Below are positions 1 through 64,000 of a stretch of DNA of 64,000 nucleotides, one piece after another. Under the pieces are notes generated by a model. That model was not told the origin of the DNA and did no database searches. It worked only from the letters and a program-made list of their open reading frames with translations. The stretch is from NCBI RefSeq assembly GCF_003944835.1, contig NZ_RWIV01000001.1:4267501-4331500 (forward strand). Reading direction: 5' to 3'. Each line of letters starts with the position of its first letter. Within the stretch, counting starts at the first letter, position 1. The stretch is from Bacillus sp. HMF5848 (GTDB taxonomy: Bacteria > Bacillota > Bacilli > Bacillales > HMF5848). The translations under genes were made by a program, and so were the position numbers.

Positions 1-1456
1 TCCAAAGGGCCCGAGTTACTATTCTCCTTTTAAAAATTTCGAGAAAGCAAAAAATCGACAAAAGATAATTTTACAATCGATGGTCGAAAACAACTATATC
101 ACGCAATACGATGCTGATACAGCTTATAGTTCGCTGTTAAAATTTAATGACGGCAGCAAATACAAAGTGGAAGCTATTGCGCCATATTTTCAAGATATCG
201 TAAACGAAATATTACATTCAAAGCTTGGCATTGAGCAACGTGTTATTGAACTAGGAGGATTACGCGTTTATACAACGTTGGATATACAAGCACAACGTAT
301 TGCTGAAAAACAATTGGCTGATACGATTGCGGCGAACTCTGACATTCAAGCAGCTTTTGTAGCGCTAGATCCGAAAACAGGTGCGGTAAAAGCCTTGATT
401 GGTGGACGCGACTATGTTGAAAGTCCGTTTAATCGGGCTGTCCAAGCTGTTCGTCAGCCTGGATCAACATTTAAACCATTTTTGTACTATGCCGCTTTGA
501 GTCAAGGGTTTACCCCTTCAACTGAATTGCGAAGTGAACGGACTACATTTTTATTTGATGACGGGCGGTCTAAATATACACCGCAAAACTATAACAATTA
601 CTATGCTGATGGTCCTATTACTATGGCCCAAGCTTTGGCACTATCTGATAACGTATATGCTGTTAAAACATATCAGATGCTTAATGAGATGGCGAATGAC
701 ACTCAACTTGTGAAAACCGCCAAACAGTTTGGTATCACAAGTCCGTTAAAGTCCGTTCCTTCATTAGCCTTAGGAACTTCACCGGTCAGATTATTAGAAA
801 TGGTGAATGCTTACGGTATGTTGGCTAACGGAGGTAAAAATATTAAGCCGGTGTTTATAACAAAGGTTGTTAATTATCGCGGAGATGTGATTTTTGAACA
901 TAAGTCAAATGAAGAGCAAGCGTTAGACTCAGATCTTGCGTTTATTACAACACATATGATGACAGGTATGTTTGATGAAAAGCTTAATGATTACACGAGC
1001 GTGACTGGGCGTACTATTATTCCTACTATTTCGCGTCCGTATGCTGGAAAGTCAGGTTCGACTAGCACCGATAGCTGGATGATTGGCTATTCACCGCAAG
1101 TTGTCGCCGGTGTCTGGACCGGATACGATAAGGATAGAACAATTGATCTGATTGCCGAGAGACAATATTCTAAGCAAATATGGGCCGGATTTATGGAGCA
1201 AGTTCTTGAATCAGAGCCTGTCATTGCCTTTAGGCCATCAGAAAATGTAGTAGGTGTGTACGTAAATCCTGATAACGGTCTGCTTGCTACGGAAGACTGT
1301 CCCGTTTCAAGGCTAACCTATTTCTTAGCGGGTACGGAGCCTACACAATATTGTACTGTCCACATTAAAGATGAGCCGGGTTATATTGAGGAAAATGAAA
1401 CAACACCTGAAAAAGAAAAAGGCATTATCCGCAAAATTCTTGACTGGTTCTTGTAA
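1..1456 (+). CDS. pbpG: Class A penicillin-binding protein (PBP2d-like), 5' end cut by the window
   Basis: C-terminal part of a bifunctional peptidoglycan glycosyltransferase/transpeptidase that polymerises and cross-links the cell wall outside the membrane. The frame is open from base 2, and the residues before the first internal Met (PKGPSYYSPF) match the end of a glycosyltransferase domain, so the true start lies upstream of the window. The transpeptidase motifs are all present: SxxK as GSTFKP with Ser at 464-466, SxN as SDN near 644, and KSG near 1049-1057. The order pbpG-ywhD-ywhC-ywhB is that of B. subtilis, where pbpG is a sporulation-associated PBP. The symbol rests on this synteny, since other class A PBPs share these motifs. 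Confidence 0.9.
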   Translation, partial: PKGPSYYSPFKNFEKAKNRQKIILQSMVENNYITQYDADTAYSSLLKFNDGSKYKVEAIAPYFQDIVNEILHSKLGIEQRVIELGGLRVYTTLDIQAQRIAEKQLADTIAANSDIQAAFVALDPKTGAVKALIGGRDYVESPFNRAVQAVRQPGSTFKPFLYYAALSQGFTPSTELRSERTTFLFDDGRSKYTPQNYNNYYADGPITMAQALALSDNVYAVKTYQMLNEMANDTQLVKTAKQFGITSPLKSVPSLALGTSPVRLLEMVNAYGMLANGGKNIKPVFITKVVNYRGDVIFEHKSNEEQALDSDLAFITTHMMTGMFDEKLNDYTSVTGRTIIPTISRPYAGKSGSTSTDSWMIGYSPQVVAGVWTGYDKDRTIDLIAERQYSKQIWAGFMEQVLESEPVIAFRPSENVVGVYVNPDNGLLATEDCPVSRLTYFLAGTEPTQYCTVHIKDEPGYIEENETTPEKEKGIIRKILDWFL

Positions 1457-1529
1457 CTGGTGAATGGGCCGGGTTTAAACGCAACAGACTTGTGAAGAGC
1501 GTGCTCATACATAAGTTGAGTATGTGCGC

Positions 1530-2095
1530 GCTCAGCAAAAAGTGCGGGATCTGAGTGTGAAATGCACGTTGGTTTGTCGGAAATGCGCGGTTACCTGTCG
1601 AGAATGCGCGCTCCCGTGTCGAAAATGCGCGTTCCCGAAAAAACGACGCACCCGAGCGTGAGAAATGCACGTTCCCGTGTCGAAAATGCACGTTCGTTTG
1701 TCGAGAATGCATGCTCGCGTGTCGAGATTGCACGTTCACGGGAAAATCCAGGATCCGAGTGTGAGAAATGCACGTTCCCGTGTCGAAAATGCACGTTCGT
1801 TTGTCGAGAATGCATGCTCGCGTGTCGAGATTGCACGTTCACGGGTAAATCCAGGATCTGAGTGTGAGAAATGCACGTTCCCTTGTCGAGAATGCATGCT
1901 CGCGTGTCGAGATTGCACGTTCACGGGAAAATCCAAGATCCGAGTGTGAAAAAAGCACGTTCTGGCGAAAATGACGGGCCCGGGTGTGAGAAATGCGCGC
2001 TCACCTGTCGAAATTGCGCGCTCCTTTGTCGGAAATGCGCGCTCCAGAAAAAACGCTGCACCCCAGTGTAAAAAAATGCGCGTTCTGCTTCAAAC
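1530..2095. repeat. 21-bp repeat array A with 19-bp linkers
   Basis: Non-coding array of 21-bp units, each with TGTCGA followed after 2-4 variable bases by TGCACG or TGCGCG. Groups of units are separated by a linker ending in (C)GAGTGTG. Linker copies begin at 1553, 1654, 1757, 1860, 1942, 1982 and 2064, giving spacings of 101, 103, 103, 82, 40 and 82 bp. All but the first equal 19+21n with n = 4, 4, 3, 1, 3; the first is 2 bp short. Open frames on both strands exist only because 21 is a multiple of 3; they have no convincing ribosome binding site or domain. The array lies between pbpG and a shared terminator, so it may be transcribed as 3' UTR. Confidence 0.9.
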
Positions 2096-2170
2096 AACTC
2101 CAAGATTAACATCAATGCAAATAGGCAGTATGAGATTAAGATAAAAGCAAACTACAAGAAGATAAAAAAT

Positions 2171-2202
2171 TCCCCGGGATAAACATCGTCCCGGGGTTTT
2201 AT
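2171..2202. terminator. Bidirectional intrinsic terminator between pbpG and ywhD
   Basis: GC-rich stem CCCCGGGA/TCCCGGGG with a short loop. It is followed by TTTTAT on the plus strand and by AATTTTTT on the minus strand. It lies past repeat array A for pbpG and past the ywhD stop for the minus strand. Confidence 0.85.
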
Positions 2203-2341
2203 ATGTCCTAGTTCACAATGTGATACACATTGTAGATTTTAGTTTACTTTTTTTAACAGAATGTACAATAGGACTTTTAAATTTGTCACAAATTCGCCAC
2301 ATTTAAACCGCCATATTAACCGACTCATTTAAACCGCAAAT

Positions 2342-2845
2342 TTAGCCTTGTAGACCTTCTTTTAATTCTGAGCTTGATAACTCCCACATCTCCTCATTAT
2401 GCTTCTGAAGAAATTCCGCTAACACTTTTTTGCTAACATCATCCATATGGGAGACAATAATCTGTCGCTTTAATGACCTGTCTAACCTATTCACATGTTC
2501 TGGCAGCAGTTTATAACCACGACGCGCTTCGCGATCAACAGTCATTTCACAAGCCGTAACTCCTGCATAATATAAGCCTTCAGCTTTTCGGTCTATTGTG
2601 ACCCACACCAACCAATATGGTCGGCCGTTTGGCACGTCTTCTTTATTCGAAAGAAATTTGATACCTTTTTCAACAGCACTCTTAGCATGCATAGCACCGA
2701 TATCAACGGCAGCATCTTTATTTTCAACATCAATAATGACGGGCGAAACATGCTCTAGGCTAAGTGTTCCTACACCAAAACCGCCATGGCCGTCAGTTGG
2801 ATCATTTTTAATAATGTTAAAACTTATATTCTTTTTCTCAGTCAT
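2342..2845 (-). CDS. ywhD: YwhD family protein
   Basis: A 167-residue protein of the YwhD family, close in length to B. subtilis YwhD and in the same position between pbpG and ywhC. No catalytic motif is evident and the function is unknown. The start is taken as the ATG of MTEKKN. The upstream AGGAGG touches an earlier in-frame ATG (2854), leaving that codon no spacing, but sits 9 nt from the ATG at 2845. The 290 bp before ywhC hold no other gene. Confidence 0.85.
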   Translation of the reverse strand: MTEKKNISFNIIKNDPTDGHGGFGVGTLSLEHVSPVIIDVENKDAAVDIGAMHAKSAVEKGIKFLSNKEDVPNGRPYWLVWVTIDRKAEGLYYAGVTACEMTVDREARRGYKLLPEHVNRLDRSLKRQIIVSHMDDVSKKVLAEFLQKHNEEMWELSSSELKEGLQG

Positions 2846-3062
2846 ATAAAACATCCTCCTGTATTGTTATAAAAAGGCACAGAGCGTCTGCCTAGCAGTG
2901 ACAAGTATAATACAAGCGCCGTCGGCTAGCATCGCATGTTCTGCTGCGCTGTCGTCATCGCGCACTATCCGTCAGATTACTAACTTCTATAAGCGAGTGA
3001 CTTACAACCATGGACTTCCTTCATGGAAAATGCTCTGTATTTTTCCTTAAGCCTGATAAACA

Positions 3063-3100
3063 TTTTTTTTAAAAATCCTATCTTTCACAAGAGAAGATAG
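3063..3100 (-). terminator. Intrinsic terminator after ywhC
   Basis: Stem CTATCTT/AAGATAG at 3078-3100, followed on the minus strand by a run of T (A-run at 3063-3075). It lies about 37 bp past the ywhC stop. Confidence 0.65.
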
Positions 3101-3136
3101 CTTACGGAAACTTGTTGGCGCACGAGCTATAAATAC

Positions 3137-3790
3137 TTAAAATAACCAACTAACTGCTGCTTCCAACATATTAAATACAGCTGGAATAACTGTATGAAAT
3201 ATAGGATAAATCGTGTATTGATCTAATGGGGTAAATACCAATATTAAAAAGATTAGTGCCCCATATTTCTCGTACTGTGTCATTTTAGCACGTATATTAG
3301 GCGGCATTAAATCTTCTATAATCCGATAACCATCAAGTGGTGGAAACGGCAATAAATTAAAGACAAATAACATGACATTAATACGCACAATCATATCAAA
3401 CGTTTGATAGACAAATTCATTTGTCACAAAAGCTATGCCAGTAGCCAGCAGGATATTCCATAGTAAGTAAAACACAAAAGCGATAATTAAATTACTGACC
3501 GGACCTGCTAATGATACTACTACACCCGCTAATCGTGGATTTTTAAAATAAAATCTGTTCACAGGTACAGGACGTGCCCAACCAAACCCTGCGATAAACA
3601 GTAGAATGGTACCAAACGGGTCAAGATGCGCTAAGGGAGATAGCGTCAACCGCCCTTGGTTTTTGGCAGTTGGATCACCGAACTTATACGCCGCATATGC
3701 ATGAGCAAACTCATGAAAAGTGAAACCGAGTACAAGTGCAATAACAACAAAAGGGATTTGCTCGAGAGGAAAGGCTAAAAATCGTTCCAC
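3137..3790 (-). CDS. ywhC: Site-2 protease family membrane metalloprotease (M50)
   Basis: Integral membrane zinc protease of the M50/rhomboid-like YwhC type, 217 residues with about five to six membrane segments. The zinc motif HEFAH is at residues 26-30 in the first segment, and the second metal-ligand motif [10 protein letters not shown] is at residues 145-154. The start is GTG at 3790, with AAAGGAG about 10 nt upstream; a nearby ATG is out of frame. The compact form without PDZ domain fits the cytoplasm/membrane subclass. The substrate is unknown. It is divergent from ywhB, as in B. subtilis. Confidence 0.9.
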
Positions 3791-3996
3791 GTCATAGTCT
3801 CCTTTATGAGCGTACTATTTATAGGCAGCATTGCCTATCTCAATGTAAACGCACGAAATTTTAAAATTTTTACCACTGTTAATATGTAGTATACACTATG
3901 AAGCTTCATCACAAAATTAGAATGATTTCAAGTATAATTAAGATGTAGAAATTTTAACACTACGTATGTAATAACGAAAAGAGGGGAGTGATACAA

Positions 3997-4182
3997 ATGC
4001 CATATATTACTGTCAAAATGCTGGATGGTCGCACTGAGGAGCAAAAACGCGCTTTAGTAGAAAAGGTCACTGCTGCTGTTAGCGAAACAACAGGCGCACC
4101 CGCTGAGAAAATAGTTGTTTTTATTGAAGAGATGACAAAAAATCACTATGCTGTTGGCGGAAAACGCCTAAGCGACGAATAA
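3997..4182 (+). CDS. ywhB: 4-oxalocrotonate tautomerase family enzyme
   Basis: A 61-residue tautomerase. The ATG at 3997 is followed directly by Pro, so Met removal exposes the catalytic N-terminal Pro1 of this superfamily; that fixes the start in preference to a GTG at 3988. GAGGGGAG lies 8 nt upstream. The conserved Arg in the LDGRTEEQK helix start is present. The family catalyses enol-keto tautomerisation of 2-hydroxymuconate-like acids, but the natural substrate of YwhB enzymes is unsettled. Confidence 0.92.
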   Translation: MPYITVKMLDGRTEEQKRALVEKVTAAVSETTGAPAEKIVVFIEEMTKNHYAVGGKRLSDE

Positions 4183-4302
4183 CATATCATACATAAGCTG
4201 ATGATATCCGACAAGTGAGTATGTTCCCTGTCGCTATATATAGTGCAAGTTTTTTAAAAATTAGAAAGCAAAAACTTGTATTTACAGAAGAGGTCTAGTC
4301 TT

Positions 4303-4421
4303 CACAACGTGTGTTTACTCGGGAAAGTATAAATCAGCACAATGTGTTTTCACTCGAGATGGCTATATCATCACTACCTCACAATGTTTTCACTCAGGCT
4401 ATATCATCACAACCTCACAAT
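4303..4421. repeat. Degenerate tandem repeat of about 36-42 bp
   Basis: Three imperfect units starting with CACAA(C/T)GTGT or CACAATGTTT at 4303, 4338 and 4380, plus a partial start at 4416. Units 2 and 3 share GGCTATATCATCAC. The block lies between the convergent ywhB and ywgA genes and appears non-coding. Confidence 0.6.
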
Positions 4422-4453
4422 AATAAAGCTGCCGGGCATTTGCCCTGGCAGCT
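4421..4453 (-). terminator. Intrinsic terminator of ywgA
   Basis: Stem AGCTGCC-GGGC / GCCC-GGCAGCT at 4427-4453, followed on the minus strand by TTTATTA. The hairpin overlaps the ywgA stop codon. Confidence 0.85.
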
Positions 4454-4955
4454 AGTTTACTTGCTTTTGCAAGGTTTCAATATAAGTAAAGGCCTTTTCA
4501 ATTTCGTCATTCGTATAACGTAGCTTCGCTTTTAACGTATGAACTTTCTCAATAATATCTTCTTTTTCTAAATCACCAAAGAACATCATCGTAGAAACAA
4601 GCTCTAAAAAACGTGAGCTTTGTTCATTTAAGCTATCAAGTAACGGCTTAACATTAGGCATGTCCAATGAGTGTAGCTGTAGAAATTCCGCTCCTGCCTC
4701 TGTTAAGGTATAGCGATATTGGTGATAATTCCCTTTCTCCTCACACACTTCATCTAACAACCCGGCATTACACAGTTCCTCAACACGTAGTGTTAATTCC
4801 TCTGAATATGGACCATAGAAGTGAAAATCAAATTTCTCATAAAACGGTATATTAAATTTTTTTGCGATAAAAATTATTTTTTGTAGCTTTTTCCGTCCGA
4901 CAATTTCACCGGCTTCAGCAAACATTTTTAATACCTTGGCGTGTTCCTTTAGCAA
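4452..4955 (-). CDS. ywgA: YwgA family protein
   Basis: A 167-residue soluble protein of the YwgA family, with B. subtilis synteny next to ywfO. The N-terminal half (GRKKLQKIIFIAK, FHFYGPYSEEL) resembles a winged-helix fold and recalls Panacea/SocA-type proteins in general shape. No enzyme motif is seen and the function is unknown. The start is TTG at 4955; an in-frame TAA 24 nt upstream leaves little choice. A GGGAG/AAGGGG purine tract lies just before it. Confidence 0.8.
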   Translation of the reverse strand: MLKEHAKVLKMFAEAGEIVGRKKLQKIIFIAKKFNIPFYEKFDFHFYGPYSEELTLRVEELCNAGLLDEVCEEKGNYHQYRYTLTEAGAEFLQLHSLDMPNVKPLLDSLNEQSSRFLELVSTMMFFGDLEKEDIIEKVHTLKAKLRYTNDEIEKAFTYIETLQKQVN

Positions 4956-5086
4956 TTCCCCTTCACTCCCAAAGATTTATTACGACTAAATGACCTCAAG
5001 CAGCTTGTCAAAATCTTCGATACATTATGACATAACGCGAGGCTTATTGTATGAATCAGTACTTCAAGCTAGCTTCTCAATCCCAA

Positions 5087-6388
5087 TTAAGTGTCAAAAA
5101 GCAGTTCCTTAATACGTTTTTTAATCGTTTTTTTACTAGACGTATCTTCGATGATATCTAGTGGAAAATATAATTTATGATCTGTGCGGCGTTTCCCGCT
5201 AATAGCATCAACTATTTCTGATTGACGTGACAACTCTCGTATGTCGTCATTTGCCATTAATAGATGAATAGGCAACCGCTCTTCTTCCTCACCAGGACGG
5301 TAAAAGTCATATGGTAGGTCTGATGATGAGTCAACCTCCAAATAATATTCAGGGTCTATCCCTGCCTTTTTGAACAGTTGAGGAAGTTCAATCGTTTTTT
5401 TCAAGTCCTTTGATGGGTTGTATTCTACATATTGAAATAAGTTTCTATTGACAAACCGCTTACACAAATCACTTAAAATTGGATCATCCTCGTCTTGCCA
5501 TGCCTGAAAATAAAAGTACATAACAGGCTCATCAAGCTTTAAATAATCAGCCACATTCATCTCTTCTTCAAATAAAGAGTAAAAGTGAACAGGATGCTGC
5601 TTAAAGGCATAATATTGCTCGTGTAGATGCTTCGCACGATGCAAAATTTTCGTTAAAATAACTTCAGCACTCCGCGTCACAGGATGGAAATATACTTGCC
5701 AGTACATTTGGTAGCGACTCATAATGTAATCCTCTACTGCGTGCATACCACTGTATTTAATCACAACTTGATCTTCCCGCGGTCGCATAACACGCAATAT
5801 TCGTTCCATGTCAAAGTGACCGTACGAAACCCCTGTATAATAAGCATCTCGTTGTAAATAATCCATGCGGTCCGCGTCAATTTGGCTTGAAATTAAACTA
5901 ACTACTAGCTTATTGTGATATGTTTTTCCAATGACCTCTGCGACGTGCTTCGGAAACTCGTCTCCGACTTTACGTAATATTTTGTTAACCTCGGTGTCTC
6001 CTACAATAATCGCACGCGAATAATCTTCATGGTCTAAATGAAATACCTTTTCAAATGAATGTGAAAAAGGACCATGACCGATATCATGAAGAAGTGCGGC
6101 ACATAAACAAATAAGACGTTCATTATCATCCCATTCAGGACGTCCTTGGAAGACATCATCGACAATGCGACGCATAATCTCGTAAACTCCTAGCGAATGA
6201 TTAAAGCGACTATGCTCCGCACCATGGAAAGTTAAATAGGTCGTACCGAGCTGTTTAATACGACGCAAACGTTGAAACTCGGGTGTTCCAATTAAATCCC
6301 ATATTATTTTGTCTCTTACATGTATATAAGAGTGTACAGGGTCCTTAAAGACTTTCTCTTCTGATAACCGTCCACCTGGATATGTCAT
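5087..6388 (-). CDS. ywfO: HD-domain dNTP triphosphohydrolase YwfO
   Basis: 433 residues, the same length as B. subtilis YwfO. HD-superfamily metal ligands are visible: H64 in FNHSLG, H101-D102 in LLHDIGHGPFSH, and the later QIDADRMDYL motif with the fourth ligand Asp. Members of this group hydrolyse dNTPs to deoxynucleoside and tripolyphosphate in the cytoplasm and help balance nucleotide pools; an enterococcal relative was shown to have this activity. AAAGAGGG precedes the ATG. It is followed downstream, on the same strand, by ywgA after a 130-bp gap. Confidence 0.9.
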   Translation of the reverse strand: MTYPGGRLSEEKVFKDPVHSYIHVRDKIIWDLIGTPEFQRLRRIKQLGTTYLTFHGAEHSRFNHSLGVYEIMRRIVDDVFQGRPEWDDNERLICLCAALLHDIGHGPFSHSFEKVFHLDHEDYSRAIIVGDTEVNKILRKVGDEFPKHVAEVIGKTYHNKLVVSLISSQIDADRMDYLQRDAYYTGVSYGHFDMERILRVMRPREDQVVIKYSGMHAVEDYIMSRYQMYWQVYFHPVTRSAEVILTKILHRAKHLHEQYYAFKQHPVHFYSLFEEEMNVADYLKLDEPVMYFYFQAWQDEDDPILSDLCKRFVNRNLFQYVEYNPSKDLKKTIELPQLFKKAGIDPEYYLEVDSSSDLPYDFYRPGEEEERLPIHLLMANDDIRELSRQSEIVDAISGKRRTDHKLYFPLDIIEDTSSKKTIKKRIKELLFDT

Positions 6389-6686
6389 GTTATTCCCTCT
6401 TTAAAAAGCTAGTAATTTTCTCCCTATTAGCCGTTTCCATTTATAAACTAATTTATATTATAAACTCTTTTTTTCGACAAAAAAACCATTGACTTTAATT
6501 TCCTACTGTGACAGAAAACATTACGTTTGCATACACCTTGATTTTCCACAAGTTCAAGAAACAGACTATTTATTTTCTAGACAATATTCGGTATGGTTAC
6601 TATGAGAACCTATAATTACAATTCGACCGGTAAAAGAGTGGGCTTTCTCGTTCGGACAGTTCTGCACGGAAAGGATTTGGTAGATT

Positions 6687-8480
6687 TTGAAAAGAGTACA
6701 AAAGTTGATTATTGGTGTCTTGCTCGTAATTTCCTCATTATGCTTATATATCCCTACTCTTGCCCAAGTACATGGTGAAGTCGAGAGTTTAATAATTAAT
6801 ACGTTAGGGTCTAGCAAAGCGAAAATGGACAAAGACCACAAGTGGCTTGTTATTCCTAATTACGGTAAATACACTGTAGCAAATGCAGAAACTATGACGA
6901 TTACAGGTCGCTATGAAGTTTTGAATGCAACTGACTTCGAGATAGAGAACGATACTCTTTACTTATTAAAAAACAGAGTTATTCACACTGTTAATTTAAC
7001 TACTGATAGAGAAAGTATTTTGCCTTTACCAGAGCAAGCCATGCTTGCAAGTGGCTTTACGATTTACAACAATACAGTATACCTTGTGAATGCCGACTCC
7101 ATACAAATTTGGGATACAACGACAGATTCAATACAAGCATTCTCCATCTCCACTAAAGATAGTGATAGAATACAATACTCTGATATTGAAGTAGACTTAG
7201 ATAACAAGGAAGCGTATATTTACTCAAATAGTTTTTTTGATGCTCTAAAAATTAAAAAGGTTAATCTAACTACTGAAACTGTAGACAAAAAGTACATGAC
7301 AGAAAAGGACGACAATCTTTCTGGCAGTGACAAGATTCACCTTTCAAGTAGTTACATTGTTTATGGTGACATCATATTTACTAAGGATCTTGAACCCGTT
7401 GCTTTTGACATTCCAAAGAGCTCTGCCACATTTATTGACGATTCTTATGTGTACACGAGAGTTTCTAAGTTAGCACTTCCAAGCTTAGCCTGGGTTGAAG
7501 ATTTGCCTTATAGTAAACCAAATGACCCGACATCGGCTATTGATTTCGTTGAGATTACTGAAGATGGGACTATGTTTTTAATTCAAAATGAAGTTGGCAC
7601 GTTGACGTTTTTTAAAATGAAACAACCAGCAGCCTTACAAACAAAAAAGCAATTTTATGATGTTTACATGTATGAAGATGAAATTATGTACCTTTATAGA
7701 CGCGGTATTATAAACGGATACAATTCCCACACCTTTGGACCGGAAGATAGTATTACACGTCTGCAAGCAGTGCAAATGATATTGCGTGAACTAGGTCAGC
7801 CAAACACTGCTGCGCCAAACCCTAATTTTACAGATGTAACAGAAACAGATTACGGTTATAGCGATATTGCTAAGGCTGTAGAGCTTGGTATTGTTGATGG
7901 TAAACCAGACGGTAGCTTTGATCGTTTTGGGTTGTTAACGAGAGGACAGATGGCGAAGATTTTAGCAAATGCTTATGAATTAAAAGGCGATGGCACCGTC
8001 CCATTTATTGATGTGAGTAAGGACGTCGATGATGCGTTTACCTATATTGATGCATTGGAAACAAATCAAATAACTACGGGCTTTGATGACAATAGCTATC
8101 GCCCGTACGACTATATTTCTCGTCAGCACTTTGCTGTATTTTTGTATCGCTATTTAATAGACAATCGATCACATACAGATACAGTTGTTGAAAGTGCAAC
8201 CATTCGAGCAGAGAATAACAGCTTCCATTTTACCTTTTCTGATTCTATGAAATTAGTTGAACTCATAGAGGTAAAGGGGGAGAAGGATCAAGTCTTACTA
8301 TTAGCTACAGCGTATGCTGGTTTACAAGAAGGCGAAGACTTTAAAACAAGCTTCACGATTCCTTACCGAGATAGCCTGGATCTTCCATTAATCTCAGGTG
8401 CTACTTATAGCATTAAATACCGCGGAACTTTGGCTGACGGAACTATGTCTATATTCACACAAGAAGTAATTGCAAAATAA
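6687..8480 (+). CDS. Secreted S-layer-homology (SLH) protein with beta-propeller-like N-terminus
   Basis: 597 residues with an N-terminal signal peptide (KR then a hydrophobic stretch ending near TLAQVHG). Residues about 35-310 are short beta-rich segments with repeated NDTLYLL / NNTVYLV patterns, suggesting a propeller-like domain. Three SLH modules follow at roughly 323-370, 383-430 and 440-495 (GIINGYN, GIVDGKPDGSF, ITTGFDDNSYRP). SLH modules bind pyruvylated secondary cell wall polymer, so the protein is probably cell-surface attached. A beta-rich tail follows. The start is TTG with GGAAAGGA 11 nt upstream. The ligand or enzymatic role is unknown. Confidence 0.85.
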   Translation: MKRVQKLIIGVLLVISSLCLYIPTLAQVHGEVESLIINTLGSSKAKMDKDHKWLVIPNYGKYTVANAETMTITGRYEVLNATDFEIENDTLYLLKNRVIHTVNLTTDRESILPLPEQAMLASGFTIYNNTVYLVNADSIQIWDTTTDSIQAFSISTKDSDRIQYSDIEVDLDNKEAYIYSNSFFDALKIKKVNLTTETVDKKYMTEKDDNLSGSDKIHLSSSYIVYGDIIFTKDLEPVAFDIPKSSATFIDDSYVYTRVSKLALPSLAWVEDLPYSKPNDPTSAIDFVEITEDGTMFLIQNEVGTLTFFKMKQPAALQTKKQFYDVYMYEDEIMYLYRRGIINGYNSHTFGPEDSITRLQAVQMILRELGQPNTAAPNPNFTDVTETDYGYSDIAKAVELGIVDGKPDGSFDRFGLLTRGQMAKILANAYELKGDGTVPFIDVSKDVDDAFTYIDALETNQITTGFDDNSYRPYDYISRQHFAVFLYRYLIDNRSHTDTVVESATIRAENNSFHFTFSDSMKLVELIEVKGEKDQVLLLATAYAGLQEGEDFKTSFTIPYRDSLDLPLISGATYSIKYRGTLADGTMSIFTQEVIAK

Positions 8481-8489
8481 AAAATAAGA

Positions 8490-8715
8490 AAAAGCGAAAT
8501 TGCCTTGCTCAGCCCCGACCAACTTAAGACGTACCCCACAGGAAGGGCCTTCCCTCCGGAGAGGGCCGGCTTAAGACCTCCGAAGAGGGCCGGCTTAAGG
8601 CCTTGAGCTGTGAAAAGCATAATAATTCATATCATGCTTTTCACAAGATACTCAAGGAAGATTATTCATAGATGACAAACTGGCTAGGCGCTAGAGTTAG
8701 ACACTAATCTAGGTT
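8490..8715 (+). repeat. Interspersed repeat R2, copy 1 (enlarged)
   Basis: Shares with copies at 42826-42954 and 56401-56530 the start AAAGCG...TGCCTTGCTC, the middle CAGGAAGGGCCTTCCCTCC with GGCTTAAGACCT, and the end AGACACTAATCTAGGTT. This copy carries an internal duplication (GAGGGCCGGCTTAAG twice) and about 80 extra bases with an inverted repeat GTGAAAAGCAT/ATGCTTTTCAC (8610-8620 and 8634-8644). It is non-coding. Similar GC-rich intergenic elements are common in Bacillus genomes, but I cannot name the family. Confidence 0.8.
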
Positions 8716-8757
8716 AAAAAACTTTGCGTTCTTAAACGTGAAAATGTGAAAATTAAA

Positions 8758-8807
8758 ACGTAAAAAAAGTGCCAAGCTTTACTTTAAGCCTTGGCACTTT
8801 TTTACGT
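8758..8807. terminator. Bidirectional terminator
   Basis: Stem AAAAAGTGCCAAG/CTTGGCACTTTTT with U-tracts on both strands. It is shared by the SLH gene (plus) and the DUF1450 gene (minus). Confidence 0.9.
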
Positions 8808-8845
8808 TTAGAAAAGCAATCCGGTTCAACTCTAATTCGTTTTTC

Positions 8846-9067
8846 TTATTTTAATTTTTTCGCAATCTTCTCGATAAGCTCCTCTTCACTAGGAGCTGAA
8901 ACCGGTCGATTGTTGACAAAACAGAATGATTTTTTGCGGCCAGGCCCACAATATGATTGACAACCGATATCAATCGTTGCATCAGGGTCTAGCTTTTCCA
9001 ATCGCGGCAAGAGTGTTTTAATATTTGTCGCCTGACAATCGTCGCAAATACGAAATTCATTTGCCAT
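8846..9067 (-). CDS. DUF1450 (YuzB-like) small Cys-rich protein
   Basis: A 73-residue protein of the DUF1450 family. Four cysteines are visible: CDDC near the N-terminus and CQSYCGPG in the middle, a pattern reminiscent of a thioredoxin-like ferredoxin fold. The C-terminus has a helix ([12 protein letters not shown]). The function is unknown. Its promoter region is shared divergently with rsfA. Confidence 0.85.
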
Positions 9068-9330
9068 CTATCATTTCAACCCTTTCATCTTTCACAAACA
9101 GACTATGCGTATTGTATCGATTTATTGCGAGATGTGCAAGTATATGTCATTCTCAACATTAAAAAAGTTATTTCCATATGATAAACTTCCAAAATTTTAA
9201 TATTTTTTTAAAAATCTATCATCCTTTTATAAAAAATAGTATAAACTGTCAATCTTCTGTCCATGATACATATTAGACACATTGTAAATAGTCAATGTAA
9301 TACAAATATAAAAGATAGGGAGATGAAATA

Positions 9331-10071
9331 ATGTTAAAGCAAAGGCAAGATGCATGGACAGAAGAGAATGATTTATTGCTAGCTGAAACAGTGTTACGTC
9401 ACGTGCGTGAGGGAAGTACACAGTTAAATGCATTTGAGGAAGTCGGAGATAAACTAAATCGCACATCAGCAGCCTGCGGATTCCGTTGGAACGCTGTTGT
9501 TCGTCATGATTATGAGAAAGCGTTAGCATTAGCTAAAAAACAACGTAAACAGCGTCAACGAGCTCTAGGTGGAGAGGCTGCTAAAAAGCAGTTACTTTAT
9601 ACGCCACCAACGCCTCAAATAGAGGAATTTGCTGATGATATGTCTCTTGATACGTCCACTATGGAAGTGGAATCTGAGACACATGCTCAAGGTAAAGAAA
9701 TGAATAAAGAGAGTACAATAGAGACGCCAGTAGTTCAAACAACGAACAAGCAAAATGCACCATTGTCATCTATTGATCAAGTTATATCATTCTTGCAGAC
9801 TTTACGATATCAAGATATGAGCAACTCTCGTTTACAAAACGAAAACAGACGCTTACTAGATGAGAACAAGGCATTACAAGCTAGAGTAAAAGAGCTTGAA
9901 AAGAAAGTAACAGAACTAGAGGACAATGCTACAACTGTTCAAGAAGATTATGAGACATTGATGAAAATTATGAATCGTGCACGTAAATTAGCACTATTCG
10001 ATGAAGAAGAAAGACCTGCTACTAAATTTAAGATGGACAGAAATGGAAATTTAGAAAAATTAGCTGAATAG
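9331..10071 (+). CDS. rsfA: RsfA family prespore-specific transcription factor
   Basis: 246 residues. The N-terminal 60 form a Myb/SANT-like DNA-binding domain (Trp in AWTEEND, Trp in [14 protein letters not shown]), followed by a basic KKQRKQRQR stretch. A low-complexity acidic linker and a long coiled coil (about 155-215, [19 protein letters not shown]) follow, probably for dimerisation. B. subtilis RsfA modulates sigma-F-dependent prespore genes and sits, as here, close to lipL and pta. AGGGAG precedes the ATG. Confidence 0.9.
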
Positions 10072-10138
10072 CTCAAACATTCATAAACTATCAGGTTGAT
10101 TGCAAGAGGTCCCCTCCTCCGAATATATAGTTAATATA

Positions 10139-10171
10139 AAAAGGCACTGACTACAGCATCAGTGCTTTTTC
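10139..10171. terminator. Bidirectional terminator overlapping the lipL stop
   Basis: Stem AAAAAGCACTGA/TCAGTGCTTTTT (one bulge). The last lipL codons and its stop lie inside the hairpin, and the other arm ends rsfA transcription. Confidence 0.85.
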
Positions 10172-10978
10172 ATTTCTTTCAGTAATCCTCATCAAGTTTT
10201 TTTCAAACATTGCCCATTCATTACCTTGTAAGGAATCTATATAAATATCAGCATGTGAATAACTTTTTAACACACGGAACATGTTTAGCATAACGTCTTG
10301 TGTAGGCATACTGTTACCCGTAAGTTCACTTAATGAAGCCATTGTTTCTGGCTTTATATTCGGATACACAAACTTTGTTTCTTGACCGTTTAATGCGCGT
10401 CGATAGAATTCTCGAACTAATTCAGCACGCTTGGCTCCACTTCCCTGTAAGCAAAGGTATACTTGTACAGCTACGCCACCTCGTAGACGTCGCTGTGACG
10501 TACCGGCAAACTTTTTGCCTTGTATACTAATATCATAGCTTCCCGGACAATATGAGCCGACTACTTCACCAGCTTGCATATTTACATTGTTAGCAGAAAA
10601 CGTGTCTGCTAAAAAAGCAAGCATCGCGTCATACCCTCTATTAATATCTATGCCACGGTCTCTTTCAGAATATATTAATGTTACATTTAAAACACCTTCG
10701 TCAAGAACAACCGCAAGTCCACCAGAATTTCTTACAATAACGTTGTAGCCTTCATCGTGTAAATATGCTAAGCCTTCTCGTAAAAAAGGCAAACGCGTAT
10801 CTTGAATACCTAACACGACTGTTTTTTCATGTACCCATGACCTCATTACACTTGGGCTTTCACCAGAACCTACTGATTGACATAGCGTATCATCCATCGC
10901 AAATGAATGTAGTGCAGACATATGAAGCCCTGTATTCGTTTGGTCTATGATTCTATATTGTTGCTGATCTAAGAGCAT
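10151..10978 (-). CDS. lipL: Octanoyl-[GcvH]:protein N-octanoyltransferase
   Basis: 275 residues of the biotin/lipoate protein ligase-like fold. LipL moves the octanoyl group from GcvH to the E2 subunits of 2-oxoacid dehydrogenases in lipoic acid synthesis. The catalytic Cys is C144 in SYCPGSYD, with the conserved Lys following in QGKKFAGTSQRR, and RNSGGLAV forms the substrate-loop motif. The open frame extends to 11134, but the extra N-terminal part is unlike the family, so the ATG at 10978 (MLLDQQQYR) is used. Synteny with rsfA and pta supports the identity. Confidence 0.9.
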   Translation of the reverse strand: MLLDQQQYRIIDQTNTGLHMSALHSFAMDDTLCQSVGSGESPSVMRSWVHEKTVVLGIQDTRLPFLREGLAYLHDEGYNVIVRNSGGLAVVLDEGVLNVTLIYSERDRGIDINRGYDAMLAFLADTFSANNVNMQAGEVVGSYCPGSYDISIQGKKFAGTSQRRLRGGVAVQVYLCLQGSGAKRAELVREFYRRALNGQETKFVYPNIKPETMASLSELTGNSMPTQDVMLNMFRVLKSYSHADIYIDSLQGNEWAMFEKNLMRITERNEKALML

Positions 10979-11079
10979 TGTAATCACCACATTTTTTATA
11001 AAAATCAAGTTTATTATTATTTTAATCGATTGTAGATTTTTTAGCGAGATAAGGAGTTCACTCTTCACCAATAAGCTAA

Positions 11080-11107
11080 AAAGCCCCCCTTTGAAAGGGA
11101 AGCTTTC
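11080..11107 (-). terminator. Intrinsic terminator of pta
   Basis: On the minus strand, stem AAGC-CCCTTT/AAAGGG-GCTT followed by TTTTAG. It lies about 65 bp past the pta stop. Confidence 0.8.
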
Positions 11108-11169
11108 TTCACAAATGATTCCATCACTTAACAATTATCTTGTGCAAGTCAACGGTTAAGCTTGGTTTC

Positions 11170-12147
11170 TTAACCGTTTGGTAATGCTTGGGCAGCAGAG
11201 ATAAGTGCTAAGTTGTATACATCTTCTGCATTACAACCGCGTGATAGGTCATTAACTGGTTTATTCAACCCTTGTAAAATTGGTCCTACCGCTTCAAATT
11301 CGCCTAAGCGTTGCGCCATTTTATAGCCAATGTTCCCCGCTTCTAAGCTTGGGAAAACAAACACAGTTGCATCTCCTTGGATTTCCGATTCTGGCGCTTT
11401 CTTTTGTGCTACTGATGGAACGTAAGCTGCATCAAACTGGATTTCACCATCCACTCTAAAGGATGAATCCATCTCTTTTATTAAACGTACTGCTTCTGAA
11501 ACTTTATCCGTTTCTGGTGATTTTGCAGAACCCTTTGTTGAGAAACTTAACATTGCCACTCTTGGATGTATGCCAAATGTACGAGCTGTTTTCGCACTTT
11601 CTACAGCGATTTCAGCTAACTCCTGGCTATTAGGTGAAATATTAATAGCACAATCTGCAAACACGTACTTTTCACGACCACGAACCATAATAAATACACC
11701 TGATGTTCTATTTACGCCAGGCTTTGTTTTTATAAGCTGTAGAGCTGGTCGTACAGTTTCTGCTGTTGAATGCACAGCCCCACTTACAAGTCCATCCGCT
11801 AGTCCCATATGCACTAGCATAGTACCGAAATAATTAACAGATGATTTTAGTATTTCTTCGGCTTGCTCTGGTGTTGCTTTACCTTTACGACGCTCAACAA
11901 ATGACGCTACCATCGCATCCATTTCAGCATAGTTTGCCGGATTAATAATTGTAATGTCCGCTAAGTCTATGTATTTAGCCTTTTCTTGAATTTCAGCTGC
12001 ATCACCTAATAAAATCGGCTCAATTAGTAAATCACGTTTTAAATTTGACGCTGCCGTTAGGATACGCTCATCTGTTCCTTCTGGAAATACAATTCTTAAA
12101 TTCTTCCCTTTAATTTGTTGTTTAACTACCTCAAATAAATCGCTCAA
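11170..12147 (-). CDS. pta: Phosphate acetyltransferase
   Basis: 325 residues, the full length of the short Gram-positive Pta/EutD type. It converts acetyl-CoA and phosphate to acetyl phosphate in the cytoplasm, the first step of acetate overflow. Family signatures include GLVSGAVHSTAETVRPALQ, the nearby KTKPGVNRTSG, and the C-terminal NDLSRGCNAEDVYN. The start is TTG at 12147, with AAGGAGG 7 nt upstream. It is divergent from hemQ, as in B. subtilis. Confidence 0.97.
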   Translation of the reverse strand: MSDLFEVVKQQIKGKNLRIVFPEGTDERILTAASNLKRDLLIEPILLGDAAEIQEKAKYIDLADITIINPANYAEMDAMVASFVERRKGKATPEQAEEILKSSVNYFGTMLVHMGLADGLVSGAVHSTAETVRPALQLIKTKPGVNRTSGVFIMVRGREKYVFADCAINISPNSQELAEIAVESAKTARTFGIHPRVAMLSFSTKGSAKSPETDKVSEAVRLIKEMDSSFRVDGEIQFDAAYVPSVAQKKAPESEIQGDATVFVFPSLEAGNIGYKMAQRLGEFEAVGPILQGLNKPVNDLSRGCNAEDVYNLALISAAQALPNG

Positions 12148-12498
12148 GGAAAATCCTCCTTATAATTTTCAAAAATGTATAGTAACCGAGTCGCATAAGA
12201 GTATTGCCGAAATAAGGAATTGCTTTTTCAATACTACTCTCATGTTTGTTCAGCCTGTTTTAATGGACAAACCCCCCTTGTCCATTAATTCGACAAGACG
12301 TCACTTTTTGTCGGCCGCTTTTCTTAAGAATACTTTAGTTTTCCATCAAAATAAATGCATATACTCACACATGTATAAAGTTTTTATTTTTTTAATTTTC
12401 TAAATAAAGGAAAGTAAAGGTAGGAATTTTTAAATGATAGGTCAAACTATGTTATAGTTTAGTTGTGACAAATATCATTTTTTACAGGAGTGAAACGA
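12148..12498. promoter_or_regulatory. pta-hemQ divergent promoter region with 17-bp palindrome
   Basis: No gene fits here. A perfect palindrome AAACTATGTTATAGTTT lies at 12444-12460 and includes a -10-like TTATAGT, about 40 bp before the hemQ start, so it could be an operator. Nearer pta there is an imperfect dyad AGTATTG/CAATACT (about 12208-12236). Neither matches a site I can name. Confidence 0.45.
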
Positions 12499-13242
12499 AT
12501 GAGTGAAGCAGCTCAAACACTAGATGGTTGGTATAGTTTACATGATTTACGAGCAGTTGATTGGTCTGCGTGGAAACTGTTGTCGTCAGATGAGCGCGAA
12601 GCCGCTATTGATGAATTTAGAGCTATCTTAGCAAAATGGGATTCGACTGAGGAGCAAAAGCAAGGTAGTCACGCTGTATATTCAGTTGTTGGGCAAAAAG
12701 CTGATCTCATGCTTATGATTTTACGTCCAACACTTGAGGAATTGAATGACATAGAAACAGAGCTAAACAAAACAAAGCTAGCTGAATATTTATTACCTAC
12801 ATATTCTTATGTTTCTATTGTTGAGTTAGGCAATTACTTGCCTGGAGAAGAAGACCCTTATCAGAACCCAGAGGTTCGTCGTCGTTTATATCCGACTTTA
12901 CCAAAGTCTAAGCATATTTGCTTCTATCCAATGGACAAGCGACGCCAAGGTGAGGATAACTGGTATATGCTTCCTATGGATGAACGCCGAAGCTTAATGC
13001 GTTCGCACGGAATGGTGGGTCGCAAATATGCTGGAAAAGTGATTCAGGTTATTACCGGCTCCGTAGGTCTTGATGACTACGAGTGGGGTGTTACACTATT
13101 TAGTGATGATGCTCTACAATTTAAAAAACTCGTATATGAAATGCGTTTTGATGAAGTTAGTGCCCGCTACGGTGAGTTCGGCTCCTTCTTCGTAGGGAAT
13201 ATTTTAAACACTGATAAAATCTCTTCATATTTGTATATTTAA
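12499..13242 (+). CDS. hemQ: Coproheme decarboxylase (HemQ)
   Basis: 247 residues of the chlorite dismutase-like superfamily. HemQ decarboxylates coproheme III to haem b with H2O2, the last step of the Gram-positive haem pathway. The radical-forming Tyr is Y143 in CFYPMDKRR with K147 close by, and the proximal haem ligand is H170 in [13 protein letters not shown]; each is two positions before the Geobacillus numbering 145/149/172. The ATG at 12499 is chosen because AGGAG lies 8 nt upstream, whereas an upstream in-frame GTG overlaps that site. Confidence 0.95.
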
Positions 13243-13246
13243 TGTT

Positions 13247-13278
13247 AGTCAGGCTCAATAGTGAGCCTGACTTTTTTT
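13247..13278 (+). terminator. Intrinsic terminator of hemQ
   Basis: Stem AGTCAGGCTCA/TGAGCCTGACT with a 4-nt loop and a T7 tract, a few bases past the hemQ stop. Confidence 0.95.
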
Positions 13279-13507
13279 GTGGTGATTGAAGGTCGTAGGT
13301 CTTTTTATCCCCTACTATTAGGAGCAATTTTTTAAGCGTTGACAAAGGATACTTATCATCAACTGGTACTTGTTTTTTCTTAGGCATAATGCCGAAACCC
13401 TTCACATATCTATAAACTAGATAGCCATGTTGATTTATAAATTAGTTCCACTTTTCAGCTTCTGTCATATATAAGTTATGAAGGTTTGAGAAATGAGAGG
13501 GGAGGCC

Positions 13508-13870
13508 ATGGCTGTTATACTTACAACTTAAGAGTAATTCAAACTATTAGCAAGAATTGAAGCGCGCAGAGGCAGAAGGGGGCTGGGCACTCGGAACGTT
13601 CACGGTTGGCAATATTGGCGTAAACCCGAGTTTAATCCGACTGTTAAGACTTTAAAAAGCTAGCAAACATGAAAGCTTCAAAACAGGTTATTTTATTAGC
13701 CTTCGCAAAAAACACATTAATTCAGCACGAATATTAGGCACAACTACTATCCTGCTAGCTCTTCATTGTGATTTATTTCCATTCAGACGGAAAGTATCCA
13801 TCACAATGATTCAATCCATAGAATACAGGGCGTGATAAAAACGCACTGTTTCTTTTCACCAACACAAGAA
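13508..13870 (+). pseudogene. cwlJ: Degenerate cwlJ (spore cortex-lytic hydrolase) remnant
   Basis: Conceptual translation aligns colinearly with CwlJ across several breaks. From ATG 13508, MAVILTT-stop-E-stop-FKLLARI matches the CwlJ N-terminus. After a frame change, RAEAEGGWALGTFTVGNIGVN matches its catalytic region, including the RAEAEG glutamate motif. HESFKTGYF matches the middle, and YFHSDGKYPSQ-stop-FNP with GRDKNALF matches the C-terminal WYF..GDCPAQWYNQPF..F. At least two TAA, a TGA at a Trp position, frameshifts and a shortened middle show it is dead. A good GGGGAGG site still precedes the ATG. CwlJ needs GerQ, which is intact just downstream, and the pair is adjacent in many Bacillus genomes. 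Confidence 0.85.
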
Positions 13871-13939
13871 AATTGTCCTGGTGTATATAGTCAATGTTTT
13901 CAAGGTTTGTAGATAGAAAATCTGAGGAGGGTGTATATT

Positions 13940-14446
13940 TTGACAAATCAAAACCGTCAGCAGCAAAGTCCTTATGGAATGAGTTATGGTGCAGGCACAC
14001 CTGCTAGCTATGACTTTACTGGCTACAATCCTTATCCGATGAGTTACAGCGGAGGAGGGCAACCAGGATTTACAGTTCCGGGCTATCAAGCACCGGTAGC
14101 AGGCTTTTATGGGCAACCTGGCACAGGTGGGTCATCTTTGACATCTTTTATTCCTGGTATGCTACCATTAGAAGAATCGTATATTGAAAACATTTTACGA
14201 TTAAACAAAGGTAAAATAGCAACAGTGTATATGACGTTTGAAAATAACCGTGAATGGAATGCAAAAATATTTAAAGGCATTATTGAGGCTGCTGGACGTG
14301 ATCACATAATTTTGAGCGATCCTCAAACAGGTATGCGTTACTTATTGTTAATGATTTATCTTGACTACATCACGTTTGATGAAGAGCTTGATTATGATCT
14401 TACATTTGGCGGAAGCGTGCCAATGGCGCAATTTCCTCCTAGATAA
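13940..14446 (+). CDS. gerQ: Spore coat protein GerQ
   Basis: 168 residues, similar to B. subtilis GerQ (YwdL). The N-terminal half is rich in Gly, Gln, Tyr and Pro (QNRQQQSPYG...), and the conserved C-terminal domain runs from about residue 75 (PLEESYIENILRLNKGK, WNAKIFKGIIEAAGRDH). GerQ sits at the cortex/coat border, is cross-linked by transglutaminase Tgl and is needed for CwlJ-dependent germination. The start is TTG at 13940, with AGGAGG 9 nt upstream; an in-frame GTG directly abuts the AGGAGG. It lies just downstream of the broken cwlJ. Confidence 0.92.
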   Translation: MTNQNRQQQSPYGMSYGAGTPASYDFTGYNPYPMSYSGGGQPGFTVPGYQAPVAGFYGQPGTGGSSLTSFIPGMLPLEESYIENILRLNKGKIATVYMTFENNREWNAKIFKGIIEAAGRDHIILSDPQTGMRYLLLMIYLDYITFDEELDYDLTFGGSVPMAQFPPR

Positions 14447-14639
14447 GTAGCTAAGTGAAAGTGCTGTCTGAGGCGCTAAAGCAAAACGGGCACCGTAGAA
14501 GCTCTGACTTTGAGGAGATTGGCAAAGGACTTTGACTGATATTTTTATAGGGTGGTGTTTTTTGTAATCTCTTTAAGGTGGAGGCTTGAGCTAAAAAAAG
14601 TTGAGAATGCGCTACCTTCGATATATGTTGATGCTGGAA

Positions 14640-14745
14640 ACAATTTATGCGCGCTTTTGTGTCGATATTGCGCGCAATTTTGTCGAGATCGCGCTACACT
14701 CTGTCGATAATGCGCACTACCAAGTCGTGGTCGCGCAACAGCATG
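14640..14745. repeat. 21-bp repeat array B (short, degenerate)
   Basis: Four to five 21-bp units beginning GCGCGC, GCGCGC, GCGCTA, GCGCAC and GCGCAA, each but the last carrying (T)GTCGA or GTCGT at the same offset. It is the same 21-bp period and core as arrays A and C, with GCGC in place of GCACG and no 19-bp linker seen. The 14447-14829 interval holds no other gene. Confidence 0.75.
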
Positions 14746-14748
14746 AAA

Positions 14749-14785
14749 CAAGGGTCCGATTAGGCTATCTATCGGACCCTTAATA
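14749..14785 (-). terminator. Terminator-like hairpin after the PadR gene
   Basis: Stem AGGGTCCGAT/ATCGGACCCT with a 10-nt loop, followed by TTGTTT on the minus strand. The U-tract is weak. Confidence 0.6.
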
Positions 14786-14829
14786 TTTGTTGGACTTTAG
14801 CTCTTCGCAAGGCGTGCGAAGTACTTTAA

Positions 14830-15360
14830 TTATTTCGTGTACAGCTCCGTCAACTTTTTAAGAAATTCAATTTGCAATTTGTATTGTGCGAATAAATTTT
14901 CTGCTGTTAGCTCAGTCACTTCATCAAGCTTCCCCATCGCTACTCTCTTGGCTTCAATACCGGCCTTTTGTTTTTCTAAATCAGCTTGTAAAGTATTTAT
15001 TTGAACTGATAGTAGCTCTACAATCTCTTCACCAACTAGATCTTGAATAAATCCGAGTCCCGTGTATAAATTACTTGGTAGACATACAGATGATTGTTGT
15101 AATGACTCCTTCAACAATGTAAGAAACTCTTCTTCTCCATTTTCGGTAATTTGATAAATAGCTTTTATGCGATTACCTGTTTTTTCAACAGTAGCAATCT
15201 CTACTAATTCTTCCTTTTCCATTTTCTTGAGTGCATGATAAATAGACCCTGGTAAAATACCTGCCCACAAATCGGTTTGACTTTGTTGCAGTATTTGCTG
15301 AATTTCATATCCGGACATAGGCTTCATGCGAAGTAGACCAAGCACCATTAGACGTGTCAT
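14830..15360 (-). CDS. PadR family transcriptional regulator
   Basis: 176 residues. The N-terminal winged helix (MVLGLLRMKPMSGYEIQQIL, then SIYHALKKMEKEELV) is typical of PadR, and a C-terminal helical part (about 110-176, coiled-coil-like) is for dimerisation, as in PadR-s2 proteins. It lies last in a unit with an ABC exporter ATPase and permease, a common arrangement in which PadR represses an exporter. GAGGAG lies 6 nt before the ATG. Confidence 0.9.
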   Translation of the reverse strand: MTRLMVLGLLRMKPMSGYEIQQILQQSQTDLWAGILPGSIYHALKKMEKEELVEIATVEKTGNRIKAIYQITENGEEEFLTLLKESLQQSSVCLPSNLYTGLGFIQDLVGEEIVELLSVQINTLQADLEKQKAGIEAKRVAMGKLDEVTELTAENLFAQYKLQIEFLKKLTELYTK

Positions 15361-15375
15361 ATTATTCTCCTCAAC

Positions 15376-15399
15376 ATTAAGTATTCAATATTAAGTATT
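15376..15399. promoter_or_regulatory. Direct repeats before the PadR gene (possible operator)
   Basis: ATTAAGTATT occurs twice, at 15376 and 15390, 14 bp apart, 16 bp upstream of the padR-like start. A different pair, AACGTTG at 16905 and 16919, also 14 bp apart, precedes the ABC ATPase. The equal spacing suggests operators, but the sequences differ. Confidence 0.4.
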
Positions 15400-15429
15400 A
15401 GTGTAACATATTTTACCTTTTTTAAAATA

Positions 15430-16173
15430 TTATGATGAGGCTTTTTTTATGAAGCTTTGCCTTTCTTCCCATTTAAATGTAATAGCTGCGAGCATAACCA
15501 TCATGATCATATAAAGCATTGGCACTAGCATACCTAGTAAAAATGTATTCTGATCATATGCATTGATGGATGTGATCAGCCCCTTCACATAATATTCAAA
15601 CGGCAGCAAGTTACCAACTGTAGAAATCCATGACGGTGTACTTTGTAATGAGTAAAACGTCTCACTCATAAATATCATAGGCAACTGTATAAGATTTGAA
15701 AAGATGTTAATTTGTCCTTCATTATTTGCTAGGTTAGCGATAAAAAAACCCATACTCGTAAAGCAGAGTGTTCCCACCGTCACCAACACGAAAGTGGCTA
15801 AAATTGATGTATATGTCACTTGAATATGAAAATAAAACATGCCTATAAGCCACACAACCATATTCAAAGCAACACCTATTACGGTCCGTGCCAACGTCAT
15901 AATAAACACAAAGGATACTGTTGACATAGGGGTTAGTTTCAATAGTTTGTAAACACCTTTGCTTCTCTGTGAGTACACTTGAAAGGATATACCTTGCATA
16001 CCCCAAAATAATGTACTAATGGCCGTCACACCACATATTGTCTTTACTTGCATCATTTCTTGGTCAAAAAATATACCTAACCCTATCATTAATCCAACTG
16101 GAAACAGCAACGCATAAAACAAACTTATTTTGTCTCTTAAAGATGTCATAACCATAGATTTAAAAATAATCAT
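15430..16173 (-). CDS. ABC-2 type exporter permease
   Basis: 247 residues with about six membrane segments, an ABC-2 membrane protein. It follows the ATPase with a 1-bp gap and has AAGGAGG before its ATG. With one ATPase and one permease it should form a homodimeric or 2+2 exporter; the substrate (lipid, peptide or drug) cannot be inferred. Confidence 0.87.
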   Translation of the reverse strand: MIIFKSMVMTSLRDKISLFYALLFPVGLMIGLGIFFDQEMMQVKTICGVTAISTLFWGMQGISFQVYSQRSKGVYKLLKLTPMSTVSFVFIMTLARTVIGVALNMVVWLIGMFYFHIQVTYTSILATFVLVTVGTLCFTSMGFFIANLANNEGQINIFSNLIQLPMIFMSETFYSLQSTPSWISTVGNLLPFEYYVKGLITSINAYDQNTFLLGMLVPMLYMIMMVMLAAITFKWEERQSFIKKASS

Positions 16174-16174
16174 G

Positions 16175-16879
16175 TCAGTTTACCTCCTTGCATGTTAATT
16201 GTAAATATAAACTGTCTAGGTCCTTCGCATTAAACTGTTTACAAAGCTCAAGAGGTTCACCTTCCGCTATAATGACTCCTTCATTAATCATAATGACACG
16301 GTGTGCTAGTTTCATTACCTCATCCATGTCATGTGATGTTAACACTACTGTTTTTCCATCATTGTAAAGTTTACCAATCAACTGATGAATTTCCATACGT
16401 GCACGCGGGTCAAGAGCTGCCGTTGGTTCATCTAAAAAAACTAATTCTGGATCATGAATTAATGACGCTGCTATCGCAAGTCTTTTTTGTTGTCCTCCCG
16501 AAAGTTTAGCTGCTTCTGTATGGCTACAATCTGTCAATCCACACCTGGATAACAACTCCTCCACATCAAGCTTCCTCATCTTCTTTTTATAAAAGGCTGC
16601 AAAAATCTGTAGGTTCTCAACGGTTGTTAAACCTGGGAAAAACGGAACGGATTGCAGTTGCACCCCCATGTGCGTTTTATGTTGGACCTGCCAATAGTTG
16701 ATCTCCCCCTTATCTGGTTTACGCAGCCCTACAAGCATTTCTAACGTTGTTGATTTTCCTGCTCCATTGGGACCAATCACTGCTAAAATTTCATGTTTAA
16801 AAATGTTAATATTCATACTTTTCACGATGTTTCTTTGTCCATAGCTTTTTTGAATCGAGTTCGCGTTAATATAAAACAT
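16175..16879 (-). CDS. ABC transporter ATP-binding protein (exporter)
   Basis: 234 residues with Walker A GPNGAGKS (about 36-43), signature LSGGQQKR, Walker B ELVFLDEP and the H-loop LTSHDMDE. It is of the CcmA/drug-resistance class that pairs with ABC-2 permeases. It is first gene of the ATPase-permease-PadR unit, with GGAGG before the ATG. Confidence 0.93.
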   Translation of the reverse strand: MFYINANSIQKSYGQRNIVKSMNINIFKHEILAVIGPNGAGKSTTLEMLVGLRKPDKGEINYWQVQHKTHMGVQLQSVPFFPGLTTVENLQIFAAFYKKKMRKLDVEELLSRCGLTDCSHTEAAKLSGGQQKRLAIAASLIHDPELVFLDEPTAALDPRARMEIHQLIGKLYNDGKTVVLTSHDMDEVMKLAHRVIMINEGVIIAEGEPLELCKQFNAKDLDSLYLQLTCKEVN

Positions 16880-17469
16880 TTCACTTTCCTCCTTCGATTT
16901 TAATAACGTTGTTTATTCAACGTTGACTATTTAACTTTGAGTTAATTATAACCTTTTCTTTCTCACTAGTAAAATATTTCCTTTCGACAAAATGTGAGCA
17001 TTTGAAAATGGAACGCACTACATGTGAGTTAAGATTGGACAACGAGTCGTGAGATGACGCATGTCTTCACATCACACTTTGTTGCATCGTAATCAAAGAA
17101 GGTTATTCTAGAAAACTCTCTGACAACGTGGGCTAAACAGGCATGTAGTTCAAAAATATACCCTAAGCGATTTTTTAATCAATGAACCTGATGCCGGTTT
17201 TTCATAATGACAATGATAAAAGGATTTTTGCGTTATTATAAACATGTGAAACATTGCACACAGATACATTGTAAAATCAATAAATGCACAGATAAATCAA
17301 CTATTTTTAATAATAAAAAACGCAGTAGGCTAGATCCTCTGCGTTTTTCTATGTGCTTAGTTGGTCAAAATTCATACGATCTGCCTTGTTGTTTACCTTG
17401 AGAATGTAACTTTTTTGCTTCACAACCGAACTACTTACGATATAGTTATTCTCTAATTTCATGTCAACG
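16880..17469. other. Gene-free interval upstream of the ABC exporter
   Basis: 590 bp without a credible gene. It contains AACGTTG direct repeats at 16905 and 16919 close to the ATPase start, and the ywdK terminator near 17315. The short frame at 17207-17401 has no family resemblance and overlaps the terminator. Confidence 0.6.
17315..17348. terminator. Intrinsic terminator after ywdK
   Basis: Stem AAAAACGCAG/CTGCGTTTTT with a 13-nt loop. It is symmetric, so it may work on both strands. Confidence 0.85.
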
Positions 17470-17841
17470 CTACAAGTGTTTTAGTGCTACAATTGCTACT
17501 AACACCCATCCTGCTAAAAAGGATACTCCTCCTAGTGGTGTAATGGCTCCTAGCACACCTATTTGAGTTAAACTTAATACATATAGGCTTCCGGAGAACA
17601 AAATAATCCCAACGAGAAATAACCAGCCAGATGTATGTAACATGCCCACATTAGGAAGCTTTATCATTAATAGTGCCACCGTTACAATTGCGATAGTATG
17701 GAACATCTGATATTGCACACCTGTTTGCCACGTTTCGATATATTTATCCGGAATACGCCCTTCTAGTAAATGAGCGCCAAATGCGCCAAGTGCGACTGAC
17801 AAAAACCCGCTAATAGCGCTAATAAGTAAGAAAATCTTCAT
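17470..17841 (-). CDS. ywdK: DUF423 family small membrane protein
   Basis: 123 residues, the length of B. subtilis YwdK, with four predicted membrane helices and family features SVALGAFGAHLLEGR and GVLGAITPLGGVSFLAGW. The function is unknown. The start is the second ATG (17841), 8 nt from GGAG; the first ATG is too close. Confidence 0.9.
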   Translation of the reverse strand: MKIFLLISAISGFLSVALGAFGAHLLEGRIPDKYIETWQTGVQYQMFHTIAIVTVALLMIKLPNVGMLHTSGWLFLVGIILFSGSLYVLSLTQIGVLGAITPLGGVSFLAGWVLVAIVALKHL

Positions 17842-17938
17842 GACCATTGCTCCTTTTTTCTCTACATGATACCCTAATCTTAACTATTTCACCGAAGATT
17901 GCAACTTTTCAGCTTATAAAAGAGGTGGTAAGCTTTTT

Positions 17939-18673
17939 ATGAAAAAAATTGATATAAACTGCGACATGGGTGAAGGATATGGCTCTTATATTGTAGGCAA
18001 TGACGAAGAAGTCATGCCCTATATCACAAGTGCGAACATCGCTTGTGGGTTTCATGCTGGGGATCCTCATATTATGAACAGAACCGTTGAGCAAGCTAAA
18101 TCGTACGGAGTTGCCATTGGTGCACATCCTGGTTATCCAGACTTAGCCGGTTTCGGTCGTCGCTCAATCCCTATGTCTACTGAAGAAATAACTAATATAA
18201 CGCTCGCCCAGCTTGGTACGTTACACAGCTTCTGTCGGGCTCATAAGGTAGATCTTCACCACATTAAGCCACACGGAGCACTATATAATGATGCCGCTAA
18301 AAACATTACTATTGCCCATGCTATTATTAAGGCCATCAAACAGTTTGATGATCAGTTAATCCTGTATGGCCTCGCAAACAGCGCGTTAATTGAGGCCGCT
18401 ATCGAAGCTGGCATACGTGTCGCATCAGAAGTATTTGCAGATCGTACATATGAAAACGATGGTTCACTCACACCTCGTTCTCAGCCTAATGCTGTAATTA
18501 GTAATGTAAACGAATGCGTTGAACAAGCTCGTCGAATGATTAACGATAAACAAGTATTAACTGTAACAGGAGAACTTATACCAATTGATGTTGATACTAT
18601 ATGTATTCACGGTGATAGCCCACACGCCTTATCTATAGCTCAAGCCTTACGAAACATGTTAAATTTTAATTAA
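17939..18673 (+). CDS. pxpA: 5-oxoprolinase subunit A (LamB/YcsF family)
   Basis: 244 residues with the family N-terminus DINCDMGEGYG and the signatures ANIACGFHAGDP, GAHPGYPDLAGFGRR and KPHGALYN. PxpA works with PxpB and PxpC in ATP-dependent opening of 5-oxoproline to glutamate. The B and C subunits are not beside it, so they must be elsewhere if the enzyme is complete. Confidence 0.93.
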   Translation: MKKIDINCDMGEGYGSYIVGNDEEVMPYITSANIACGFHAGDPHIMNRTVEQAKSYGVAIGAHPGYPDLAGFGRRSIPMSTEEITNITLAQLGTLHSFCRAHKVDLHHIKPHGALYNDAAKNITIAHAIIKAIKQFDDQLILYGLANSALIEAAIEAGIRVASEVFADRTYENDGSLTPRSQPNAVISNVNECVEQARRMINDKQVLTVTGELIPIDVDTICIHGDSPHALSIAQALRNMLNFN

Positions 18674-18739
18674 AAAAGTGTCAGACACACGTATGAATGT
18701 ATCCTGTGTAGGGACATTTCACGTAAAGTCTGACACTTA
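18674..18739. terminator. Long inverted repeat between convergent genes
   Basis: Arms AAGTGTCAGAC and GTCTGACACTT with about 40 bp between them. It ends both pxpA (plus) and the following minus-strand gene. Such GTGTCAGACAC arms recur at the ends of many Bacillus genes. Confidence 0.7.
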
Positions 18740-18743
18740 TTGT

Positions 18744-19049
18744 TTATCGCGTTTGTAGATATATATGGAGGGCATCCTTTATTTGCTGAGCTTCCTCCGT
18801 GCTTTGCGCTTGTATATTGTAATGGTCGCCATCAAGGACGCCTGAGAAGGCTGTGTGGCCTTGACCTTTTAAAAAATCATTTACATCTGTTATATCATCA
18901 CTTTGATTTAAAAGTGTTTTCTGTCCAACATAGTCACCATCTACGTATACTTCGTAGCGATCGTGCGAAAGCTTTGTAGTATCCATGTCATATGCGTTTC
19001 CATTGATCAAAATACCACCATATGGTGCACTATTGCTGTTGTTGATCAT
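18744..19049 (-). CDS. Hypothetical protein, 101 aa
   Basis: Small acidic soluble protein, not recognised. Visible features are YGGILINGNAYDM near the N-terminus, YEVYVDGDYVGQ in the middle and a helical C-terminus (STEEAQQIKDALHIYL). The start is the ATG at 19049, because GGAGGTGA lies 5 nt upstream; the frame runs further but without a better site. It is upstream of no obvious partner and is separated from ywdI by 92 bp. Confidence 0.7.
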   Translation of the reverse strand: MINNSNSAPYGGILINGNAYDMDTTKLSHDRYEVYVDGDYVGQKTLLNQSDDITDVNDFLKGQGHTAFSGVLDGDHYNIQAQSTEEAQQIKDALHIYLQTR

Positions 19050-19141
19050 CTCTTTCACCTCCGTTAATAGAAGCAGGTTCCTTACCATTTTCTCCGTTAA
19101 CATTGAGGTTTATAGGTGGTAACTTTTTTCAGCATTGTCCA

Positions 19142-19402
19142 TCAAAAATCAAGTAGACTGTCACTAGAGGATTCATCATCGGTCGTGATCGATGGCTTAC
19201 TCGGATTTGTTAGCATCTTGTTAGACTTGATTTGTGTTTGTAAATAGTGCTGGTTATTCGTCCCATCGGTTGTATCTAGAACAAGCTCACACAACGTCTG
19301 AATAGCTGCAATATGCTGTCGCATACGTTCTTCATTTGTAGCAGCTTGTGCTGCATCCATTTCCTTTTTCATTTTCACTAAAACTTGCTGAATCTGTATC
19401 AA
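19142..19402 (-). CDS. ywdI: YwdI family protein
   Basis: 86 residues with an N-terminal helical stretch containing HIAAIQTLCELVLD, characteristic of YwdI (DUF5327), and a Ser/Asp-rich tail. The function is unknown. The start is probably TTG at 19402 after AGGGAAGTGA; a GTG at 19411 is too near the site. It is last gene of the ung-small protein-K+ channel-ywdI run. Confidence 0.8.
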   Translation of the reverse strand: MIQIQQVLVKMKKEMDAAQAATNEERMRQHIAAIQTLCELVLDTTDGTNNQHYLQTQIKSNKMLTNPSKPSITTDDESSSDSLLDF

Positions 19403-19415
19403 AAATATCACTTCC

Positions 19416-20399
19416 CTAACATGTTTCTAGTTTTTCCAGTTGCTGACGTGTTCCAAACATAATTAATAAATCATTTTCATATAACAATTCATTAGCACTA
19501 GGATTATTAATTAACTCGTTGTATCGCTGAATTGCAACAATCGTAACACCAAATCGGTTGCGTATATTGCTTTCACGAATGGACTTATTTACAAGCTGTG
19601 ATGTTGCGGGTAGCTTGTACTCCTCAATCATAAACTCTGTATTATGACTAAGCATAATCGTATCCACATATTTTACACTAGCAGGCTTTAAAATAGATAA
19701 TGCCATTTGTTTACCACCATTTGAAGATGGATTGATTACTTTATCGGCTCCTGCACGATAAAGCTTTTCTTCCGTTTCTGTCTTAATCGCCCTAGCAACG
19801 ACTTGAATGTCTGGTGCCATTCCTTTAGCAGAAAGTGTGACATACACATTTTGGGCATCATCTGGGAGAGTCGTTACTAATCCTTTCGCTTTTTTCACGC
19901 CAGCCTTTAGTAGTATTTCATCATCTGTTGCATCACCGGTTAAAATATAAATTTTATCAGATAATCTATCAATTTGTTTTTCATCACTTTCTATGCAGAC
20001 AACCGTTTCACGATGAGCAACAAGCTGTTGTAACACTTGTTCTCCTACCCGTCCTACTCCACAAACGATGTAGTGGTTCTCCAGTTTAGAAATTTCCTTA
20101 AGCATTCTTTTTCGCCTCGCTTCCAACGATAAACCTTGTTCAATAAACCAAGCTGTTAATACACCAAGTGCATACGTAACAACCCCAATCCCTATAGGAA
20201 CCATCACGAGGGTAAATATTTTACCTGCTTCTGTTGTCGGGATAACATCCCCATACCCAACGGTCATCATCGTAATTGTAGTTAGCCATAGCGCATCAAA
20301 CATCGATAAATGCTCGGTTAGTTGATAACCTATTGTGCCAATCATTAAGGTTCCAATCATAAATAAAAGTGAATACAATAAGTGCCGATACGTACGCAT
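19416..20399 (-). CDS. Potassium channel with TrkA-N (RCK) domain
   Basis: 327 residues, with two membrane helices flanking the selectivity filter TVGYGD (46-51), a third hydrophobic stretch and then a cytosolic RCK domain with Rossmann motif GVGRVG (114-119) and an RCK-C part. The architecture is that of MthK/YugO-type ligand-gated K+ channels; B. subtilis YugO carries electrical signals in biofilms. The ATG at 20399 lies 9 nt from AAGGA; an alternative TTG (20405) overlaps the upstream stop. It is translationally close to the small Cys protein and ung. Confidence 0.92.
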   Translation of the reverse strand: MRTYRHLLYSLLFMIGTLMIGTIGYQLTEHLSMFDALWLTTITMMTVGYGDVIPTTEAGKIFTLVMVPIGIGVVTYALGVLTAWFIEQGLSLEARRKRMLKEISKLENHYIVCGVGRVGEQVLQQLVAHRETVVCIESDEKQIDRLSDKIYILTGDATDDEILLKAGVKKAKGLVTTLPDDAQNVYVTLSAKGMAPDIQVVARAIKTETEEKLYRAGADKVINPSSNGGKQMALSILKPASVKYVDTIMLSHNTEFMIEEYKLPATSQLVNKSIRESNIRNRFGVTIVAIQRYNELINNPSANELLYENDLLIMFGTRQQLEKLETC

Positions 20400-20401
20400 A
20401 G

Positions 20402-20575
20402 TCAACTATCCTTCTTTTTTTCTTTAAACTTCAAACAGTCTTGCCCTGATGACCTTCGCACTGTTACCGAAGGCAATGCAGCTGTTTTAAAACCATAAGC
20501 TTTACAGCCTCTCGGAAAGCTTGGATCCCATGTTACATAAAAGTACTCACATGATAAACAATTTATTTTTCTCAT
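20402..20575 (-). CDS. Small Cys protein encoded between ung and the K+ channel
   Basis: 57 residues starting MRKINCLSCEYFYVTWDP. Cysteines in CLSC, GCKAYG and DCLKF suggest a zinc-binding knuckle. The ATG overlaps the ung stop codon as ATGA, which points to translational coupling. Such proteins are often carried next to ung in Bacillus, but I know of no assigned function. Confidence 0.8.
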   Translation of the reverse strand: MRKINCLSCEYFYVTWDPSFPRGCKAYGFKTAALPSVTVRRSSGQDCLKFKEKKKDS

Positions 20576-21246
20576 TGTGCTCGCAGCTCCCAATCGATCT
20601 CTTCGACTCCAAAAGTGCGTAGCTCGTTGTTAATTGAGGAAAATGGTCTACTGCCGAAAAAACCTCTATATGCTGATAGCGGACTAGGATGTGCCGCTTG
20701 TAAAATAGTATGATGATCATTCGTGATAAGCTTCTGTTTCGCTTGTGCAGGCTTCCCCCATAGTACAAATATGACAGGCTGTTTTCTATCATTGAGTAAG
20801 GAAATAACTTTATTCGTAAACGTCTCCCATCCTTTATTTTTATGAGAATGAGCTTGTCCTTCTCGAACAGTTAAGACAGTGTTTAACAAAAGTACCCCTT
20901 GCTCTGCCCAACTTTCCAAACAGCCGTGATCAGGCTCCGCATAACCAAGATCCATTTGAAGCTCTTTATATATATTTTTTAATGATGGCGGCTTTGGCAC
21001 TCCTTGAGGAACAGAAAAACTAAGGCCATGAGCTTGTCCATTATTATGGTATGGATCTTGTCCTAGGATAACAACTTTCACATCCTTATATGGTGTTATA
21101 TCAAGAGCACGATATATATTGTGTTTATCCGGATATATGTTGTATGAATGATATTCGCGGTTTATAAAATCTTGTAATTTTTTAAAGTACGACTTTTCCA
21201 TTTCGGGTTGCAAAAGCGTTGCCCAATCATTTTGAAAAATTTTCAT
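20572..21246 (-). CDS. ung: Uracil-DNA glycosylase (family 1)
   Basis: 224 residues. Removes uracil from DNA to start base excision repair. The water-activating loop is GQDPYH (62-67, Asp64) and the DNA-intercalation/His motif is HPSPLSAYRGF (His186). The length is normal and it is syntenic with B. subtilis ung (ywdG). It is first in a run with the small Cys protein and K+ channel. Confidence 0.98.
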   Translation of the reverse strand: MKIFQNDWATLLQPEMEKSYFKKLQDFINREYHSYNIYPDKHNIYRALDITPYKDVKVVILGQDPYHNNGQAHGLSFSVPQGVPKPPSLKNIYKELQMDLGYAEPDHGCLESWAEQGVLLLNTVLTVREGQAHSHKNKGWETFTNKVISLLNDRKQPVIFVLWGKPAQAKQKLITNDHHTILQAAHPSPLSAYRGFFGSRPFSSINNELRTFGVEEIDWELRAQ

Positions 21247-21311
21247 GCTTTACATCCACCCTTCTTGTTATAATTGTATCAAATGCTGCTAAGATAGGTG
21301 GAATAAAAAAC

Positions 21312-22226
21312 ATGCCAAATATATGGACACACATTTATTTTGGAGAGAAGGCTTTAGAGAAGATAGGTTGCTCGTTAGATAAGAAGCTTGATAATTATTT
21401 TCGCTTAGGTACACAAGGTCCGGATCCATTCTTTTATCATTCGTTCTGGCCATGGAAAAAATCGCGCGTTGCCGAGATTGGCTCAGCTATTCATCACGAG
21501 CAATGTGGCCCATTTCTTATGCATATAATAGAAGAAGGTCGTAAACTAGATGATGAAACAAGGGCTTATGTGTTAGGCTTCGTTACACATCACTTACTTG
21601 ATCGCTATACTCATCCTTACATACATTACCGTGCAGGAGATGAAGGTTATAAGCATCAAGTACTAGAAACGCACCTTGATACACTAGTATTACAAAAGTT
21701 TCGGCAGATGCAGACATGGCGTACTCCTGCTTATGAACAAATTTTTGTAGGACAGACGTTGAACGCTTCAATCGTAAATTTATTAGAGAGTGCGACTAAA
21801 CAAATATTTCCAACTCTTTATGCAGACATGCCTACGAGGTTTGTTGAGCAGTCCTATCGCGATATGATTCAAGCATCCAAGCTATTTTATGATCCAAGTG
21901 GAATGAAAAAGAAGCTACTTGGTGGCATTATTTCACCATTCTCTCACTCCGAGCGAACACCTGATGCTGATTTATTAAATGAAGCGAAAGCCGAATGGAA
22001 GCATCCAGCCGCACCAGAAGAATCATCAACTAAATCATTCTTAGAACTCATGGATGAAGCGTTTGAAAATGCTGAATACATTCTGCCTTACATTATCGAA
22101 TACTGGCACACAGGGGACCAAGCGGCTTACGAGACGATTCGTGAGTCATTGGGCAATTACTCATACGATACAGGCAAAGACTGCGAGTTAGGTCTTAGAA
22201 ATTATCAATACGATCCGATTGTTTAA
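21312..22226 (+). CDS. Zinc-dependent phospholipase C family protein
   Basis: 304 residues. The N-terminus MPNIWTHIYFGEKAL, the FRLGTQGPDPF motif and histidines in AIHHEQ and VTHHLLDRYTHPYIHYRA match the Zn_dep_PLPC (PF00882) pattern of metal-binding His/Asp. No signal peptide is seen, so it is probably cytosolic, unlike secreted phospholipases C; the substrate is unknown. The ATG at 21312 with GGTGG upstream is preferred to the longer open frame overlapping ung. Confidence 0.85.
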   Translation: MPNIWTHIYFGEKALEKIGCSLDKKLDNYFRLGTQGPDPFFYHSFWPWKKSRVAEIGSAIHHEQCGPFLMHIIEEGRKLDDETRAYVLGFVTHHLLDRYTHPYIHYRAGDEGYKHQVLETHLDTLVLQKFRQMQTWRTPAYEQIFVGQTLNASIVNLLESATKQIFPTLYADMPTRFVEQSYRDMIQASKLFYDPSGMKKKLLGGIISPFSHSERTPDADLLNEAKAEWKHPAAPEESSTKSFLELMDEAFENAEYILPYIIEYWHTGDQAAYETIRESLGNYSYDTGKDCELGLRNYQYDPIV

Positions 22227-22254
22227 ACCACTTATTTTTTTAAGTGGTTTTTTT
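22225..22254 (+). terminator. Intrinsic terminator
   Basis: Stem AAACCACTT/AAGTGGTTT with T-rich loop and T7 tail, immediately past the phospholipase-like gene stop. Confidence 0.9.
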
Positions 22255-22369
22255 AGGAGTGTATAAACACCTATTTTTCTTTTTTCTGTGCGTTCATCTA
22301 TTTCATTTGTCTATTTTTTGTCATAGATTACAGTGAGCTATATTTATTTCGAAAGGAGAGGAAATCACT

Positions 22370-22573
22370 ATGTCACGTTGTGTTAACCCTATTGTTTGTC
22401 CAACGCAATATCGAGTGCGAGATACGTTTGTTCGTCGTCCCATTCCTGTGATCCACCCTATTGTAGATGTGAATCGCGTTAACGTCGTAAATGTACCACG
22501 TCACATTGTTCAACGTTATAATCAAACCGTTGTTGTTGATCCTGGTGTACCAAGAGGTCCTCGTTTCTTTTAA
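22370..22573 (+). CDS. CotD-like spore coat protein
   Basis: 67 residues, rich in Val, Pro and Arg with HP and NVVNVPRH repeats (IPVIHPIVDVNRVNVVNV). The pattern and position resemble the inner coat CotD family (PF11122), though with fewer His than B. subtilis CotD. GAAAGGAGAGG precedes the ATG. It stands alone and is probably expressed in the mother cell late in sporulation (inference). Confidence 0.7.
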   Translation: MSRCVNPIVCPTQYRVRDTFVRRPIPVIHPIVDVNRVNVVNVPRHIVQRYNQTVVVDPGVPRGPRFF

Positions 22574-22830
22574 ATGGAACACTTATGATAATTTTTTGAT
22601 AAACACAGAATAATTCCCAATAGCTCACTACAATTCATTGATAAACGCCATGATTTTCTCAATACGTTTTTTTAAATTCTTCGTACTAGACGTCTTTTTC
22701 GATATGTATAGACATTTTACAGTTTAAATCTTAGGCTCAGTTATACTTTGTTGTTGATTTCCACTACATTGCGCTACTATCAACAATGTGTGTTAAAGAT
22801 TAACATTCACCTTTAATAGAGCAATATCTT

Positions 22831-22866
22831 AAAAAGCCCCTCATAACGAAGGGGCTTTTGCTTTTT
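22831..22866. terminator. Terminator of the NiaP-like gene
   Basis: Stem AAAAGCCCCT/AGGGGCTTTT with T-tracts on both strands, adjoining the stop of the minus-strand transporter. Confidence 0.9.
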
Positions 22867-22867
22867 G

Positions 22868-24064
22868 TCACTGAAGCTCTTGTTGTCGCGTTTCTGTACC
22901 TAATAACGCGACAGCGGCTGCCCCAACCAAAATAGTGACACAGAAAATTGAAAATATCACACTAAACGATGTTTCTCCGGCTGCTAAATAACCAACTAGT
23001 AATGGACCGAGTATGCCACCAATACGTCCGACGGATGCCGCCGTACCGGAGCCTGTTGTGCGAAAGCTAGTAGGATATTGTTCTGGTGTATACGCATATA
23101 GTCCTCCCCATGCCCCTAAGTTAAAAAAGGATAGAAAAACACCAGATAGAAGAAGTGTCGGGACTGTATTTGAGAAGCCGAAAGCAATAGCACTGACAGC
23201 AGTACCTATTAAATATGTTACTAAAACAAATTTTCGACCTTTCCTTTCAATAAACCATGCTGCTGTAAAGTAGCCTGGGAGTTGTGCTAACGTCATAATC
23301 AATACATATTGAAAGCTACGGACCATATCAAAACCTTTTAAAAACAATACCGATGGTAGCCACAAAAACATACCATAATACGAAAAAACAACGGTAAACC
23401 ATAAAATCCAGAGCATAATCGTTCTTTTTCGAAACTCTTTGTTTAGCATTGTTTTTACATTATCAACAAAGGATGCCTTCTTTTTATTTTTTTGAAAAAG
23501 AGGAGAATCTGGTAAACTTAATCGCAAATAAATCGCATAAAAAGCAGGAAGTGCTCCAAGCACTAAGGCAATGCGCCAGCCATAGCTAGGTATTACAAAG
23601 TATGAAATTAGAGCTGCGATTAGCCAGCCCGCAGCCCAGAAGCTTTCTAGCAATACGACAATCCGTCCCCGCTCCTTGGCTTCCACACTTTCAGCTACAA
23701 GTGCTGAGGCAACGGGTAGCTCTCCTCCAAGACCCATACCGATTAAAAATCTAAGCAATAAAAACACTGTTAGTGTGGATGTTAAAGCCGACAGACCACT
23801 CCCAATAGAGAATAACAGTAAGGTAATTATAAAAACATGCTTTCTACCGATTTTATCAGCCATAACACCAAATAGTAATGCTCCTACGGCCATACCAACC
23901 GAATTAATACTACCTATCCAGCCAACCTCTGTTTTTGATAATCCCCAATCTGTCGCAATGGCTGCCATTACGAACGATAATATGCCGACATCCATCGCAT
24001 CAAACAACCATCCAACCCCTGCCATTGTTAATAGCTTCCTTTTAGATACTTCTGATTGAGCCAT
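22868..24064 (-). CDS. MFS transporter, NiaP (YceI)-like
   Basis: 398 residues with twelve membrane segments. The sugar-porter/AAHS-type motifs are GVMADKIGRKHVF in loop 2-3 and GGELPVASALVAES in helix 5. The first helix (GVGWLFDAMDVGILSF) has the Asp typical of aromatic acid/niacin carriers, and the closest match I recall is the niacin permease NiaP (B. subtilis YceI). No NiaR-type site was recognised, so the substrate is tentative. The ATG at 24064 follows AAAGGGATGTGCAC. Confidence 0.75.
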   Translation of the reverse strand: MAQSEVSKRKLLTMAGVGWLFDAMDVGILSFVMAAIATDWGLSKTEVGWIGSINSVGMAVGALLFGVMADKIGRKHVFIITLLLFSIGSGLSALTSTLTVFLLLRFLIGMGLGGELPVASALVAESVEAKERGRIVVLLESFWAAGWLIAALISYFVIPSYGWRIALVLGALPAFYAIYLRLSLPDSPLFQKNKKKASFVDNVKTMLNKEFRKRTIMLWILWFTVVFSYYGMFLWLPSVLFLKGFDMVRSFQYVLIMTLAQLPGYFTAAWFIERKGRKFVLVTYLIGTAVSAIAFGFSNTVPTLLLSGVFLSFFNLGAWGGLYAYTPEQYPTSFRTTGSGTAASVGRIGGILGPLLVGYLAAGETSFSVIFSIFCVTILVGAAAVALLGTETRQQELQ

Positions 24065-24202
24065 GTGCACATCCCTTTCAAAATAGAGCCAGTACTTATA
24101 AATTTTCATAAAACACAAATGCTAAGGTATATCCCGTTTTTAATATGCATTCACAGCTTTATTAATATACCACGCAACAAAGGGAAAGGATTGTTGATTA
24201 AT

Positions 24203-24475
24203 ATGGCTAGACGCAGACGTCCACTTGTCCGCGAAGCACGACCCGCACTGGATGAGTTAAAACAACAAGTTATGAGAGAAAGAGGGTATACCGTTAATAA
24301 ACCTGAAGAGGTGAAATATGAAGTCGCTAAGGATATGGGTGTACCTATGCAAAAAGGCTACAATGGTCGCCTTACATCAAAGGAAGCAGGGAAGGTTGGT
24401 GGGCCCATTGGAGGTCAAATGGTAAAGGAGCTTATACGGATGGCACAGCAGTCTATGAACAAGCCCCCTGAATAA
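24203..24475 (+). CDS. Alpha/beta-type small acid-soluble spore protein
   Basis: 90 residues. It has the germination protease site in KYEVAKDMGV and the conserved DNA-binding helix signature NGRLTSKEAGKVGGPIGGQMVKELI. The basic N-terminus (MARRRRP) is longer than in SspA. These proteins coat and protect DNA in the dormant spore and are made under sigma-G. The ATG follows AAAGGA by 12 nt. It is divergent from the NiaP-like gene. Confidence 0.9.
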   Translation: MARRRRPLVREARPALDELKQQVMRERGYTVNKPEEVKYEVAKDMGVPMQKGYNGRLTSKEAGKVGGPIGGQMVKELIRMAQQSMNKPPE

Positions 24476-24578
24476 ATCAGTTAGAAGCTATATCGATTAA
24501 ATTGAATGTTTTGTGAACTTGCCATATCATTTGTATGAATGGACATACTATTCATACAAACGTTTAAGGAGTGATTGT

Positions 24579-24737
24579 ATGGAGGTTCGTGTAGAAAGAA
24601 TTAACCCTAATCAAACTCTTGTCGCCTATTGGGATGGACGCTATGAAGTATTGACGGATGAAGAACTTGATGACTTGATGATGAATATTCAACCACAAGA
24701 TACAGCCGATGACCAAATGATGTTTCCGATTAACTAG
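24579..24737 (+). CDS. Hypothetical acidic protein, 52 aa
   Basis: MEVRVERINPNQTL followed by an acidic region (LTDEELDDLMMN). AAGGAG lies 7 nt before the ATG and its own terminator overlaps the stop, so it is very likely translated. No family is recognised. Confidence 0.7.
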   Translation: MEVRVERINPNQTLVAYWDGRYEVLTDEELDDLMMNIQPQDTADDQMMFPIN

Positions 24738-24764
24738 CACCTTCTAACTAGGAGGTGCTTTTTC
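24736..24764 (+). terminator. Intrinsic terminator
   Basis: Stem AGCACCT/AGGTGCT followed by TTTTCTTTTT. It overlaps the stop of the 52-aa gene. Confidence 0.85.
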
Positions 24765-24803
24765 TTTTTGTTATTATATAGTAAGTGAGGTGAAGGAAAT
24801 AGC

Positions 24804-26171
24804 ATGTCATTACATCAGATTATAAAAGCCCAAAGGGATTTTTTTTATACACATCAAACAAAAGATGTTTCATTTCGACTTAAGCAACTAGAAACTTTGA
24901 AAAAGATTATCATCGAGAATGAGAGCGACATTGTATCGTGCTTAAAGAAAGATTTAAATAAATCTGAGCATGAAGCGTATTTAACTGAGATAGCTTCTCT
25001 TTTATCTGAATTAAATTATACAATTAAGCATTTAAAAAAATGGGTGAAACCTCGTAAGGTACGCACACCGGTCACGCACTTTGGAGGTAAGAGCCGTATC
25101 ATACCCGAGCCCTATGGTGTTGTTCTTATCATTGCACCATGGAATTATCCATTTCATCTTGCTGTTGCCCCTATCATCGGTGCGATTGCAGCTGGAAATT
25201 GTGTCGTGTTAAAGCCATCTGAATTCACGCCTTCTACATCGAGACTTCTTGCTCGACTATTACAAAAGGAATTTGATGAAGAATACATTACTGTTATTGA
25301 AGGAGACGCCACAACGAGTCAGCAGCTTTTACAGGAAAAATTTGATTATATTTTTTTCACAGGAAGCACTCATGTAGGAAAAATAATCATGGAAGCAGCC
25401 GCGAAGCATCTCACACCTGTGACTCTTGAACTCGGTGGAAAAAGTCCATGTATTGTGGCAAAGGACACCGATGTAGAGCTTGCTGCAAAGCGCATCGTTT
25501 GGGGCAAATTTGTAAACGCAGGACAAACGTGCGTCGCACCTGATTACGTATTGGTACACCGTGATGTTGCCCCTGATCTTGTTGAAAAATTCAAGCACTA
25601 TATCGACAAGCTATACGGACCAGAGCCGATGGATAACGATGAATATACTCATATTGTCAATGAAAAGCATTTCGATAGACTAACCGCCTTGCTAAACGAT
25701 GGAAAAGTCGCCTATGGTGGTCGCCATAATCGAGAGAAATTAGTTATTGAACCAACTATTTTAACAAACATTTCTTGGTCCGATTCAATCATGCAGGATG
25801 AAATATTTGGGCCTTTACTACCTGTCATTGTATTTGATTCTCTTGATGAGGTAATAAACAAGGTGCAAGCTCGACCAAAGCCGTTAGCACTCTACATTTT
25901 TTCTGAAGATAGCACCTTGCAAAATCGCATTCTTCATGAGCTCTCCTTTGGAGGTGGCTGTATAAATGATACGATATATCATCTTGCTACTCCCCACTTA
26001 CCATTTGGTGGTGTAGGCGAAAGCGGTACAGGCGCATACCACGGAAAAGGAAGCTTTGATATATTTTCTCATGAAAAAAGTATTTTTTCGCAAACAACAC
26101 GCTTTGACATCCCGTTTCGTTACCCGACAGGTAAGGATAGCTTAAAATGGATTAAAAAAGGGTTAAAATAA
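24804..26171 (+). CDS. ywdH: Aldehyde dehydrogenase YwdH
   Basis: 455 residues of the ALDH3-like group. Catalytic Cys243 is in AGQTCVAP and the general base Glu209 in LELGGKSPC; the NAD loop includes FFTGSTHVGK and the PWNYPF motif is near 112-117. It oxidises medium- or long-chain aldehydes to acids with NAD(P)+. The C-terminal segment (FPFRYPTGKDSLKWIK-like) is typical of the class. It is syntenic with B. subtilis ywdH near ung. Confidence 0.93.
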   Translation: MSLHQIIKAQRDFFYTHQTKDVSFRLKQLETLKKIIIENESDIVSCLKKDLNKSEHEAYLTEIASLLSELNYTIKHLKKWVKPRKVRTPVTHFGGKSRIIPEPYGVVLIIAPWNYPFHLAVAPIIGAIAAGNCVVLKPSEFTPSTSRLLARLLQKEFDEEYITVIEGDATTSQQLLQEKFDYIFFTGSTHVGKIIMEAAAKHLTPVTLELGGKSPCIVAKDTDVELAAKRIVWGKFVNAGQTCVAPDYVLVHRDVAPDLVEKFKHYIDKLYGPEPMDNDEYTHIVNEKHFDRLTALLNDGKVAYGGRHNREKLVIEPTILTNISWSDSIMQDEIFGPLLPVIVFDSLDEVINKVQARPKPLALYIFSEDSTLQNRILHELSFGGGCINDTIYHLATPHLPFGGVGESGTGAYHGKGSFDIFSHEKSIFSQTTRFDIPFRYPTGKDSLKWIKKGLK

Positions 26172-26276
26172 CATTGGTTAGCAATAACACATAAAGCACA
26201 GAATCAGATTGGAAATGTCTGAACTGAGGCTAGACAACAATTTAAGATTTAGAATTTGTACTTTTTCATACATTAA

Positions 26277-26312
26277 ATAAGAGCTTGGCTACAAGCTCTT
26301 ATTCTTTTTGCT
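26277..26312. terminator. Bidirectional terminator between ywdH and nnr
   Basis: Stem AATAAGAGCTTG/CAAGCTCTTATT, 3-nt loop, then CTTTTTG on the plus strand. The nnr stop codon lies inside it. Confidence 0.9.
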
Positions 26313-27801
26313 TTAGTAGGCTATCAATCGTGGTAGGTAATTGCTCTATTACATCTGTCGGTAGTATACTCATCGTTGCAAATTTTTCGGCTATAAGCTG
26401 CTCACTCGCTAAGCCATGTATGTACACAGCATTGCTAATTGCTGTTTGTATCTCCATCCCCTGTAAAATAAACGCTAAAATCATCCCAGTTAAAACGTCA
26501 CCGGCTCCCCCCTTAGCAAGACCCGGATTTCCCGTAGTATTAACAAACTGTTTACCATCAGGTGTAGTAACGATTGTATAAGGTCCTTTTAAAACAACGT
26601 GTACATGTAAGGTTGTAGCGAGTTCCCGACTTACTTCAAAGCGATTCATCTCCACTTCATTGACAGATAGCTCCATTAATCGGCCCATCTCTGCCGCATG
26701 CGGTGTTAAAATAGTTGGGCTTGTGCGCTGTTTTACTACATCTAAAAAGTCACAAATATGATACAATCCATCGGCATCAATAACTAGTGGCACATCAAGT
26801 AACAAGGCTTGTTCAACAACAGACTTAGCGGCATCACTCCGACCAAGACCAGGTCCAATCGCTAGTCCATTAAAGCGAACATCCCGGAAATCAGGACCTG
26901 ACTCACCATATGGCATATACATCGCCTCTGGTACTTGACCTGCTAGCATCGTGTGTATATTTTTTGGCATTGCCATCGTCAAAAGTCCGATCCCGCTTCG
27001 AAGTGCAGCTTTTGCACTCATAATAGGTGCTCCTATCATAGTAGGGGAGCCTCCTACTATGATTCCTTTTCCATACGTACCTTTATGCGTGTTCATGTGT
27101 CGAATTGGTAGTGACTGAGTTACGTCACTCTGCTCCCATACATATCTCTTATCATTCACACTCTCGCTAGATTTCGGTGGTATACCGATATCAACAACAT
27201 ATATGCCGCCATAATAGTGACGGGCAGGAAACAAAAAACAGCTATGCTTATAGTGTTGAATAACGATAGTCGCATTTGCTTTTAATGCGAGCGTAACGTC
27301 CGCTTTATCAGCACAGACGCCGCTTGGTATATCTATAGAGACTACTAATGGGCGTTGTAGTTGATTAATATGAGAGATAATAGAAGCATAGGGCTCTCGA
27401 AGTAATCCTTTTGTTCCAATACCAAGCATAGCATCTATAATGACTTCATAGTTCGACAAAGATTGCTTTCTATATGCACTGATTTCATAGCCACTTTGTT
27501 CATACACATGTAGAGCATGTGCTGCTGCCTTTGATAACTTGTCCTTATTCCCAATAAGCATTACGTCGACTTCATATCCATGACTTTTTAAAATCCGTCC
27601 AATTACCACACCATCTCCACCGTTGTTCCCTGTCCCTATAAGAATTAACACTTTTTGATGATAGCTGAGTAGCTCCCTCATAAGCAGTCTTGCACAAGCC
27701 TGTCCTGCATTTTCCATTAGCATCGCTTCACTTATACCTATCTTTTCAACAGTATATTGGTCGATGCTATACATATGAGATGCTTTAACAATTCTCTTCA
27801 T
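26299..27801 (-). CDS. nnr: Bifunctional NAD(P)H-hydrate epimerase / ADP-dependent dehydratase
   Basis: 500 residues with two fused repair domains. The N-terminal epimerase (about 1-215, GTGNNGGDGVVIGR) interconverts R- and S-NAD(P)HX. The C-terminal ribokinase-like dehydratase (about 225-495, NPGLAKGGAGDVLTGM with the catalytic Asp) dehydrates S-NAD(P)HX at the cost of ADP. The fusion is common in Bacilli. AGGTGAC precedes the ATG. Confidence 0.95.
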   Translation of the reverse strand: MKRIVKASHMYSIDQYTVEKIGISEAMLMENAGQACARLLMRELLSYHQKVLILIGTGNNGGDGVVIGRILKSHGYEVDVMLIGNKDKLSKAAAHALHVYEQSGYEISAYRKQSLSNYEVIIDAMLGIGTKGLLREPYASIISHINQLQRPLVVSIDIPSGVCADKADVTLALKANATIVIQHYKHSCFLFPARHYYGGIYVVDIGIPPKSSESVNDKRYVWEQSDVTQSLPIRHMNTHKGTYGKGIIVGGSPTMIGAPIMSAKAALRSGIGLLTMAMPKNIHTMLAGQVPEAMYMPYGESGPDFRDVRFNGLAIGPGLGRSDAAKSVVEQALLLDVPLVIDADGLYHICDFLDVVKQRTSPTILTPHAAEMGRLMELSVNEVEMNRFEVSRELATTLHVHVVLKGPYTIVTTPDGKQFVNTTGNPGLAKGGAGDVLTGMILAFILQGMEIQTAISNAVYIHGLASEQLIAEKFATMSILPTDVIEQLPTTIDSLLKQKE

Positions 27802-27967
27802 TATGTCACCTGCCTATTTTTTCGTCGTAATCCCACATTTTTTTTAATAAAACGCTTTGATTCGTCAATGTTCTCGAATTTTTGTAACTTTTTGGTTATA
27901 TTGTTATTTATTAGTTCATAATAATGTACTAAAATAAAATTATGAAACTAGTATAGAGGGGTAAAAG

Positions 27968-29227
27968 ATGATACTTGAAAAAATATTCCTACAGTTATTA
28001 ATGGTTCTTTTCCCGTTGTTAGTTCACCAAATCATTATAAGACGTAAGCTTTTAAAAAAATGGTTACGTCAAACAACCTTTGTATTATTTTATCTCATCG
28101 CTACCTTTTTAACTATGAGTTATGGAATAGAGTTAACCGCTGGATACTTTATTGATCTTCGGTTTGTTCCTGTTATTTTAGCGTTTATTTTTGGCTCGTT
28201 TCATAAAGGTATTAATGTCGCAGTTGGTATGGTTTTATTGCGAGCACTCTTTGGCGGTGAGGATGCTCTTTTAACATTACTAGTAACCCCGTTTTTAATG
28301 ATAGCTTTATATTGGATTTTATATAAGCGACGCCTTGTACTAAAAAGAGATTCCAGCCTATATCCTGTCGGCTTAGTACTTTATACGTTTTCCATTCAAA
28401 TAATACTGGATATAATCATCATTTCACCTGTTTTTACCCCGGAGTGGATATTACATTACAGCATATCTTTATTTATTAATATCGTTACAATATGGCTTAT
28501 CATTCAAATTTATGATTCAATCACTGAAAATGAGAAATTATCATTTGAAGTACAACGGACTGAACGTCTAAATACGATGGCTCAGCTAGCTGCAAGCGTA
28601 GCTCATGAAATCCGCAATCCTATGACAACAGTCAAAGGCTTCATGCAACTATTACTTGCTAAGCAAGATATTCCAACTGAGGACAAACAATTTATTAAAA
28701 TTTCCTTAGATGAACTACAACGTGCAAACGATATTTTAAACGATTATTTATCGCTAGCGCGACAGCCATTATCAGAAAATATGGAGCATATTGATTTAAA
28801 CAAGGAAATAGACCATGTACTAAATTCCATGTATGCTTTCGCTAGTCTCCATGACATATCGATAAATGTTGAAAAGACAGCCTCACCTCTAATCGTTCAA
28901 GCTCAATCTGAAAAAATACGGCAAATTCTATTAAATATTATTAAAAACGCCATCGAGGCAGTTCCTACTAAGAAAGGTGTGGTGAAAATTAGCTTATTTT
29001 CATCACAACAAAACGCTATTATTCAAATTGAAGACAACGGCATAGGTATCAGCAAGACAGATCTCTCTAAGTTAGGGCAGCCCTTCTTTTCAACGAAGCA
29101 GGATGGTACAGGACTTGGCTTGATGGTTTGCTACAATATTATTAAATTATTTGGTGGGAAAATTGACGTGCAAAGTAAATTAGGTGTTGGTACAACATTT
29201 ATTATTCAACTACCTTTAGTGAAGTAA
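27968..29227 (+). CDS. KinB-like orphan sensor histidine kinase (copy 1)
   Basis: 419 residues. The first about 185 residues hold five to six membrane helices with a LytS/YhcK-type motif (FIDLRFVPVILAFIFG ... RALFGG). HisKA follows with His213 in SVAHEIRNPMTTVKGF, then HATPase_c (NIIKNAIEA, DNGIGI, GTGLGL). No response regulator is adjacent. The architecture matches B. subtilis KinB, which feeds the sporulation phosphorelay through Spo0F. Two more kinases of the same design are in this window (32229-33512, 47018-48310), all with the phosphorylated His at residue 213. Confidence 0.9.
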   Translation: MILEKIFLQLLMVLFPLLVHQIIIRRKLLKKWLRQTTFVLFYLIATFLTMSYGIELTAGYFIDLRFVPVILAFIFGSFHKGINVAVGMVLLRALFGGEDALLTLLVTPFLMIALYWILYKRRLVLKRDSSLYPVGLVLYTFSIQIILDIIIISPVFTPEWILHYSISLFINIVTIWLIIQIYDSITENEKLSFEVQRTERLNTMAQLAASVAHEIRNPMTTVKGFMQLLLAKQDIPTEDKQFIKISLDELQRANDILNDYLSLARQPLSENMEHIDLNKEIDHVLNSMYAFASLHDISINVEKTASPLIVQAQSEKIRQILLNIIKNAIEAVPTKKGVVKISLFSSQQNAIIQIEDNGIGISKTDLSKLGQPFFSTKQDGTGLGLMVCYNIIKLFGGKIDVQSKLGVGTTFIIQLPLVK

Positions 29228-29237
29228 TGACTATAAT

Positions 29238-29280
29238 AAAAAGACACCTAACGCGGTTTGAACGTTCATGGTGTCTTTTT
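29238..29280. terminator. Bidirectional terminator
   Basis: Stem AAAAAGACACC/GGTGTCTTTTT between the convergent kinase and GGDEF-EAL genes. Confidence 0.9.
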
Positions 29281-29285
29281 ACTCT

Positions 29286-31820
29286 TTATGAAATGTTTTG
29301 TTCTAATCTCCATAATTTTGCTCGTTCTTCTATCTCAGTAAACTGCTTTATTAATTCTTCGGCTGGGAGAGGATAACTAAAATAGTATCCTTGGACTTCA
29401 TCACATAAACTACGTTGTAAATATTTTGCTTCGTCTTCCGTTTCTACTCCTTCTGCCGTTACTATCAAGTTCAAATTATATGCTAAATGTATAATCGTCG
29501 ACACAATTGCAGCGTTATTTTGATTGCTTGTTATATTTTGAATGAAGGAACGATCAATTTTTAACCTATCAATTGGCAGATGACGTAAATAATTTAGCGA
29601 GCTGTAGCCACTACCAAAGTCATCCATACTTATTTTCACCCCAAGCTCCTTTAAACTCGCTAATGTCTCAAGAGTTCGTTCTATATCCATCGTCATTGTC
29701 TCTGTAATTTCTAGTTCAATCAGTTCAGGTGCTACACCTGTTGATTGTAAGACTTCTTGGACAGATTTCACTAAATTGGTCTGCATAAATTGCTTGGGCG
29801 ATAGATTAACAGAAACAGGAATAACAGGCGCACTTATTTGTTCCCAATGAATTAATTGCTCTGCTACCTTCCTTAAGATGAATTCTCCGATTTGACCTAT
29901 GAAGCCCGTCTCTTCAGCAATTTGAATAAAATCACCTGGCATGATTAGCCCTTTTTTCGGATGATACCAGCGTATTAAAGCTTCAAGTCCTGCTATCGAT
30001 CCATTTAAAATATTTATTTTCGGCTGATAATACACTCGAAACTCATCATTTTCAATTGCTTTACGTAAATCTTGCTCCACTATATACGGTGAGAGCAAAG
30101 TATCGTCCTTAAGCGGTGCATATAAAGAGAAATTGTTTTTGCCTAACTCCTTTACCCGATACATAGCACGATCCGCTTTTTTTATTAAAGTCTTCGCATC
30201 TCTGCCATCCTGTGGATATAAGGAAATCCCAACACTAGCAGACACGTGGATATCATAGCCATCGACACATATCGGTTTTGCTAGCTTCTCCAATAGCTCC
30301 ATAGCAACATGCTTTACTTCTTCTTCATGTGCAATATCCTTTAGGAGGACAGTAAATTCGTCACCACCTAGTCTAGCTACACACGCGCTAGAATCTAATG
30401 TGTTCCGAATCAGTTGACCAACTTCAATAAGAAGCGCATCTCCGAAATCATGACCTAACGTATCATTGATTAACTTGAAGCGGTCCATATCTATGAATAT
30501 AACTGCTAGCATTTTATTAACTTGCTTCAGCTCTGCTTTTTCTATTGCTGTATTTAGCTTGTTCTTAAAAAAGCGATAATTAGGAAGTCCAGTCACATAA
30601 TCATGATAAGCTGCTTGATGAAGCGATTCATACATTAATACTCTATCAATTGACATGGCGATTTGATTAGCCAGAATAGATAGCTTACTAATATGACTGT
30701 CATTATAAAAATCTGTTTCGGAGCTACCAATATTGATGGTCCCAATAACTCCTTTATTCGCAACAAGCGGGAAAACAGCGGTAGACTTAATGCCTTTTTT
30801 AACAACTGTTTGTTCTTCTCCATTAAGAAACTCTTTATGTTCATGAATGTTATTATGAATAGCTGGTTCCATTGTCTCAAGGACCTGTTTAACAAGTGAA
30901 TCTTCTATATGTATATCCTTTGTAATAATTTCTTTTGTATCATTAAAGCTATATAGCTTTAACATTGATTTATCCGAGTTGTCACGAAGTACAATAGATA
31001 AATATTCTGGCTTGCTATATGCATAAACCTCAATTAAAATGTCGCGAACAACCTCTTGACGAGTTGTATCTTTTCTAATCACAGTTTTAGATATATTGCT
31101 TAATATTTCAAGTGTAGTAACTTTTTCAGATAAGTTTTTAGTAGCCATTTCTACTTCATACTCTAATATTTGTTGATAACTCTTTACCGTTTCAGCCATT
31201 TTATTAAAAGATATAGAAAGTTCTTGCGTTTCTAGCAGTCCATCCTCTGGAACAACGATATCTAGTTCACCTTTACTTACTAAATTAGTAGCTTGTGTTA
31301 AACGCTTAATTGGCTTAAGCATCCAACGGCTTATTAACCAGGACAGTATGATTGATAGGAAAGAGACTAGTAAAGCAACAGCAATAGAATGTAGTAGCAA
31401 CTGCTGTTGTTCCTTTTTCAATGTATCCTTGCGAAGACCCACTTCTGCTACCCCAAGTTCTTGCGCCGCATATTCAATCTTCGCGCTTTCAATTAATAAT
31501 GTATCTTCAACATCTTCGGGATATCCTTTTTCATCAATGATTGTTCCGTATCTGTCGCGGACGACTATATATTGAATATCAGGATTTTTGACGAGAGACT
31601 GTGTAATAGGATGAATATGAGAATACTCCCCACGAAGCATAGACACACCCACCAGTGAACTAAGCGTATTCGATACCGTAACTCCTTGGTTTTGTATAGT
31701 CTCTTTAATTCGTTCATTTTCTAGTAACATATTGATACTACTCAAGCTAATAATTGTTATAATTATAAGGACATTTATTGCTAACCAAATACGAAAGCCT
31801 AGGCTGTTAATCCACCTCAA
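29286..31820 (-). CDS. Membrane GGDEF-EAL protein with HAMP and GAF domains
   Basis: 844 residues. Membrane helices at about 11-32 and 143-165 flank an extracytoplasmic sensor, then HAMP (about 165-218), a coiled coil, GAF (about 255-395), GGDEF (GGDEF at 485-489) and EAL (EAL at 613-615). The diguanylate cyclase motif is intact, but the RxxD inhibitory site is missing (DSSA at the equivalent place). The phosphodiesterase residues all look present: EAL, VNLS, EITE, DDFGSG, KIDRSF, AEGVET, QGYYFS. Both activities are thus possible on paper. The start is TTG with AAGGAGG upstream. Confidence 0.92.
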   Translation of the reverse strand: MRWINSLGFRIWLAINVLIIITIISLSSINMLLENERIKETIQNQGVTVSNTLSSLVGVSMLRGEYSHIHPITQSLVKNPDIQYIVVRDRYGTIIDEKGYPEDVEDTLLIESAKIEYAAQELGVAEVGLRKDTLKKEQQQLLLHSIAVALLVSFLSIILSWLISRWMLKPIKRLTQATNLVSKGELDIVVPEDGLLETQELSISFNKMAETVKSYQQILEYEVEMATKNLSEKVTTLEILSNISKTVIRKDTTRQEVVRDILIEVYAYSKPEYLSIVLRDNSDKSMLKLYSFNDTKEIITKDIHIEDSLVKQVLETMEPAIHNNIHEHKEFLNGEEQTVVKKGIKSTAVFPLVANKGVIGTINIGSSETDFYNDSHISKLSILANQIAMSIDRVLMYESLHQAAYHDYVTGLPNYRFFKNKLNTAIEKAELKQVNKMLAVIFIDMDRFKLINDTLGHDFGDALLIEVGQLIRNTLDSSACVARLGGDEFTVLLKDIAHEEEVKHVAMELLEKLAKPICVDGYDIHVSASVGISLYPQDGRDAKTLIKKADRAMYRVKELGKNNFSLYAPLKDDTLLSPYIVEQDLRKAIENDEFRVYYQPKINILNGSIAGLEALIRWYHPKKGLIMPGDFIQIAEETGFIGQIGEFILRKVAEQLIHWEQISAPVIPVSVNLSPKQFMQTNLVKSVQEVLQSTGVAPELIELEITETMTMDIERTLETLASLKELGVKISMDDFGSGYSSLNYLRHLPIDRLKIDRSFIQNITSNQNNAAIVSTIIHLAYNLNLIVTAEGVETEDEAKYLQRSLCDEVQGYYFSYPLPAEELIKQFTEIEERAKLWRLEQNIS

Positions 31821-32228
31821 TTGTGCGTCCTCCTTGCGACATTTTTCTGCTTCGGCATATATGTAATGATATGAATGTATGTAAGTTAAACCTTGAGGAT
31901 AAGCTGAGGAATCTAGATGTTAGTGTATAAGAATTTTTTTCATAAAAATTACCTATATCATCCTTATTATACAAAAACATCGACAGTATTTGTGTTTTTT
32001 TTGAAATTGTGACGATATTTGTCGATTTTTCACAAAAGTAAGCGAATCAAGCCATTCCGTAGAGGAGCAAACATGAAGATTTTTTTACTAAACACGTTTT
32101 TTCGATGCATTTTTCCTCCAAAGCTAAATGTGTTTTTGAAACGGATTCGTGCAATTCCCGATGTCAACGTGTGTTACAGCACTAACGGAAAAAGAAGGCC
32201 GCCCTTTACACTTTGGACAGCCTCCTTC
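31821..32228. other. Gene-free interval upstream of the GGDEF-EAL gene
   Basis: 408 bp between two minus-strand genes. It holds the promoter region of the GGDEF-EAL gene and the terminator of the kinase. The AT-rich stretch 31980-32030 includes TTTGTCGATTTT, a near-match to a Spo0A box. A plus-strand frame from ATG 32072 is judged spurious. Confidence 0.5.
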
Positions 32229-32231
32229 TTA
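32185..32231 (-). terminator. Intrinsic terminator of KinB-like copy 2
   Basis: On the minus strand, arms AAGAAGG and CCTTCTT with additional inner GC pairs, then TTTTTCC. It overlaps the kinase stop region. Confidence 0.75.
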
Positions 32232-33512
32232 TTCAATACATGTGTGATTCATATACTCCCCACTTACACGTGGAAAAGATATGGTTACAGTTGTACCTTG
32301 CATTTGTTGACTTTTAATATGTATAACTCCTTGCATTGCTTCAACAATTCGGAATACGACCATCATGCCTAAGCCTGTACCTTTTATACCTTTTGTGGAG
32401 TAGTACGGCTCACCTAGTCTGGCTAACTCTTTAGCAGACATTCCTTTCCCCGTATCCTTTATTGTTATGGTTACCTGTTTTGTGTCACAAGTAGAAGAAA
32501 TACTTAAATCTCCCCCATGCTCCATTGCTTCACACGCATTTTTACATACATTTATTAAGCATTGACGCAGACGTTGACTATTTCCAAGGATATAGCCTTC
32601 TTCTTGGCAAGTTAAGTCTATTTTTATATTATTTGTTAGTGCATAAGCTTCTATCATTTGTGACAATGCATTAAGCTCATCTCGTACTATGAGTACATTA
32701 TTATCCTCTATCGTTGGCTTGGCAAATGTTAAATAATCGGTTATGATGGTCTCGGCCCGTTCTAGTTCATGAAGCGCTGTTTTAATATATAGCTTTTGTT
32801 TATCTGGAGAGACGCCTCCTTGGTGCAATAACTGTAAAAAACCCTTTCCTACTGTTAATGGGTTACGTACTTCATGAGAGATTGAAGCAGCAAGCTGACT
32901 AACAACCTCGAGCTTTTCACTTTTTATAATCTCCCGCCTTAAGTACGAATAATCACGCAATATTTCGATAAAATGAGTCATAGTAAGCATACCAGAGACG
33001 TTAAGAACTATAAGCAACCCTGTTAGAAGTAACACATGTTCCATTGGTTGCATCACTTGCATAATGATAATAGTAACGATTGCTGACATAAAGCCTAGCA
33101 TACTACTTAATAGTAATTTACCTTTTACATTCGCAGAGGCAAATCTCTTAAACAGTATTAATATAGCTACTAGATGGATAACCGTTATGCCAATTGAGAC
33201 TATCGAGCCAATACCACCGAATAATGCTCTATAAGCAATACTAACAGCTGCTAACACAACGGCACCCATTCCACCAGCATATAAACCACCAAGCATTAAA
33301 GGAGTGGCACGCAAATCAAGAATATACCCACTGCCTAAATTAATAGGAAACGATATACAAAGAATGATTGCGATTGAACACATTAATATCCACAAACGAA
33401 ACGTGTATACTCTTGACCTTAATTTTCTGTGTTTCCATGCAGGAACAAAAACTAAGCAAAACGTAATAAAGAAAATGTCTAATAACAGTTCCTTTATGAA
33501 CACTTCATCCAC
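32229..33512 (-). CDS. KinB-like orphan sensor histidine kinase (copy 2)
   Basis: 427 residues. The membrane sensor (about 1-185) has the LytS-type motif YILDLRATPLMLGGLYAGG ... YRALFGG. HisKA has His213 in SISHEVRNPLTVGKGF, then HATPase_c (NVCKNACEAM, DTGKGM, GTGLGM). No partner regulator is next to it, so it probably acts in the phosphorelay (inference from KinB). It is closer in sequence to copy 3 (ISHEVRNPLT, GLY.GG, GLGMMVV.RIVE) than to copy 1. Confidence 0.9.
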   Translation of the reverse strand: MDEVFIKELLLDIFFITFCLVFVPAWKHRKLRSRVYTFRLWILMCSIAIILCISFPINLGSGYILDLRATPLMLGGLYAGGMGAVVLAAVSIAYRALFGGIGSIVSIGITVIHLVAILILFKRFASANVKGKLLLSSMLGFMSAIVTIIIMQVMQPMEHVLLLTGLLIVLNVSGMLTMTHFIEILRDYSYLRREIIKSEKLEVVSQLAASISHEVRNPLTVGKGFLQLLHQGGVSPDKQKLYIKTALHELERAETIITDYLTFAKPTIEDNNVLIVRDELNALSQMIEAYALTNNIKIDLTCQEEGYILGNSQRLRQCLINVCKNACEAMEHGGDLSISSTCDTKQVTITIKDTGKGMSAKELARLGEPYYSTKGIKGTGLGMMVVFRIVEAMQGVIHIKSQQMQGTTVTISFPRVSGEYMNHTCIE

Positions 33513-33685
33513 TCACCTTCCGCTTGTCACATTTTTTTCACAAACTCCATATAATTATTCGATGGTAGATTACTATATCCTGCTTTTTCCACCAATTCCC
33601 TTTTTATTATAATTGCATATCAATTTCTTCTTACATATTGAGTCATTCTTTTAACTCGTCATGTTAGATGTAAGATTTTTACCAA

Positions 33686-33719
33686 CAAAAAACACACGCC
33701 CCTATAAGAACGTGTGCTT
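33686..33719 (-). terminator. Intrinsic terminator of the LacI-type regulator gene
   Basis: Stem AGCACACG/CGTGTGTT followed by TTTTTG on the minus strand, 15 bp past the stop. Confidence 0.85.
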
Positions 33720-33733
33720 ATGATACAGATTTT

Positions 33734-34759
<1,026 letters not shown>

Positions 34760-34947
34760 CTAGCTAGACTTCAATATATATAAATATTTTCATTAATAGC
34801 TCATACCATAGGATACATTAAAATTGTATCTAAACTTGACAACGGTTTCAATATAATAGTTTAGTAAAATTTTATTATCGCTTTTTTGCCAAACTAAATA
34901 CATATTTGATACTATGATAGTACATTATGTAATTCGAGGTGAATCGT

Positions 34948-35319
34948 ATGATATATCGTCGTAATGAACCCTATCGTTACGTATTTGACAATCCTATTTA
35001 TACCGCCTACCATATTACTAAAATTAACGACCAAACTGTTCAGTCATCAAAAGGTGAAGGCTATATTATAGACATAAGCTCTGGTGGGGTTAAACTAGAA
35101 ACGGCACTCGATATTCCCTTGCATAAAACAATAGAGATATTCTTTACTTTTACAGTCGGTAGTAAGGAACTTGTCGCAAAGGCTGTCTTTCTATGGAAAA
35201 AAAAGCATGTTAACGTGTTCCGATACGGACTTCGAATTACTACTGAAGCATGGGACATTAATGTAAAAGATATCGTAAAAGAATATAAAATGACACAAAA
35301 AGCGGACTCATTATCGTAA
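34948..35319 (+). CDS. PilZ domain protein
   Basis: 123 residues. The c-di-GMP-binding signature is seen as YIIDISSGGVKLE (DxSxxG), with RRNEPYR near the N-terminus in place of a canonical RxxxR. Single-domain PilZ proteins are effectors of c-di-GMP, and the GGDEF-EAL gene lies 3 kb away. The ATG at 34948 follows GAGGTG by 7 nt. Confidence 0.8.
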   Translation: MIYRRNEPYRYVFDNPIYTAYHITKINDQTVQSSKGEGYIIDISSGGVKLETALDIPLHKTIEIFFTFTVGSKELVAKAVFLWKKKHVNVFRYGLRITTEAWDINVKDIVKEYKMTQKADSLS

Positions 35320-35371
35320 ACTACCCTCTGTCAATTGCCAGAGGATCATTCAGATAAAGTCCGCTTTTTCA
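35296..35371. terminator. Long-range hairpin between PilZ and TerC genes
   Basis: Arms AAAAAGCGGACT (inside the PilZ 3' end) and AGTCCGCTTTTT, with an inner CCTCTG/CAGAGG hairpin. It serves both convergent genes. Confidence 0.75.
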
Positions 35372-35372
35372 T

Positions 35373-36164
35373 TTACATATTTACAGTTACGTTCGATTCC
35401 TGTGGGTCTTCCTTTGGTTTACTTAAGAAGTAACCGCCTACTGCAATTAATACAAGTACGACGTAGAATGTTACCTTCCACGTAGTCGAGTGAGAAAACC
35501 CGTATGGTAATAACGATACTGCTGGGTGTGACAAAGTTGTTACAGAGAGTTTCACCCCAACCCATCCAACAATAATAAATGCTGCTATTTCTAGTCCAGG
35601 ACGCGAGTGTAGCAGTTTAACAAATAGGTTTGCTGCGAAACGCATAATAATGAGTCCAATTAGTCCGCCCATAAAAACAACTAAAAATTGACCGCCATCC
35701 ATACCCCCAATTTGTGGTAGGTTCGTTTTCGGTAATGCAAGAGCGAGCGCAACGGCAGCTAGGATAGAATCAACAGCAAAGGCAATATCAGCAACCTCTA
35801 CTTTTAGTACTGTCATCCAAAAGCCAGAGCCCTTTTTCTCAGTTTCTTCTTCACTGTCATCTTCCTCTTGCTTTTTAATAATAAGCTTTCGAAAAATATG
35901 ATTTCCAGCGATAAACAATAAATAAAGTGCCCCAATAGCCTGCACTTGCCATACATCAACAAGAAATGAAATAACAAACAGTGACGCAAAGCGAAATACA
36001 AAAGCACCTGCTAAACCATAAAACAATGCTTTTTTGCGCTTATCCTCTGGCAAATGCTTTACCATAATTGCCAACACTAATGCATTGTCAGCTGCAAGTA
36101 AGCCTTCTAATACAATTAGTACGAGTAAAACCCAACTATACTCAAATAATAATGCCCATTCCAA
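35373..36164 (-). CDS. TerC family metal exporter (YkoY/MeeY-like)
   Basis: 263 residues with seven or more membrane segments. TerC signatures with acidic residues in helices are EGLLAADNALVLAIMV and KVEVADIAFAVDSILAAVAL. B. subtilis TerC proteins YkoY and YceF export Mn2+ to metalate secreted enzymes. The start is TTG at 36164 with AAAGGAGA upstream. The leader carries a yybP-ykoY riboswitch, the same control as in B. subtilis ykoY, which supports an Mn2+ role. Confidence 0.92.
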   Translation of the reverse strand: MEWALLFEYSWVLLVLIVLEGLLAADNALVLAIMVKHLPEDKRKKALFYGLAGAFVFRFASLFVISFLVDVWQVQAIGALYLLFIAGNHIFRKLIIKKQEEDDSEEETEKKGSGFWMTVLKVEVADIAFAVDSILAAVALALALPKTNLPQIGGMDGGQFLVVFMGGLIGLIIMRFAANLFVKLLHSRPGLEIAAFIIVGWVGVKLSVTTLSHPAVSLLPYGFSHSTTWKVTFYVVLVLIAVGGYFLSKPKEDPQESNVTVNM

Positions 36165-36217
36165 TTAACATCTCTCCTTTTATGAACAGATGACCTTTAC
36201 TTTATGTAGAAAAGGCC

Positions 36218-36348
36218 AACAAAAAAGACCTTTACCTTTGGACGGTAAAGGTCTTGCTAACAACGATGGCGTTGCCAATAAAGCCGGAGCGTTTCGCTCG
36301 AAATGACGACTTTTATTGTACAGCTACTCCCCTTTGACGGTGACTCTT
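36218..36348 (-). promoter_or_regulatory. yybP-ykoY manganese riboswitch with terminator
   Basis: The minus-strand leader of the terC gene has the conserved blocks AAAGGGGAGTAGC, AGTCGTCA, CCGGCTTTATTGGCA and TTAGCAAGACCTTT in order. The last block can pair with the first to close P1. Alternatively AAGACCTTTACC pairs with GGTAAAGGTCTT to make a terminator followed by T6 (about 36225-36256). The two are mutually exclusive, so Mn2+ binding should stop termination and switch terC on, as known for this class. Confidence 0.95.
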
Positions 36349-36433
36349 TAAATTTATTATAATCTACAATTTTACACTCTGTTATTTATTATAGTTTACA
36401 ATTTTATACTAGTCAACGGAATATCCTAATGTG

Positions 36434-36880
36434 CTAATTACTTATTCGCTCTTGTCCCGCTTTAGTGACAGCGACTTTACGAGTCATTTTTTTAATATGC
36501 TCAACTTTCCTTAAACGAAGTGCAGACCAATCCTCGTCAATAGCTATTTGACGAACGGGTTCGTAGTCACGTTCAGCTAATAAAGCTCCAACAGTCTCTC
36601 GACTACAATTAGACCCTTTAAATGTCTTCGAGGATTTTTTCGGATAACAAAGCCAAAGTAGCCCTTCCTCGACAAGCAATGGCTCAAGCTCAAGTGCTGC
36701 TATCTGCAAAGATTCATTACTCGTCGCAAATACTTGAATAAAAGGATAGCTTGAATCTTCGGGTACTGCATGTATTTCAATGCTAGTGTCATCCGCTCTG
36801 AGTAGATCAATATAGTGGGTTGGCGCATTGTGAATTAGCAATGGTGATACGCTCTCTTTAATTTGCAGTTTTTTAAGCAT
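36434..36880 (-). CDS. DUF3052-like hypothetical protein
   Basis: 148 residues. The segment LLWLCYPKKSSKTFKG ... CSRETVGALL ... VRQIAIDEDWSALRLRKV resembles the DUF3052-type proteins found in several phyla. The function is unknown. It is 19 bp downstream of the DUF389 gene and probably in one transcript with it. Confidence 0.7.
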   Translation of the reverse strand: MLKKLQIKESVSPLLIHNAPTHYIDLLRADDTSIEIHAVPEDSSYPFIQVFATSNESLQIAALELEPLLVEEGLLWLCYPKKSSKTFKGSNCSRETVGALLAERDYEPVRQIAIDEDWSALRLRKVEHIKKMTRKVAVTKAGQERISN

Positions 36881-36899
36881 GAGAGACCTTTCCTCCTTT

Positions 36900-37907
36900 T
36901 TATCGATACGTTACTCCTAAAACTGTAGCTATTAAAATAATAACAATAATACTAACAAATAAAATTGAATATTTTCGAGATATATTTGCTTTTTGCAGCT
37001 CGGCATATTTTACAGGCCTTATCCCTGTTAGGGAAAATACCACAATAGCTGAAAGTAAAATGGATGTTATGTTGACTGACACTAACAAAAACGCTCCAAG
37101 AGCTGCTTCCCACATAAAATGACCAATTGTCATGCCAAGAACGACACTTGGGGGAAGAAGTGCAACAGCGACCATAACGCCCACTAGTGTACTTGGAAAT
37201 CTTTTTAAAATAGATAGTGCTCCCGCAGTTCCAGATGATAAAGCTAGTACTATATCTAATATATCAACCTTTGTGCGAGAGATAAATTCTTGACTATGTA
37301 TCGGAATCTCAACGATTACACTCATAGCAATAGAGATAATGAGTGCAATAGCAATGCCTGTTGAAAACGTCACATATGAGTGCTTAGCGAGTTTAAAGTC
37401 ACCTAGAATAGAAGCAAATGCTAAAGAAATGATTGGTCCGAGCAAAGGAGCAATAACCATGCCTCCAATCACAATAGCAGCGCTATTTTTCACCAAGCCT
37501 ATCGCTATTACAATCGTTGATAGCATAACAAATAATATGTACGTAATATTCATTTTACTCATAGCTTCTATACTTACATACAATTCATGGCGACTAGCAC
37601 GTTGTACGCGAAGTGCATCATCCTGCTTCTTTTTTTGTTGTGGCTGATGACGCTGCTCAACGCCTCTCGTTATATACGTGCCAACGGGTAAAAGAATTAC
37701 TTCAAGTCCATCAATGACGTTAGCAACACTTTCTAAATAGTTTAAGATTTCTTCTGTATGTTCTGTTTGAACGAGCATGCGAATTTGCATTTTTTCTTCA
37801 GAGTGCTCCCGGACCCAGTGCGTCTTGATTTCAAAGGATGCTAGCTTTGTATCAAGACGCTCAAAATGTTTTTTAGGAACATACGCTTCAATTAATTGAA
37901 GTGCCAT
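36900..37907 (-). CDS. DUF389 (TIGR00341) membrane protein
   Basis: 335 residues. A soluble N-terminal part of about 110 residues is followed by six or so membrane helices. The family core GLVKNSAAIVIGGMVIAPLLGPI and LGDFKLAKHS is evident. The function is unknown; a transport role has been suggested from topology only. It is first gene of a two-gene unit. Confidence 0.85.
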   Translation of the reverse strand: MALQLIEAYVPKKHFERLDTKLASFEIKTHWVREHSEEKMQIRMLVQTEHTEEILNYLESVANVIDGLEVILLPVGTYITRGVEQRHQPQQKKKQDDALRVQRASRHELYVSIEAMSKMNITYILFVMLSTIVIAIGLVKNSAAIVIGGMVIAPLLGPIISLAFASILGDFKLAKHSYVTFSTGIAIALIISIAMSVIVEIPIHSQEFISRTKVDILDIVLALSSGTAGALSILKRFPSTLVGVMVAVALLPPSVVLGMTIGHFMWEAALGAFLLVSVNITSILLSAIVVFSLTGIRPVKYAELQKANISRKYSILFVSIIVIILIATVLGVTYR

Positions 37908-38039
37908 TTAAAAACACCGCCATATAACAAGGTTGTTATCATTATAACCAAATGGAACAAGCACAACAAAAATAGTTACCTTACTTACATAGTGCGGATT
38001 CGGTAGAATGCAGTGTGCCGCAATCAACCTACAAGTTCT

Positions 38040-38639
38040 CTAGCTAATTTGATAACGATTCTTTGGGCGCCCTACTTTGCCATAGTCAGCAATTATTTCA
38101 ACATCTCCCGTTTCCACAAGATAATTCACATAGCGATGAATCGTTTGGTATGCTAACGGTAATTGCTTTTCAATATCTGTAATAGATAGAGGCTCCTTAC
38201 TTGCTTCAAGGCAATGCTTAATCATGCCTAATGTACTGGCACTAATTCCTTTGTCTGTAAATGCATCCTTTTGCATACTCGCAAATCGCAAATGCAGTCG
38301 AATGCGAGAAATTAAGTCAGGCGCTTTAATAGGCTTAAGTGAAAAGTCTGTTGCCCCTACAGACAAGCAGTTATCTGCGGTTCGCTGATTCTCGTCAATG
38401 GTTAACATAATAATGGGCACAGTACTACTAATCTTTCTAATTTCACGAACAGTGCGTACTCCATCCCAATTAGGCATGTGGTAATCTACAATCACAATAT
38501 CAGGCTTTGCATTTTTAAAAATGCTAACACCTTCCTTGCCATCCTTCGCCTGTATAGCGTCCCACCCAGCAAATGAACAAATCTCGACCATTGTAAAACG
38601 AATATCTTCATTGTCATCAATGATTAGTATTGTCGTCAT
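38040..38639 (-). CDS. Response regulator with receiver and winged-helix output
   Basis: 199 residues. The receiver has phospho-acceptor Asp52 in IVIVDYHMP, the acidic pair DDN (8-9) and Lys102 in LKPIKAP. The C-terminal 60 residues hold an HTH (SITDIEKQLPLAYQTIHRYVNYLVETG), like CitB/DcuR-type outputs. It overlaps the upstream kinase gene by 23 bp, so the two form a pair. Confidence 0.92.
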   Translation of the reverse strand: MTTILIIDDNEDIRFTMVEICSFAGWDAIQAKDGKEGVSIFKNAKPDIVIVDYHMPNWDGVRTVREIRKISSTVPIIMLTIDENQRTADNCLSVGATDFSLKPIKAPDLISRIRLHLRFASMQKDAFTDKGISASTLGMIKHCLEASKEPLSITDIEKQLPLAYQTIHRYVNYLVETGDVEIIADYGKVGRPKNRYQIS

Positions 38640-39987
38640 ATTGCACCTCTTCCTCCATAATAGGAATTGCTAATGTCACCGACGTGTACATATATGGTGT
38701 GCTCTCTATTCGGACATACCCTTGATGACCTTCCATTACTTTTTTCACAAATGATAGTCCTAAACCGGTTGACTGATATGTACTAAAGCCTTTATCCCAT
38801 ATGATATCTAAGATATCACTAGGTATACCTGGACCATTATCCACTATTGAAATTTCTATGTACTGTCCACGTTTTGTAGCGGAAACTCTTATAATCCCTT
38901 TTCTCTCATTAATAGAGGTAATTGCATTTTCCACTACATTCATAATGGCACGAGCGACGCGTATTTTATTAACCAAAATGTCTGGAAGCCCTTCTTTAAT
39001 ATCCGTAATTAGTTCAATCGGTTTATTATCTAAAATAATTTGACTCGTTACATAACGTATGAGATCCGATACACTTATGCACCTACGGACTTCGTCATAC
39101 AAAATGTCTGATATCATAGCCTTCATTGTTTCAATAGAGTGTTCCATTCTATGAATATATGACGAAAGCTTTTCATTATTATCTATTTTCATAGCAAAAA
39201 GGGATAATAACCCTTCTAGAGACACGAGAGGTGTTTTTAAATCATGAACTAAATGGTGGATTTCTTGATATACACGAGACTCTACTACTGCCAGACGAGC
39301 TTCCTTTAAGTCACGCTCTTGCTCTTGTAATTGTCTCACCGTTTCTATTTGTCGACTGTTTACAATTAGAAAAATCATTTGAAACAAGGCTATGACAAAG
39401 AAAAGGATTGAGAACACAATGGAGACAGTCGTTAATAATTTATTTCCTGTTAAAAAGGCGTCTGCTGTTTTTAAGCTAATGGCAAGATCATCACTTCCTA
39501 GACCGAATGGTGACAACATCGGTAGTATATTTAACCATTGCATAGAAAACGACAAACTCAAAATGAGTAGCGACAGTGACGAAAAGATATTTAATTGGCT
39601 TGGTATATTTATGTTAAATATAAAAAATAAAACAATCATGAAAAGATGAAGCATAATTGAATAGTTGTTTACATAAAACATACGCAATAAGAACACAGCA
39701 CACAGAACAGTGGTTAGAAATATCGTTTGATACTTTATCGTTTTAACATTCGCAGAGAAGTATATTGAAAAATAATGGGCCCCAATATAAAGAAGATACA
39801 TGATGATTGCTTCCACAACTATATAGGAAAATGCCGATAGTAATAGTGTACCACTATCATCAAATTGAATACTTTTTTGAACAGACGATAACACATTCTG
39901 ACTCAGAGTTGATGTGAAAGTTGGTACTAAGAGCGCCATTATTATACTGCTTCCACCAAAAATCGTTTGAATTCTTTTAGATATCAT
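38617..39987 (-). CDS. Multi-pass membrane sensor histidine kinase
   Basis: 456 residues, with about seven hydrophobic helices in the first 210, then a coiled coil and an H-box with His248 in LVHDLKTPLVSLEG. ATPase motifs are NVVENAITSI, DNGPGIP and GLGLSFV. It is paired with the overlapping response regulator and preceded by a secreted DUF6305-like gene in the same direction. The signal is unknown. Confidence 0.9.
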   Translation of the reverse strand: MISKRIQTIFGGSSIIMALLVPTFTSTLSQNVLSSVQKSIQFDDSGTLLLSAFSYIVVEAIIMYLLYIGAHYFSIYFSANVKTIKYQTIFLTTVLCAVFLLRMFYVNNYSIMLHLFMIVLFFIFNINIPSQLNIFSSLSLLILSLSFSMQWLNILPMLSPFGLGSDDLAISLKTADAFLTGNKLLTTVSIVFSILFFVIALFQMIFLIVNSRQIETVRQLQEQERDLKEARLAVVESRVYQEIHHLVHDLKTPLVSLEGLLSLFAMKIDNNEKLSSYIHRMEHSIETMKAMISDILYDEVRRCISVSDLIRYVTSQIILDNKPIELITDIKEGLPDILVNKIRVARAIMNVVENAITSINERKGIIRVSATKRGQYIEISIVDNGPGIPSDILDIIWDKGFSTYQSTGLGLSFVKKVMEGHQGYVRIESTPYMYTSVTLAIPIMEEEVQYDDNTNH

Positions 39988-40011
39988 CGAACTTCATCCT
40001 TTAGAATGCAT

Positions 40012-40605
40012 TTATCTAAACACAGAATTTAATGGTGTTTTAATATGCTCAATTTTTTCAACAAATGTTATGGGAAAATTGTATCTTTGTGCTAAACGTC
40101 TATATCGTTGCAAGCGATCAGAGCTACGTAAGCCGATAAAGTAATCGGTATGAGGGGCTATCAAATCTATTAAATAATTGGTACTAGATTCTGTACGATT
40201 AAACCCACTCATATGTACAACAATTACCGGCATTTTTTTAACGGCAATTTCCTGTAAAAGCAAGCGGATTCGTTGCTCCTCCTCCATCCAAGTTCGGTCC
40301 GTAAACAGCAACCCTGTTGGGCTGTAGCCAACAACAAATAAAACCGTATTGTACTCATAAACATCCGTCGCTAGCACACGTGGACGATAATCTGCTTCAA
40401 TGTGTAGCTCTTTTGTCATACTCTCCAAAATATAGCCGTCAATCGCCTGACCAGCAGATGTAATTAAAATCTTTCCGTTACCAAGTGGGGCTGGTAAATG
40501 AGGCCAAGCATTAGCCTCTTTTTTGGGAATCTGCGTATGCTGGAATGTAGCCATTACTACAATAAGAAAAAGCAAGCAAATACTTAAGGCATATTTTTTC
40601 ATCAT
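40012..40605 (-). CDS. Secreted DUF6305-like protein
   Basis: 197 residues with an N-terminal signal peptide or anchor (MKKYALSICLLFLIVVMATFQ). The mature part begins with PLGNGKILITSAGQAIDGYI, followed by an alpha/beta domain. It lies 24 bp upstream of the sensor kinase in the same direction, so it may bind or modify the signal outside the cell (inference). The family assignment is from memory of the motif. Confidence 0.65.
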   Translation of the reverse strand: MMKKYALSICLLFLIVVMATFQHTQIPKKEANAWPHLPAPLGNGKILITSAGQAIDGYILESMTKELHIEADYRPRVLATDVYEYNTVLFVVGYSPTGLLFTDRTWMEEEQRIRLLLQEIAVKKMPVIVVHMSGFNRTESSTNYLIDLIAPHTDYFIGLRSSDRLQRYRRLAQRYNFPITFVEKIEHIKTPLNSVFR

Positions 40606-40682
40606 GAACCCTCGCTATTCTAAACTTTTAAATTAGGTAGGGGATTTTCATATTTGGAGTATATTAATTATTTTTAGAAAAC

Positions 40683-40713
40683 AAAAAATAGTAAGACTAT
40701 AAGTCCTACTATT
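40683..40713 (-). terminator. Intrinsic terminator of the app operon
   Basis: Stem AATAGTA-GACT/AGTC-TACTATT followed by T6 on the minus strand, about 38 bp past appC. Confidence 0.85.
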
Positions 40714-40750
40714 ATAGCATACAAATAATTAGTAATAATTTACAAAATAT

Positions 40751-41650
40751 CTACTGTTTACTTTGTTTAGGATCAAGGGCATCTCTTAAACCGTCACCTA
40801 GCAAGTTAAAGCCTAATACCGTAAATAGTATAGCTAGACCTGGAAAAGCTACAACCCATGGTGCTGTTTGTAAAGCCGCTCGCCCATCACTAAGCATCGC
40901 GCCCCATTCCGGTGCAGGAGGTTGAGCACCTAAACCTAAAAAGCTTAAACCAGCTGCATCTAAAATGGCTGTACCGATACTTAAAGTTGTTTGAACGATA
41001 ATAGGCGCCATACAATTAGGTAGCACATGGCGAAATAAAATCCGACCATGCTTCGCTCCGACGGCACGAGCAGCCTCAATATACTCTGTTTCTTTTACGG
41101 ACAAAACCGACGATCTTACAATTCTAGCGAAATGTGGTACACCAACAATTCCGACTGCAATCATCGTATTGGTTAAGCCTGGTCCAAGAACAGCAACCAT
41201 CGCGATAGCTAATAGTATACTCGGAAATGCCATTAATATATCAATAAACCTCATAATAACCATGTCAATCCATTTACCAAAATACCCGGATACGGCACCA
41301 AGGAAAATCCCAACGATCATTGAGATACCTACAGCTATGACACCAATTTGAATGGAGATCCTTGTTCCATATATAATTCTACTAAAAATATCACGTCCAA
41401 GCTCATCCGTACCTAATAGATGATCTGTACTGGGAGCCTGATACCTAGCAAACAAGTCCTGTTCAATAGGATCATGTGATGCTATTACAGGAGCGAGTAA
41501 AGCTGTAATTATTAAAAGCATAATGATTATAAAACCTAATAAGGAAGACTTACTTTGTACAACACGTTTTGTAGTTTCCAATAAACGTCTAGGTTTTTTG
41601 TGTTGCAAATCAACCATTGGGCTAGTCTCCTGAAGCTGTGGTGTTACCAT
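40751..41650 (-). CDS. appC: Oligopeptide ABC transporter permease AppC/DppC
   Basis: 299 residues, six membrane helices and the binding-protein-dependent permease EAA loop (EAARAVGAKHGRILFRHVLP). An OppC-like N-terminal extension precedes the first helix. The longer open frame to 41752 is rich in RRR and comes from two near-identical GATTATCCG(T/C)CGTCG stretches; the ATG at 41650 is preferred. It is last gene of appDFABC. Confidence 0.88.
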   Translation of the reverse strand: MVTPQLQETSPMVDLQHKKPRRLLETTKRVVQSKSSLLGFIIIMLLIITALLAPVIASHDPIEQDLFARYQAPSTDHLLGTDELGRDIFSRIIYGTRISIQIGVIAVGISMIVGIFLGAVSGYFGKWIDMVIMRFIDILMAFPSILLAIAMVAVLGPGLTNTMIAVGIVGVPHFARIVRSSVLSVKETEYIEAARAVGAKHGRILFRHVLPNCMAPIIVQTTLSIGTAILDAAGLSFLGLGAQPPAPEWGAMLSDGRAALQTAPWVVAFPGLAILFTVLGFNLLGDGLRDALDPKQSKQ

Positions 41651-41783
41651 CTCACATCCACATCCTTTCACTTCTGTAATATGTATTGAAGGAAAACCCG
41701 CTATTGATGCGATTATCCGTCGTCGTTTGTCGATTATCCGCCGTCGCAGCAAATCACAGGATTATCAGTGAACTACACGTTTT

Positions 41784-42788
41784 TTAATCATAGCGAATTC
41801 GTGGGTCAAAATATTTATATAACACATCCGTTAATAAATTTATTAAAACGAACACAATAGCAATCAATAAAATGGTTGTTTGCACAACAGGATAATCTCT
41901 TCCTAAAACAGCCTGATATACGTATCGTCCAACACCCGGCCATGAAAATATAGTTTCGGTTAACACAGCGCCTCCTAGTAAGAAACCAAATTGCATACCT
42001 ATGACTGTTAAAACTGGTAGAAAAGCATTCTTTAATGCATGTTGGAAAATTACTAAATATTTTGCTAACCCTTTTGCCGTTGCGGTCCGAATATAATCTT
42101 GTTTCATTACTTCAAGCATACTTGACCTTGTCATTCTAGCAATAATCGCCATGGGAATGGTACCTAGTGCAAGCCCTGGCATAAGTAGGTGTAAGAAACT
42201 ATCCTTAAGTGCAGGCCAATTCCCTGTTAAAATACTATCTAGCATATATAGGTTTGTAATAGTTTGTAGCTCTATATCGTTAGATAACCTACCTGAAGGA
42301 GGCAACCATTGAAGCTTAACGGAAAACAGCCAAATCATCATAAGTCCAAGCCAGAATATTGGCAACGAAACCCCTATTAAAGCTCCTGTCATACTCAGGT
42401 TGTCAAACCAAGAATATTGCTTCACTGCTGATATGATTCCTGCTAACACACCTACTATGACCGCAATAGTCATCGCAAATAAGCTTAATTCGAGGGTAGC
42501 TGGAAAGCGAGTTTGCATTTCTACAACAATTGATTCTTTGGATTTAATTGATTCTCCTAAGTCTCCACTTAGGATATCCCCTAAATAATAGCCGAACTGA
42601 ACGTATAACGGATCATTTAAATGTAGCTCTTCTCGTAATTGTTCAACTTGAGCTGCTGTAGCCTTTTCTCCTAACATACTTTTTGCTGGATCACCTGGAA
42701 TGAGATGAATGAGTGCAAACGCCAGGATAGCTACTCCTATTAAAACTGGAATTAACATTAATAATCTGCGGATTATATATTGGAGCAT
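41784..42788 (-). CDS. appB: Oligopeptide ABC transporter permease AppB/DppB
   Basis: 334 residues, the typical DppB length. It has the N-terminal MLQYIIRRLLMLIPVLIGV helix and an EAA-like loop (RTATAKGLAKYLVIFQHALK). It forms the membrane pore with AppC. GGGGGAATAAG precedes the ATG. A copy of repeat R2 lies between it and appA. Confidence 0.92.
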   Translation of the reverse strand: MLQYIIRRLLMLIPVLIGVAILAFALIHLIPGDPAKSMLGEKATAAQVEQLREELHLNDPLYVQFGYYLGDILSGDLGESIKSKESIVVEMQTRFPATLELSLFAMTIAVIVGVLAGIISAVKQYSWFDNLSMTGALIGVSLPIFWLGLMMIWLFSVKLQWLPPSGRLSNDIELQTITNLYMLDSILTGNWPALKDSFLHLLMPGLALGTIPMAIIARMTRSSMLEVMKQDYIRTATAKGLAKYLVIFQHALKNAFLPVLTVIGMQFGFLLGGAVLTETIFSWPGVGRYVYQAVLGRDYPVVQTTILLIAIVFVLINLLTDVLYKYFDPRIRYD

Positions 42789-42825
42789 CTTATTCCCCCC
42801 AATCGGTAGGTACGAGTAATATAAT

Positions 42826-42954
42826 AAAAGTGCAAACGCCTTGCTCAGCCCTGACCAGCTTAAGGCGTACCCCGCAGGAAGGGCTTTCCCTCCAGTGGGG
42901 ACGGCTTAAGACCTCGAGGGGTTAGGCGCTAAAAGCTAGACACTAATCTAGGTT
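42826..42954 (+). repeat. Interspersed repeat R2, copy 2
   Basis: About 129 bp from AAAGTGCAAACGCC to AGACACTAATCTAGGTT, a compact form of the element also at 8490-8715 and 56401-56530. It sits within the app operon between appA and appB, so it must be transcribed through; its GC-rich inverted arms (AAGGGCTTTCCCT) could stabilise the upstream mRNA. Confidence 0.85.
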
Positions 42955-43037
42955 AAGAAACTTTATACTTTCTTTAACGTATAGGATAACCCTCCCAGAA
43001 TAGGAAGGGCCTTTATCAAACTGCGGTTATATACTCA

Positions 43038-44699
43038 TTACTGCTTATCTACGTTTGTAAATGGTTCACTACCCGTTGGATGCGGTACGTAGCCAGACAC
43101 ATTTTTATTTACAGCAAGCGGTGGTGTTGTGTGTGCAATTGGGAACCAAGGTGCATCCTCATGAATTAACTCTTGCGCTCTCATGTAATAATCTGTACGT
43201 TTTTGTTGATCCATTTCTGTTTGTGCTTTTTTCAATAAATCATGTACTTCATCACTCTTATAGAAAGCGATGTTACCAGCAGAACCTACTTTAGCATTAT
43301 CTTTATCTAGTAATACATATAAGAAGTTATCTGGATCTCCGTTGTCACCTGTCCAGCCAAGGAACGCCATGTCATGCTCTCCATTTTCTGTAACAGCTAA
43401 ATGTGTGTCCCAATCATTTTCAACAATCTCAACCGTGACATTAATATCCTTAAGCATTTGCTGCATCGCTTGTGCAATTAGCTTCGGCTGTGGTAAGTAT
43501 GGACGCGGGTTTGCCATTGAATACAATGTGATAGTGAAGCCATCTCCATAGCCTGCTTCTGCAAGTAAACGCTTCGCTTCTTCTACATCGTAGCCATAAT
43601 CTTCAATGTCATCGTTATAGCCCCAAAGTGAAGGTGGCATAGGGTTTTTCGCCGCTTTCCCCATTCCTTCAAATAGTGTTAGTAGCTTTTCTTTATCAAT
43701 CCCTAGGTTAATAGCTTGACGAACCTCTTTACTAGACATTGGACCTTCTTTATCAGTATTCATCGCCATGTACGCCACGTTCATAGACGGACGACGAAGG
43801 ATTTGTAATGCATTATCTGATTCTACTTGCCCGATGTCCTGTGGATTTAATCCATTCATAATATCGATACTACCCGCTTGCAACTCCATAAAGCGTGCTC
43901 CGTTATCAGGAATAACACGGAAGATTACTTCATCAACCTTCGCTGCACCACCGAAGTAATCCGGGTTCTTTTCTAATACAATTTTGTCATCCTTTTGCCA
44001 CTCTTTAAATACGAATGGACCAGTTCCTACAGGATTTTTAAAATAATCTTCTCCATATTTTTCAACAGCATCCTTGCTAGAAATAGCGAATGGCGGCATC
44101 GCTAAAGTGTATAAAAACGGCGCATTTGGTTCTGATAAAGTGAACTTTACTTCGTAATCAGATACTGCTTCTACCTTTTCAATAATTCCCCCCATATCAT
44201 TTTCACTAGCACCAAACATATAGCCATAGTAGATAAACTCCGCTGATGTTGTCCAACGCTCAAAGTTAAATACGACATCCTCAGCTGTAAAATCTGTACC
44301 ATCGTGGAATTGTACGTCTTCACGAAGCTTGAATGTCCACTCCGTTCCATCTTCACTCGCGCTCCATTCTGTGGCAAGCGCTGGTACAACCTCTGTATTT
44401 TCCTCTTTGTAACGAACTAATGTGTCAAACACTTGATTCGTTACATAAATTGATTCTCCATCTGTTACTTTAGATGGATCTAGCTGAACAGAGTCAGCAC
44501 CACGACCAAATACTAAGGTTTTCTTTCCACTATCCGCTTGTGCTGGGTCATCTGACGCTGGCTCTGCTGTTTCTGTTGTTGTCGTATCGTCAGCCGGCTT
44601 ATCATCTGACGCTGTTTCATCGTTGTTACTACATGCTCCTAATAATGAAAATACAAATAAAACACTTAACAATACCATTACAAACTTGTTATGTCTCAT
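43038..44699 (-). CDS. appA: Oligopeptide-binding lipoprotein AppA/DppE-like
   Basis: 553 residues. The lipobox LLGAC places lipidated Cys at residue 23, followed by an acidic low-complexity linker (to about 55). The SBP family 5 domain includes AEDVVFNFERWT, NPVGTGPFVFKEW and MNTDKEGPMSSKEVRQAINLGID. It delivers peptides to AppBC from the outer face of the membrane. GGGGGAAGG precedes the ATG. It is the third gene of the operon, following appF. Confidence 0.93.
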   Translation of the reverse strand: MRHNKFVMVLLSVLFVFSLLGACSNNDETASDDKPADDTTTTETAEPASDDPAQADSGKKTLVFGRGADSVQLDPSKVTDGESIYVTNQVFDTLVRYKEENTEVVPALATEWSASEDGTEWTFKLREDVQFHDGTDFTAEDVVFNFERWTTSAEFIYYGYMFGASENDMGGIIEKVEAVSDYEVKFTLSEPNAPFLYTLAMPPFAISSKDAVEKYGEDYFKNPVGTGPFVFKEWQKDDKIVLEKNPDYFGGAAKVDEVIFRVIPDNGARFMELQAGSIDIMNGLNPQDIGQVESDNALQILRRPSMNVAYMAMNTDKEGPMSSKEVRQAINLGIDKEKLLTLFEGMGKAAKNPMPPSLWGYNDDIEDYGYDVEEAKRLLAEAGYGDGFTITLYSMANPRPYLPQPKLIAQAMQQMLKDINVTVEIVENDWDTHLAVTENGEHDMAFLGWTGDNGDPDNFLYVLLDKDNAKVGSAGNIAFYKSDEVHDLLKKAQTEMDQQKRTDYYMRAQELIHEDAPWFPIAHTTPPLAVNKNVSGYVPHPTGSEPFTNVDKQ

Positions 44700-44730
44700 G
44701 TACCTTCCCCCTGTTTATTTTTTATGAGAT

Positions 44731-44748
44731 TTGGAGAGTACTCTCCAA
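44731..44748. promoter_or_regulatory. 18-bp perfect palindrome before appA
   Basis: TTGGAGAGTACTCTCCAA, followed on the minus strand by an A/T-rich stretch and then the appA ribosome site. It could be an RNA hairpin that protects or attenuates appA mRNA, or an operator. Confidence 0.55.
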
Positions 44749-44769
44749 GTAACTCCGACAATTTAATAC

Positions 44770-45753
44770 TTAAGTAAGGACAGGCTCTTCTTTTACTAAA
44801 TGACAAGCTGCCTCGTGCCCTGATTCACTCGTACTTCTTAATTTTGGTACCTCCTCACGACACCTTGCTTCTACGTAAGGGCATCTCGTGTGGAACTTAC
44901 AGCCTTGAGGTGGATTACTAGGACTCGGCACGTCGCCTTGTAACACAATTCTTTCTTTTGATCTAGCAAGCTCAGCTTCTGGTATTGCTGACAATAGCGC
45001 CTGTGTATAAGGATGTTGTGGGTTGTTATACACATCCTTATAGCTTCCGATTTCAACAATATTCCCCAAGTACATGACAGCTACTCGATCACTAATATGA
45101 TGGACAACTCCAAGGTCATGAGCGATAAAAATGTAGGTCAAGCCATATTCCTTCTGTAAGTCTTCCATTAAATTCACAACCTGTGCCTGTATGGATACAT
45201 CAAGTGCTGATACTGGTTCGTCACAAATAACAAGCTCAGGTTCAAGTGCTAAAGCACGTGCTATTCCTATACGCTGTCTTTGGCCACCACTAAATTCATG
45301 AGCGTAGCGATCCTTAAAATAATTCGGTAGTCCAACAACATCCAGCATTTCTGCTATTTTTTTGCGTATTTCAGTAGAGTGCATTCCAAATATTTTCATT
45401 GGTTCTGCTATAAGCTGTTCAATTGTCATCCGTGGATTTAAAGACGCATATGGATCCTGAAAAATAATTTGCATATCTTTACGCAGCATGCGCATTTGTT
45501 CATTAGTTAATGTAGTGATATTTGTACCTTTGAAGAATATGTTCCCGCTCGTGGGCTCAATTAGGCGAAGTAACGAGCGCCCTGTCGTTGATTTTCCGCA
45601 GCCACTCTCCCCAACTAAACCAAGAGTCTCTCCTTTTTGCACGGAGAAGCTAACACCATCAACGGCCTTAACATAGCCTGCGTTACGACCTATAATTCCT
45701 TTTTTTATTGGAAAGTATTTTTTTAAATCTGTTACTTGTAAAAGAGCTGTCAT
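44770..45753 (-). CDS. appF: Oligopeptide ABC transporter ATPase AppF/DppF
   Basis: 327 residues, with Walker A GESGCGKST, signature EFSGGQRQR and Walker B LVICDEPVSALD. The C-terminal oligopeptide_HPY region CKFHTRCPYVEARC is present, as in OppF. Its ATG overlaps the appD stop as ATGA. It pairs with AppD as the heterodimeric motor. Confidence 0.94.
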   Translation of the reverse strand: MTALLQVTDLKKYFPIKKGIIGRNAGYVKAVDGVSFSVQKGETLGLVGESGCGKSTTGRSLLRLIEPTSGNIFFKGTNITTLTNEQMRMLRKDMQIIFQDPYASLNPRMTIEQLIAEPMKIFGMHSTEIRKKIAEMLDVVGLPNYFKDRYAHEFSGGQRQRIGIARALALEPELVICDEPVSALDVSIQAQVVNLMEDLQKEYGLTYIFIAHDLGVVHHISDRVAVMYLGNIVEIGSYKDVYNNPQHPYTQALLSAIPEAELARSKERIVLQGDVPSPSNPPQGCKFHTRCPYVEARCREEVPKLRSTSESGHEAACHLVKEEPVLT

Positions 45754-46748
45754 GATGTCGTCACCTCCGTTATCCCCTCATATAAAAAGCAGCTAACCGC
45801 GTGACTTTTATTCACTTCCTGTAGTGTCGGTGCTAGCTGATGACAAAGATCTGTCGCACGATTACAACGTGGAGCAAAGCTGCAACCAGTAGGCAGATTA
45901 CGCATATCAGGAGGTAATCCTTCAATAGCTTGCAACCTACTCTTTTGTTCTTGCATCTTTGGAATAGAACGAAGTAAGCCCCACGTATACGGATGCTTTG
46001 CGTGCTGAAACAGCGATCGTTTATCTGTAAACTCAGCTGGCTTTCCCGCATACATGACCATCACTCGGTCACAAACGTCTGCTACTACACCAAGGTCATG
46101 CGTAATCATAATGACTGCCATCCCTAACTCAGCTTGAAGAGATTTTAATAGCTCTAGAATTTGCGCTTGGACAGTTACATCAAGAGCTGTCGTCGGCTCA
46201 TCAGCTATGAGTAGCTTCGGTGAGCAAGCAAGTGCCATCGCAATCATTACTCTTTGTCTCATACCACCACTAAATTCATGAGGATAACTTTTTAATCTGT
46301 TTTTTGCATCAGGAATGTTGACTAACTCTAGCAGTTCAATAGCTCGATTCATAGCTGCCTTTTTTCCAATTCCTTTTTCATGAGTTAGTATTGTTTCTAC
46401 AAGCTGCTTGCCTATTGTGAAAACTGGATTTAAGGATGTCATTGGATCCTGAAATACCATTGATATTTGATTTCCTCGTATTTGCCTCATTTCTCGTTCT
46501 GTTTTAGTTACTAGGTCTTCCCCTTCAAAGAGAATTTGACCACTGACTATTCTTCCAGGAGGCGAAGGGATTAGACGCATAATCGACATAGCCGTTATAC
46601 TTTTACCCGAACCGGATTCACCTACAATACCAAGTGTTTCTCCTGATTTAATGTCAAAGCTAACACCATCTACGGCTTTAATGACACCTGCCTTTGTATG
46701 GAAATGTGTACGAAGCTGTTTTACTTGCAGTAACGGTTGGTCTTCCAT
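45750..46748 (-). CDS. appD: Oligopeptide ABC transporter ATPase AppD/DppD
   Basis: 332 residues. Walker A is GESGSGKSI, the signature EFSGGMRQR, Walker [13 protein letters not shown] and the C-terminal motif [14 protein letters not shown]. It is first gene of an operon in the order D-F-A-B-C, the same as B. subtilis app, which supports the App names over Opp or Dpp. The ATG at 46748 follows GAGGGGGGG; a longer GTG start overlaps that site. Confidence 0.93.
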
Positions 46749-46992
46749 GTTTTGTCCCCCCCTCACCAGGTTTTGTTTTTATATTATTTTAAATTTTACA
46801 TAAATTTAGATTATTTTGTTATTTTTCTCTTTTTTCTCTAAAAAAATATGTAAGAGGGTAGACAGGTACTGCCACGTTTTCAAAAACTAAAAAGCGGATG
46901 AAGCAGAAACATTCTTTTTAAAAGTACGATAAGCCAACGATACTTGTTTAAATAAATGAAAAGGATGCATGAGAACCGTCCCCATGCTGCCA

Positions 46993-47019
46993 AAAGAAAA
47001 AGTCCCTTAGGAGGGACTT
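46993..47019 (-). terminator. Intrinsic terminator of KinB-like copy 3
   Basis: Stem AAGTCCCT/AGGGACTT followed by TTTTC on the minus strand. It overlaps the kinase stop. Confidence 0.85.
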
Positions 47020-48310
47020 AGCTAATGATTTGTTGTTCTTTATCTTTATTGGTACTATCTTGTTCTTCAATTCTAGGAAAACGGACTGTGAATCTTGTGC
47101 CTTTCCCAACATTACTTTTTACATCTATTTTCCCTTTCATAGATTCGACAATACGATAGACAACCATCATGCCTAAGCCTGTTCCCTTCATTGTTTTCGT
47201 AGAAAAATAAGGCTCTCCTAATCTGGCGATTTGTTCATGGCTCATACCTATTCCATTATCTGACACCACAATAGAAATATGCTGAGGCTGAATTTCGACT
47301 TTTATTTCAACAGTTCCCCCATTAGGCATGGCTTCAACACTGTTTTTTACAATATTTAAAAAGCATTGCTGAAACTGCGCTATATCCCCTTTAATTCGAA
47401 ACGGAAATAGCATGCTATCTATTTTCACACTGTTCATATTTGCCAATGGTTTTACAATATCAATCACCCGCAATAATTCCGTCTTAACATTTATTTCACT
47501 CACTTTAGAAGGTGCAGGTTTAGCAAATGTTAAATAATCACGAATAATTAATTCAGCCCGGTCCATCTCATCAAGTGCAATACGGAGAAATTCCTTTTTT
47601 TGCTTCGAGCGTTCTTCCTCGAATAATAATTGAATAAAGCCACGACTCGTTGTTAAAGGATTTCTTACTTCATGTGAGATACTTGCTGCTAAATGACTTA
47701 CAGCCTCTAGTTTTTCAATTTGAATTAGACGTTTTTTGAGAGTGAAATTCTTCTGTATGACCTCAACAGTGGCAGCAATTATCCCGGTGCCAATTATTTG
47801 CACAAATAATATACCTAGCCATATATCAGGAGTATGGTACGGTAATTCAAAGAAGAAAAATATAATTCCAATTGTTGGGAATCCTACTAATGAGGCAAAA
47901 GTGATACTCGCTAATATTCTTTGATTACTAGAAAGTGATCGAAACTTTTTATAAAACAATGACACAACCAAAACAACTAATGAACAAATGGCTATTGTTG
48001 ATACAATACCAAGCCCGCCAATAGCAATTCTAGCTATAATAATGATAATTAAAAGCCCGATAGCCACAGCTGGTCCACCATATAAACCTGCAAACCACAG
48101 AACAGTATGGCGAAAATCATAAATAAAATTATCACTTAACTGTAGCGGATATAACAGGCAGAGAATACATGCAAATGCAGCGGTGATAAAAATGATAACT
48201 TGCTGATCCCTAGTTGAGCGTTCTTTACTATCAAGCCAAATTTGCAACACAAGTATGCCTACTAATATGAATAACAAATTTAATGCTAACATCTGTATAA
48301 CAAGCGTCAT
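47018..48310 (-). CDS. KinB-like orphan sensor histidine kinase (copy 3)
   Basis: 430 residues. The membrane sensor has FIYDFRHTVLWFAGLYGGP ... ARIAIGG, a LytS-type pattern. HisKA has His213 in SISHEVRNPLTTSRGF, then HATPase_c (NIVKNSVEAM, DNGIGM, GTGLGM). No regulator is adjacent. Upstream, TTCGTCA at 48353 is a candidate Spo0A box on the minus strand. AGGTGACCCCAC precedes the ATG. Confidence 0.9.
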   Translation of the reverse strand: MTLVIQMLALNLLFILVGILVLQIWLDSKERSTRDQQVIIFITAAFACILCLLYPLQLSDNFIYDFRHTVLWFAGLYGGPAVAIGLLIIIIIARIAIGGLGIVSTIAICSLVVLVVSLFYKKFRSLSSNQRILASITFASLVGFPTIGIIFFFFELPYHTPDIWLGILFVQIIGTGIIAATVEVIQKNFTLKKRLIQIEKLEAVSHLAASISHEVRNPLTTSRGFIQLLFEEERSKQKKEFLRIALDEMDRAELIIRDYLTFAKPAPSKVSEINVKTELLRVIDIVKPLANMNSVKIDSMLFPFRIKGDIAQFQQCFLNIVKNSVEAMPNGGTVEIKVEIQPQHISIVVSDNGIGMSHEQIARLGEPYFSTKTMKGTGLGMMVVYRIVESMKGKIDVKSNVGKGTRFTVRFPRIEEQDSTNKDKEQQIIS

Positions 48311-48418
48311 GTGGGGTCACCTATTTTCTTGAATTTTTCCTATTATTATCTTTTCGTCATTTAGTAACATTTCCCTTTTATATTTTAAAATAAACATTTC
48401 GAGTCTCGAAAATTATAA

Positions 48419-48452
48419 TGGGCACTCCCTATATTAAAGGAAGTGCCCAATG
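48419..48452 (-). terminator. Hairpin after prxU
   Basis: Arms TGGGCACT-CC and GG-AGTGCCCA, then TTATAATTTT on the minus strand, 15 bp past the peroxiredoxin stop. Confidence 0.75.
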
Positions 48453-48466
48453 TTAACAGACAGAGC

Positions 48467-49051
48467 TTATATTTTTCCAATGAGAGTTATGTCCCGTTTT
48501 ATACCAGGTTGACCGGGCACCCAATTTGCAGGTAAACCTTCTCCTGTTCGTCTACCATATTGTATGCCCTGAATAAGTCTCAGAATTTCATATACGTTTC
48601 GGCCCACTTCAAGTGGATATACGAGTTTTGACACTATTATACCATTTGGATCGACAATAACGGTTGCTCGAAACGTGGCACCTGTTCCTTCATTCAGCAC
48701 TCGATAAGCACGACTAATTTCATGCGTTCGATCACTTACAAGTGGAAATGGTAGATCAGCTACTGATGGTGACACCTCTGTAAAGACTTTATGAGCATAT
48801 ACACTATCTGTACTAATTCCAAGTACGTCGGTCTGCAGTGCTTGTAATTGCGGATATATAGCAGCGACCGCTGCTAATTCAGTTGGTCATACAAAGGTAA
48901 AGTCGCTTGAGTAAAAAAATAATACAAGCCAACGACCACGATAATCTTTCATTAAAACATTTTTTATCGTTTTCGTAACATTATCATAAGCTTCGGCAGT
49001 AAAAAGCGGTGCTTGATCAGTTGTTTGTGCACAAAAAGGATACGTGTCCAT
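48467..49051 (-). CDS. prxU: Selenocysteine-containing peroxiredoxin (PrxU), UGA at codon 55
   Basis: A single frame of 194 codons from ATG 49051 (GGGGGG site 7 nt upstream) to the stop at 48467, with one internal TGA at 48889-48887. It encodes an AhpC/TSA peroxiredoxin: YRGRWLVLFFYSSDFTFV-U-PTELAAV, then LGISTDSVYAH, FPLVSD and FRATVIVDPNG. The UGA stands exactly at the peroxidatic Cys. Nothing else breaks the frame, and a SECIS-like hairpin follows, so Sec insertion is a better reading than decay. PrxU selenoproteins with Sec here are known in other anaerobic Firmicutes. The usual resolving Cys (CPANW) is Leu (GLPANW), so recycling should be 1-Cys type. It would reduce peroxides in the cytoplasm. 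The gene follows fadH by 116 bp without a terminator. Confidence 0.85.
48859..48889 (-). promoter_or_regulatory. Candidate bacterial SECIS element with its UGA
   Basis: On the minus strand: UGA, 10 nt spacer, then stem UAGCAGC / GCUGCUA (7 bp, no mismatch) closing the tetraloop GGUC at 48866-48869. The loop starts 17 nt after the UGA, and it begins with GG, as bacterial SECIS loops require. The E. coli fdhF SECIS also presents GGUC at about this distance. The stem lies inside codons for LAAVAA. Confidence 0.82.
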
Positions 49052-49167
49052 ATAATCCCCCCACATATAGAGTCATTGCTATATATATGCAACTGATATA
49101 TGTAGATGCTTGCCTATATGTAGGGACGATTACTGTGTTTATTTTTATTGTGTGATTGAGCTCTCTT

Positions 49168-49932
49168 TTAAAACATCCCAGTATTAAGCCATTGGCCTCC
49201 ATCTAGTGTAATGCACTCACCATTTAAATAGGCCGCATCATCTGAAAGCATAAATCGCGCAAGCTTGCCGATTTCTTCAGGTGTTCCAAAACGTTGTAAC
49301 GGAATTCCCTCATGCATATGTTGCAAATGCTTTTCAGACAACACCAGTCTTTCTGCTCCACCTGTTCGCTCAATCATACCAGGCGCAATAGCATTTACCG
49401 TAATACCATACTTTCGTCCCCATTCCACAGCAAGTGTACGCGTTAAGGATAATACACCTGCTTTTGCAGCTGCTGAGTGCACAACCCCAGCCCCTGCTCC
49501 CCATGCGTATGTTGCAACCATATTAATAATTTTTCCTTGAATCTTTTTTTCAATCCAATACTTACCAACTGTTTGACTGCAATAAAAGGTACCATTTAAC
49601 ACAATATCAATGACAGCACGCCAACCGTTGAATGACAAATCCTCTGCGGGGCAAATAAAATTACCGGCAGCATTATTCACCAAAGCATCAATACGACCAA
49701 AGACTTCATCCGCTTCTTGAACCATTCTATTAACATCATCGACGTTTCGCACGTCCATTGTGACACATAACACTTGGCCTGGTTGCTGTTCAATTTCTTT
49801 TTTTGCTTCCTCAAGTTTGTCTAATTGCCTGCCCGTTATGACAACATTCGCTCCCTCTTTAGCAAATTGCATTGCCATATATTTTCCCATTCCACTTGAA
49901 CCGCCCGTCACAATCACTACTTTTCCTTCCAC
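49168..49932 (-). CDS. fadH: 2,4-dienoyl-CoA reductase (SDR family)
   Basis: 254 residues, the same length as B. subtilis YkuF/FadH. It has SDR motifs TGGSSGMG (NADPH), NNAAGNFICPAEDLS and GAGVVHSAAAKAGVLSL (catalytic Ser-x-Lys region), and TLDGGQWLN at the C-terminus. It reduces 2,4-dienoyl-CoA in beta-oxidation of unsaturated fatty acids. The start is GTG at 49932 (or TTG at 49935), after GGGGGG. A FadR-like operator lies just upstream. Confidence 0.9.
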   Translation of the reverse strand: MEGKVVIVTGGSSGMGKYMAMQFAKEGANVVITGRQLDKLEEAKKEIEQQPGQVLCVTMDVRNVDDVNRMVQEADEVFGRIDALVNNAAGNFICPAEDLSFNGWRAVIDIVLNGTFYCSQTVGKYWIEKKIQGKIINMVATYAWGAGAGVVHSAAAKAGVLSLTRTLAVEWGRKYGITVNAIAPGMIERTGGAERLVLSEKHLQHMHEGIPLQRFGTPEEIGKLARFMLSDDAAYLNGECITLDGGQWLNTGMF

Positions 49933-49955
49933 CAAACATCCCCCCTGAGTATTTA

Positions 49956-49973
49956 AAAATGAATAGTCATTCA
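49956..49973 (-). promoter_or_regulatory. FadR-like operator before fadH
   Basis: Minus-strand TGAATGACTATTCATTTT agrees with the Bacillus FadR consensus TGAATGACTANTCATTCA at all but the last two bases. It lies about 24 bp upstream of the fadH start, so FadR repression relieved by long-chain acyl-CoA is likely; prxU may be under the same control if co-transcribed. Confidence 0.8.
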
Positions 49974-50095
49974 CTTTTATTTTAGACTATTCGGACAAAT
50001 GTTCAACTATGAAAAGAAATTATCTAGATTTATTTTCTGACTTTTTTGAAGTTCATAACTTTATCACAGTTTTCTCACAATTCATCCACATACTT

Positions 50096-50118
50096 ACATA
50101 TACGGGTATATGTATAAT
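50096..50118 (+). promoter_or_regulatory. Palindrome overlapping a -10 box of the sulfur operon
   Basis: ACATATACGGGTATATGT (8-bp arms, GG centre) runs into TATAAT at 50113-50118, about 38 bp before the dsrE-like start. Position and symmetry suggest repressor control. ATAC...GTAT flanks recall CsoR/CstR-type sites, but the GC core is short. Confidence 0.55.
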
Positions 50119-50155
50119 AAAAGCGTAAACAAAATTTGAGAGGGAGGCGCGTTAT

Positions 50156-50560
50156 ATGAACGAAGAACAAGTTCCATCATTAGCAATTATTTTATTGTCC
50201 GAGGAAATAGAAAAGCTCCATGCTGGCGCATTAGTTGGTTCTGTAGCTTCAATGTCGGGTATGCAAGTAAATATTTTCGTTACAATGAATGCATTGAAAA
50301 ATTTTTCCAAAGAGTTTTTTGCCGCAAAGGATTTTAAAGCTGGTACGGTCGGAAAAGAAATGCTCGCCAAAGAAATCCCCTTATTTGACCATTTATTAAG
50401 CGAGGGAAAAGATATGGGCGATCTTCACATATACGGCTGTGCAATGGCAATGGACGTTATGGGTTGGGAAAAGGACGATATGATTGATGTATTTGATGAT
50501 ATAATCGGCGTCACTGCCTTTCTTGGTATGGCACAAAACGCACAAGTCGTCACCATGTAA
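50156..50560 (+). CDS. DsrE/DsrF-like family protein
   Basis: 134 residues. The DsrE-like fold pattern is seen in SLAIILLSEEIEKLHAGALVGSVASMSGMQVNIFVTMNAL, and a single Cys in DLHIYGCAMAMDVMGW is placed like the sulfur-binding Cys of DsrE/TusD proteins. It probably carries or transfers persulfide sulfur in the cytoplasm. GGGAGG lies 8 nt before the ATG. It is first gene of a four-gene operon with TusA, an SQR-like flavoprotein and DUF1641. Confidence 0.87.
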   Translation: MNEEQVPSLAIILLSEEIEKLHAGALVGSVASMSGMQVNIFVTMNALKNFSKEFFAAKDFKAGTVGKEMLAKEIPLFDHLLSEGKDMGDLHIYGCAMAMDVMGWEKDDMIDVFDDIIGVTAFLGMAQNAQVVTM

Positions 50561-50780
50561 TAAACAAGCATGTGTGTTCACATACAAATCAGTATGGACG
50601 TGATACTTTCACAGAAGTTGTCGAGCCTACTAATATGAAAATTAACTCCCACATAGAGCAAAAAAGTTTAGTACTGAAATAATGGCACTTAGAGTTTTAT
50701 CAATATATTCCCAAAAAGTCTGGAGGGCGGTTGTACTTGTTGTACGTTCCGCCTTTAAAAATAAAGTCGGAGGGATTTAA

Positions 50781-51017
50781 ATGAATATTGAGATTACAAA
50801 ATCTGTTGATGCAAGAGGTTCTTACTGCCCTGGTCCTTTAATGGAATTAATTAAAGCCATTAAAAAGGCAGCTGTTGGTGATGTAATTGAAGTATTATCA
50901 AACGATAAAGGATCTGCTGTTGATATTCCAGAATGGATAAAAAAAATGAAGCATGAGCTCGTACACAATGAAAAAATTGATGATTATTGGAAGATTGCTG
51001 TTCGTAAAATGAAGTAA
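50781..51017 (+). CDS. TusA/SirA-like sulfur carrier
   Basis: 78 residues with the invariant CPGP motif (Cys16 in DARGSYCPGPLMELIKAIKK) that bears a persulfide. TusA proteins relay sulfur to tRNA thiolation, molybdopterin synthesis or sulfur oxidation; the DsrE and SQR neighbours favour sulfane sulfur handling. GGAGG precedes the ATG. The 220-bp gap after dsrE holds a GGCGG/CCGCC hairpin (about 50724-50753) that may tune read-through. Confidence 0.92.
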   Translation: MNIEITKSVDARGSYCPGPLMELIKAIKKAAVGDVIEVLSNDKGSAVDIPEWIKKMKHELVHNEKIDDYWKIAVRKMK

Positions 51018-51030
51018 GGGGGCAGACACA

Positions 51031-52170
51031 ATGCCAAAAAAGATTGTCATCCTTGGTGGCGGAACGGCAGGAACAATGGTGGCGAACAAGCTTGCTCGTC
51101 AACTGCAAGCTGAAATTAAAGAAAATAAAGTTGAAGTTACATTAATTTCAAACACTGAGAAACATATATATCAACCTGGATATTTGTTTATCACCATGAA
51201 CATCCATGCTCCTGAGCACTTTATTAGAGATGAAAAAAAAGTAGTGCACCGACATGTGAAGCTTATTTTTGACGACATTGAAAAAATCGATAAAGCAAAC
51301 CATCGCCTCGTGTCTATGGCCAATTCTTACGATTACGATCAGCTGGTAATAGCAACTGGTTCTCACCCGAATTTTGATAGCTTACCTGGTTTAAAAGAGG
51401 GAGCACATGATTTTTATACGCTTGAGGGAGCCATTAGACTCCGAGATGCATTAGCGACTTTCGAGGGTGGGCGCATTTTAATTACAATTGATGTTCCTCA
51501 TAAATGTCCGGCTGCGCCGCTTGAAGTGAGCTTAATGCTTGATGATTACTTTAGAAAAAAATTAATACGTGACAAGGTAGAAATTAAATATACGTACCCG
51601 ATTGGTAGAATCCACTCTTTACAGCCAGTGGCTGAGTGGGCTGAGCCCAATTTCGAAAAACGTAATATCCTAGCTGAAGTCTTTTTTAACTTAGAAGAGA
51701 TTGATCCTGCTCGTAAAGTAGCTATTACGATGGATGGAGAAGAACATCCATATGATATATTAATCTCCATACCAGCGCATACAGGGGCTTCTGTTATACT
51801 CAACTCAGGGCTTGGTGATGAAGATGGTTTTATCCCTACAGACCGTTACACATTAAAAATGATTGGCTCAGATAACGTATATGTCATAGGAGATGCAACG
51901 AATTTACCAATTAGCAAAGCAGGTTCAACCGCTCATTATCAAGGTGACGTACTGGTTAAGAACCTCGTTGACCGTGTTCGTGGTTTACCTGAAACAGCTG
52001 TATATAACGGCAAAGTGGCATGCTTCTTAGAAAATAGTCTAGACGATGCAAGCTACATTACGTTTGACTACACTCATCCCCCTAAGCCAGCGAATACGTC
52101 AGAGCTTCTTCATTGGTTTAAATCAATATATAACGAAGTATACTGGCTCAATGTTCGCGGGATTATGTAG
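51031..52170 (+). CDS. Sulfide:quinone oxidoreductase-like flavoprotein
   Basis: 379 residues with an N-terminal FAD Rossmann motif ILGGGTAGTMVANKLA, ATGSHPNFDSLPG in the NAD/FAD domain and the second FAD motif VYVIGDATNLPISKAG. Only two Cys stand out (PHKCPAAP and VACFLEN), which is the number expected for the redox disulfide of some SQR types. It would oxidise sulfide or persulfide and pass electrons to quinone or another acceptor, with TusA/DsrE receiving sulfur (inference). It is 13 bp after the TusA gene. Confidence 0.87.
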   Translation: MPKKIVILGGGTAGTMVANKLARQLQAEIKENKVEVTLISNTEKHIYQPGYLFITMNIHAPEHFIRDEKKVVHRHVKLIFDDIEKIDKANHRLVSMANSYDYDQLVIATGSHPNFDSLPGLKEGAHDFYTLEGAIRLRDALATFEGGRILITIDVPHKCPAAPLEVSLMLDDYFRKKLIRDKVEIKYTYPIGRIHSLQPVAEWAEPNFEKRNILAEVFFNLEEIDPARKVAITMDGEEHPYDILISIPAHTGASVILNSGLGDEDGFIPTDRYTLKMIGSDNVYVIGDATNLPISKAGSTAHYQGDVLVKNLVDRVRGLPETAVYNGKVACFLENSLDDASYITFDYTHPPKPANTSELLHWFKSIYNEVYWLNVRGIM

Positions 52171-52182
52171 GAGGTGAAGCTA

Positions 52183-52731
52183 ATGGAAGTGAGTAGCTTA
52201 GAACATACAACCACAATGGAATATGCTAAGGAGCTTATAGAGGTCGCCATTCAGTCTATGACAAAGGAAATGGTTGATGAGATTACAAAAAAAGCAATCG
52301 CATCCGTTGAGCTTATTGATGACATTGCTCAACCTGAAACAATCGAATTACTTAAGAAGCTCCCTGACGTAAGCGAAAGCTTATCTCGATCCCTAGATGA
52401 AATTAAAAAGCTTGAACAAACTGGCTCATTACAAACACTAATTGAAGTAGCAGAGATGATTGCTGCAGCTAAAGTATCCATGACAAGCACTATGGTATTG
52501 GACATAGTTGAAAAAGCCATTGCTGGTGTAGAACTAGCTGATGATTTAACCCAAAAAGGCGCTATTCCTTTAGCAACTAATATGATAGCTTCGTTTACAG
52601 AAGCAATGGATGAATATGAAGACAAACAACCACTGTCATTATTACAATTAGCTAAGTCTATGAAGGATCCGAATGTTCGCAAAGGGTTAAGCATCCTTGT
52701 TTCTTTTTTAAAAAGATTCGCTAACGGCTAA
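52183..52731 (+). CDS. DUF1641 protein
   Basis: 182 residues, all helical, with two similar halves (MTKEMVDEITKKAIASVELIDDI and MTSTMVLDIVEKAIAGVELADDL). DUF1641 proteins commonly neighbour formate dehydrogenase or SQR-like flavoproteins, but the role is unknown. The ATG at 52183 is 8 nt from AGGAGG; the GTG at 52174 overlaps it. It is last gene of the operon. Confidence 0.85.
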   Translation: MEVSSLEHTTTMEYAKELIEVAIQSMTKEMVDEITKKAIASVELIDDIAQPETIELLKKLPDVSESLSRSLDEIKKLEQTGSLQTLIEVAEMIAAAKVSMTSTMVLDIVEKAIAGVELADDLTQKGAIPLATNMIASFTEAMDEYEDKQPLSLLQLAKSMKDPNVRKGLSILVSFLKRFANG

Positions 52732-52957
52732 GTCCCTTTTCTTTGTATGATGCTACCTTTAAATCTATTTAGCTACCTTCCATAATTCACAGTCCCTGTT
52801 TAAAGTAGTAACATCAATGTTAAATGGGTAAGTTTTTGTGTTTATATGTAAAAAAAATTTATGCGCAAGCTCCTGAAATAGAGTCTGGACCTTAATTGGG
52901 AAGGGAAAGCCTCTCGAATTAACGTGATAGGCGACACATATCGTGTCGCCCCACACC
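52732..52957. other. Interval with a perfect hairpin and an unbroken frame
   Basis: It contains GGCGACACATATCGTGTCGCC-type dyad (52930-52950) just past the CAP gene stop, but without a T-run. The minus strand is open from 53034 to 52765 and reads VAYHVNSRGFPFPIKVQ then HKFFLHINTKTYPF, which looks protein-like but has no start or known family. Confidence 0.4.
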
Positions 52958-53977
52958 TTACTTTTTAATAAACATTTGTGTCCAATGGTTTCCGCCCGTT
53001 TCATGACCGACACCAATGTGAGTAAAGTCCGCACTTAAGATGTTTTTGCGGTGACCTTCACTGTTCATCCAAGCGTTAACTACTTCCTCTGGTGTTCTTT
53101 GACCTTGTGCTATATTCTCTCCTGCGGATTTATATGTGATACCAAAATCACGCATCATATCAAATGGTGACCCGTATGTTGGACTTGTGTGTGAAAAGTA
53201 CCCATTTTTCTGCATATCATTCGACTTTTCTCTTGCAACTTTACTTAATGCTGTATCTGCTTGAAGTTCAGGCAGCCCATTATTTTTACGCTGCACGTTA
53301 CTTAAGCGAACTACTTCTCGTTCGAACTCACTTAAACCTTCTGCATTTTGTGTCGCTTCCTGCTTAGGTTGTTCAGCTGTTGGCTGTTGCTCCGTCTTTG
53401 CAGGTGGTGGTGCTGCTTGTTGATTCACATCAGGTTGTTGTTGTGGTGCCGGTGCTGGCGCCGCTTGCTGCTGTTCTGTTTGCTGCTGAGCTGGCTGTTG
53501 TTGTGCCGGCTCTTGTTGCTGAGCTGGTTGCTTTTCTCGTGCTGGTTCCTGTTTGGCAGGCTGTTGCTTAGCAGGCTGTTGCTCTGCAGCTTTTTGGTTT
53601 GGTTGTTGATGCTGAGTCTCCTCAGCTTGCTTCTTTTGTCTTTCTTGCATATATTGTTTCGTATTGTTTACCGGTGGTGGTGTTTGCTGTCCAGCAAGAT
53701 AATTCCGGTAATTTTCTGATGCTTTTTGTAGCTTTTGTGCATACTGTTTATAATTCTTTTTTGCATCTTCTGCAGCTTGCTCATCAATTTTAAACTCATA
53801 CTTAGCGTCTTGAATTCGTATCGCCTTCGTATGCGGATAGCTTTCACTCGTCATATCTGTGCTCAAGCTAGAAATATTATCGTTAACTTCATCTAATTCA
53901 CGATTGTCGTCTACATTACATGCCGCAAGAGAAAAAACGAGCATAAAACCCATCATGATTTTAATAAACTTTGTCAT
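52958..53977 (-). CDS. CAP-domain lipoprotein (YkwD-like)
   Basis: 339 residues. The lipobox SLAAC gives lipidated Cys20. The middle (about 105-215) is a low-complexity Gln/Pro/Ala/Lys region with QQPAQQQ repeats, and the CAP/SCP domain (about 225-339) has the motifs LSKVAREKSNDM, HTSPTYGSPFDMM, AGENIAQGQ and SEGHRKNILSADFTHIGVG. CAP proteins of Bacilli are extracellular with unclear activity. The ATG at 53977 follows GAGGTGAAGGAA. Confidence 0.9.
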   Translation of the reverse strand: MTKFIKIMMGFMLVFSLAACNVDDNRELDEVNDNISSLSTDMTSESYPHTKAIRIQDAKYEFKIDEQAAEDAKKNYKQYAQKLQKASENYRNYLAGQQTPPPVNNTKQYMQERQKKQAEETQHQQPNQKAAEQQPAKQQPAKQEPAREKQPAQQQEPAQQQPAQQQTEQQQAAPAPAPQQQPDVNQQAAPPPAKTEQQPTAEQPKQEATQNAEGLSEFEREVVRLSNVQRKNNGLPELQADTALSKVAREKSNDMQKNGYFSHTSPTYGSPFDMMRDFGITYKSAGENIAQGQRTPEEVVNAWMNSEGHRKNILSADFTHIGVGHETGGNHWTQMFIKK

Positions 53978-54102
53978 TTCCTTCACCTCATTATTTAGTT
54001 TTTCGTTCATATTTTCTTTAAATAGGTGAAAAATATTTATGGGAAAGTGTAGAAAAAACAAACGGCAAACATAAAAAAGCGCAGAGCCACCAGACTCCAC
54101 GT

Positions 54103-55398
54103 TTACTTACGCTTACTTATTTTCATTTTTAAATTTCCTTTTACACGCAAAGAAACAAGTGGTTCCGGAGTTATATGTTCCCTTGAACCATATAGCTGTA
54201 ATGAAGCACGCTGACCAACAACAGCCATAATTAACACAGCTTCCATTAAAGCAAATTGACTACCTATACAGCCTCTTGACCCAGCTCCAAACGGCACATA
54301 AGAGTATGTTGGGACCTCGGCCATTCCCTCCTGCTTATTAAAGCGGTCAGGCCAAAACATCTCAGCCTCTTTGAAAAACAAAGGGCTACGATGAAGAACG
54401 TAGGGACTGATTAAAAAAGCTGCTCCTTTTTTAAACGTGTGCCCACTAATATCAACATCCTCTTTTGCTTCGCGCAAAATCATCCAAGCAGGTGGATATA
54501 ACCGTAGCGTTTCTTGAAAAATTTGTTTCGTGTAAGGTAAGGATTTGACTGAATCAAATGATAACTGTTGCTTCTGAAGCACTGTGTCAAGCTCGGCATG
54601 AAACTTTCCTTCTACATCTTGATTCTGACTGAGGGCAAACCATACCCAAGATAGAGCATTCGCTGTTGTCTCATGTCCTGCGATAACCATTGTCAAAACT
54701 TGATCACGGACAATATCACGTGACATGGATGTACCATCCTCATATTTTGCAGATATAAGTAAATCGAGTAACGAGCCTTCCTCTTTTGGTGCTTCAACGA
54801 TTAGTTTTTCTGCTAAGTCGTCGAGAATCTGTACCGCTTGTTTATACTTCTTTTTACTGCCGAGTATAGGAAAAGGCGATAAAAGTGATTGTGCCGTACG
54901 CTCAATAATTTCCTCGACAGCACTTGTTACAGTATGCGTATGCTCTATATCGTAATTAAACAACGTTTTTAAAACAATTCGAAGCGTTAACGCCATCATA
55001 TCTTGGTCTATCGAACGAATATCACCGTCGTCCCAATTTTGTACCATTTCTTTTGTGTATGCAATTACATCAGATGCGTATGTATGAAGTTGTTTTTTAT
55101 GAAAGGCAGGTTGAATAAGCTTACGTTGTTTTTGGTGCTCCGCTCCTTCCGCGGTTAACAATCCATTACCGAGTGTTTTCCGCATCACTTTTGCACCATT
55201 TCCTTTTGAAAAACTCGCATCCTTTGTTGTAAGTATTTCTTTTACAGCATCTGGAGAGTGAACCACATAGGAGGGCAAATATAACTTAACAAAGTCAGCT
55301 CCATAGCTTGCTGTGTTCAATAAAAAATCTAGAGGATTTTTCCGAAACTTTATATAGCTAATTGGCTGAAAGCCTGGCATTGTAATAACTTTTGCCAT
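54103..55398 (-). CDS. Cytochrome P450
   Basis: 431 residues. The haem-binding loop FGAGSRGCIG has the axial Cys, the I-helix is IAGHETTANALSW and the K-helix ETLRLYPPAW (ExxR). It is a soluble monooxygenase without fused reductase, so it needs a ferredoxin or flavodoxin partner; the sequence style (long-chain/terpenoid-type, CYP4-like ETLRLYPP) does not fix the substrate. The ATG at 55398 is chosen over close upstream codons that overlap AAGGTGATG. Confidence 0.94.
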   Translation of the reverse strand: MAKVITMPGFQPISYIKFRKNPLDFLLNTASYGADFVKLYLPSYVVHSPDAVKEILTTKDASFSKGNGAKVMRKTLGNGLLTAEGAEHQKQRKLIQPAFHKKQLHTYASDVIAYTKEMVQNWDDGDIRSIDQDMMALTLRIVLKTLFNYDIEHTHTVTSAVEEIIERTAQSLLSPFPILGSKKKYKQAVQILDDLAEKLIVEAPKEEGSLLDLLISAKYEDGTSMSRDIVRDQVLTMVIAGHETTANALSWVWFALSQNQDVEGKFHAELDTVLQKQQLSFDSVKSLPYTKQIFQETLRLYPPAWMILREAKEDVDISGHTFKKGAAFLISPYVLHRSPLFFKEAEMFWPDRFNKQEGMAEVPTYSYVPFGAGSRGCIGSQFALMEAVLIMAVVGQRASLQLYGSREHITPEPLVSLRVKGNLKMKISKRK

Positions 55399-55460
55399 TT
55401 GCATCACCTTAATCCTACTTTTTCTGTAGTATAAACAAGTGAATTGAGCAAATCAAGATT

Positions 55461-56321
55461 CTATATGTTTAACTTAAATGTGGACATAGCATGCTGCTGC
55501 ACGGTTATTTCTACCGGCAGTAGCCCTATCAGCTCTCCGTCTGCTATTACATTTGTAGTAACATCGGACTGTATGGTGATGTGTCTGCCTTTCATATAGC
55601 TAACGTACGGTAAAAAAATATGCCATCCTCGTAAAACAGTTGGTAAAATCACAAATAGTAATAGCATGCGGTTCTTCCCATGAACGATACAAACATCAAG
55701 TAATCCATCTGAAGGATTCGCATGTGGACACATTTTTAACCCCCCGCCATAAAATGGCGTGTTTGCAGTAGCTACGAGCCACACGTTGTTATACTCATAT
55801 TTTCGCCCATCTACAAAGATATGCATCGTGGTCGGGTTGTATGTTCGAATGGCATAAAAGACACCGATTATGTAAGTAAAAAAACCTACATACCATTTAT
55901 TAAATTTCTCCTTTAGTTTTCGATCTCTTATTAGTTTTGTTATTTCAGCGTCGAACCCCACTCCGACAATTGTTGCACATAGTGAATCATCATTTACCTT
56001 TACCACATCGAGTTTACAATCATTTAGCTTGTTGACTGTTTTGATGAAATCATTCCCTGTCCCCGCAGGTACGATCGCAAAAGGGATTGATTGTTCAACT
56101 AAAGGTTTAAGCAAGCCATGTAATGTACCATCTCCACCAAAAATGATAACTGCTGTAATATGTCTTCTTTGCTCAATAATACCTCGAACACAATCCTCTA
56201 ATGATGTTGACACGATAGTTTTATAGATAAGCTGCTTTCTCTGCAATTTCTTTTCGAAGCGCTTCCACTTTTTCATCGCCTTCCCGTTTCCTGCCTGTTG
56301 ATTAATCACACATACATACAA
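55461..56321 (-). CDS. Diacylglycerol/lipid kinase family protein (YegS/YtlR-like)
   Basis: 286 residues. The nucleotide motif FGGDGTLHGLLKPL and PAGTGNDFIKT mark the DAGK catalytic domain, followed by a beta-sandwich domain (NTPFYGGGLKMCPHANPSDGLLDV). It probably phosphorylates a lipid at the membrane face. The frame also offers GTG at 56330, but that codon abuts AAGGG, so TTG at 56321 has the better spacing. It has its own transcription direction with P450 downstream. Confidence 0.87.
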   Translation of the reverse strand: MYVCVINQQAGNGKAMKKWKRFEKKLQRKQLIYKTIVSTSLEDCVRGIIEQRRHITAVIIFGGDGTLHGLLKPLVEQSIPFAIVPAGTGNDFIKTVNKLNDCKLDVVKVNDDSLCATIVGVGFDAEITKLIRDRKLKEKFNKWYVGFFTYIIGVFYAIRTYNPTTMHIFVDGRKYEYNNVWLVATANTPFYGGGLKMCPHANPSDGLLDVCIVHGKNRMLLLFVILPTVLRGWHIFLPYVSYMKGRHITIQSDVTTNVIADGELIGLLPVEITVQQHAMSTFKLNI

Positions 56322-56400
56322 CCATGACACCCCTTAAACATATTTTTATATTATTATATGAAATTGAAAAGCTTCCAAGAAGTAAAAGCATATACATTTG

Positions 56401-56530
56401 AAAGCGCAAGTGCCTTACTCGGCTGCGAACAGCTTAAGACGTATTACGAAAAGGAAGAGCCTTCTCTCCGGAGGGGGGACGGCTTAAGAACTCGATGGCT
56501 AGGCGCTAGAGCTAGACACTAATCTAGGTT
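56401..56530 (+). repeat. Interspersed repeat R2, copy 3
   Basis: About 130 bp starting AAAGCGCAAGTGCCTTACTC, with GGACGGCTTAAGAACTCGA and ending AGACACTAATCTAGGTT. It is the same orientation as copies 1 and 2, and lies between the lipid kinase promoter and the helicase terminator. Confidence 0.85.
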
Positions 56531-56555
56531 AATGGACATATAATTTCTTGAACAC

Positions 56556-56585
56556 GAAAAAAGAAGCTTATTCTAGCTAAGCTTC
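56556..56585 (-). terminator. Intrinsic terminator of the helicase gene
   Basis: Stem GAAGCTTA/TAAGCTTC followed by TTTTTTCG on the minus strand. It overlaps the stop codon. Confidence 0.9.
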
Positions 56586-58853
56586 TCCTTTGGCAGACTG
56601 AGAACCGTCCCCATGCATCCTTGGCAGGAGTTTTTGATAAATTGGTTGTAGAAACCTGTCATCAATCAAAATGATAGTACCTTTATCCGTTTCCGTTCTT
56701 ATGAGCCTTCCGCTCGCTTGCAGTACTTTATTCATGCCTGGAAATACATACGAGTAATAGTATCCATTTTTCCCTTGCTTATTGAAATAGTCCCGTATGT
56801 GATTACGTTCTACACTTAGCTGCGGTAGACCAACACCAATCACAATTACTCCTGTCAGTCTATTTCCCACTAAGTCCACACCTTCCGAAAACACACCACC
56901 TAGCACAGCAAATCCAACAATAGAGTTTGCAGCATTAGCTTGAAAGCTATTTAAAAACTCATCTCTTTTTAGGTCTGACATACTCGATTCCTGCACTAAC
57001 CATTGAACCTGCTGTAAATCACTTGCTACACACTCTTCGTAAACCATTTGCAAATATTGATACGACGGAAAGAAAATTAAAAAATTGCCAGGTCGCCTAG
57101 AAATAGTCTCGACAATAATAGACACAACAGCATCCTTTGTTCTCTCACGATCATTTAAGCGAGTTGAAATAGGACATATTTGAATGTCTAACTGCTCCTT
57201 TGAAAAAGGTGATGGTAGGTCCAGTGTGTATTTGTCTAGCGTGTCTCCTGCTAGCATATCTTGATAATACGATAGCGGCACAAGTGTTGCTGAAAAAAAG
57301 ACTGCGGTTCGGTAGCCTTTTGACATTTGTGGTAATACGTGCGATGGATCAAGGCAAAAGAGCCGCACATGCACTTCACTTTTATAATAATCAACAAAAA
57401 GTATAAATCGTTCATCATACAAAGTAGCTATTCGCAAAAAGTTTTGAACAGTAAAATACGTTTCTAACAATAATTCATCGTCTACTGCAAGCAACTCTAT
57501 TTCCGCGGCAGCGACAAATGCATTTAATTTTTCTAGTAATACTTCTGGAATCTCTTCTAACGTACTTTTCCGCTGTTTTTTTAACGTTAATAATTCATCA
57601 TTTATCGCTTTAGCTGCAATTTTCAATGAACCCGTCATTTCTCTTTTTAACTGTAAAAATGGGGACTTTAATAAACTAGCTGAAAACATCTCACGACCGC
57701 GATCTACAAGATTATGAGCTTCATCAACTAATAGCACAGATTTGTTCTTTTGCTCCTGTAACAGCCTTTTTAATGAAACTCGCGGATCAAATATATAGTT
57801 ATAATCGCATATGACTATATCTGAGCTGTAAGCTAGGTCGAGTGAAAACTCAAAGGGACACACTTCATGCTTTCGAGCATACCGTTCAATCACGTTACGT
57901 GTCATAAGCGTTTCATGCTGCAATATGTCGAGAACTGCTTCATTAATACGATCATAATACCCATCAGCAAACGGACAAGCTTCTTTATGACAAACTGTTT
58001 TATCTTGAAAACAAATCTTATCCTTTGCTGTTAAAGTAACTGTATGAATATGTAACCCCTTTGACTCCATGTGTCGTAGAGCATCCTCGGCAGCGTGTCG
58101 AGTTGTTGTTTTTGCCGTTGTATAAAAAATACGGGTCGCTTTGATTTCACCAATCGCTTTGATTGCCGGAAACATAGTTGAAATCGTTTTTCCTATCCCT
58201 GTTGGTGCTTTAACAAACAACGTTTTTCCCTCAGCGATAGCTGTATAAACGGCTCCCGCTAGCTGCCGCTGTCCTCTTCGATAGTGTTGAAAGGGAAACT
58301 CAAGTTTTTGACATGACTGCAGTAGCTTTTGCTGATGCGATAATACAGCTTTTGCATAAGAAGAATATGATTCTAAAAGATCCTTTATAAACACTTCTAA
58401 ATCCGTGCGGGTTGCTTGTCGCGTAAAGCTTTTCTGCTCTTTCGTATCAACATGTACATATGTGAGCTGAATTTGAAGCTTTTCTATATCATGGTCACAC
58501 ATGTACATGTACGCATAACATTTAGCCTGTGCCCAATGAACAGGCTTTGTGTTTATATCAATAGAGCTAAGAGGTGTGGCAGTCGATTTGATTTCTTCGA
58601 TTGTGACTTCACCATCAATTAATCTAAGACCATCACATCTTCCATCTACTGTATACAAAACATCATCAAGCTCAAGTTGCGTCTTCAAATACACTTCTTT
58701 TTCGTCATTCGGACCGTATGTTTGTTGAATCATTTTATGTATGTCCGTTCCTTGCTGAAGTGTGCTGGACGAACGAAAGCGAGAGTCTATACTCCCGCTT
58801 CTAAATACATATTCAACTAGCGAACGGACAGAAATTTGAGTCGCTTGTTGCAT
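56577..58853 (-). CDS. DinG/XPD-like helicase with N-terminal PD-(D/E)XK nuclease domain
   Basis: 758 residues. The N-terminal about 170 residues resemble a Cas4/RecB-type nuclease (VDGRCDG then EIKST, Asp...Glu-x-Lys). Superfamily 2 helicase motifs follow: VKAPTGIGKTIS (Walker A), LLVDEAHNL (DEAH box) and QASGRLIRTETDKG (motif VI). Cysteines CFQDKTVC, ACPFA and CPFEF between motifs Ia and II fit an Fe-S cluster. It probably acts 5'-3' in DNA repair. The final residues MHGDGSQSAKGEA include a small repeated DNA motif. The ATG at 58853 is 6 nt from AGGTGA. Confidence 0.9.
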   Translation of the reverse strand: MQQATQISVRSLVEYVFRSGSIDSRFRSSSTLQQGTDIHKMIQQTYGPNDEKEVYLKTQLELDDVLYTVDGRCDGLRLIDGEVTIEEIKSTATPLSSIDINTKPVHWAQAKCYAYMYMCDHDIEKLQIQLTYVHVDTKEQKSFTRQATRTDLEVFIKDLLESYSSYAKAVLSHQQKLLQSCQKLEFPFQHYRRGQRQLAGAVYTAIAEGKTLFVKAPTGIGKTISTMFPAIKAIGEIKATRIFYTTAKTTTRHAAEDALRHMESKGLHIHTVTLTAKDKICFQDKTVCHKEACPFADGYYDRINEAVLDILQHETLMTRNVIERYARKHEVCPFEFSLDLAYSSDIVICDYNYIFDPRVSLKRLLQEQKNKSVLLVDEAHNLVDRGREMFSASLLKSPFLQLKREMTGSLKIAAKAINDELLTLKKQRKSTLEEIPEVLLEKLNAFVAAAEIELLAVDDELLLETYFTVQNFLRIATLYDERFILFVDYYKSEVHVRLFCLDPSHVLPQMSKGYRTAVFFSATLVPLSYYQDMLAGDTLDKYTLDLPSPFSKEQLDIQICPISTRLNDRERTKDAVVSIIVETISRRPGNFLIFFPSYQYLQMVYEECVASDLQQVQWLVQESSMSDLKRDEFLNSFQANAANSIVGFAVLGGVFSEGVDLVGNRLTGVIVIGVGLPQLSVERNHIRDYFNKQGKNGYYYSYVFPGMNKVLQASGRLIRTETDKGTIILIDDRFLQPIYQKLLPRMHGDGSQSAKGEA

Positions 58854-58869
58854 GTTAATCACCTATTTA

Positions 58870-60393
58870 TTAAGAGTGTGAAGGTGCTGGCTTTGTTGTT
58901 GCTTGATCTTTTTTCACTTCTACTCGGGCATTACCCATCAGCAATACTGTCACGAGTGCTATTGCGATTGGAATGAGGGCTAATTTGTACATAAATGTAA
59001 TAGACTGCGACATTGCCATTACAATATTATCTAGCACAAAATCAGGGATGTTTGCCCTTTGAGCTGGTTCAAAAATGTCGCGTGGGTCACCAAAACTCCC
59101 CATTTGTTGCCCACTAAATGATTCTGTTAGTTTATTAGAAAATACCTTCGTTTGAATCGCACCAAATATAGTAATACCAAGTGTCATTCCTAAAGAACGT
59201 GAAAAGGAATTCGTTGAGTTAGCAGAGCCACGATGGCGCATGTCTATTTCATGAACGGATGCAATTGGTAAAAGGGAGAAAGAAAACCCTACGCCAAAGC
59301 CTGCTAATACCATATAAACAGTTACAAGAAAACGAGCTGTATCGGGTGTTAAAGTAGTTAGGAAGCCCATTCCTGTTGCAAACGAAATGATAGAGATAAT
59401 CATTAGTGAGCGATATGAGGTTTTCGCTTGGAATACACCACCAATACCACTACCCGCAACTGAGCCTAGCATCATCGGTGTTAATATAAGCCCCGCGTTT
59501 GTAGCAGAACCGCCATATACAGCTTGTACAAATATAGGGATGAAGACGGTTAAAATAACAAATGTTGAGCCATATAGAAATGCTAAAATTTGTGCCGTAG
59601 CGAAAATCCGTCTCTTAAACATCCAGAATGAAATAATTGGCTCTTGTGCTCTCGTCTCAATAAAAAGAAAACTAAGTAGAAAGATAACAAACGTTATAAA
59701 GAGAGCTATTATTTGTATTGATGACCAAGCATATTCCTTCCCACCAAGCTCTAATGCAAACATCAAGCTTACAACTGCCACAACAAGTGTGATAGCGCCT
59801 CCCCAATCAATGCGTTGTGTAGAGCGCTCACTTACTTCATGATAATAGCGGACAATTAAAAACAACGAAACAATACCGATTGGCACATTTACGTAAAATA
59901 CCCAATGCCAGTTTATATATTCTGTAATATAGGCACCTAATAATGGACCAAATACACTCGCAATACCAAAAACAGCCCCAAGCAACCCGGTCATCTTCCC
60001 ACGCTTTTCAGGCGGAAAAATATCGAACACTATCGTGAAGGCAATCGGCATTAAAGCTCCGCCACCAATCCCTTGAATGGCACGATAGATCGACAGTTGT
60101 TCAATACTTTGAGCAATTCCGCATAAGGCTGATCCGAGTAAGAATATCAGTAAGCCAAATATAAAAAAACGTTTGCGTCCATACATATCTGACAGCTTTC
60201 CAAATATAGGCATCCCAGCCATAACAGCAACCATGTAGGCCGACGTAACCCATACGAATTTATCAAGACCACCTAAATCTCCGACAATTGTCCCCATCGC
60301 CGTTGCAACAATCGTGTTGTCCATTGCAGACATTAATATTGCTAACAATAAACCTGCAACTACTAATTTTCCGTGTTGTTGTTCACTCGCCAT
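58870..60393 (-). CDS. DHA2 family MFS drug exporter (EmrB/QacA-like)
   Basis: 507 residues with fourteen membrane helices. Motif D1 region LLAILMSAMDNTIVATAMGTI and motif A GKLSDMYGRKRFF mark DHA2; motif C is GAVFGIASVFGPLLGAYI. It exports drugs or other amphiphiles by proton antiport. It ends 16 bp before the helicase start, so the two may share a transcript. AAGGGG precedes the ATG. Confidence 0.93.
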   Translation of the reverse strand: MASEQQHGKLVVAGLLLAILMSAMDNTIVATAMGTIVGDLGGLDKFVWVTSAYMVAVMAGMPIFGKLSDMYGRKRFFIFGLLIFLLGSALCGIAQSIEQLSIYRAIQGIGGGALMPIAFTIVFDIFPPEKRGKMTGLLGAVFGIASVFGPLLGAYITEYINWHWVFYVNVPIGIVSLFLIVRYYHEVSERSTQRIDWGGAITLVVAVVSLMFALELGGKEYAWSSIQIIALFITFVIFLLSFLFIETRAQEPIISFWMFKRRIFATAQILAFLYGSTFVILTVFIPIFVQAVYGGSATNAGLILTPMMLGSVAGSGIGGVFQAKTSYRSLMIISIISFATGMGFLTTLTPDTARFLVTVYMVLAGFGVGFSFSLLPIASVHEIDMRHRGSANSTNSFSRSLGMTLGITIFGAIQTKVFSNKLTESFSGQQMGSFGDPRDIFEPAQRANIPDFVLDNIVMAMSQSITFMYKLALIPIAIALVTVLLMGNARVEVKKDQATTKPAPSHS

Positions 60394-60589
60394 ATTACTA
60401 CCCCTTTAGTTTAGTTTGATATAAGTTAGCAGCACTTTTAATACTACTTCATCTATTTTTCCTATTAATGATACTTTCCATTATATGCTTTTTATCATAA
60501 ATGTAAATTTTCACACGCTTGTTTCTTGAAATTGATTTTCGAAAAGATACATGGTCGTTCCGTGAGTGTATGTGCTTTGGCTTGCATAA

Positions 60590-61060
60590 GCGGTTGCGTG
60601 TCTAGGAATGTTTTGTATGTCAGGGTTGCGCGGTTGCGTGGTTTAAACGCAGGAATCGTGTGTGAGAAATGCACGGTTGCATGTCGAGATTGCATGGTCC
60701 CGTGTCGAAAATGCACGGTCACGAGAATTGGCCGGGACCAAACGCCAGAAATGCACGGTTGCATGTCGAAATTGCACGGTCGCGTGTCGAGATTGCACGT
60801 TCGCGTGTCGAAAATGCATGTTCACGAGAATTGGCCGGGACCAAACGCCAGAAATGCAGGTTGCATGTCGAAATTGCACGGTCACGTGTCGAGATTGCAT
60901 GGTCACGTGTCGAGATTGCACGTTCAAAAAAAGTGCAACATGGGTTTTGGCGCGTTTTCGACAAAGTTTGGCTCGATGTCGACATAATTGCGGGCGTTTT
61001 CGGCATATAACCGCTCATTTTCGACAAAATTACGCACATTACCGATACCAGAGCTCACAA
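60590..61060. repeat. 21-bp repeat array C with 19-bp linkers and an inverted tail
   Basis: Units TGTCGA(A/G)A(A/T)TGCA(C/T)GGTC of 21 bp in groups broken by a linker (ACGAGAATTGGCCGGGACC). Linker-phase positions 60665, 60747 and 60850 are 82 and 103 bp apart, the same values as in array A, although the linker sequence differs. From about 60952 the units change to TTTTCGACA forms, the reverse complement of TGTCGAAA, for about five more 21-bp steps. It is non-coding; open frames on both strands are a by-product of the period. Confidence 0.88.
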
Positions 61061-61198
61061 AATGCTAAATGAAGAATACAAGGCTATACAAAAAGCCCCC
61101 AAAAAAACAGTATTCCTAAAATTTCTTCTTCACAAATCATCGGAATTATATTAGTATAGATAACATACCAAAACTAACTATTCAGAAAATTATTAAAT

Positions 61199-61250
61199 AT
61201 CAAACAAAAGATCAAATAAAAAGATCAAATAAAACTATCAAACAAAAAGG
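61199..61250 (+). repeat. Four 12-13-bp direct repeats in the agcS leader
   Basis: ATCAAA(C/T)AAAA units start at 61199, 61211, 61224 and 61237, just before the AAGGAG of the symporter gene. They may be slippage-prone or a protein/RNA-binding leader. Confidence 0.7.
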
Positions 61251-61260
61251 AGACACACAC

Positions 61261-62676
61261 ATGACATACATCATAGACACAATCAATACTTTTTTATGGT
61301 CTAAGCTCCTCATCATCTCTTTAATAGGAATAGGTATATACTTTACAGTAGCCTCAAGGTTTGTACAGTTTCGTTTTATTAAAGAAATGGGACGAGTACT
61401 ATTCGAAAAAGGCGATACAGACACGCATGGAATCTCCTCGTTTAAATCTTTTTGCATAGGTGCTGCTACGCGAATCGGGACAGGAAACCTTGCTGGAGTG
61501 GCAGTAGCTGTAACACTTGGGGGACCAGGCGCTGTGTTCTGGATGTGGCTCGTTGCTCTTCTCGGTGGTGCTACTAGCTTCGTAGAAAGCACTCTCGCAC
61601 AAGTATATAAAATTCGCGATGGACAAACCTTTCGTGGTGGACCTGCATACTATATTGAAAAAGGTTTAAAGCAAAGATGGCTTGGTATCGTATTTGCGCT
61701 TTTAATTGCAGTGACATTCGGATTAATTTTCAACTCTGTACAAAGCAATACGATATCCATTGCTTTTGAGAATGCCTTTGGTGTGAATCGCTTAATCTCT
61801 GGTGTGCTTATAACAATTTTAACAGGAGCCGTTATTTTCGGTGGTGTAGATCGCATTGCTAAACTATCTAGTGTAATCGTACCTGTTATGGCTGTTATGT
61901 ACTTTGTTATCGCAGCATTTGTAATTGCTATGAATATAAGTGAAATGCCTGCTGTATTCATGCTAATCGTGAAAAGCGCCTTTGGACTTGAGCAAGCTAT
62001 TGGTGGAGGAATTGGTGCGGCTATTATGAATGGTGTGAAACGCGGATTATTCTCAAATGAAGCTGGTATGGGTAGCGCTCCTAATGCGGCAGCTACTGCA
62101 TCTGTGTCTCATCCAGCTAAACAAGGCTTTATCCAAACACTAGGTGTCTTCGTTGATACCATCGTTATTTGCTCAGCTACAGCGTTTATTATTTTACTAG
62201 CACCTGTCTATCAAACTGGTGAGGTATCAGGTATTGCATTACTACAGAACTCACTGTCTACTCATGTAGGTGGATGGGCAAGTACCTTTATTGCAATTTC
62301 CATCTTACTGTTTGCCTTTAGTTCGATTATTGGCAGCTACTACTACGGTGAAACTAATATTGAATTTATTAAAAAGGATAAAAATTGGCTTACGATATAT
62401 CGTGTCTTAACACTGACTATTGTTTTGATTGGTTCTGTGATTGGCCTGGATTTAGTTTGGAGTATTGCTGATATTTTTATGGGCATGATGGCACTTATTA
62501 ATCTTGTAGCTATCGCTTTATTAAGTAAAGTAGCTTTAAAAGTGTTACGAGATTATCAACAACAACGTGCTGCCGGACTTAATCCAACTTTTAATGCCAC
62601 AGCAGTAGGCATTGAAAATACAGAATGCTGGGATATGGATGAGGAGCTTCAAGAACAAGATAGAATCGCTGTTTAG
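61261..62676 (+). CDS. Alanine/glycine:cation symporter (AgcS/AlsT family)
   Basis: 471 residues with about eleven membrane helices. Family signatures are GAATRIGTGNLAGVAVAV, GGPGAVFWMWLVALLGGAT, and FRGGPAYYIEKGL plus GLFSNEAGMGSAPNAAA. It imports alanine or glycine with Na+ or H+. AAAAAGGAG precedes the ATG, and the leader has the 13-bp repeats. Confidence 0.95.
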   Translation: MTYIIDTINTFLWSKLLIISLIGIGIYFTVASRFVQFRFIKEMGRVLFEKGDTDTHGISSFKSFCIGAATRIGTGNLAGVAVAVTLGGPGAVFWMWLVALLGGATSFVESTLAQVYKIRDGQTFRGGPAYYIEKGLKQRWLGIVFALLIAVTFGLIFNSVQSNTISIAFENAFGVNRLISGVLITILTGAVIFGGVDRIAKLSSVIVPVMAVMYFVIAAFVIAMNISEMPAVFMLIVKSAFGLEQAIGGGIGAAIMNGVKRGLFSNEAGMGSAPNAAATASVSHPAKQGFIQTLGVFVDTIVICSATAFIILLAPVYQTGEVSGIALLQNSLSTHVGGWASTFIAISILLFAFSSIIGSYYYGETNIEFIKKDKNWLTIYRVLTLTIVLIGSVIGLDLVWSIADIFMGMMALINLVAIALLSKVALKVLRDYQQQRAAGLNPTFNATAVGIENTECWDMDEELQEQDRIAV

Positions 62677-62693
62677 GCTAACTAACAGAGTGC

Positions 62694-62717
62694 TGCATGG
62701 CAGTGCTCTGTTTTTTC
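62694..62717 (+). terminator. Intrinsic terminator of the symporter gene
   Basis: Stem AACAGAG/CTCTGTT with T6, about 18 bp past the stop. Confidence 0.85.
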
Positions 62718-62759
62718 ATGATGCATCTTTTTAAGGAACTGGTAAACAAGCTTACTACA

Positions 62760-62795
62760 CAAAAAGAGCGCGGGACTCATTATGACCCGCACTCT
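62760..62795 (-). terminator. Intrinsic terminator of the aldo/keto reductase gene
   Basis: Minus-strand arms GAGTGCGGGTC and GACCCGC-like (TCCCGCGCTC), then T5. It lies 13 bp past the stop. Confidence 0.85.
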
Positions 62796-62807
62796 CAAAC
62801 TCATATT

Positions 62808-63815
62808 CTATGCTTTAGGAAACTCTGCCAATATAGCTTCAATCTGTTGTAATTCATCAGCTGTAAAACCTAAGTTTTCAACTGTTTTCACGTTTTCTTC
62901 TATTTGAGACACACGGCTTGCTCCTATAAGAGCTGATGTTACACGTTCATCACGTAACACCCATGCTAATGCTAGCTGTGCTAACGATTGACCTCGGTTT
63001 GCCGCTACATCATTTAGTTGGCGCAGGACAGCTACTTTTTTCTCATTAATTGCTTTGGTTTCTAAAAATACACTTTCACTGGCTGCACGAGAATCAGCAG
63101 GAATACCGTCTAAGTAACGCCCCGATAATAATCCTTGCGCTAGTGGAGAGAACACGATTGTGCCAATACCATGTTCACCTGTTACATCTAATAACCCATC
63201 GTCTTCAATCCAACGATTTAACATGGAGTAGGAAGGTTGATGCAACACAGTTGGCGTTCTTAATTCGCGAAGAACCTTTAGGGCAGCCTCTGTTTGCTCA
63301 GCATTGTAATTCGAAATTCCTACATACAACGCTTTTCCTTGGCGTACGGCTGAATCAAGTGCTACCATCGTTTCTTCAATATCCGTATCTGGATCTGGTC
63401 TGTGCGAATAAAATATATCCACATAATCTAGACCTAGACGTCCTAAGCTTTGGTCAAGGCTTGCAAGTAAGTACTTACGGGACCCTAAGTCACCGTATGG
63501 TCCTTCCCACATATAATAGCCAGCCTTCGTAGAGATAATAAGCTCATCACGGTAGCTTTGTAAATTTTCCTTCACTATTTTTCCAAACGTTTCTTCAGCA
63601 GATCCTGCAGGAGGTCCGTAATTGTTTGCCAAATCAAAGTGAGTTATTCCTAAATCGAATGAACGAAGTACCATCTCTTTAGCCGTATCATATGGCGTTT
63701 TTGTGCCAAAGTTGTGCCATAATCCTAACGAGATAGCAGGAAGCTTTAACCCTTTGCGGCCACAGCGATTATAAACCATGTTTTCATAACGTGTATTGCT
63801 AGCTTGGTAAGTCAT
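62808..63815 (-). CDS. Aldo/keto reductase (YghZ-like)
   Basis: 335 residues. Catalytic residues Asp-Tyr-Lys-His appear in THFDLANNYGPP, ISTKAGYY and DIFYSHRPDPDTDIEE. It resembles E. coli YghZ, which reduces L-glyceraldehyde 3-phosphate and methylglyoxal with NADPH. AGGAGG lies 8 nt before the ATG. It follows an SDR gene by 12 bp, likely in one operon. Confidence 0.92.
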   Translation of the reverse strand: MTYQASNTRYENMVYNRCGRKGLKLPAISLGLWHNFGTKTPYDTAKEMVLRSFDLGITHFDLANNYGPPAGSAEETFGKIVKENLQSYRDELIISTKAGYYMWEGPYGDLGSRKYLLASLDQSLGRLGLDYVDIFYSHRPDPDTDIEETMVALDSAVRQGKALYVGISNYNAEQTEAALKVLRELRTPTVLHQPSYSMLNRWIEDDGLLDVTGEHGIGTIVFSPLAQGLLSGRYLDGIPADSRAASESVFLETKAINEKKVAVLRQLNDVAANRGQSLAQLALAWVLRDERVTSALIGASRVSQIEENVKTVENLGFTADELQQIEAILAEFPKA

Positions 63816-63827
63816 TATTATATCCTC

Positions 63828-64000
63828 CTATTTGGAATGAAAATCCTGTGCACTTATCCATTGGCCATTAGGCCCATCATTATCATAAAGTGCTAATTCA
63901 ATAGCACCTGGCAACACCGATTCTACCTCGTGCCAAGCATGCGGTCCGCCTAAATCTGTTTTTAGCCAGCCTGGATCCAAGGCATTTACAAGCACTCCTG
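63828..64000 (-). CDS. Short-chain dehydrogenase, C-terminal fragment at window edge
   Basis: The last 56 codons read VNALDPGWLKTDLGGPHA ... LYDNDGPNGQWIS and end at TAG 63828-63830. The VNALDPGW-x-T-D motif is typical of classical SDR enzymes just after the active site. The 5' part lies beyond 64000. Confidence 0.85.
   Translation of the reverse strand, partial: GVLVNALDPGWLKTDLGGPHAWHEVESVLPGAIELALYDNDGPNGQWISAQDFHSK

Follow-up and report, generated by a model that had tools for sequence, protein, structure and literature searches.

Selenocysteine (Sec) peroxiredoxins have been known since PrxU of Eubacterium acidaminophilum (Soehling 2001, as cited in PMC9312934), and the TxxU motif serves as the definition of a Sec-peroxiredoxin (PMC9312934). 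Peroxiredoxin selenoproteins numbered 12 in 2006 (PMC1794560) and 91, in 78 organisms, in 2016 (PMC5029168). For Bacillales, the 2006 count of selenoproteins stood at three families with three proteins (PMC1794560), and in a literature search that covered few subscription journals we found no paper on a Sec peroxiredoxin in Bacillaceae.

Here we describe a gene in a window of 64,000 nucleotides from Bacillus sp. HMF5848 (C1:4267501-4331500 of the 4.55 Mb, 2-contig genome). Like PrxU, it combines a peroxiredoxin domain, a TxxU motif with a predicted peroxidatic Sec, an in-frame UGA and a SECIS element directly downstream. We put at about 97% the probability that the gene is intact and would encode a peroxiredoxin with Sec as its catalytic residue, inserted by SelB at the UGA via the downstream hairpin. 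Sec peroxiredoxins are already known as a kind; the gene in the window represents a Bacillales-type subfamily of them.

Results

A peroxiredoxin frame with one internal UGA

The frame running from 49051 to 48467 holds a single internal TGA at codon 55, with SSDFTFV before it and PTELAAV after it, and ends in GKI and a stop (Table 1). Its ATG is preceded by a G-rich ribosome site, GTGGGGGGATTATATG. When the UGA is read through, the protein matches Pfam AhpC-TSA over residues 12-140 (6e-34), a match that spans the UGA, and carries both the peroxiredoxin domain and TxxU at the peroxidatic site. Translation and Pfam thus bear out the sequence-only reading of a 194-codon peroxiredoxin frame with its one UGA at the catalytic Cys. 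That reading had also held that starts beyond the UGA would give only a short C-terminal piece, in agreement with the 102 codons, from a GTG, that we find there. The window has 24 frames with a single TGA that is preceded by at least 10 codons and followed by at least 60; of these, only the peroxiredoxin frame has a SECIS-like hairpin.

Table 1. Coordinates of the Sec-peroxiredoxin gene, its predicted elements and the Sec genes of the same genome (C1 and L018 positions lie outside window numbering)
Feature	Position	Strand or placement	Details and basis
Sec-peroxiredoxin gene	48467..49051	(-)	194 residues including predicted Sec55; translation, Pfam AhpC-TSA 6.2e-34, Ka/Ks
In-frame UGA, peroxidatic Cys position	48887..48889	(-)	TxxU motif T52-F-V-U55
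Predicted bacterial SECIS hairpin	48859..48876	(-)	UAGCAGC-GGUC-GCUGCUA; loop GGUC 48866-48869; fold, synonymous lock, covariation
Purine-rich ribosome-binding site, 5' of ATG 49051	49057..49063	(-)	sequence, by eye
tRNA-Sec	C1:2041128-2041220	(-)	Rfam 54 bits (cut-off 47) and ARAGORN; anticodon tca
selB	C1 2041822	(+)	355.6 bits, cut-off 242
selD	C1 2043950-2044876	(-)	398 bits; own in-frame TGA
selA	C1 2045397	(+)	557 bits
SelW-like CxxU gene	L018:3038-3040 (genome C1 about 2045037), ORF from about L018:2996	between selD and selA	by eye

The genome carries a complete Sec system

The presence of selA, selB, selD and a tRNA-Sec with a UCA anticodon in the same genome had been named as a check on Sec decoding, and all four are there, in one cluster away from the window (Table 1). 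Counting the peroxiredoxin, selD and a SelW-like gene, the genome has at least three UGA genes. The SelW-like gene is a small ORF, MEKQYKLIIQFCMQ-U-NYAPKAAGL..., in which a CxxU motif can be seen by eye (FCMQ-U-NYAPKA); it has a hairpin of its own, CCGCG-GGUCU-CGCGG, with a GGUCU loop. No Sec formate dehydrogenase was found: none of the genome's 11 molybdopterin oxidoreductase matches has a UGA inside its PF00384 region, and upstream of the five best matches the N-termini are intact.

The UGA is conserved and follows the Sec system

In a scan of GTDB genomes, all 61 Bacillales-type relatives, at 54-76% identity, have TGA at the peroxidatic codon; they come from Neobacillus, Rossellomorea, Peribacillus, Pseudalkalibacillus, Mesobacillus, Thalassobacillus and other genera. 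Next in identity among the homologues spanning this codon, at 41% or less, are sequences with TGT or TGC. Genus and family searches gave only the window's own genome, and the order was therefore sampled evenly, with 397 genomes; 53 of these have the gene, 52 of them with one TGA. The TGA shared by these relatives and order genomes places the frame far beyond chance.

Of the 52 UGA genomes, every one has selA and 51 have selB; the exception at the threshold used (G202) is a 480-contig draft whose selA lies on a short contig. Of the 397 genomes, 179 have SelB, and the earlier expectation that Sec decoding would be unusual in this family was not borne out. The overlap of UGA gene and selB has a P of about 8e-19 in a hypergeometric test that ignores kinship. 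The one Cys version (L143) has TGT, and both its genome and that of a congener are without selA and selB.

A TGA lies one base from the Cys codons TGT and TGC, and the frame might accordingly be read as a sequencing error or as a pseudogene, an ordinary Cys peroxiredoxin with a recent nonsense mutation. One true relic of the gene is known, in Fictibacillus macauensis (L116), where the gene flanks are kept, the catalytic Sec segment and hairpin are lost and the genome is without selB. Decay or error in the window is hard to reconcile with a TGA that recurs in 61 relatives, some as distant as 54% identity, and in 52 genomes of the order, with the conserved hairpin described below and with strong purifying selection past the UGA. 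Median Ka/Ks over 117 comparable pairs of relatives is 0.10 on either side of the UGA, and the value for the downstream side argues that this part of the gene is translated and has a function. The conservation of the TGA rules this reading out for practical purposes, and we return to an intact gene with a conserved Sec codon.

A conserved, covarying hairpin follows the UGA

The core stem, GCAGC-GGUC-GCUGC, begins 12 nt after the UGA. It is found in all 71 distinct UGA sequences, either unchanged or with changes that mostly preserve pairing. The hairpin's codons are locked, GCG in 71 of 73 sequences and GTC likewise in 71 of 73; outside the hairpin, Ala and Val codons vary freely, with four codons in use for Val. 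Paired changes occur at columns 27-36 (A-U to G-C, in 14 sequences), 30-33 (G-C to A-U, in two) and 24-39 (in one), in sequences that are related, so that independent events are fewer than the cells counted. The hairpin columns pair in 98.4% of cells, compared with 25-28% when slid by one or two columns, and the covariation score is 0.209 against 0.146 +/- 0.009 for shuffled alignments. In the Cys (TGT) homologue the hairpin does not form. Because the window sequence by itself folds with unremarkable energy (z -1.15) and an Rfam scan of the hairpin region gave no match, the hairpin rests on the alignment.

Compared with the SECIS of E. coli fdhF, as checked in E. coli genomes, the predicted element has the same GGUC loop and the same position, about 11-12 nt after the UGA. 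The two differ in stem sequence, and the stem in the window is continuous, with no bulged U.

The UGA could also be read through independently of a Sec system, by Trp insertion or near-cognate suppression, for instance. We found nothing in support of this, and several observations weigh against it: the UGA sits at the catalytic Cys, the gene's presence tracks selA and selB, the genome that has no Sec system carries Cys there and not Trp, and the hairpin has a SECIS-like GGUC loop. We consider such readthrough extremely improbable. Decoding of the UGA as Sec in an intact gene is strongly favoured, since the full Sec machinery, the hairpin and the UGA kept in dozens of relatives all point to it. 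Every check of the sequence-only reading that could be run (machinery, TGA at the same column in relatives, hairpin 3' of the UGA) came out in its favour.

Place among peroxiredoxins

The best-scoring NCBIfam model is PrxU (NF040737), at 164 bits, below its cut-off of 270; the AhpC model gives 150.7 bits against a cut-off of 272. The sequence-only reading, which drew on PrxU selenoproteins, is apt as far as it denotes a Sec-peroxiredoxin, but a strict assignment to PrxU is unsupported at these scores. By sequence, the protein sits between PrxU and AhpC.

The AhpC of the same genome is about 39% identical to the window protein and shares the fold, the peroxidatic motif and the C-terminal GKI tail of the typical 2-Cys type. 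It differs in having Cys where Sec is predicted, and in the resolving motif, GEVCPAKW in AhpC and GEGLPANW here. Leu173 thus takes the place of the resolving Cys of the AhpC motif (VCPANW, here GLPANW). The motif could be found in 72 of 74 relatives, and none of the 72 has a Cys in it. Many members (55/74), though not all, have a Cys close to the N-terminus, Cys7.

The Bacillales-type sequences form one group in the tree (support 96/97), apart from the sampled Cys peroxiredoxins, with real PrxU sequences absent from the comparison. The lone Cys member falls within this group; a change from Sec to Cys is the likely direction, a polarity that depends on its unsettled position in the tree. We lean towards a distinct, Bacillales-wide and Sec-only subfamily apart from PrxU and AhpC, probably marked by the missing resolving Cys, a near-obligate UGA, a frozen GGUC SECIS, and a Cys swap or deletion only where the Sec system has been lost.

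Neighbouring genes and repeats

No partner gene common to all of the relatives' loci was found. In some Neobacillus-type genomes (L048:4509, L052:4505, L057:3268, L058:4509), a second and different gene of peroxiredoxin-like sequence lies directly 5' of the Sec peroxiredoxin; it too has an in-frame TGA (FTPG-U-IKEIASWKEDY) and a hairpin (CCUCUU-GGA-AAGAGG), which makes two tandem selenoprotein genes. About nine Mesobacillus-type loci (L089:5739-7146 and similar) have, by eye, apparent cytochrome bd oxidase genes directly 3' of it. In the window, DsrE-like, TusA-like and sulfide:quinone-reductase-like ORFs, again recognized by eye, stand in a row at 50156-52731, adjoining the selenoprotein gene, which suggests sulfide metabolism. 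Elsewhere in the window, repeats of one kind form two arrays, at 1547-1962 and 60666-60926, about 59 kb apart, with a 21-base unit such as AAATGCACGTTCCCGTGTCGA and a higher unit of about 103 bases.

Discussion

We propose a model in which the ribosome arrives at the UGA while SelB, carrying Sec-tRNA-Sec, is bound to the GGUC loop of the downstream hairpin, and Sec would be inserted in place of termination. The selenolate of Sec55 would then attack hydroperoxides. Since the resolving Cys of AhpC is replaced by Leu173, the standard inter-subunit disulfide would not be used, and oxidized Sec would probably be reduced directly by an outside thiol, such as thioredoxin or a low-molecular-weight thiol. 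A Sec-only catalytic cycle with an external thiol as reductant is likely on the evidence of the sequence.

It is tempting to ask whether Sec insertion might be conditional, with scarce selenium often leading to termination or to Cys at this codon, and the UGA acting as a selenium-dependent switch of the peroxidase. UGA recoding does compete with termination, and a recoding level of 30-40% is quoted for E. coli (PMC4513850); the genome's Cys AhpC and another Cys peroxiredoxin could serve as backup. However, the sequence gives no sign of a dedicated switch, and such behaviour would come as a by-product of normal Sec decoding. We regard a switch as unlikely, and prefer Sec as the regular catalytic residue.

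The gene had been called hidden. Standard annotation would indeed call it broken or truncated, but RefSeq reads the orthologue of Cytobacillus spongiae (WP_225003809.1) as one CDS through the TGA. The Sec reading rescues such a gene, and the wider sample shows Sec use to be common in this Bacillus-group order, in about 45% of sampled genomes. The lone Cys case, in which machinery and hairpin have both been lost, offers a clean natural experiment on the retention and loss of a selenoprotein. Further, the missing resolving Cys raises a testable biochemical question, namely which reductant would serve a Sec-only peroxiredoxin in Bacillales.
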